Below, piece by piece: positions 1 through 17,937 of a DNA stretch of 17,937 nt (positions within the stretch are counted from its first letter, which is position 1; the number at the start of each line of letters is the position of its first letter). The stretch is from positions 1 through 17,937 of the forward strand of contig JAUYMQ010000139.1 of NCBI GenBank assembly GCA_030698575.1, read 5' to 3'. This DNA is from Deltaproteobacteria bacterium (lineage in GTDB: Bacteria > JAUYMQ01). The notes beneath the pieces are model-generated. The model had not been told where the DNA came from. It did not search any database and was given only the letters and a program-made list of their open reading frames with translations. The translations under genes were made by a program, and so were the position numbers.

Positions 1-149
1 GCCGGCAACGCCTTGAGCTGGGCGACCCGCTGATACAGCGCGTCGAGCTCAACCCGGCAGACGGCGCAGGTCGTGATGTGCTGCCGCGCCCATACCGATG
101 CTTCTCCGGCGCGCAGCGCTCCCAGATCATCCATCGTACAGTGCATCAT
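1..149 (-). CDS. Putative zinc-finger anti-sigma factor, N-terminal part (cut by window edge)
   Basis: The first 49 codons of a gene that continues past the left window edge. The reading starts at tandem ATG codons (149-144) and overlaps the stop of the ECF sigma gene by 4 bases (ATGA), so the two are translationally coupled. The short N-terminal region contains HITTCAVC, that is H-x3-C-x2-C, the zinc-binding signature of zf-HC2 anti-sigma domains, which bind and inactivate a cognate ECF sigma factor. The membrane or sensor part expected downstream is outside the window. The position directly after a sigma factor agrees with this role. Seen: the HCC motif and the overlap. Inferred: the anti-sigma function. 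Confidence 0.72.
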   Translation of the reverse strand, partial: MMHCTMDDLGALRAGEASVWARQHITTCAVCRVELDALYQRVAQLKALP

Positions 150-682
150 GCGCGTGCTTCCCCTCCTTCATCCAACAGCCGCCGCAGCCGCACATGCGCG
201 CGGGCCAGCTGCGACTTTGAAAAGCTCACCGATTTGCCCATCTGCTCCGCGATTTCCTCGTGCGTGAAGCCTTCGACATCGTGCAGCCAGACCACGGCGC
301 GGGACGTGTCCGACAGGTGCTCCAACGCCCGCTCCAGATCGAGATTCGCAGCGATGTGCATGCCCGGCTTCCCCGGCTCATCATCGAGCGGCGCCATGGT
401 CCGCAGCTGCTCCCGGCGGATCTTCATCAGGGCCTTGGTCGAGGCGATCCGGCGGATCCAGCCCCACAGATGCCCTTCCCCGCGGTATTGGCGAATGCTC
501 CGGACGATCTCGAGGAACGTCTCCTGCAGCACGTCCTCGGCGTCCTCCGGTTTTCGCAGCATGCGCCGGGCGAGGTTGTAGACGGGCGTCTCGAAGGCGC
601 GATACAGCGCCTCGAGAGCAGCTTCATCACCCGCCTGCGCGCGCGCGATGAGGACATCCGGAACGGCGAGAGCCACGGTCAT
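146..682 (-). CDS. RNA polymerase ECF-type sigma factor
   Basis: A 178-residue protein with both domains of an extracytoplasmic-function sigma factor. Region 2 (about residues 22-90) carries the core-binding, -10-reading motif DVLQETF (50-56) followed by WGWIRRIA. Region 4 (about 117-170) has the helix-turn-helix series LERALEHLSDTSRAVVWL and FTHEEIAEQMG, which reads the -35 element. The length is typical of the family. It is co-transcribed with the anti-sigma gene that overlaps its stop codon. The ATG at 682-680 is used; the ribosome binding site ahead of it is weak. The regulated genes are unknown. The divergent neighbour is an iron transporter, but nothing in the sequence proves a regulatory link. 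Confidence 0.93.
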   Translation of the reverse strand: MTVALAVPDVLIARAQAGDEAALEALYRAFETPVYNLARRMLRKPEDAEDVLQETFLEIVRSIRQYRGEGHLWGWIRRIASTKALMKIRREQLRTMAPLDDEPGKPGMHIAANLDLERALEHLSDTSRAVVWLHDVEGFTHEEIAEQMGKSVSFSKSQLARAHVRLRRLLDEGGEARA

Positions 683-730
683 CTGTCCGAAAGGTAAGAT
701 GCGATGGTAACCCGGAGGGTCGCACCAAAC

Positions 731-802
731 GGGGAATGGGGAGTGGGGAATGGGACCTCATGGTGTGGACTGATCGTACGATCGTACCACTCCCCATTCC
801 CC
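731..802. repeat. Inverted repeat with G-quadruplex motif between divergent genes
   Basis: Two perfect 16-base arms, GGGGAATGGGGAGTGG (731-746) and its complement (787-802), enclose about 40 bases. The left side continues as G4-N3-G4-N3-G4-N3-G3 (731-754), which fits the canonical quadruplex pattern on the plus strand. Just inside the right arm, GATCGTAC occurs twice in tandem (772-787), giving overlapping palindromes. The element fills the intergenic space between the ECF sigma gene and the mbfA-like gene. It could act as a terminator-like structure or be a dispersed genomic repeat. Confidence 0.75.
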
Positions 803-857
803 ATTCCCTAAGTAATTACCCAGTAGGAAGTTGAATGGCATCGCGATATCTTGCAGC

Positions 858-1964
858 ATGCCCAAACCCGACGTGCAGGAGTGGCTGCACCATTGGCAGG
901 ACGAAGCCGACGCCGCCTACCTCTATCTCGCTTTGGCAGGTCAGGAGACGGATCCCCATAAGAAGGATGTCTACGTCAAGCTGGCGGGCGTCGAGGAGCG
1001 CCACGTCCAGATGTGGGAGAAGCTGCTGGCGGGTCACGGTCATCGTACCGGCCCCGCGCGCCCCTCCACCAATGCCCGGCTCCGGGCGTGGTTCGGGCGG
1101 CGATTCGGGACCCGCTACCTGCTGCCGCTGCTGCTGCGCGAAGAGGGCCAGGAAGTCAAAGGCTACCTCAACCTGCATCAGGCATCGCGCCTCCCTGACG
1201 CCCAGGAAGTGTCGCTGCAGCTCGCCAAGGAATCGGCGGCGCACGCGGAGACGCTGGCCGGTCTGTCGGGCCGGGGGAGCGAGCCGTGGCACAAGACGGG
1301 CTCGGGAGGGTTTCTCCGCAACGTCGTCTACGGGTTCAACGACGGGCTGACCGCCAACTTCGGGCTCGTCGCCGGCGTGATCGGCGCCGCGGTGGAGCCG
1401 CATATCATCCTGATCTCGGGCGTCGCGGGCTCGATCGCCGATGCCTTGTCGATGGGCGCCTCCGGCTACCTCGCGGCCAAGAGTGAACAGGAAGTCAATG
1501 CGCACGAGATCGCGATGGAGAAGGAAGAAATCCGTCTGATGCCCGAGCTCGAGGTCGAAGAGCTGAACCTCGTGTATCAGGCGAAGGGGGTGGACCCCCG
1601 GACGGCGCGCCGGATGGCCGAAGAAGTGATGCGCGATCCGCAGCGGGCGCTGGACGAGCAGGTGCGCGAGGAGCTGAAGATCGGCGAGGCGCACGCGACG
1701 CCGTTCAAGGAGGGCTGGATCACGGGATCGGCGACGGCGGTCGGCGCGTTCATCCCCGTCGCGCCGTTCCTGGTGTTCGAGGGCCGCGTGGCGATGTGGA
1801 TCGCGTTCACCATCGCGATGCTGTCCCACTTCGCGGTGGGAGCGGCGCGCAGCTTCTTTACCGGCCGCGGGATCCTGCGCAGCGGGTTCGACATGTTCGT
1901 GGTGGGACTGGGGGTTGCGGCCGTCGGCTACGTCGTGGGGGATGTGATCGCCCGGATCCTGTAA
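858..1964 (+). CDS. mbfA: Ferritin-like/VIT1-CCC1 family membrane iron transporter (MbfA/erritin-Vit1 type)
   Basis: About 368 residues from the ATG at 858; a TTG at 831 would add nine residues and lies directly after AGGAAG. The N-terminal third (residues 1-150) is a ferritin/rubrerythrin-like helical domain with plausible metal ligands E16, E46 and H49 (EERH) and a later KESAAHAE segment. The C-terminal part is a VIT1/CCC1 domain beginning NVVYGFNDGLTANFGLVAG, then ISGVAGSIADALSMGASGYLAAKSE, a cytoplasmic Glu-rich loop (AMEKEEIRLMPELEVEEL), and two or three more hydrophobic segments ending in VVGLGVAAVGYVVGDVIARIL. Proteins of this architecture (MbfA) export iron across the inner membrane. 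It is divergent from the sigma factor and convergent with leuS, with one base between the two stop codons. Confidence 0.87.
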   Translation: MPKPDVQEWLHHWQDEADAAYLYLALAGQETDPHKKDVYVKLAGVEERHVQMWEKLLAGHGHRTGPARPSTNARLRAWFGRRFGTRYLLPLLLREEGQEVKGYLNLHQASRLPDAQEVSLQLAKESAAHAETLAGLSGRGSEPWHKTGSGGFLRNVVYGFNDGLTANFGLVAGVIGAAVEPHIILISGVAGSIADALSMGASGYLAAKSEQEVNAHEIAMEKEEIRLMPELEVEELNLVYQAKGVDPRTARRMAEEVMRDPQRALDEQVREELKIGEAHATPFKEGWITGSATAVGAFIPVAPFLVFEGRVAMWIAFTIAMLSHFAVGAARSFFTGRGILRSGFDMFVVGLGVAAVGYVVGDVIARIL

Positions 1965-1965
1965 C

Positions 1966-4365
1966 TCACACCACCAGGTTCACCAGCCGGTCCTGGACGT
2001 AGATCACCTTTTTCACCGGCTGTCCGTCCACGAACTTCCGCACCGCCCCATCGGCCATGACGCGCTCGAGCACCTGCCGCTCCGAGGTGCCGCGCGGCAC
2101 GACGAGCCGCGAGCGCAGCTTCCCGTTGACCTGCACGGCGATCTCGACGTCGCCCGACGTCGCCAGGCGCTCGTCGTACGACGGCCACCGCTGCGCGAAG
2201 ATCGTCCGGCCCTCGCCCCCGAGGACGCGCCACAGCTCCTCGGCGATGTGCGGTGCATAGGGCGCGAGCATGATGATCAGTGGCTTCATCTGCTCCCTGC
2301 TCCCCGCTCCCTGCTCCCGCAGCTCGTTCACGTACTCCATCATCGCGGCGATCGCCGTGTTGTATTGCAGCGCCTCGGTGTCCGCGGACACTTTGCGGAT
2401 CGTCTGATGGAGCTTGCGCTCGACGGCCGGCGGCGCGGCGCCGCCGTCACGGGCTTCGTGCGCGAGCGTCCAGACCTTCTCGAGAAAACGCCGGATCCCG
2501 ATGATGCCCTCGTCGCGGAAGTCTCCGCCTTCCTGAAACGGGCCGAGGAACATGAGGTACATGCGGAACGTGTCGGCGCCCCACTGCTGGATGTAGGCGT
2601 CGGGAATGACCACGTTGCCGCGCGACTTCGACATCTTCGCGCCGTCTTTCACGATCAGGCCGTGGGCGCGGAACCTGGGGAACGGCGTGTCGAAGCCCAC
2701 ATGCCCGAGGTCGTGGAGCACCATGGTGATGAAGCGCGAATACAACAGGTGCAGCACGGCGTGCTCGTTGCCTCCGATATAGCTGCTCACCGGCAGCCAC
2801 GTCTTGGTCCGGTTCTTGTCGAATGGCCGGTCGCCGAACTCGGTCGACGGGTAGCGGAGGAAGTACCAGGCCGAATCGAGGAACGTGTCCGACACATCGG
2901 TTTCGCGCCGCCCCTGCCCGCCGCACTCGGGACACTTCACGAAGTACCACTCCTCGTGGCGGGCGAGCGGGCTGACGCCCGTATCGTCGGGCCGGAAGTC
3001 TTCGATGAACGGCAGGACGACCGGCAGGTCTTTCTCCGGGACCGCGACGGGACCGCAGCGCTCGCAGTGGATGATGGGAATGGGCGGCCCCCAGTAGCGC
3101 TGCCGCGAGATGCACCAGTCGTGCAGACGGTATTGCACGCGCACGGCGGCGCTGCCGCGCTCGGCCAGCCACTCGACGATCCGTGTCCCTCCCTCCCGGC
3201 ACGGCAGGCCGTCGAACGCGCCCGAGTGCATCAGCACCCCGTCGGCGGACACGCTGGGGAGCGACTCCCCCCCCTTCTCCCCCGCGACGACCTGGCGGAT
3301 GGGAAGCTGGAACTGGGTGGCGAACTCGTGGTCCCGCTTGTCGTGCGCCGGCACGGCCATGATCGCGCCGGTCCCGTATTCCATGAGCACGTAATCGGCG
3401 ATCCAGATGGGGATGGACTCGCCGGTCGCGGGATTGCGGGCATAGCTGCCGCTGAACACCCCCGTCTTGACCTTCTCCCCGACTTTGCGCGACACGATGT
3501 CCTTGCCCTGCACCGAGCGCAGGTAGGCCTTCACGGCGCTGCGCTGCTCGTCCGCGGTGACCGATTCCACGAGCGGATGCTCGGGTGCGAGCACGAGGTA
3601 CGTGGCGCCGAACAGCGTGTCGGGCCGGGTGGTGAAGACCGTGATCTTCCGGCCGGCGGGCGTCTCGAAGACGATCTCCGCCCCCTCGCTCCGGCCGATC
3701 CAGTTGCGCTGGAGCTGCGCGGTGGAGGACGACCAATCGATCGTGTCGAGATTCGCGAGGAGGCGCTCGGCGTATTTCGTGATCGCGAAAAACCACTGCT
3801 CCAGATAGCGCTGCTCGACTTTGACGTCGGGGTGGCGCTCGCAGTAGCCGTCGATCACCTGCTCGTTGGCGAGCACGGTCTTGCAGGCCGGGCACCAGTT
3901 CACCGCGGCGCGCTTGCGCACCGCCAGCCCCGCCTTGAAGAGCTGGAGGAAAAGCCACTGCGTCCACTTGTAGTAGCCGGGATCGGTCGTCGAGACCTCG
4001 TGGCGCCAGTCGAACATGCCGCCGAACCGCTTCAGCTGGCGCCGGAACGTCTCGATGTTCTGCGGGATCAGCCGCGCGGGATGCGTGCCGACGGTGAGCG
4101 CGTAGTTCTCGGAATGGATGCCGAAGGCGTCGAATCCGATCGGCTCGAAGACGTCGAATCCCTGCAGGCGCTTGAAGCGGCCGTAGATGTCCGCGCCGGT
4201 GAACGCGAACATGTTGCCGACGTGCAGCCCCTCGGCCGAGGGGTAGGGGAACATCATGAGGTTGTAGAACGGCCGCGCCGGCACATCGAGGTCGGGTTCG
4301 TTGGTGTGGTGATCCGCCCACTGCGCCTGCCAGCGGGCTTCGACGGCCGCGGGATCGTACGTCAT
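1966..4365 (-). CDS. leuS: Leucyl-tRNA synthetase
   Basis: A 799-residue class I aminoacyl-tRNA synthetase that charges tRNA-Leu with leucine in the cytoplasm. The HIGH box is HVGN (48-51), in context PYPSAEGLHVGNMFAFTGAD. The active-site segment is FDAFGIHSENYAL instead of the more common WDAFGLPAENYA. A zinc-finger-like set C158-x2-C161 and C175-x2-H178 follows. The editing domain has TTRPDTLFGATYLVLAPEHPL, and the catalytic loop is KMSKS (577-581). The ATG at 4365-4363 begins MTYDPAAVEARWQAQW, as expected. The length is near the lower end for bacterial LeuRS. One oddity is a G-rich repeat read through as REQGAGSREQ in the C-terminal helical domain, reported separately. Confidence 0.97.
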   Translation of the reverse strand: MTYDPAAVEARWQAQWADHHTNEPDLDVPARPFYNLMMFPYPSAEGLHVGNMFAFTGADIYGRFKRLQGFDVFEPIGFDAFGIHSENYALTVGTHPARLIPQNIETFRRQLKRFGGMFDWRHEVSTTDPGYYKWTQWLFLQLFKAGLAVRKRAAVNWCPACKTVLANEQVIDGYCERHPDVKVEQRYLEQWFFAITKYAERLLANLDTIDWSSSTAQLQRNWIGRSEGAEIVFETPAGRKITVFTTRPDTLFGATYLVLAPEHPLVESVTADEQRSAVKAYLRSVQGKDIVSRKVGEKVKTGVFSGSYARNPATGESIPIWIADYVLMEYGTGAIMAVPAHDKRDHEFATQFQLPIRQVVAGEKGGESLPSVSADGVLMHSGAFDGLPCREGGTRIVEWLAERGSAAVRVQYRLHDWCISRQRYWGPPIPIIHCERCGPVAVPEKDLPVVLPFIEDFRPDDTGVSPLARHEEWYFVKCPECGGQGRRETDVSDTFLDSAWYFLRYPSTEFGDRPFDKNRTKTWLPVSSYIGGNEHAVLHLLYSRFITMVLHDLGHVGFDTPFPRFRAHGLIVKDGAKMSKSRGNVVIPDAYIQQWGADTFRMYLMFLGPFQEGGDFRDEGIIGIRRFLEKVWTLAHEARDGGAAPPAVERKLHQTIRKVSADTEALQYNTAIAAMMEYVNELREQGAGSREQMKPLIIMLAPYAPHIAEELWRVLGGEGRTIFAQRWPSYDERLATSGDVEIAVQVNGKLRSRLVVPRGTSERQVLERVMADGAVRKFVDGQPVKKVIYVQDRLVNLVV
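2290..2320 (-). repeat. G-rich tandem repeat inside leuS coding sequence
   Basis: On the coding (minus) strand this reads as G3-tracts separated by AGCA, AGC and AGCA, a near-perfect repeat of a 7-base GGGAGCA unit. It fits a four-tract quadruplex pattern and encodes REQGAGSREQ between the conserved NTAIAAMMEYVNEL and KPLIIMLAPYAPHIAEELW segments, so it sits in a tolerant loop. Confidence 0.7.
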
Positions 4366-4433
4366 AAGTGCTTGAAACTAATCGGCCTTGCCGCGCCTTG
4401 TCAGGCTCCATACCTTTGCGCGCGACCACCCGC

Positions 4434-6551
4434 ATGGCCACAAAATCCCAGCAGCTCCGTCAGAGTTTCCTCCTTTCGGGGGCCGGCGCCGCGTTGCTGC
4501 TCGTCGGGCTGGTCGCCTGGCTCACCAGCAACCGGATCGGCCACGTCCTCGAGCAGCAGGCCCACGGCCGCGGCCGGGACGTGGCGGTGCGCGTCGCCGC
4601 CATCGTCACGCACTACCTGAACGAGCGGCGCCGCGAGATCGTGTCCCTCGCCAACATGCCCCAGCTGATCGACGCGGTGCGCCGGGCGGCCGCCGACGTC
4701 GATGCCCGCGGCCTCGACCGCCTGGACATTCCCACCCTCGAGCGGTCGTTCAGCGGCACGCGGCAGCTGGGGGGACGCGCCGACGCGCCGCTGGCCGGCT
4801 ACCTCCGCGCCTACGTCACGGTGTCGGACTTCGCCGAGATCATCGTGACGGAGCGCCGCGGGCTGAACGTGCTGGCCTCGAGCCGGCCGTCGGACTTCGT
4901 GCAGCGGGACGAGGAGTGGTGGCAACGCAGCATGAGCGACGGCCTGTACGAGGGCCAGGCGCGCTACGACACCGCGGCGGGGGCGGCGGCCCTCGAATTC
5001 GACGTCGCCATCCGCGCGCCCGGCCAGGAGCGGCCCATCGGCGTGTTCCGGGCGGTGTTCGCGCTCGCCCGCCTCACCGCGCTGCTCGATGCGGAGACGC
5101 TGAGCGGCAATGCCTACCTCGAAGTGGTCGACGGCAACGGTACCCTGCTCGTGTCGCGCGACCCGGCGCTGCTGCTGCTCTCGCTCCCCGAGCGCGAGCA
5201 GTTTCCGCTCACCGGCGAGGCCACCAGCGTGCGCACGCGGACCGCGCGCGGTGAAGAGCTGGTCATTTCCGTTCCGGCGAACCAGGGCGAGTGGCGCGTG
5301 CTCTATCGGGAGCCGACCGCCACCGCCTTCGCGGCGGCACGCGCCACGCAGCGCAGCGTCTGGCTGGGCGCGCTGCTGGTCGGCGCGGTGGCCGTCGGGG
5401 CGCTGTTCTGGCTGTCGCGGCGCCTGGGACGGCTGGTGACCGAGCCGGTGCGGGCGGCGGGCGCGATCGCCAGCCGTGTGGCGGGGGGCGATCTGTCCGT
5501 CACGGTGTCCACGCATCGAGCGGAAGCCAGTGAAGTCGCCGACCTGCTGTCGTCGATCCATTCGATGGTGGTGGCGCTGCGGCGGCTGGTGGGGGCGATC
5601 CGCACCGCGGCGGACGAGGCCGCGGCCATGGCCTCGGAGATCTCGGCGTCCACCGAGGAGATGAGCGCGTCGACCGAGGAGATGTCGGCGACCGCGCAGG
5701 ACGTGTCGCGGCGCGCGGCCGAGCAGGCGCAGCTGGTGCGCGCGGCGGCCGACGATGCGGCACGCATTCTCCAGATCGCCGCGACCCTCGCGCAGGGCGC
5801 CGAGGAGGCCGCGCGGCGGAACGCCGATCTGTCCGCGCTCGCGCGAAAGCACAAGGACGTGCTCGATCAGAGCACCGCGCAGCTCGCCAAGCTGTCGGAC
5901 GAGGTCGCCAAGGGCGCCGAGGAAGCCGAGGCGCTCGCCCAGGCGTCCTCGCGGATCCAGACGTTCGTGGTCCAGACCAAGGCGGTGGCGACGCAGACGA
6001 ACATGCTGGCGCTGAACGCGGCCATCGAGGCGGCGCGCGCCGGGCCGCAGGGGCGGGGCTTTGCGGTCGTCGCCGACGAGGTCCGCAAGCTCGCCTCCGT
6101 CGCCGCCGCGGCTGCCGGCGAAACGTCCGACACGGTGCGCGGCGTGCTGGCGCGCGTCCAGGCGACGCGCGACCGGCTGGTGCGCCTCGCCGCAGGAGGC
6201 GCCGCGGTCCGCGAAGCGGCCCACGCGGCGGCCCAGGGTCTGGCACGCGTGGCGAGCGAAGCCGACGCCAACGACGCCTGGACGCGGGAAATCGCGCGCT
6301 CGGCGAGCGAGATGCGCGCTTTGGTGGAGGAAATCGCGAACCGGCTGGGCTCGGTAGCGGGACAGACCGATACACTGCTCGCGTCCGCCGAGGAGCTTGC
6401 CGCGTCAGGCGAGGAGCAGACGGCGTCGACGCAGGAGATCGCGTCGTCGGCGAACCAGCTGGCGGAGGCCGCCGATCGCCTCACCGGCGCCGTGAAGACG
6501 TTCCGGCTGCTGGCGGACGAGCGCCCCGACGTCCGCGAAGCGGCCGATTGA
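4434..6551 (+). CDS. Methyl-accepting chemotaxis protein
   Basis: About 705 residues from the ATG at 4434; a GTG at 4368 would extend it but lacks support. A transmembrane segment (about 12-28, [16 protein letters not shown]) is followed by a large extracytoplasmic sensor region (about 30-305) that is probably a Cache-type ligand-binding domain. A second transmembrane helix (about 308-328), a HAMP linker ([27 protein letters not shown]) and a long coiled-coil signalling domain come next. The hairpin tip that binds CheA/CheW is [17 protein letters not shown] (521-537) followed by [16 protein letters not shown] repeated [16 protein letters not shown] block supplies possible methylation glutamates. 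No che genes are nearby, so it is an orphan receptor feeding a distant array; its ligand is unknown. Confidence 0.95.
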
Positions 6552-6552
6552 C

Positions 6553-6605
6553 CTGAGCGCCAAGGCGCGAAGGATCTCCTTCGCTCGGGCTTTGCCCTCG
6601 CTCAG
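6553..6605. terminator. Composite hairpin (REP-like) directly after the mcp stop
   Basis: CTGAGCG (6553-6559) pairs with CGCTCAG (6599-6605). Inside it GCGAAGG (6567-6573) pairs with CCTTCGC (6578-6584) around an ATCT loop. It starts two bases after the mcp stop codon and may end that transcript, although no T-tract follows. The right half reads, on the minus strand, as the dispersed TGTCATCCTGAGCG repeat. Confidence 0.55.
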
Positions 6606-6948
6606 GATGACATGCTCGTGCTTCGCTTTATGGAAAAGAAAAAGAAGGATGAAGGCGGCAAGAGAATGATCATGCCCTAGGTACACCTGATCGAAGGCCA
6701 TAATCCTACCTGGGAAGATTTGGCCAAAACTCTCTCTTTCCCCTCCCCTCTTTGCTAAAAGCGAGCGCCGATTGTCATCCTGAGCGCCGAAGGCGCGAAG
6801 GACCTGCTTCTGAACGGCGCGCGCTGCGGAGCAAGCTGCTGTTGTACCTGTCCGCCGTGGGCGGCCTGGCGGCGAGCGAGAACACGGAGCTTGCCGCGCA
6901 GTTCCGGCTGCCGCGGATGGGCCTCACTCTCCCCAAGCCTACGCTAAC
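6606..6948. other. Gene-free stretch with repeat and gene debris
   Basis: 6606-6770 holds nothing recognisable apart from an AT-richer segment. 6773-6810 is a second, plus-strand copy of the TGTCATCCTGAGCG...GCGAAGGACCT repeat, inverted relative to the copy after mcp. 6816-6925 is a decayed coding fragment (separate entry). It joins directly to the tail sequence CTCACTCTCCCCAAGCCTACGCTAACGAGG seen again near 9138 and 12077. Confidence 0.6.
6816..6925 (+). pseudogene. Internal fragment of an unknown helical protein gene
   Basis: The plus-strand frame reads ALRSKLLLYLSAVGGLAASE then NTELAAQFRLPRMG and then runs straight into the non-coding tail of the dispersed repeat. There is no credible start, and the upstream part of the open frame is repeat sequence. 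The same tail follows the C-terminal fragments at 8902-9135 and 11881-12060, so I infer that all three are pieces of one gene family; the amino-acid link between this middle piece and the others is not shown by the window itself. Function unknown. Confidence 0.4.
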
Positions 6949-6988
6949 GAGGCGCGGTGGGTGGATGGTCACCTGCCGCGCCTCTTGT
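6923..6988 (+). repeat. Dispersed hairpin repeat, copy 1
   Basis: The tail CTCACTCTCCCCAAGCC leads into TACGCTAACGAGGCGCGG. GAGGCGCGG (6949-6957) pairs perfectly with CCGCGCCTC (6976-6984). It lies just beyond the hepT stop codon and is closest in sequence to copy 2. Confidence 0.8.
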
Positions 6989-6989
6989 G

Positions 6990-7304
6990 CTATTTAGCAC
7001 GTCCCAGAGCCTTAACGAGCGCTTCGTGAAGTTTCGGCACGGATTCAACTGCTGTCGTCCAAACCACGTCATTGTCCGTCGCCCAATAGTGATGCGCAAT
7101 CCGGTCGCGCATTCGGACCATTGGTGACCACTCGATTTCCGGGAGGTCATCCTCAATAGACGGATCCGCTTCCAGTGCTGATTTGGCAGCTTCACCAATC
7201 ACCACAATTTGGTAGAGGATGGCATCGCGAAGGGTCTGATCGCTATCGAAGGCTTTGCGACCGCGGTCGCATAGGTCTGAATCATCTGGGCGGCCGTTAG
7301 ACAA
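6990..7304 (-). CDS. hepT: HepT-like ribonuclease toxin (HEPN domain, DUF86)
   Basis: A 104-residue HEPN-domain protein. The catalytic signature R-x4-H-x-Y is RDRIAHHY (residues 66-73), preceded by the conserved helix AILYQIVVIGEAAK. HepT proteins are RNases that are neutralised when the partner MntA adds AMP to the tyrosine of this motif, here Y73. The start is a TTG (7304-7302) inside the end of mntA, overlapping by 8 bases; no in-frame ATG lies nearby. The first helix appears about ten residues shorter than in typical family members (DDSDLCDRGRKAFDSDQTL), so the N-terminus may be eroded. Base composition is lower in GC than in the flanking chromosome, which fits acquisition by transfer. 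Confidence 0.85.
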   Translation of the reverse strand: MSNGRPDDSDLCDRGRKAFDSDQTLRDAILYQIVVIGEAAKSALEADPSIEDDLPEIEWSPMVRMRDRIAHHYWATDNDVVWTTAVESVPKLHEALVKALGRAK

Positions 7305-7590
7305 GCATCGACTCGCGCATAGCCGTCGATCTGATCGGCTCTCTGAGGCCGTTTATCGTGACGACGTCGACTGGATGACCGAGTAGTTCCTCGAGCCGCA
7401 GTTCCAATCGCGCCAAGTCCAGCAGTGATCTACCAGGCTTCAGCGAGACGAGGAAGTCTATATCGCTGCGCTCGTCTTCCTCCCCTCGGGCGACAGAGCC
7501 AAACACACGTATGTCCACAGCGCCGCTGGCGAGCGCGGTGCTTCGGATTGCTTCTCTCAGCTCCTTGAGTCGATCAAGCAACCGCATCAT
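7297..7590 (-). CDS. mntA: MntA-type minimal nucleotidyltransferase antitoxin
   Basis: A 97-residue DNA polymerase beta-like nucleotidyltransferase. The active site is GSVARGEEDERSDIDFLV: G31-S32, then D43 and D45, the GSx10DxD pattern of MNT antitoxins. These enzymes transfer AMP to the HepT toxin and so block its RNase activity (type VII toxin-antitoxin). It starts at tandem ATGs (7590-7585) and ends inside hepT, as expected for a coupled antitoxin-first operon. The upstream region holds a near-palindrome (7596-7612) that could be an operator. Confidence 0.9.
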   Translation of the reverse strand: MMRLLDRLKELREAIRSTALASGAVDIRVFGSVARGEEDERSDIDFLVSLKPGRSLLDLARLELRLEELLGHPVDVVTINGLREPIRSTAMRESMLV

Positions 7591-7595
7591 CGTAC

Positions 7596-7612
7596 AAAAG
7601 TACTAGTATTTT
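7596..7612. promoter_or_regulatory. Candidate operator upstream of mntA
   Basis: AAAA-G-TACTAGTA-TTTT is a palindrome apart from one extra G. It begins 6 bases upstream of the mntA start codon and overlaps a GTAC-AAAA-GTAC repeat (7592-7603). Its position and A/T content suit autoregulation of the toxin-antitoxin operon. No protein partner can be named. Confidence 0.35.
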
Positions 7613-7707
7613 GCTGCGTGACAAATGGTTCTCATGTCGAAGAGCGAACCAGAGTCGGGTAGTGAGACGCCCAGGGCCGCGTAGTCCTCACCCCCTGGTG
7701 ATGGAGC

Positions 7708-7744
7708 GAGGCGCGGTGGGTGGATGGTTCGCCTGCCGCGCCTC
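7708..7744 (+). repeat. Dispersed hairpin repeat, copy 2
   Basis: GAGGCGCGG (7708-7716) pairs with CCGCGCCTC (7736-7744) around TGGGTGGATGGTTCGCCTG. Only the hairpin half of the repeat is kept. The left tail is replaced by CTCACCCCCTGGTGATGGAGC, so this copy is truncated. Confidence 0.75.
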
Positions 7745-7789
7745 TTGTTGTTGTTGGTGGGGGTGCAGGTTGTCGGATCGGTGATCCGT

Positions 7790-7834
7790 GCGCTGAAGCG
7801 CCGGCTCGGCGAGAGCGCGCGTCCTGAAGGACGC
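7790..7834. repeat. Tandem UGAA-loop hairpin element, copy 1
   Basis: Three hairpins follow each other: GCGC-TGAA-GCGC (7790-7801), GCTC-GGCGA-GAGC (7804-7816) and GCGTCC-TGAA-GGACGC (7819-7834). The second copy at 11760-11804 keeps the pairing but has a different third stem, which points to selection or recent amplification of a structured element. Confidence 0.65.
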
Positions 7835-7939
7835 AGCAAAACCGACGCTGTTGCCTCGGATCATCCCGCCGCGGCTGTGATCTCCGGCTGGATCAAACAG
7901 CACACGACAACGGCGCAGCAGGGGAATCTGTTTGCCTAG
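7835..7939 (+). pseudogene. Possible 3' remnant of a gene convergent with the DUF5131 gene
   Basis: After the hairpin element a plus-strand frame reads about 34 codons, including HPAAAVISGWIKQHTTTAQQGNLFA, and stops at a TAG (7937-7939). That stop shares the palindrome CCTAGG with the TAG of the minus-strand DUF5131 gene. The xxLFA ending looks like a genuine protein C-terminus, but no family is recognised and no upstream part survives. This may be noise. Confidence 0.2.
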
Positions 7940-8691
7940 GCTTCGGCGGCCAGCGCAACCGGGTAGTTGCTCCATTCGCGACCTTCGAGCAGTCGCCCGC
8001 CCGATCGAGCCGTCCGGCCGCCCCATTGCTTCCAGAAAAATGCCACGCCCTTACGGACGCACAGATCTCTGAGCTCGCGAGCCCAGGCCGGATCGCAGGC
8101 GCGGTGGGTCGCGCCGCTCTCGCCGCCACCGATAACCCAGTCGATTCCGTCGAGGTCGAGACCATCGAGCGAGCCGAGGAGCGGCTCCGCGCTGATAAAA
8201 CGGACGGCAGCCGGGATGAGGCGCAGCGCGTCTGCCCGCGAGGCGACATTCATGTCTTCGATGGACGTCCCAATCCAGATGTTCTCGTTCCACGTCAGAC
8301 GATCGGCCAAGCGCAGGGCGCGCTCAGGCCGTTTGGTGAGCACCTGGAACTGATGCCAGTGTGCACGGTTCATGACGTCGAACACGCGTTGAATCAGATC
8401 GAGCGAGAAATGCGCGTGAAACACGTCGGACATGCTGTTGACGAACACTCGGCGCGGTTCCGGCCAGCGCAGGGGTTGATCGAGGCGCGCAGGCCAGAAG
8501 CGCGGAGCGAACGGGTCGGCGCGGTTGGCTGCCGTGTTCTTGAGTGGAGTGCCACGTAGATAGACGTCGCGGACTTTCGTGTGCGCCAGCGACAGTGCGT
8601 AGCAATTGTCGCAGCCGCGCGAAATCTTTGTGCACCCCGTCATGGGATTCCACGTCGCGTCCGTCCACTGAATGCCGGTTTTCAGTCCCAT
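7936..8691 (-). CDS. DUF5131 family protein (phage Gp37/Gp68-like)
   Basis: A 251-residue protein opening with GIQWTDATWNPMTGC and CTKISRGCDNCYA, a C-x6-C-x2-C cluster that is the hallmark of the DUF5131/Gp37-Gp68 family. Further family blocks are RVFVNSMSDVFH, FQVLTKRPERAL, IWIGTSIEDMNVASRADALRL, RFISAEPLLGSLDGLDLDGIDWVIGGGESG, and the C-terminal CVRKGVAFFWKQWGG. The fold resembles radical-SAM-like enzymes, and the cysteines may bind an iron-sulfur cluster. The family is common in phages and integrated elements, and its activity is not established. It starts at the ATG at 8691-8689. The frequent partner gene (three-Cys-motif protein TcmP) is absent, so the gene is isolated here. Confidence 0.92.
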   Translation of the reverse strand: MGLKTGIQWTDATWNPMTGCTKISRGCDNCYALSLAHTKVRDVYLRGTPLKNTAANRADPFAPRFWPARLDQPLRWPEPRRVFVNSMSDVFHAHFSLDLIQRVFDVMNRAHWHQFQVLTKRPERALRLADRLTWNENIWIGTSIEDMNVASRADALRLIPAAVRFISAEPLLGSLDGLDLDGIDWVIGGGESGATHRACDPAWARELRDLCVRKGVAFFWKQWGGRTARSGGRLLEGREWSNYPVALAAEA

Positions 8692-8901
8692 GGGACGCTC
8701 GAAGTTGCGAGTGGACGGCTACCGAATAGACACCGAAGATACGCCCAGAATACAATGGTCTACAAGCGTAGCTGTGTACAGCAGAACCTGCGCTTCGTTG
8801 GGCTGCAAACTCAACGAATGAGGGAACAGCAAGGTCGACGACGGATTTAGGCCACGCGTGCCGGCCGGCGCGAGCACCCTTCGCTGCGCTCAGGGCAGGT
8901 C

Positions 8902-9135
8902 GTGGGTGCGAGCGCCGATCTGCGGGCCGTGATGGCCGAGATCTCGGAGCAGGTGAAGGTGCTGGACGGGATCGTGCGCTATCGGTTCGGGGACAATGCC
9001 GAGCTGATGGGGGCGTGGGCCAGCGCGCACAGTGTGGTGGGGGCGTTCCGGTCTCAGGCGTCCTCACCCCCTGACCCCCTCTCCGTTCCGGAGAGGGGGA
9101 ACGAAGGGCCGGGCATCGTGAAGCCGGCGGCGTAG
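8902..9135 (+). pseudogene. C-terminal remnant of an unknown repeated gene, copy A
   Basis: The frame reads ADLRAVMAEISEQVKVLDGI then VRYRFGDNAELMGAWASAHS and ends GPGIVKPAA. It is probably only the end of a longer helical protein. 8904-9050 is almost identical to 11880-12026, with about six differences. A hairpin of 11 bp (9075-9085 with 9089-9099) is inserted in frame and is absent from copy B. The stop codon lies inside the first hairpin of repeat copy 3. Upstream, 8878-8899 contains CCCTTCGCTGCGCTCAGGGCAG, related to the REP-like repeats near mcp. An annotation pipeline may call a 77-residue gene from the GTG at 8902; I regard it as a fragment of unknown function. Confidence 0.5.
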
Positions 9136-9220
9136 GCTCACTCTCCCCAAGCCTACGCTAACGAGGCGCGGTGGGTGGAAGGTCATCCATCGCGCCTTTC
9201 CTTTCCGAAGCAGATCCTTC
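9130..9220 (+). repeat. Dispersed hairpin repeat, copy 3
   Basis: Two hairpins in a row. GCGTAGGC (9130-9137) pairs with GCCTACGC (9151-9158). AGGCGCGGTGGGTG (9164-9177) pairs with CATCCATCGCGCCT (9184-9197) over 14 positions with two G-T pairs. Homology to copy 4 continues to about CAGATCCTTCGC. From here to the protease start (about 9524) there is no credible gene. Confidence 0.82.
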
Positions 9221-9523
9221 GCTCCGCGCGCGTTCCACAAGAAGCCTAAAGGTGAGTTTGCTGGTCCGTGAGGAGGCGGTCGTGCTGATCCCTGCGACTG
9301 GCGACTCAGGCGCGGCTGTCGCGCCTTCGATCCGGCATGTGGCTATCGGCGTGCACCATGAAGCAGAGGATTGCAGTGGAATTGCCGCAAATCCACCCCT
9401 TCGTGCCGCAAAAACACCCTAACGCTGTCACGTGGCGGCCCCATCTTCGCAGCTGGAGCTGCGAGGTCCGGGTCGTTTAACACCTGTAGTGGGCCTTCAC
9501 TTCCGGGAACGGACGAGATCCGC

Positions 9524-11737
9524 ATGCTGCCAGATGGCTTGCCCCACCTACGAATTTCAACGGCTCTGGCACGCAGCGAAGCTGTCGTCGTGCGGGGGGG
9601 TGGCGATACGTACACCCGTGAAGACGTTGCCGCTCATAGTCGAGCCCTGCGAGCCGCCTTCGGGCGATCCCTCCAGAACTTTGAGGGAAAGTTAGACGCT
9701 GACCTGGCTGCTGACCTGATAGTGCAGGTGACCACAAGCCCCGGTAGATCCGCAGCAAAAGAGCGCCAACACCTGAAGAATCTAGGCTTTGAAATCGTTT
9801 CGCTGAGTTCCAGCGAATCCAATGTTGCCGTCGCAAGGATCAGCCGAGACCTCATCCCAAGGCTTGCTCAGAAGCTCGATCGATATGCCGACTCTAGTCG
9901 GCATATCGGCAAGACCAACTTCGCCGCTATCGAATCATTAACGCCCGTCTCCGTAGAACGAAAGATTGAACCAGGTCTTGCGGATGCGGCGAGAGAACAG
10001 GCTGTAAACTGCCTAGTAACGCTGTATGCATCACTTCCTACAGAGATGAAGGCGACCGTCGCAACCAGAATAGCTGGAGGTCTTCGAGAAAGAGGGAAGA
10101 GGGAAGTTGCTACCTACTCGTACGCGAACGGAATAGTGGGTATCGCCGCCACTCTAACGAGAGCTGAGATGACGGAAATAGGCGAACAATACATGTTTGT
10201 TCGATCATTCGAAAACAACACTGAGGTTGTCTCAGAAGCAGCGATTCAGGCTGATCCCGTTCCTGCAATAATACAAATTGAGCACGTGCAGTGCGAAATG
10301 CCGGCTGTTGTCGTTGATTCGGGCATCAATGGCAACTGCTCGTTGCTCGCGGGATTGGTGCTGAGAACTATTAATGAATTGCCTCAAGGGACCGCGGGCC
10401 CGCACGCAGCTCACGGGACGTTTATAGCCAGCCGGGTGATCTACGGCGACGACATTACCACTGTGCTGAACCACCGAGCGCTCCCTTGGTGCCCGGTCAT
10501 CGATGTTCAAGTCACGGGCATGGATAATGTTGGAAATCGGGTCTTTCACACGCCAGCAAAACTTGGGGAGATACTTCAAAGGGTCGTTCCCACGATAGCG
10601 AGTCAATCCAAGGTCGTAAATCTCTCTCTAGGGACGAATCCCATTGCAGAGGGACAATACTCTACGCTCGCACGACTGATAGACTTTCTGTCTCGCGAGC
10701 ACAAGGTACTGTTCATCATCTCTGCCGGAAACATTCAGAATCCGACCGCGAATCCTCCAGCACATTACCTGGACTCAAATAGCAGAATCCTTTCTCCCAG
10801 CGAGGCCCTACTGGCTCTCACCGTGGGCTCGATCGCACGTTTTTGTCAAGAGAATTGTGTAGCCCGCGAACGGGAGATCAGCCCTTTTTCGCGGAGGGGC
10901 CCGGGAGCAGACCGAGCATTAAAGCCTGAACTGGCCATGCATGGCGGCAACGTGGCTTTCGATGGGATGGGTTGGACCACGACCCCGATCGTCGCTGCGT
11001 ACGGCCTCGATCGGGACGGTGCGCATCTCTCTTACAACACTGGGACAAGCTTCTCGGCGCCCCTGGTCGCTCAGTTTGCAGTTAGGTTGTTCGACGCATA
11101 CCGAGGTGCCAGCCCAAACCTGGTTCGCGGTCTCTTGTGTCATTTTGCCGAGCCGGTACGTACTCCGTCTCCCGGTGCTCCTGTGGCGGCTCACGATTTT
11201 TGTGGCTTCGGAGAGCCGCGAATCCAGAATGCGCTCTTTGCCACCAACCACTCGTCGGCATACCTGTTTGAGGGGGAGATCGAGAAGGATACCTATTTGT
11301 ACATCCCCTTCCATGTTCCTCAAGAGCTGGTGAATGACCCAGCGTCTCGACTTAGGATTCGCGGTACCGTGGTATTCGACCCCCCAGTGAGTGCGGATGA
11401 CTCTGTCAATTATTCCCTGTGCCGCGTAGCGGCGCGGCTGAGGAAACGCGTTCAAGGTGGTCTTCGAGAACAGGCCATCGGTGGTGATGAAGAGGATGCG
11501 CTTTACCCTTGGAATCCTCTCATCCACTTTGAACACTCCTTTAGGCGCGGTTACGCCTCGGGTGAATGGGAACTTCGCCTAAGACTAATGACCCGTGGCG
11601 ACTTGGAGGCGGGCTTTCGACAGAGTGTTGCGGCGGTCATCGAGATCGTTGATGAAAGCGGCAGTGTTGATGTTCGAAACGCAATTCAGAACGAGGCGCC
11701 CGTTTTTGCACCGGTCCAACTTAGATTCGCGGCGTAA
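9524..11737 (+). CDS. Subtilisin-like (S8) serine protease, IetS-like
   Basis: 737 residues from the ATG at 9524, chosen because it begins MLPDGLPHLRIS, matching the PHL-type start of large S8 proteases that pair with an AAA ATPase; a TTG at 9371 would add 51 low-quality residues. The catalytic triad is D265 (VVVDSG), H297 (AAHGTF) and S511 (NTGTSFSAP), with oxyanion N403 (IISAGN). An N-terminal domain of about 250 residues and a beta-rich C-terminal domain flank the catalytic core. There is no signal peptide, so it acts in the cytoplasm. The layout resembles IetS, the protease of the IetAS toxin-antitoxin/anti-phage pair, but no IetA-like ATPase gene is present on either side. GC is visibly lower than in neighbouring genes, suggesting transfer. 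The protease assignment is firm; the IetS link is by architecture only. Confidence 0.9.
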   Translation: MLPDGLPHLRISTALARSEAVVVRGGGDTYTREDVAAHSRALRAAFGRSLQNFEGKLDADLAADLIVQVTTSPGRSAAKERQHLKNLGFEIVSLSSSESNVAVARISRDLIPRLAQKLDRYADSSRHIGKTNFAAIESLTPVSVERKIEPGLADAAREQAVNCLVTLYASLPTEMKATVATRIAGGLRERGKREVATYSYANGIVGIAATLTRAEMTEIGEQYMFVRSFENNTEVVSEAAIQADPVPAIIQIEHVQCEMPAVVVDSGINGNCSLLAGLVLRTINELPQGTAGPHAAHGTFIASRVIYGDDITTVLNHRALPWCPVIDVQVTGMDNVGNRVFHTPAKLGEILQRVVPTIASQSKVVNLSLGTNPIAEGQYSTLARLIDFLSREHKVLFIISAGNIQNPTANPPAHYLDSNSRILSPSEALLALTVGSIARFCQENCVAREREISPFSRRGPGADRALKPELAMHGGNVAFDGMGWTTTPIVAAYGLDRDGAHLSYNTGTSFSAPLVAQFAVRLFDAYRGASPNLVRGLLCHFAEPVRTPSPGAPVAAHDFCGFGEPRIQNALFATNHSSAYLFEGEIEKDTYLYIPFHVPQELVNDPASRLRIRGTVVFDPPVSADDSVNYSLCRVAARLRKRVQGGLREQAIGGDEEDALYPWNPLIHFEHSFRRGYASGEWELRLRLMTRGDLEAGFRQSVAAVIEIVDESGSVDVRNAIQNEAPVFAPVQLRFAA

Positions 11738-11759
11738 CACCAGAGAAGAGTAAAAAAAT

Positions 11760-11804
11760 GCGCTGAAGCGCCGGCTCGGCGAGAGCGGGAGCCCTGAAGG
11801 GCTC
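11760..11804. repeat. Tandem UGAA-loop hairpin element, copy 2
   Basis: GCGC-TGAA-GCGC (11760-11771), GCTC-GGCGA-GAGC (11774-11786) and GAGCCC-TGAA-GGGCTC (11789-11804). It begins 22 bases after the protease stop and could serve as its transcription end. The third stem differs from copy 1 at paired positions only. Confidence 0.65.
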
Positions 11805-11880
11805 ACCCGCGTCCCTTCGCTACGCTCAGGGCAGGCTCTTGAGGACGCGCGTAGTGGCCGAGCCGGCCCTTTAGGGCACG
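11805..11880. repeat. REP-like repeat debris left of copy B
   Basis: CCCTTCGCTACGCTCAGGGCAG (about 11815-11836, given here in shortened sense) matches 8878-8899 with one change. About 40 bases of unrelated GC-rich sequence separate it from the gene remnant, whereas at the first location it is directly adjacent. Confidence 0.45.
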
Positions 11881-12060
11881 GGTGCGAGCGCCGATCTGCG
11901 GGCCGTGATGGCCGAGATCTCCGAGCAGGTGAAGGTGCTGGACGGGATCGTGCGGTATCGGTTCAGTGACAATGCCGAGCTGATGGGCGCGTGGGCCAGC
12001 GCGCACAGTGTGGTGGGGCCGTTAGGTCCTCACCCCCTGACGAAGGGCCGGGCATCGTGA
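11881..12060 (+). pseudogene. C-terminal remnant of an unknown repeated gene, copy B
   Basis: The same protein end as copy A (ADLRAVMAEISEQVKVLDGI then VRYRFSDNAELMGAWASAHS). About ten bases are missing near 12024, which shifts the frame and gives an early TGA at 12058-12060. The DNA for the original ending GIVKPAA is still present out of frame. This copy is clearly broken. Confidence 0.6.
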
Positions 12061-12068
12061 AGCCGGCG

Positions 12069-12170
12069 GCGTAGGCTCACTCTCCCCAAGCCTACGCTAA
12101 CGAGGCGCGGTGGGTGGATGGTCATCCATCGCGCCTTCCCCGTTCCCAGAGCAGATCCTTCGCGCAGCGA
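12069..12170 (+). repeat. Dispersed hairpin repeat, copy 4
   Basis: GCGTAGGC (12069-12076) pairs with GCCTACGC (12090-12097), and AGGCGCGGTGGGTG (12103-12116) with CATCCATCGCGCCT (12123-12136). It is nearly identical to copy 3 through CAGATCCTTCGC at about 12170. Confidence 0.82.
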
Positions 12171-12305
12171 GCGCCGGCCGAAGGCCGCGCGCAGCTGAAC
12201 CCGCGACCCCCTGACGCGGAGCCGGCGCGCAGCGCCGGCGGAGCGGACGCGGTGGGGCTGGGATGGGTGGGGGCGTCAGCCCCATGCGACTCGTTAGGGA
12301 ACCGA
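12171..12305. other. Gene-free GC-rich hairpins left of the IS110 element
   Basis: GCCGGCGC-GCA-GCGCCGGC (12221-12239) is a perfect 8-bp hairpin. GGGGCTG (12254-12260) pairs with CAGCCCC (12277-12283). No reading frame here is convincing. The left end of the IS110 element probably lies within or just after this stretch, but I could not fix it to a base. Confidence 0.5.
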
Positions 12306-12495
12306 GTTACGACACCGAGTAGCAATCACGCGAGGTCCTGGGCGTCGGTGTCGTAACAGCGGACCCGAAGATCAACCGAGTGTCGTGAGAAACACCCCTA
12401 TTGGTAGATAGGGGTCGAGGGTCCCACTTCCGCTCGTAGCGCGTCCGGGTCACCGGGCGCACCCTCGGAGCTCACCTTTAGCCCCAGGGGGCTCC
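12306..12495 (+). ncRNA. Candidate IS110 bridge RNA region
   Basis: IS110 elements encode a structured bridge RNA in the non-coding end ahead of the transposase. Here that region contains a perfect 13-bp hairpin (12306-12318 with 12345-12357), then ACCCCTA-TTGGTAGA-TAGGGGT (12394-12415). Next comes a stem CGAGGGT/ACCCTCG (12416-12422 with 12461-12467) that encloses a 16-base internal loop and a bulged hairpin (12439-12460). A stem-loop followed by a long stem with an internal loop recalls the known bridge RNA layout. A last hairpin, GCCC-CAGG-GGGC (12481-12492), covers the transposase ribosome binding site. The exact ends and loops are not determined. Confidence 0.5.
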
Positions 12496-13746
12496 ATGAT
12501 CTCCTTCCCCAAGCGTGAGCGCGCCCACCATGCCGCGGCCTGCGTCGGCGTCGATGCCGGCAAGTTCTCCCACACGTTGGTCGTCCGTCCGCAGCACCAG
12601 CCTGATTCCAAGCCGTTCAGCTTTCCGACCACCCGCAGCGGGTTTGACACGGCGGTCGCCTTCATCCGGCAACAAGTCCCGGGCGCCGCGGCTACGACGA
12701 TCCTCGTCGGCATCGAGTTCGCCGGGAACTACGGCTTCACCTTCGCCCACTACCTCGCCCAGCTCGGCTTCCCGATCGTGAGCGTGCTCCCCGCGCATAC
12801 GAAGCGCTGGAAGGACGTCGCGCACAACCAGCCCCTGAAGACCGACGCGAAAGACGCCGGCACCATCACCGATCTCTTGGCCCAGGGGCACTTCGTCACC
12901 TTCCCGTTCCTGTCGCCCGCGTACGCCGATCTGCGCTACCTGGTCACGGCACGGGAGCGACTCTCGCTGCTCCGCCGCGGGGCGATCACGCAGCTCCGCA
13001 CGCTGATCCAGGTGGTCTTCCCCGAGTTCGAGGCCCTCTTTCCGCTCATCGCCAAGAAGACGCCGTTCACCGTGCTCCGGACCTTCCCGACGCCCCAGGA
13101 CCTGCTCGACGCCACGAGGACCAAATTGCTGCGCGTCCTGAAGACCGCCAGCCGCGGCCACCTCGGCGCCGAGACCTACGACAAACTCGTCGCGGCGGCC
13201 CGGGCCACCCTCGGGCTCCCCGGCGCCCAAGCCCGCCTCCGACAAGAGATCCTGCTCACCCTCGAGCGGATCGCGTTGTTCGAGCGGCAGATCAAGGCCC
13301 TCGAGACCGAGCTCGTGGAAGCCCTCCAGGCCGTCCCGGAGACGCCGTATCTCCTGAGCATCCCCAAGGTCGCGCCCGTGACCGCCGCTGTCTTCCTCGG
13401 CTCGATCGGCGACCCGCGCGCCTATGAGGCGGGGGAGCAGATCCTTCGGGTCGCTGGCCTCTCGCTGATCGAGCGCTCGAGCGGCGTGCTCCGGGGCACG
13501 AAGCGCATCTCCAAACGCGGGCGGCCGCTGCTGCGCCAGGCCGCCTACATGTTCGCGGTCCGCAGCATCACGAAGGGCAGCCTCTTCCGCGCCGAGTACG
13601 ACGCCCTCTGCCGGCGCAACGGGGGCGTCAAAATGAAAGCCGTGGTCGCCGTGATGCGCTCCGGGCTGCGGCTGCTGTACAGCATCGCCCGCGATCGGCG
13701 GCTGTTCACCATCGCGCCGCCGGCCGTGCGGCGGGTGGCGGCATGA
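12496..13746 (+). CDS. tnpA: IS110 family transposase (RNA-guided DEDD recombinase)
   Basis: 416 residues. The N-terminal RuvC-like DEDD domain has D20 (VGVDAGK), E73 (VGIEFAGNYG), D116 and D119 (KTDAKDAG). The C-terminal Transposase_20 domain contains IPKVAPVTAAVFLGSIGDP and GLSLIERSSGVLRGTKRISKRG, with the nucleophile at S327 or S328. All residues needed for activity are present, and the frame is intact to the TGA at 13744-13746. These enzymes insert the element with the help of a bridge RNA that pairs with target and donor DNA. AGGGGG four bases ahead of the ATG is a ribosome binding site partly hidden in a hairpin. High GC matches the host. Confidence 0.96.
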   Translation: MISFPKRERAHHAAACVGVDAGKFSHTLVVRPQHQPDSKPFSFPTTRSGFDTAVAFIRQQVPGAAATTILVGIEFAGNYGFTFAHYLAQLGFPIVSVLPAHTKRWKDVAHNQPLKTDAKDAGTITDLLAQGHFVTFPFLSPAYADLRYLVTARERLSLLRRGAITQLRTLIQVVFPEFEALFPLIAKKTPFTVLRTFPTPQDLLDATRTKLLRVLKTASRGHLGAETYDKLVAAARATLGLPGAQARLRQEILLTLERIALFERQIKALETELVEALQAVPETPYLLSIPKVAPVTAAVFLGSIGDPRAYEAGEQILRVAGLSLIERSSGVLRGTKRISKRGRPLLRQAAYMFAVRSITKGSLFRAEYDALCRRNGGVKMKAVVAVMRSGLRLLYSIARDRRLFTIAPPAVRRVAA

Positions 13747-14218
13747 TCTGAGCTGACGGCAGTTCGGCTGGCCGGCCGGGACGACGGAGCCCGTTGTGAG
13801 TCGAGGCAGCCTCTGGGCTGGCCTCCCATGTGCCAGTGGCTCCCCCGGCCGAGCGTCCGCTTGAGTCTCCGATAACGGGGTGTCGAGGGTCGCGCTCCGC
13901 GAGGAACGCCACGCCTCCGAGTTGGGCTAGGATCGAGCTACGCGGCGCGCGCCGGTCGCTGCTCTTTGAAAACTGTTGGAATCAATTGAGCCTTGGGCCC
14001 GGCGCGGATCCGCGCTGTGAGCTGCGGCGTGCTCACGCATGGCCGCCGGCAAAACACTCGATCGCGACCGGGCCCAGCGGGCGGCTGTTGCGCGCTCCTG
14101 AGTTAGGGCCCGGCGCGGATCCGATAACCCATTGGACGGGCGCGTCGCGTGCCGCGTCCGACATGACACGTGATCGCGCCGACGCTACATGGGGCCCACC
14201 GCATAACGATTCTGCGTC
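13747..14218. other. Gene-free stretch right of IS110
   Basis: No credible gene; the open frames here lack start context and family features. It contains the right end of the IS110 element, the segment GCTCTTTGAAAACTG (about 13960), and two copies of an 18-base direct repeat (separate entry). Confidence 0.55.
13995..14123. repeat. 18-base direct repeat pair
   Basis: GGGCCCGGCGCGGATCCG occurs exactly at 13995-14012 and 14106-14123, 111 bases apart. It bounds a 93-base segment without a recognisable gene. It may mark an insertion or deletion product near the IS end. Confidence 0.7.
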
Positions 14219-14653
14219 CTAGGAGTGTGGAGAACCCGCAGAAGAAATCCGGGATGCGTCGAGACGTCTCCTAGGCAATTGGTGCAGGAGACCATACGTC
14301 AGAATCGCAATGATGAAAGGTGCGACTGCCGTCCTGCTGGTTACTAAGTCCCGCGCTGGCTGACCGGCCATGAACGCACCGAGGAACACGACCATTGAGA
14401 TGGCTCTCAGGAGAGCCGGATGCGAGCCCATCTGAGTACGTGATATCAGCATCATACTCAGGACTTGGGCGACGCATGCCAAGAGTGCCAGAGGCAGGCT
14501 GAGGATCAGTAAGAACACCAACCCGGAAGCTGAAGGTATTTCAGCACCCGTGGTAAAGTGATTTACCAGCGTGATTCCCCCGAGCCAAATGACGCCCAGG
14601 GCGGCAAGCGCCAGGAACAGATTAAACGCGAGTTGCTTCAGCACTCCACGCAT
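14219..14653 (-). CDS. Four-helix membrane protein, candidate RHS-toxin immunity protein
   Basis: 144 residues from the ATG at 14653, chosen because GGGAGGA stands seven bases ahead; the open frame extends 35 codons upstream without such a signal. Four hydrophobic segments are visible at about 8-30, 43-70, 80-97 and 108-125, with a short basic C-terminal tail (HQLPRRRLD). No family is recognised. It starts 23 bases after the stop of the RHS C-terminal fragment, on the same strand, exactly where the cognate immunity gene of a polymorphic toxin lies. If that holds, the toxin would act at or through the inner membrane. The immunity role is inferred from position alone. Confidence 0.6.
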   Translation of the reverse strand: MRGVLKQLAFNLFLALAALGVIWLGGITLVNHFTTGAEIPSASGLVFLLILSLPLALLACVAQVLSMMLISRTQMGSHPALLRAISMVVFLGAFMAGQPARDLVTSRTAVAPFIIAILTYGLLHQLPRRRLDASRISSAGSPHS

Positions 14654-14676
14654 TTGCGTTCCTCCCTGGGAAGCAC

Positions 14677-15216
14677 CTACGGATATTTCAAAGGTTTCCG
14701 AAAATCGAACAAGTCGATCGGAGACGATCCACCGTGTGGCGTGCCGATCAGTTGCCACTGACCACCGCGCATAACGTACGCCGCGTGAGCCGGGAACCTC
14801 GTTATCGATCCTGACATCGTGTAGCTTCCATTGGCGTCGGGAGTGAACGTCAACGAGCCGTTGATGTCAGGATTCGGTACGACGCCGGCGATCTTGGCAG
14901 AGTTTGTGAAATTGAAGTCAACACTGATCCCGCCGCCCGCGGCCGCCCTGGCGGTCATGTGGTTACCATCTGATGGTGCGTAACATCCTCCGCCGGCCGC
15001 AAAACATGACTCATTTGGAATGAAGAAGCTCGCGGAGGGCTGGGATGGCATCAAATACATCTGCGCACGCGACTGATCTGGCGACGCATTAGCGTCAAAT
15101 GTCCGGCCATCCCCCTTCCAGATGAGAGTGGTTTTACCTTCAATGAAGAGGTCGACACAGATAGCGCCCTCACGTACCTTCTTCTCGCATAACCCGAACG
15201 GATCGGTAAAGGCTAC
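14677..15216 (-). pseudogene. RHS-family toxin C-terminal fragment
   Basis: An open frame of 179 codons begins VAFTDPFGLC right after an in-frame TGA (15219-15217). TDPFGL is the motif that ends the RHS core and marks the junction with the variable toxin tip. After it come about 165 residues of tip domain, including CVDLFIEGKTTLIWKGDG, four later cysteines near ESCFAAGGGCYAP, and a beta-rich end with GSYTMSGSITRFPAHAAYV and LFDFRKPLKYP. Nothing of the RHS barrel remains upstream, and the first ATG is at 15060, so this is an orphan toxin tip or silent cassette, not a full toxin. The toxin activity is not recognised. Gene callers may report only 127 residues from 15060. Confidence 0.7.
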
Positions 15217-15232
15217 TCACAGCACGCATACG

Positions 15233-15280
15233 CTGCCTCTAAAGACGCGCACCCCTAACTGATCGGGGCTTTAGCGGCAG
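15233..15280. terminator. Composite hairpin between nucleotidyltransferase and RHS fragment
   Basis: CTGCCTCTAAAG (15233-15244) pairs with CTTTAGCGGCAG (15269-15280) at 11 of 12 positions, with an inner CCCC/GGGG stem (15252-15255 with 15265-15268). It lies downstream of the three-gene operon and may terminate it, although a T-tract is missing. Confidence 0.45.
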
Positions 15281-15422
15281 ACTGCTTGGTTCGCTCGCAT
15301 TTCTCGTCGTCGCTGCAAGCTTCCGGCAGAGGCGCATTCAAGAACCGGATTCCATCATCGATAGTCCTTGGCGAGCGGTACAGCACTGGCTTACGCTGCT
15401 CACGATGCCTCCACAAATCGGA

Positions 15423-16109
15423 TTATGATGTGACCTCTTCAGGCGGATAGAGCACGCGCTTTGCGATGCCGTGAAGGATTGGGTCTTGAATGCCATGAAA
15501 ACTGAAGGCGCGGGAGCGCGCCTTCAGAAAGAGGAATACTTCTCGCCACGGCCACTGCTCGACCGCCAAAGCGTTGCGCGTTCTATGGCGCGGTGCCAGT
15601 CTCACCCGCTCCTGCTCTTTCCGGTACTGAATACCGACATCAAAACCGTCCCACCGGGGTGCCAACTCGACCGCAAGGTCAATGTCATTCACGCGCTCGG
15701 CATCGGTCAGGTAGCTGCCGAAAAGCACGACACGCTTGACGCGATAGGCGAACTCTTCGGATTGGTTGACCTGTTCGACACGCGCCATGAATTCGCGGAG
15801 CTTGCGCTCCGCCGTGGCGCGCCGGAGCGGGGCCGCAGCGGATGCTTGCGCGAAGCCGTTGCCTTCGTCCGTAAGCTCATACCACGGGCCAACCGCATGG
15901 TCCCCTGGGCCAATGACCACACGGGGTTCACGTAGCTGAGTCGGGTCACGGTAGAGCGTTCCGACTAGCCCTTTCGCGAGCAGCACCTCCAGCAATCCGG
16001 CGTCCCGAAAGTACCCGGCGACCACCGTCGCGCCCATGAACCTGAGCAGCAGGTCGCGGACCTTCATCACCGGCACGCCGGCGATCTTGTCGCGTGGATC
16101 AATGCGCAC
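15423..16109 (-). CDS. Winged-helix nucleotidyltransferase domain protein
   Basis: 228 residues from a GTG (16109-16107); an ATG at residue 15 is an alternative start. Residues about 13-85 look like a winged-helix DNA-binding domain (KVRDLLLRF...YELTDEGNGFAQAS). A linker helix (RRATAERKLREFMARVEQVN) then leads to a polymerase beta-type nucleotidyltransferase active site, VVLFGSYLTDAERVNDIDLAVEL, with G131-S132, D142 and D144. The C-terminal REVFLFLKARSRAFSFH resembles the conserved end of this group. Proteins with this build occur as stand-alone genes and as antitoxin-like partners of HEPN proteins. It is the last gene of a three-gene operon, 49 bases after the HEPN-like gene. Substrate unknown. 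Confidence 0.85.
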   Translation of the reverse strand: MRIDPRDKIAGVPVMKVRDLLLRFMGATVVAGYFRDAGLLEVLLAKGLVGTLYRDPTQLREPRVVIGPGDHAVGPWYELTDEGNGFAQASAAAPLRRATAERKLREFMARVEQVNQSEEFAYRVKRVVLFGSYLTDAERVNDIDLAVELAPRWDGFDVGIQYRKEQERVRLAPRHRTRNALAVEQWPWREVFLFLKARSRAFSFHGIQDPILHGIAKRVLYPPEEVTS

Positions 16110-16158
16110 GCTACGCTGCGCCCAGGTAGGTCAACTCGCGCATAGCTTAATACCGAGA

Positions 16159-16710
16159 CTACGAGCGAAGCACCTGCAAGAACGCGTGCAACGCTCTCGG
16201 GAGGAGCCTGATCTGCTCATCGACAAGCCGCGGCAGCAGGATTGGCCGGGGCTCAAGGTGATCCTGCACGAGGAACCCTGACGTGAAGAAGAATTTGGAG
16301 GGCCGACTCCCATCTGACACGCCGAAGCGCAGTCGGGGTCTCTCGGGGTTCACGCGAAACTGAACGTTGGCGTGGCCTAGCGCCGGGAGTCGAAGCGTGT
16401 ACTCCAGGCGCATGTGCCTTGGCCCGATCACGCTGCCATGGTGGAAATCCCGGATGCGAAGTTGGTGCACCAGACGCCAGCGCGGGGCCATCCGGACAAT
16501 GAGGCGGTCCCATTCCGCGAGGCCGACAGTCAACTCGCCCCGGTTCGCGGCTTCGCGCATCAGTTCGACGGGAGCGCGGAGGAAGTAGACAGCGGCCATC
16601 CAGTGCCGAAACGCAGCTGTGGCGTTGGTGGCCGATCTCGCTTCGGTGTCGAAGAACGAGGCCCGTTCGAGATGTTCAGCGATGCCGCGGACCGCGTGGT
16701 GCTGTCTCAC
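16159..16710 (-). CDS. Hypothetical protein with HEPN-like Rx4H motif
   Basis: 183 residues from a GTG (16710-16708) that lies 24 bases after the E2-like gene. The N-terminal half is helical (VRGIAEHLERASFF, AAFRHWMAAVYFLRAPVELM). It ends in RLVHQLRIRDFHHG, where R85-x4-H90 fits the Rx4-6H catalytic signature of HEPN ribonucleases, after helices in the expected order. The C-terminal half is beta-rich (LEYTLRLPALGHANVQFRVN, RLRFGVSDG) and closes with a helix (LLPRALHAFLQVLRS). A direct nucleotidyltransferase neighbour strengthens the HEPN idea, because HEPN and MNT genes commonly pair. No named family is certain, and the motif alone could be chance. Confidence 0.6.
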   Translation of the reverse strand: MRQHHAVRGIAEHLERASFFDTEARSATNATAAFRHWMAAVYFLRAPVELMREAANRGELTVGLAEWDRLIVRMAPRWRLVHQLRIRDFHHGSVIGPRHMRLEYTLRLPALGHANVQFRVNPERPRLRFGVSDGSRPSKFFFTSGFLVQDHLEPRPILLPRLVDEQIRLLPRALHAFLQVLRS

Positions 16711-16734
16711 GGAGAATCTCTTCGGTTGCTAGGG

Positions 16735-17742
16735 TTATCCGCCGAACAGGCGAACGCCGGACGGGGAGAGCCATTGCAGCGTGATCTTGTCGGCTCTCGG
16801 CATCTCTGCACTCGTTCCGACGAGCCACTGCACGACGGTCTCGGGCGGTCGCCGAGGTCCTCGGTGTGGGTTCCGCATGCGGAAATCTTTCAGTCTGCCG
16901 TAGGCTCCCAGTCGCACGTCTCCGTCATGGCAGCATTGCTCATAGAGACGTCCGCAATCGCATCCGCAAAACTCGCCGGCCCGATGTTCGATAACCCGCT
17001 CGTGAGCCGTGTGGAGAATCTGCCGTCCCGGCCATCGGCCTAGGCGCTTCAGGTGTAGGTGGCGCGCAAGCCAAACCGATTGCAGATCAAGAAAAACCAC
17101 CGCGGACTGGCCACGTCGCCACGTTCCGTCGCTTACTTCGAACGCGCAGACGCTTCCATCTGGGTAATTGGTGTGACGCTCCCCGACCCATATACCAGGT
17201 GACCACCACGCCCATGACGCTGGCCAGCGGTCATATGCTCGAGGCCAAGCTGTCAGGAGCAATGCGCTGTCTGGCAAGCCCCTAATGGGCTGAATCCGGT
17301 TCAAGAGGATGACCATGTCGGGCGTGGCGTGCACCCTGACCCCCGGGTACGCCACCTCCACGCCCGACAAATCCCCGGTCAAGCACTCGGCTTCGAACTC
17401 GCCGACGACCGATGTGGAGGCACTGGCCTCCCCTTGTCGTGGGGCGGCCGATCCTTCGGCCGCCCGTGCCCTTCCGGTGGACCCTTGCCATGATCTGGCT
17501 GAGGATCCTCCCGCTCGCGTTCGTCCATCTGCCAAATCCTCCTCTATGCCCGGATCGACGGGGGGAGGAGTCGCGCCGGGCTCGACGACGCCTCCCGAAA
17601 ACACAAATGGCTGACCACCGGCATCGAGCACCGCGCCCACCGCCCCCAAGCGACTGATGCCCACCGAAAGCGTGTCATGCACTTGGCGCTCCGCTCTGTT
17701 GCGTTCGCGAGCTTGCTCGGGACCTATTGCCGGCCGTGTCAT
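16735..17742 (-). CDS. E2 (ubiquitin-conjugating)-like protein with cysteine-rich C-terminus
   Basis: 335 residues from the ATG at 17742; the true start is uncertain because the first 110 residues are Gly/Ala/Ser/Pro-rich with no clear fold. The core (about 125-255) resembles bacterial E2-like domains. GERHTNYPDGSVCAFEV places H190-x-N192 ahead of D196-G197-S198 and C199, parallel to the HPN...G.I.C line of E2 enzymes, where the cysteine carries the ubiquitin-like thioester. VVFLDLQSVWLARHLHLKRLG then forms the following helix. The tail FCGCDCGRLYEQCC (C259, C261, C263, C270, C271) is likely a zinc-binding knuckle. No E1, JAB protease or ubiquitin-like gene is in the window. It heads the operon with the HEPN-like and nucleotidyltransferase genes. 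Confidence 0.68.
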   Translation of the reverse strand: MTRPAIGPEQARERNRAERQVHDTLSVGISRLGAVGAVLDAGGQPFVFSGGVVEPGATPPPVDPGIEEDLADGRTRAGGSSARSWQGSTGRARAAEGSAAPRQGEASASTSVVGEFEAECLTGDLSGVEVAYPGVRVHATPDMVILLNRIQPIRGLPDSALLLTAWPRAYDRWPASWAWWSPGIWVGERHTNYPDGSVCAFEVSDGTWRRGQSAVVFLDLQSVWLARHLHLKRLGRWPGRQILHTAHERVIEHRAGEFCGCDCGRLYEQCCHDGDVRLGAYGRLKDFRMRNPHRGPRRPPETVVQWLVGTSAEMPRADKITLQWLSPSGVRLFGG

Positions 17743-17787
17743 GAAGGTAAGTCGGAGGGTCGTCTAGCATCAAGCGGAGCGCACGCG

Positions 17788-17861
17788 TTAAACCGTCAAG
17801 TCACACGCACGTTACGTGCGTGTGACTTGATAAACCGTACCGCATCTGCGAGTTTAACCGT
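17788..17861. promoter_or_regulatory. Perfect 16-bp palindrome with repeated TAAACCGT motifs
   Basis: TCAAGTCACACGCACG (17796-17811) and its exact complement (17815-17830) flank a TTA loop. TTAAACCGT (17788-17796), TAAACCGT (17831-17838) and TTTAACCGT (17853-17861) surround it at spacings close to whole helical turns. It lies upstream of the E2-like gene and just ahead of a possible divergent gene. It may be an operator or a recognition site for replication or recombination. Confidence 0.65.
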
Positions 17862-17863
17862 GT

Positions 17864-17937
17864 ATGGCACGTCTGCGGAGTCTAGAACACCAAGGCATCA
17901 GCAAACGCGTAAAGGAAGCGTTTGGGAGACGTCTACG
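17864..17937 (+). CDS. Possible gene start, cut by window edge
   Basis: An ATG at 17864 opens 24 codons to the window end, beginning MARLRSLEHQGISKRVKEAF, a basic helical stretch that looks like a real N-terminus. It is divergent from the E2-like gene, with the palindrome between them. The ribosome binding site is weak and no family is recognisable from so few residues. Confidence 0.35.
   Translation, partial: MARLRSLEHQGISKRVKEAFGRRL

What the first reader, a model, noticed from the sequence alone, without database searches (positions are those of the whole stretch)
14219..15216. Orphan RHS toxin tip with a membrane protein in the immunity position
TDPFGL starts a frame directly after a stop codon, with no RHS core upstream, followed by about 165 residues of variable tip. 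The next gene, 23 bases on, has a strong ribosome binding site and four membrane helices. This fits a displaced toxin/immunity cassette. The tip domain is not one I recognise, and a membrane immunity protein hints at a membrane-acting toxin.
Basis: partly seen in the sequence, partly recalled or inferred. Interest (0 to 1): 0.62.

Follow-up and report, generated by a model that had tools for sequence, protein, structure and literature searches.

The report
Orphan RHS tip with membrane partner
A bacterium known only from an assembled genome carries a broken-off tail of a giant RHS protein, probably a silent weapon against rival bacteria; the tail belongs to a protein family of unknown function (DUF3238-like) and is followed by a small membrane protein that may be its antidote.

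Summary
On the minus strand, VAFTDPFGL opens a 179-codon frame straight after a stop, with no start codon before residue 53, no RHS core upstream, and a 144-residue four-helix membrane gene 23 bases downstream. Relatives turned up in only one bacterial phylum. In one (G861) the same tip continues from a genuine RHS core end, with the core model ending exactly at DPFGL, and is again followed by a four-helix membrane gene. In other genomes the domain ends probable lipoproteins. A small membrane gene, or the remains of one, follows in 4 of 6 lineages; about 0.6% of genes in the phylum look like that. Best reading: a displaced, silent RHS tip/immunity cassette, probably acting at the cell envelope. 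Toxicity and immunity are inferred. No full-length RHS protein with this tip was found, the membrane partners are not clearly homologous to one another, and two lineages lack one. Ordinary in kind; new mainly as a lead to a role for DUF3238-like domains.

The parts
15190..15216 (-). Remnant of the RHS core seam, VAFTDPFGL, directly after a stop codon
   Evidence: Translation. Matches NNP-IAFSDPFGL at the end of the RHS core in G861
14677..15189 (-). Variable tip, a remote DUF3238-superfamily domain (conserved C..xFI, GDxRxF, SR), including the stop codon
   Evidence: Relatives; profile A3 hits 3c5p at E 3.4e-4; hhalign to DUF3238 E 2e-6; no usable start codon before residue 53
14219..14653 (-). 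144-residue protein with four predicted membrane helices, candidate immunity protein; no family match
   Evidence: Translation, hydropathy, weak all-helix single-sequence model; no Pfam, NCBIfam or PADLOC match
14659..14666 (-). Shine-Dalgarno-like GGGAGG upstream of the membrane gene (approximate position)
   Evidence: Sequence shown

Best explanation
This is a displaced 3' end of an rhs gene: the last nine residues of the core seam plus a DUF3238-like C-terminal domain, together with the gene that followed it, a small four-helix membrane protein. The tip lacks a start codon and a delivery module, so as it stands it should be silent (shown in sequence, not in expression). It could be revived only by being joined to an RHS core (inferred from Salmonella orphan rhs tips, PMC3967940). 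When delivered by an RHS protein, or by the lipoprotein that carries the same domain in relatives, the domain most likely harms rival cells at the envelope, that is in the periplasm or at the inner membrane, and the membrane protein most likely protects the producer there (both inferred from position, from helix content and from the lipoprotein fusions).
For: Frame, missing start codon and 23-base spacing. RHS core ending exactly at the tip in G861, followed after 33 bases by a four-helix gene with GGAGG before its ATG. Membrane gene directly after the domain in G1006, and a half domain running in frame into membrane helices in G951. Only 2 of 327 genes in the phylum are 100-180 residues with at least three such helices. 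The domain ends probable lipoproteins in G1006, G778 and G867, with a lipobox-like LAGC in G778. Lower GC of the cassette and an IS110 transposase about 470 bases away fit mobility.
Against: No full-length RHS protein with this tip was found. G778 and G867/G1139 have no membrane gene behind the domain. The membrane partners are not clearly related (best pair 6 of 500 shuffles, the others indistinguishable from shuffles). Stand-alone DUF3238 proteins in Paenibacillus and Nostoc are not followed by a small membrane gene, so the domain need not be toxic. Only about 27 bases of core remain, too little for the kind of homologous recombination (522 bp) described in Salmonella (PMC3967940).
Confidence: 0.58

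Rival explanations
1. The DUF3238-like domain is a surface-exposed binding or structural domain and not a toxin. RHS proteins and lipoproteins display it, and the membrane proteins behind it are export, anchoring or unrelated genes.
For: The domain is mostly beta strand in the weak model, DUF3238 occurs as stand-alone proteins without a membrane neighbour, and the lipoproteins seem to keep one architecture rather than many tips (small sample).
Against: Position exactly behind the RHS seam, where variable toxins sit in characterised RHS proteins, and repeated small membrane genes directly downstream.
Confidence: 0.27
2. It is a dead remnant: a decayed rhs end beside an insertion sequence. The membrane gene may still be translated as an orphan immunity gene that protects against rivals with the toxin, while the tip is no longer used.
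For: No start codon, no core and almost no core homology left; an IS110 transposase nearby; the D of the (R)D-[GEQ]-[YF]-P motif is missing in the window copy; a decayed, fused copy in G951.
Against: The tip frame is intact over 179 codons and the membrane gene is intact with a good ribosome binding site.
Confidence: 0.35
3. The tip matches RHS by chance and is an ordinary unrelated frame.
For: TDPFGL is a short motif, and the looser [TSNVI]DPxGL appears in about 1 in 10 shuffled windows.
Against: The 158-residue match to G861 continues through the seam of a real RHS core.
Confidence: 0.02

Closest known systems
Orphan rhs-CT/rhsI modules of Salmonella and other Enterobacteriaceae (PMC3967940)
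   Same: Displaced C-terminal piece that starts near DPxGL, without translation start, next to a small candidate immunity gene
   Different: Salmonella orphans sit downstream of a main rhs gene and share 522 bp with it; here only nine core residues remain, and no RHS gene is in the window (RHS repeats lie on other contigs of the assembly)
DUF3238 (PF11579; structure 3c5p, BAS0735)
   Same: Remote sequence relationship over the whole domain, GDxRxF and DG[FY]P-type motifs, probable shared beta-rich fold
   Different: No Pfam hit at E up to 10 for the window copy, best member E 0.21. Known DUF3238 examples seen here are stand-alone
Tse5/Tsi5 of Pseudomonas aeruginosa (PMC9637101)
   Same: RHS tip with an integral membrane immunity protein
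   Different: Tse5-CT is thought to be a helical pore-former and Tsi5 has two predicted helices; the tips here have no predicted membrane helix and the partner has four
SitA/SitI of myxobacteria (PMC5562445)
   Same: Lipoprotein carrying a C-terminal domain with a neighbouring gene in the immunity position resembles the G1006 version
   Different: The SitA C-terminal domains studied there are nucleases, SitI1 being of the SUKH family; no sign of sitB or outer-membrane exchange was tested here

Membership tests
Orphan RHS tip/immunity module | Piece begins at or near the conserved DPxGL seam | tested here: met
Orphan RHS tip/immunity module | Same tip occurs at the end of an RHS core elsewhere | tested here: met
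   G861, TIGR03696 E 1.5e-20 ending at the seam; the core there is a fragment, not full length
Orphan RHS tip/immunity module | No translation start for the piece | tested here: met
   First ATG/GTG/TTG at codon 53
Orphan RHS tip/immunity module | Linked immunity gene | tested here: inconclusive
   Small membrane gene in 4 of 6 lineages, absent in 2; protection cannot be tested by sequence
Orphan RHS tip/immunity module | Enough core sequence left to recombine with a main rhs gene (common, not universal, so not a condition of membership) | tested here: not met
   Only nine core codons; upstream DNA no better than shuffles
DUF3238 (PF11579) | Match above the Pfam gathering score | tested here: not met
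DUF3238 superfamily (remote relative) | Profile-level similarity over the domain | tested here: met
   3c5p the only PDB hit, E 3.4e-4, 3c5p is PF11579 at E 3.8e-88, hhalign E 2e-6, score 45 against at most 21 in 60 column shuffles
DUF3238 superfamily (remote relative) | Same fold | tested here: inconclusive
   Model of low confidence (pLDDT 49), yet 3c5p ranks first in Foldseek (E 7e-3) and VIA-align (Z 5.6, rmsd 4.4 over 131 residues)
Pore-forming RHS tip (Tse5 type) | Membrane-spanning helices in the tip | tested here: not met
   No hydropathy segment in the tip-bearing frames of G861 and G1006
SitA-type lipoprotein toxin | Delivery by outer-membrane exchange | not testable with these tools
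   No experiment possible; only the lipoprotein-like start was seen

The most novel reading that the evidence does not exclude
DUF3238-like domains are a so far unrecognised class of toxin that works at the cell envelope, carried as exchangeable tips by both RHS proteins and lipoproteins and neutralised by fast-evolving four-helix membrane proteins.
Probability: 0.35. Interest if true: 0.62.

Novelty: new member of a known kind. Interest (0 to 1): 0.42.

Why it matters
DUF3238 has a solved structure but no known function, and a library search found no paper that mentions it. Finding its relatives at RHS tips next to small membrane genes makes a function testable in a simple growth assay. It also adds a case of an RHS cassette cut off so tightly at the seam that ordinary homologous recombination could hardly revive it.

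Tried and rejected
Exact-peptide scans of genome contigs and viral contigs with P0001, and tblastn in plasmids and phages, found nothing. A degenerate DNA pattern guessed from memory of the motif gave four chance matches. Diverse genomes, 195 genomes of the phylum of G028 and 369 genomes of the class of G385 (locus titled Gammaproteobacteria) gave only chance-level hits, checked by reading the frames. The leucyl-tRNA synthetase was then used to find the right phylum, which gave the relatives. RHS-core remnants upstream of the tip were looked for and rejected. Relatives were not handed to structure prediction because its stated rule covers only the window and certain loci; the single-sequence models are therefore weak. 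Homology among the membrane partners was tested and not established. The phylum is not named by the tool; Gemmatimonadota is my guess from memory of the short LeuRS type and is not used as evidence.

Full report
What is there. The frame at 15216-14677 on the minus strand begins right after a TGA with V-A-F-T-D-P-F-G-L and runs for 179 codons. It has no ATG, GTG or TTG before codon 53, which lies inside the domain, so it cannot give the whole domain by itself. The next gene starts 23 bases later with GGGAGG before its ATG and encodes 144 residues with four predicted membrane helices. The two genes are 55.8% GC against 64.4% for the rest of the window. The 284 bases upstream of the tip hold no detectable RHS core DNA. 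RHS repeats do exist in the same assembly, on other contigs, but the tip itself occurs only once there.

Finding relatives. Pfam, NCBIfam and PHROGs gave nothing for the tip, nor did plasmids, phages, viral contigs or an exact-peptide scan of 84,980 genomes. The window's leucyl-tRNA synthetase is 82% identical to that of genome G060. A search of 395 genomes from the phylum of G060 gave four true relatives, and a profile search gave two more, from G778 and G951. A further search of 102 genomes of the family of G861 held no additional copy, so the domain is rare.

RHS link. In G861 a 313-codon frame reads ...RWYDPQTGRFLTQDPIGLAGGVNLYSYAGNNPIAFSDPFGLCPKDPGKICIAFFIQSKTTL.... Its first part matches the RHS-associated core model TIGR03696 (E 1.5e-20), and the match ends at the last model position and at DPFGL. 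The window's VAFTDPFGLCEKK...ICVDLFIEGKTTL aligns straight through this seam. This shows that the tip is an RHS tip. G861 is also only a core fragment, with a tRNA-Leu some 120 bases upstream of it, so it too may be displaced.

Second carrier. In G1006, G778 and G867/G1139 the same domain forms the C-terminus of proteins of about 476-533 residues that begin with a hydrophobic, lipoprotein-like segment, for example FMLAGCSD in G778. The domain is therefore used by two carriers.

What follows the domain. Window: four-helix gene after 23 bases. G861: four-helix gene of 134 residues after 33 bases, GGAGG before its ATG. G1006: gene of about 136 residues with four helices, start uncertain, about 72 bases on. 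G951: the first half of the domain runs in frame into a stretch with three or four helices, as if a deletion had fused tip and partner. G778 and G867/G1139: no such gene. In 400 kb of the same phylum only 2 of 327 called genes are 100-180 residues long with at least three such helices. Leaving out the window, which was chosen for this feature, and the G951 fragment, two of four lineages have one; with a rate of 0.6% this would be expected about twice in ten thousand trials. This is a rough figure from a small background sample. The partners share length and helix spacing but not clear sequence similarity: window against G861 beats all but 6 of 500 shuffles, the other pairs do not stand out.

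What the domain is. The six-member profile hits one chain among 177,635 distinct PDB sequences, 3c5p (BAS0735), at E 3.4e-4 over most of the domain, with the GDxRxF, SR and D-G-[FY]-P positions aligned. The aligned part of 3c5p is a DUF3238 protein (PF11579, E 3.8e-88). Profile-profile comparison with three DUF3238 sequences gives E 2e-6 and score 45; 60 column-shuffled controls reach at most 21. A single-sequence model of the tip is poor (pLDDT 49) but mostly beta strand, and its best match by Foldseek and by VIA-align is again 3c5p. The model is too weak to stand alone, but it agrees. None of the sequences passes Pfam's cut-off for DUF3238, so I call it a remote relative and not a member.

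How it may work. Shown: a start-less RHS tip with an intact membrane gene behind it. Known from others: orphan rhs tips in Salmonella lack start and export signals, are silent, and become active after recombination with the main rhs gene (PMC3967940); an RHS tip with a membrane immunity protein exists, Tse5/Tsi5 (PMC9637101); lipoprotein toxins with an immunity gene downstream exist in myxobacteria (PMC5562445). Inferred: that the tip is toxic, that the membrane protein is its antidote, and that the target is in the periplasm or at the inner membrane. The tip-bearing frames of G861 and G1006 lack membrane helices, which argues against a Tse5-like helical pore, so an action on a periplasmic or membrane component is more likely than pore formation. 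The chief rivals are a non-toxic binding domain and a dead remnant. The last is compatible with the main reading of origin: the cassette may be a true orphan and no longer used. The confidences given for these readings therefore overlap and do not add to one.

Verdict. The finding is real and its RHS reading is right; the immunity reading is plausible and better supported than before, but not universal. It is a known kind of arrangement, with an unrecognised tip family that ties a structure of unknown function to RHS proteins.

Noticed in passing
window 6990-7590 (-): Adjacent nucleotidyltransferase (NTP_transf_2, E 9e-16) and HepT-like (E 6e-19) genes, a likely MntA/HepT-type toxin-antitoxin pair.
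   Followed up: partly
window 9371-11737 (+): Subtilase that matches the IetS protein of the Iet defence system (PADLOC E 2.5e-75) with no obvious IetA ATPase gene beside it in the window.
   Followed up: partly
window 12496-13746 (+) and repeats at 13995 and 14106: IS110-family transposase followed by two copies of GGGCCCGGCGCGGATCCG between it and the cassette; possible insertion-sequence end or mobility scar.
   Followed up: no
window 15423-16109 (-): Protein with a weak nucleotidyltransferase match in its second half (Polbeta E 9e-4, MntA antitoxin model E 0.0045), just upstream of the tip; resembles a regulator fused to a nucleotidyltransferase.
   Followed up: no
L052 (G861:C333) 2-894 (+): Open frame at the contig start that looks like the end of another RHS-type tip (my impression, no family match), followed by a soluble gene; with the DUF3238-like cassette 1.3 kb away this may be a small array of displaced tips.
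   Followed up: no
L054 (G867) about 1950-3142: Behind the lipoprotein, what looks like a decayed copy and an intact copy of a secreted protein lie in tandem (similar reading frames), possibly duplicated immunity genes of another type.
   Followed up: no
G000:C545:3863-6337 and window 1966-4365: The assembly holds two different LeuRS genes (46% identity) and is not placed near any held phylum, so it may be a mixture of two organisms; RHS genes on other contigs need not belong to the window's host.
   Followed up: no

What the first reader, a model, noticed from the sequence alone, without database searches (positions are those of the whole stretch)
15423..17742. Three-gene operon: E2-like, HEPN-like, nucleotidyltransferase
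Seen: three minus-strand genes with gaps of 24 and 49 bases. The first has HxN...DGSxC and a cysteine-rich tail, the second Rx4H after helices, the third a GS...DxD nucleotidyltransferase with a winged helix. Known: HEPN/MNT pairs are RNase toxin-antitoxin modules, and bacterial E2-like proteins work in anti-phage conjugation systems (CBASS type II, Bil). Inferred: an E2-like protein joined to a HEPN/nucleotidyltransferase pair, without E1 or JAB, could be a new conflict system in which conjugation or nucleotide transfer controls an RNase.
Basis: partly seen in the sequence, partly recalled or inferred. Interest (0 to 1): 0.8.

Follow-up and report, generated by a model that had tools for sequence, protein, structure and literature searches.

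The report
E2-like gene hiding a second gene
The first gene is a real bacterial relative of ubiquitin-conjugating enzymes, but the supposed three-gene toxin system is not seen in any other genome found; instead, this enzyme family carries a second small protein gene written inside it in another reading frame and usually sits beside DNA-damage-type immune regulators, which suggests an undescribed stress or anti-phage module.

Summary
The three minus-strand ORFs and their 24- and 49-base gaps are real. Gene 1 is a genuine E2/UBC-fold protein: confident model, best structural match the E2 of an E2-containing CBASS, invariant HTN and DGSxC, and a SEC-C-like CxC…CC tail. Gene 3 is a nucleotidyltransferase, weakly matched to MNT profiles. 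Gene 2's HEPN label rests on an Rx4H motif expected by chance; its fold could not be modelled. The triad is not repeated. In 70 E2 loci no relative of gene 2 or 3 was found, and seven loci with gene-3 relatives lack gene 1 and gene 2. Following gene 1 gave something better. All 68 assessable copies, the window's included, carry a nested +1-frame ORF of 41–63 codons. It has its own ATG, usually a strong Shine-Dalgarno, and a conserved peptide (…DPQPDHGKGPPDGKGRPVDHGRPVPPHRSSAQ…). Substitution phasing shows selection on the nested frame; the E2 frame is open in 40 of 40 representatives, against 1.7 expected. About 67 of 70 loci have an upstream CapH/CapP-like, ImmA or WYL regulator. I infer a damage-inducible solitary E2-like module with a co-encoded small partner. 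Its function is untested.

The parts
16735..17742 (-). gene 1: solitary E2-like protein (N-terminal helix/hairpin domain, disordered linker, UBC-fold domain, SEC-C-like tail); a GTG at 17682 is an alternative start
   Evidence: 41-sequence alignment, AF2 model, structural matches, PADLOC E2 hits in relatives down to 3e-4
17379..17528 (-). nested overlapping ORF, +1 frame, MDEREREDPQPDHGKGPPEGHGRPKDRPPHDKGRPVPPHRSSASSKPSA*
   Evidence: conserved in all 68 assessable copies; frame-specific substitution pattern; frame-0 openness test
17538..17543 (-). AGGAGG Shine-Dalgarno, 9 bases before the nested ATG
   Evidence: sequence; SD-like site in 63 of 68 copies
17581..17721 (-). N-terminal helix + hairpin domain of gene 1 (residues 8-54)
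   Evidence: AF2 block pLDDT mostly 92-97, 80 at its end; G36, L39, D40 and G51 nearly invariant
16969..17418 (-). UBC/E2-fold domain (residues 109-258)
   Evidence: pdb_via range 109-258, best match 8yjy_B Z 8.8
17146..17175 (-). HTN ... DGSVC: HPN-like motif and candidate catalytic cysteine C199
   Evidence: H190, T191, N192, G196, S197 and C199 invariant in 41 sequences
16930..16968 (-). SEC-C-like CxC..YxxCC motif, predicted zinc site
   Evidence: C259, C261, C270 invariant and C271 nearly invariant; Pfam SEC-C 0.0012 in a relative
   Evidence: no hits; Rx4H at chance level; uninformative model
15423..16109 (-). gene 3: minimal-type nucleotidyltransferase with an N-terminal region that may be winged helix
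   Evidence: relatives on plasmids
15678..15719 (-). GS...DID nucleotidyltransferase motif of gene 3
17796..17830 (.). perfect 17-bp-arm palindrome with 1-base centre, 53 bases upstream of gene 1; operator-like

Best explanation
Gene 1 belongs to a family of solitary E2 (UBC-fold) proteins, found mainly in Proteobacteria and apparently undescribed, that carries a second, overlapping small gene. One ORF gives an E2-like protein: N-terminal helical domain, disordered linker, UBC domain with HTN and a Cys, and a SEC-C zinc tail. Inside the linker-coding stretch, a strong internal Shine-Dalgarno and ATG start a ~48-aa Pro/Gly/His-rich protein in the +1 frame. Shown computationally: the E2 fold, both frames under selection, and recurrent upstream CapH/CapP-like (XRE + ImmA/IrrE peptidase) or WYL regulators. 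Inferred: the regulators repress the unit until DNA damage or phage attack; E2 and the small protein are then made from one mRNA; the E2 cysteine forms a thioester and modifies a target, charged by a housekeeping ThiF-type enzyme or without E1, as may happen in E2-only CBASS; the nested protein is its dedicated partner (inhibitor, adaptor or substrate). In the window, genes 2 and 3 are probably a separate neighbouring pair.
For: 67 genome loci plus 3 plasmid loci carry the E2 family. Invariant HTN/Cys and CxC..CC. AF2 pLDDT 82.5; top match CdnG-E2 of Serratia CBASS Z 8.8/8.3, then mostly UBC/UFC1/RWD rows. PADLOC CBASS E2 profiles hit relatives at 3e-4 to 8e-4. Nested ORF in all 68 assessable copies. 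Substitution rates by E2-codon phase: nested region 0.605/0.301/0.291, E2 core 0.349/0.308/0.642; mean pairwise identity 0.56 in frame +1 against 0.32 in frame 0 and 0.27 in frame 2. E2 frame open in 40/40 representatives against 1.7 expected when nested codons are resampled synonymously; the third frame is open in 4/40. Upstream regulators in 64/70 by clustering plus 3 by inspection; PADLOC capP (16 neighbours, best 8e-75) and WYL (8). CapW and CapH+CapP respond to DNA damage beside CBASS and other immune operons (PMC13373217). R. etli already has the nested ORF annotated as WP_157700430.1.
Against: No expression, conjugation or phage data. Foldseek alone gave no significant PDB hit, Z 8.8 is moderate, and Pfam has no E2 hit. 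The nested C-terminus is variable and lacks a terminal Gly, which argues against a classical modifier. No conserved E1, JAB, Ubl or effector gene lies beside it. The regulator upstream of the window copy lies beyond the contig end. Two relatives have response regulators instead (L054, L060). The locus set came from an exact-motif scan and so is not an unbiased sample.
Confidence: 0.6

Rival explanations
1. The three genes form one conflict system: a HEPN RNase toxin and an MNT antitoxin controlled by E2-mediated conjugation.
For: Co-directional with gaps of 24 and 49 bases; gene 3 is a nucleotidyltransferase. A HalB-like nucleotidyltransferase lies behind the WYL regulator in 4 of 70 E2 loci (two lineages), so E2 plus nucleotidyltransferase is not unique.
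Against: No relative of gene 2 or 3 in 70 E2 loci; gene-3 relatives lack E2 and gene 2; HEPN motif at chance level; order HEPN-MNT is the reverse of the usual.
Confidence: 0.08
2. Gene 1 is a degenerate or solitary remnant of type II CBASS: an E2 that acts on nucleotidyltransferases encoded elsewhere or nearby (HalB-like, or gene 3 here).
For: Best structural match is the CBASS CdnG-E2; CBASS E2 profiles hit; CapP/WYL regulators are typical of CBASS; nucleotidyltransferase neighbours in 5 loci including the window.
Against: No CD-NTase or CBASS effector recurs among 118 neighbour proteins; gene 3 hits MNT rather than CD-NTase profiles; the family has its own N-terminal domain, SEC-C tail and nested gene.
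Confidence: 0.2
3. The nested ORF is not translated; the frame +1 signal reflects an RNA or DNA element inside the E2 gene.
For: No proteomic evidence was available here.
Against: Frame +1 third positions vary twice as fast as its first and second; own ATG and stop in every assessable copy, SD-like site in 63 of 68; length varies in multiples of three.
Confidence: 0.07

Closest known systems
E2 of E2-containing CBASS (Serratia marcescens CdnG-E2, PDB 8yjy/8hsb)
   Same: UBC fold as best structural match (Z 8.8), HxN-type motif and catalytic-position Cys, no E1 or JAB in the local operon
   Different: no CD-NTase or CBASS effector; extra N-terminal domain, SEC-C-like tail and nested gene; 13% identity over the structural match
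CapH+CapP and CapW/BrxR immune-operon regulators
   Same: upstream neighbours match capP, Peptidase_M78+HTH and WYL families; mostly divergent orientation
   Different: these are the regulators, not the E2; the damage response was not tested here
Bil and Bub bacterial ubiquitination-like operons
   Same: E2-type enzyme, same classes of upstream regulators (PMC13373217)
   Different: no E1, Ubl or JAB genes beside it
HEPN/MNT (type VII) toxin-antitoxin pairs
   Same: gene 3 has a minimal nucleotidyltransferase motif
   Different: gene 2 not shown to be HEPN, reverse gene order, extra N-terminal domain on gene 3, pairing not repeated
Out-of-frame nested genes such as phage Rz/Rz1 (own knowledge)
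   Same: small protein fully nested in another frame of a larger gene, both under selection
   Different: found in a bacterial E2-like gene; unrelated proteins

Membership tests
E2 / UBC-fold proteins | UBC fold | tested here: met
   AF2 pLDDT 82.5; best pdb_via Z 8.8 with E2, most listed rows E2/UFC1/RWD; Foldseek alone weak
E2 / UBC-fold proteins | HPN-like motif followed by catalytic Cys | tested here: met
   HTN and DGSxC invariant or nearly so in 41 sequences
E2 / UBC-fold proteins | thioester formation and transfer | not testable with these tools
   needs biochemistry
Type II CBASS | CD-NTase cyclase next to the E2 | tested here: not met
   gene 3 hits PDC-S09/MNT, not cyclase profiles; no recurrent cyclase in the 25 families shown for neighbours
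Type II CBASS | CBASS effector gene nearby | tested here: not met
   none recurs among 118 neighbours; L004 alone has a separate SAVED/JAB/E1-E2 set
Bil / Bub | E1 and JAB in the operon | tested here: not met
   ThiF relative and JAB motif in 1 of 70 loci, in a separate CBASS-like set
Bil / Bub | ubiquitin-like (beta-grasp) modifier gene | not tested
   the nested peptide is Pro/Gly/His-rich and looks disordered; no beta-grasp search was done
HEPN/MNT toxin-antitoxin | MNT domain | tested here: met
   weak Polbeta / NTP_transf_2 / PDC-S09 hits, GS..DID motif
HEPN/MNT toxin-antitoxin | HEPN domain with Rx4-6H | tested here: inconclusive
   motif at chance level; no profile hit; model pLDDT 41
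HEPN/MNT toxin-antitoxin | MNT gene 5' of HEPN gene | tested here: not met
   gene 2 precedes gene 3; usual order from PMC3710099
HEPN/MNT toxin-antitoxin | recurrent pairing of the two genes | tested here: not met
   seven gene-3 relatives, none with a gene-2 relative
Overlapping (nested) gene pair | both frames under purifying selection | tested here: met
   phase-specific substitution rates and frame-0 openness; frame-0 residues in the overlap are weakly conserved beyond lacking stops
Overlapping (nested) gene pair | both products made | not testable with these tools
   needs ribosome profiling or mass spectrometry

The most novel reading that the evidence does not exclude
A stress- or phage-induced bacterial conjugation system in which the E2-like enzyme and its dedicated small, disordered partner or substrate are written in two frames of the same DNA, with no E1, Ubl or protease in the operon: a peptide-based, non-beta-grasp version of ubiquitin-like conjugation.
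Probability: 0.15. Interest if true: 0.9.

Novelty: new variant of a known kind. Interest (0 to 1): 0.68.

Why it matters
Bacterial E2-like proteins are known from multi-gene immune operons. A large family of solitary E2-like proteins with its own regulators, and with a conserved protein hidden in a second frame, would extend bacterial ubiquitin-like biology and give one of the better-supported cases of conserved out-of-frame gene overlap in cellular organisms. In the two annotated plasmid records seen, the E2 gene was truncated in one and not listed in the other, so the module is easy to overlook.

Tried and rejected
HEPN fold of gene 2: AF2 without homologs gave pLDDT 41, so no fold search was run; no relatives in plasmids, viral contigs or PDB sequences. 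Gene-3 relatives were not found in 299 genomes of the phylum of G066, 195 of the phylum of G028, or 15 genomes carrying the E2; weak, nearly full-length relatives turned up on plasmids. The E2 family was not found in the viral contigs or in phage records. The phylum of Geomonas (G062) gave only a few E2 hits. A shared operator palindrome upstream of the E2 genes: the window's is exceptional, but no common motif was found. The hairpin plus T-tract inside gene 3 (15502-15527) looks like a terminator but lies in coding sequence. Literature searches in the held library found no description of this family or its nested gene; the library lacks most subscription journals.

Full report
What is there. 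The window is a whole 17,937-base contig (C288) of a fragmented genome of 4.1 Mb in 653 contigs; every relative offered was of a different family and told only as 'same domain'. The three minus-strand ORFs exist as described: 17742-16735, 16710-16159 and 16109-15423, with gaps of 24 and 49 bases.

Gene 1 is a real E2-like protein. The window protein alone gives only a weak PADLOC E2 hit (E 0.11), but it has relatives at about 35% identity on three alphaproteobacterial plasmids and in 67 further genome contigs, mostly Alpha-, Beta- and Gammaproteobacteria with some Deltaproteobacteria and a few others. In an alignment of 41, the motif W[IV]GxRHTNxxDGSxCA and the tail CxC...YxxCC are invariant or nearly so. 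Members hit PADLOC CBASS E2 profiles at 3e-4 to 8e-4, and the tail hits Pfam SEC-C, best E 0.0012, in two members. An AlphaFold2 model from 40 sequences has mean pLDDT 82.5 and pTM 0.78, with an N-terminal helix/hairpin domain, a disordered stretch around residues 60-107 and a folded UBC domain. The best structural matches are two entries of the Serratia marcescens CBASS CdnG-E2 complex (Z 8.8 and 8.3), followed mostly by UBC, UFC1 and RWD domains; Foldseek alone found nothing significant.

Genes 2 and 3. Gene 3 is a nucleotidyltransferase (LFGS...DID; Pfam Polbeta 9e-4, NTP_transf_2 0.003, PDC-S09 5e-6). Weak but nearly full-length relatives exist on plasmids of Actinomycetota, Alphaproteobacteria and Aeromonas. 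Gene 2 has no relative or profile hit anywhere tried. Its Rx4H is expected by chance: a shuffle of this protein has at least one in 83% of cases. Its single-sequence model is uninformative. So 'HEPN' is not shown.

The triad is not a recurring unit. No ORF in the 70 E2 loci is a relative of gene 3, and gene 2's one weak hit (E 0.024) is at chance level. A looser nucleotidyltransferase motif finds 4 loci (two lineages) with a HalB-like enzyme behind the WYL regulator (NCBIfam 3e-55 and 5e-52, just under the curated cut-off), which is not detectably related to gene 3. The seven loci with gene-3 relatives contain neither E2 nor gene 2. MNT is normally upstream of HEPN (PMC3710099), the reverse of the order here.

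The unexpected finding: a gene inside the gene. Translating the N-terminal part of the E2 gene in all frames showed a conserved peptide in the +1 frame in all 41 relatives inspected. Of 71 copies, 68 could be assessed and all have it, 41-63 codons long, most often 47-48; 63 have a Shine-Dalgarno-like site before its ATG. In the window it is 17528-17379, preceded by AGGAGG, and reads MDEREREDPQPDHGKGPPEGHGRPKDRPPHDKGRPVPPHRSSASSKPSA. Two tests support dual coding. First, substitutions in the nested stretch concentrate at the third codon position of the nested frame (0.605 against 0.301 and 0.291), whereas in the E2 core they concentrate at the third position of the E2 frame (0.642 against 0.349 and 0.308). 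Second, if the nested codons are resampled synonymously with local codon usage, the E2 frame would be open in 1.7 of 40 representatives; it is open in 40 of 40, while the remaining frame is open in 4 of 40. These representatives are related, so the combined probability is not exact, but the contrast is large. The frame-0 residues in the overlap are poorly conserved (identity 0.32), which fits a disordered linker in the E2 protein. In Rhizobium etli NXC12 the nested ORF is already annotated as a separate hypothetical protein, WP_157700430.1, with the E2 truncated.

Context. 64 of 70 loci fall into clusters of upstream regulators (XRE-ImmA fusions, separate ImmA peptidase and XRE proteins, or WYL proteins), and three more do on inspection; the rest are one contig edge and two response-regulator loci. 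The clusters are single-linkage, so the sub-counts are approximate. Of 118 neighbour proteins from 37 representative loci, 21 match Peptidase_M78 and 7 WYL in Pfam, and 16 match PADLOC capP. CapH+CapP and CapW are DNA-damage-responsive regulators of CBASS and other immune operons (PMC13373217). Genes downstream of the E2 are variable and often on the other strand. One Sinorhizobium locus has a separate set of CBASS-type genes (SAVED effector, JAB, E1-E2) about 1 kb downstream. In the window the upstream side runs off the contig.

How it may work. Shown by computation: the E2 fold, the conserved motifs, the nested gene and the regulator association. Inferred: repression released by damage or infection, co-production of the E2 and the small protein from one message, thioester chemistry at C199, and a partner role for the nested protein. 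The nested C-terminus is variable and lacks a terminal glycine, so a classical modifier is less likely than an adaptor, inhibitor or substrate. For the window itself, the simplest view is that genes 2 and 3 are a separate pair lying downstream of an E2 module.

Verdict. What replaces it is an E2-like family, not found described in the held literature, with a conserved overlapping gene and immune-type regulators. It is a new variant of bacterial E2-type modules, with function still to be tested.

Noticed in passing
window 9371-11737 (+): IetS-like subtilase of the IetAS anti-phage system (PADLOC 2.5e-75; NCBIfam below its cut-off). Whether an IetA partner is present was not checked.
   Followed up: no
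window 7297-7590 and 7936-8691 (-): A second MNT (PDC-S09, 1.4e-31) close to a radical-SAM mobile-pair-like protein (PDC-M41B, 2.3e-89): other candidate defence genes on the same contig.
   Followed up: no
window 12496-13746 (+): IS110-family RNA-guided transposase between the IetS region and the three genes.
   Followed up: no
window 17796-17830: Perfect palindrome with 17-bp arms and a 1-base centre, far longer than in shuffles (mostly 4-6 bp). L024 and L016 have 12-13 bp palindromes in the same region of their E2 genes.
   Followed up: partly
L026:4226-4960, L041:4150-4872, L053:4151-4873 and L067:4150-4872 (-): HalB-like nucleotidyltransferase (Hailong family) directly behind the WYL regulator, divergent from the E2; two lineages.
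   Followed up: partly
L004:8026-11637 (-): CBASS-type genes (SAVED effector, JAB, E1-E2) about 1 kb downstream of the E2 module in Sinorhizobium sojae.
   Followed up: yes
L003:6837-7052 (+): 71-aa protein just downstream of the E2 with a twice-repeated GGSYRSAxSGxxVTxxxGKxxPxTTV motif, shared by about a dozen, mostly rhodobacteral, loci.
   Followed up: no
window 15502-15527 (-): Strong hairpin plus T-tract, terminator-like, but inside the 3' part of gene 3.
   Followed up: no
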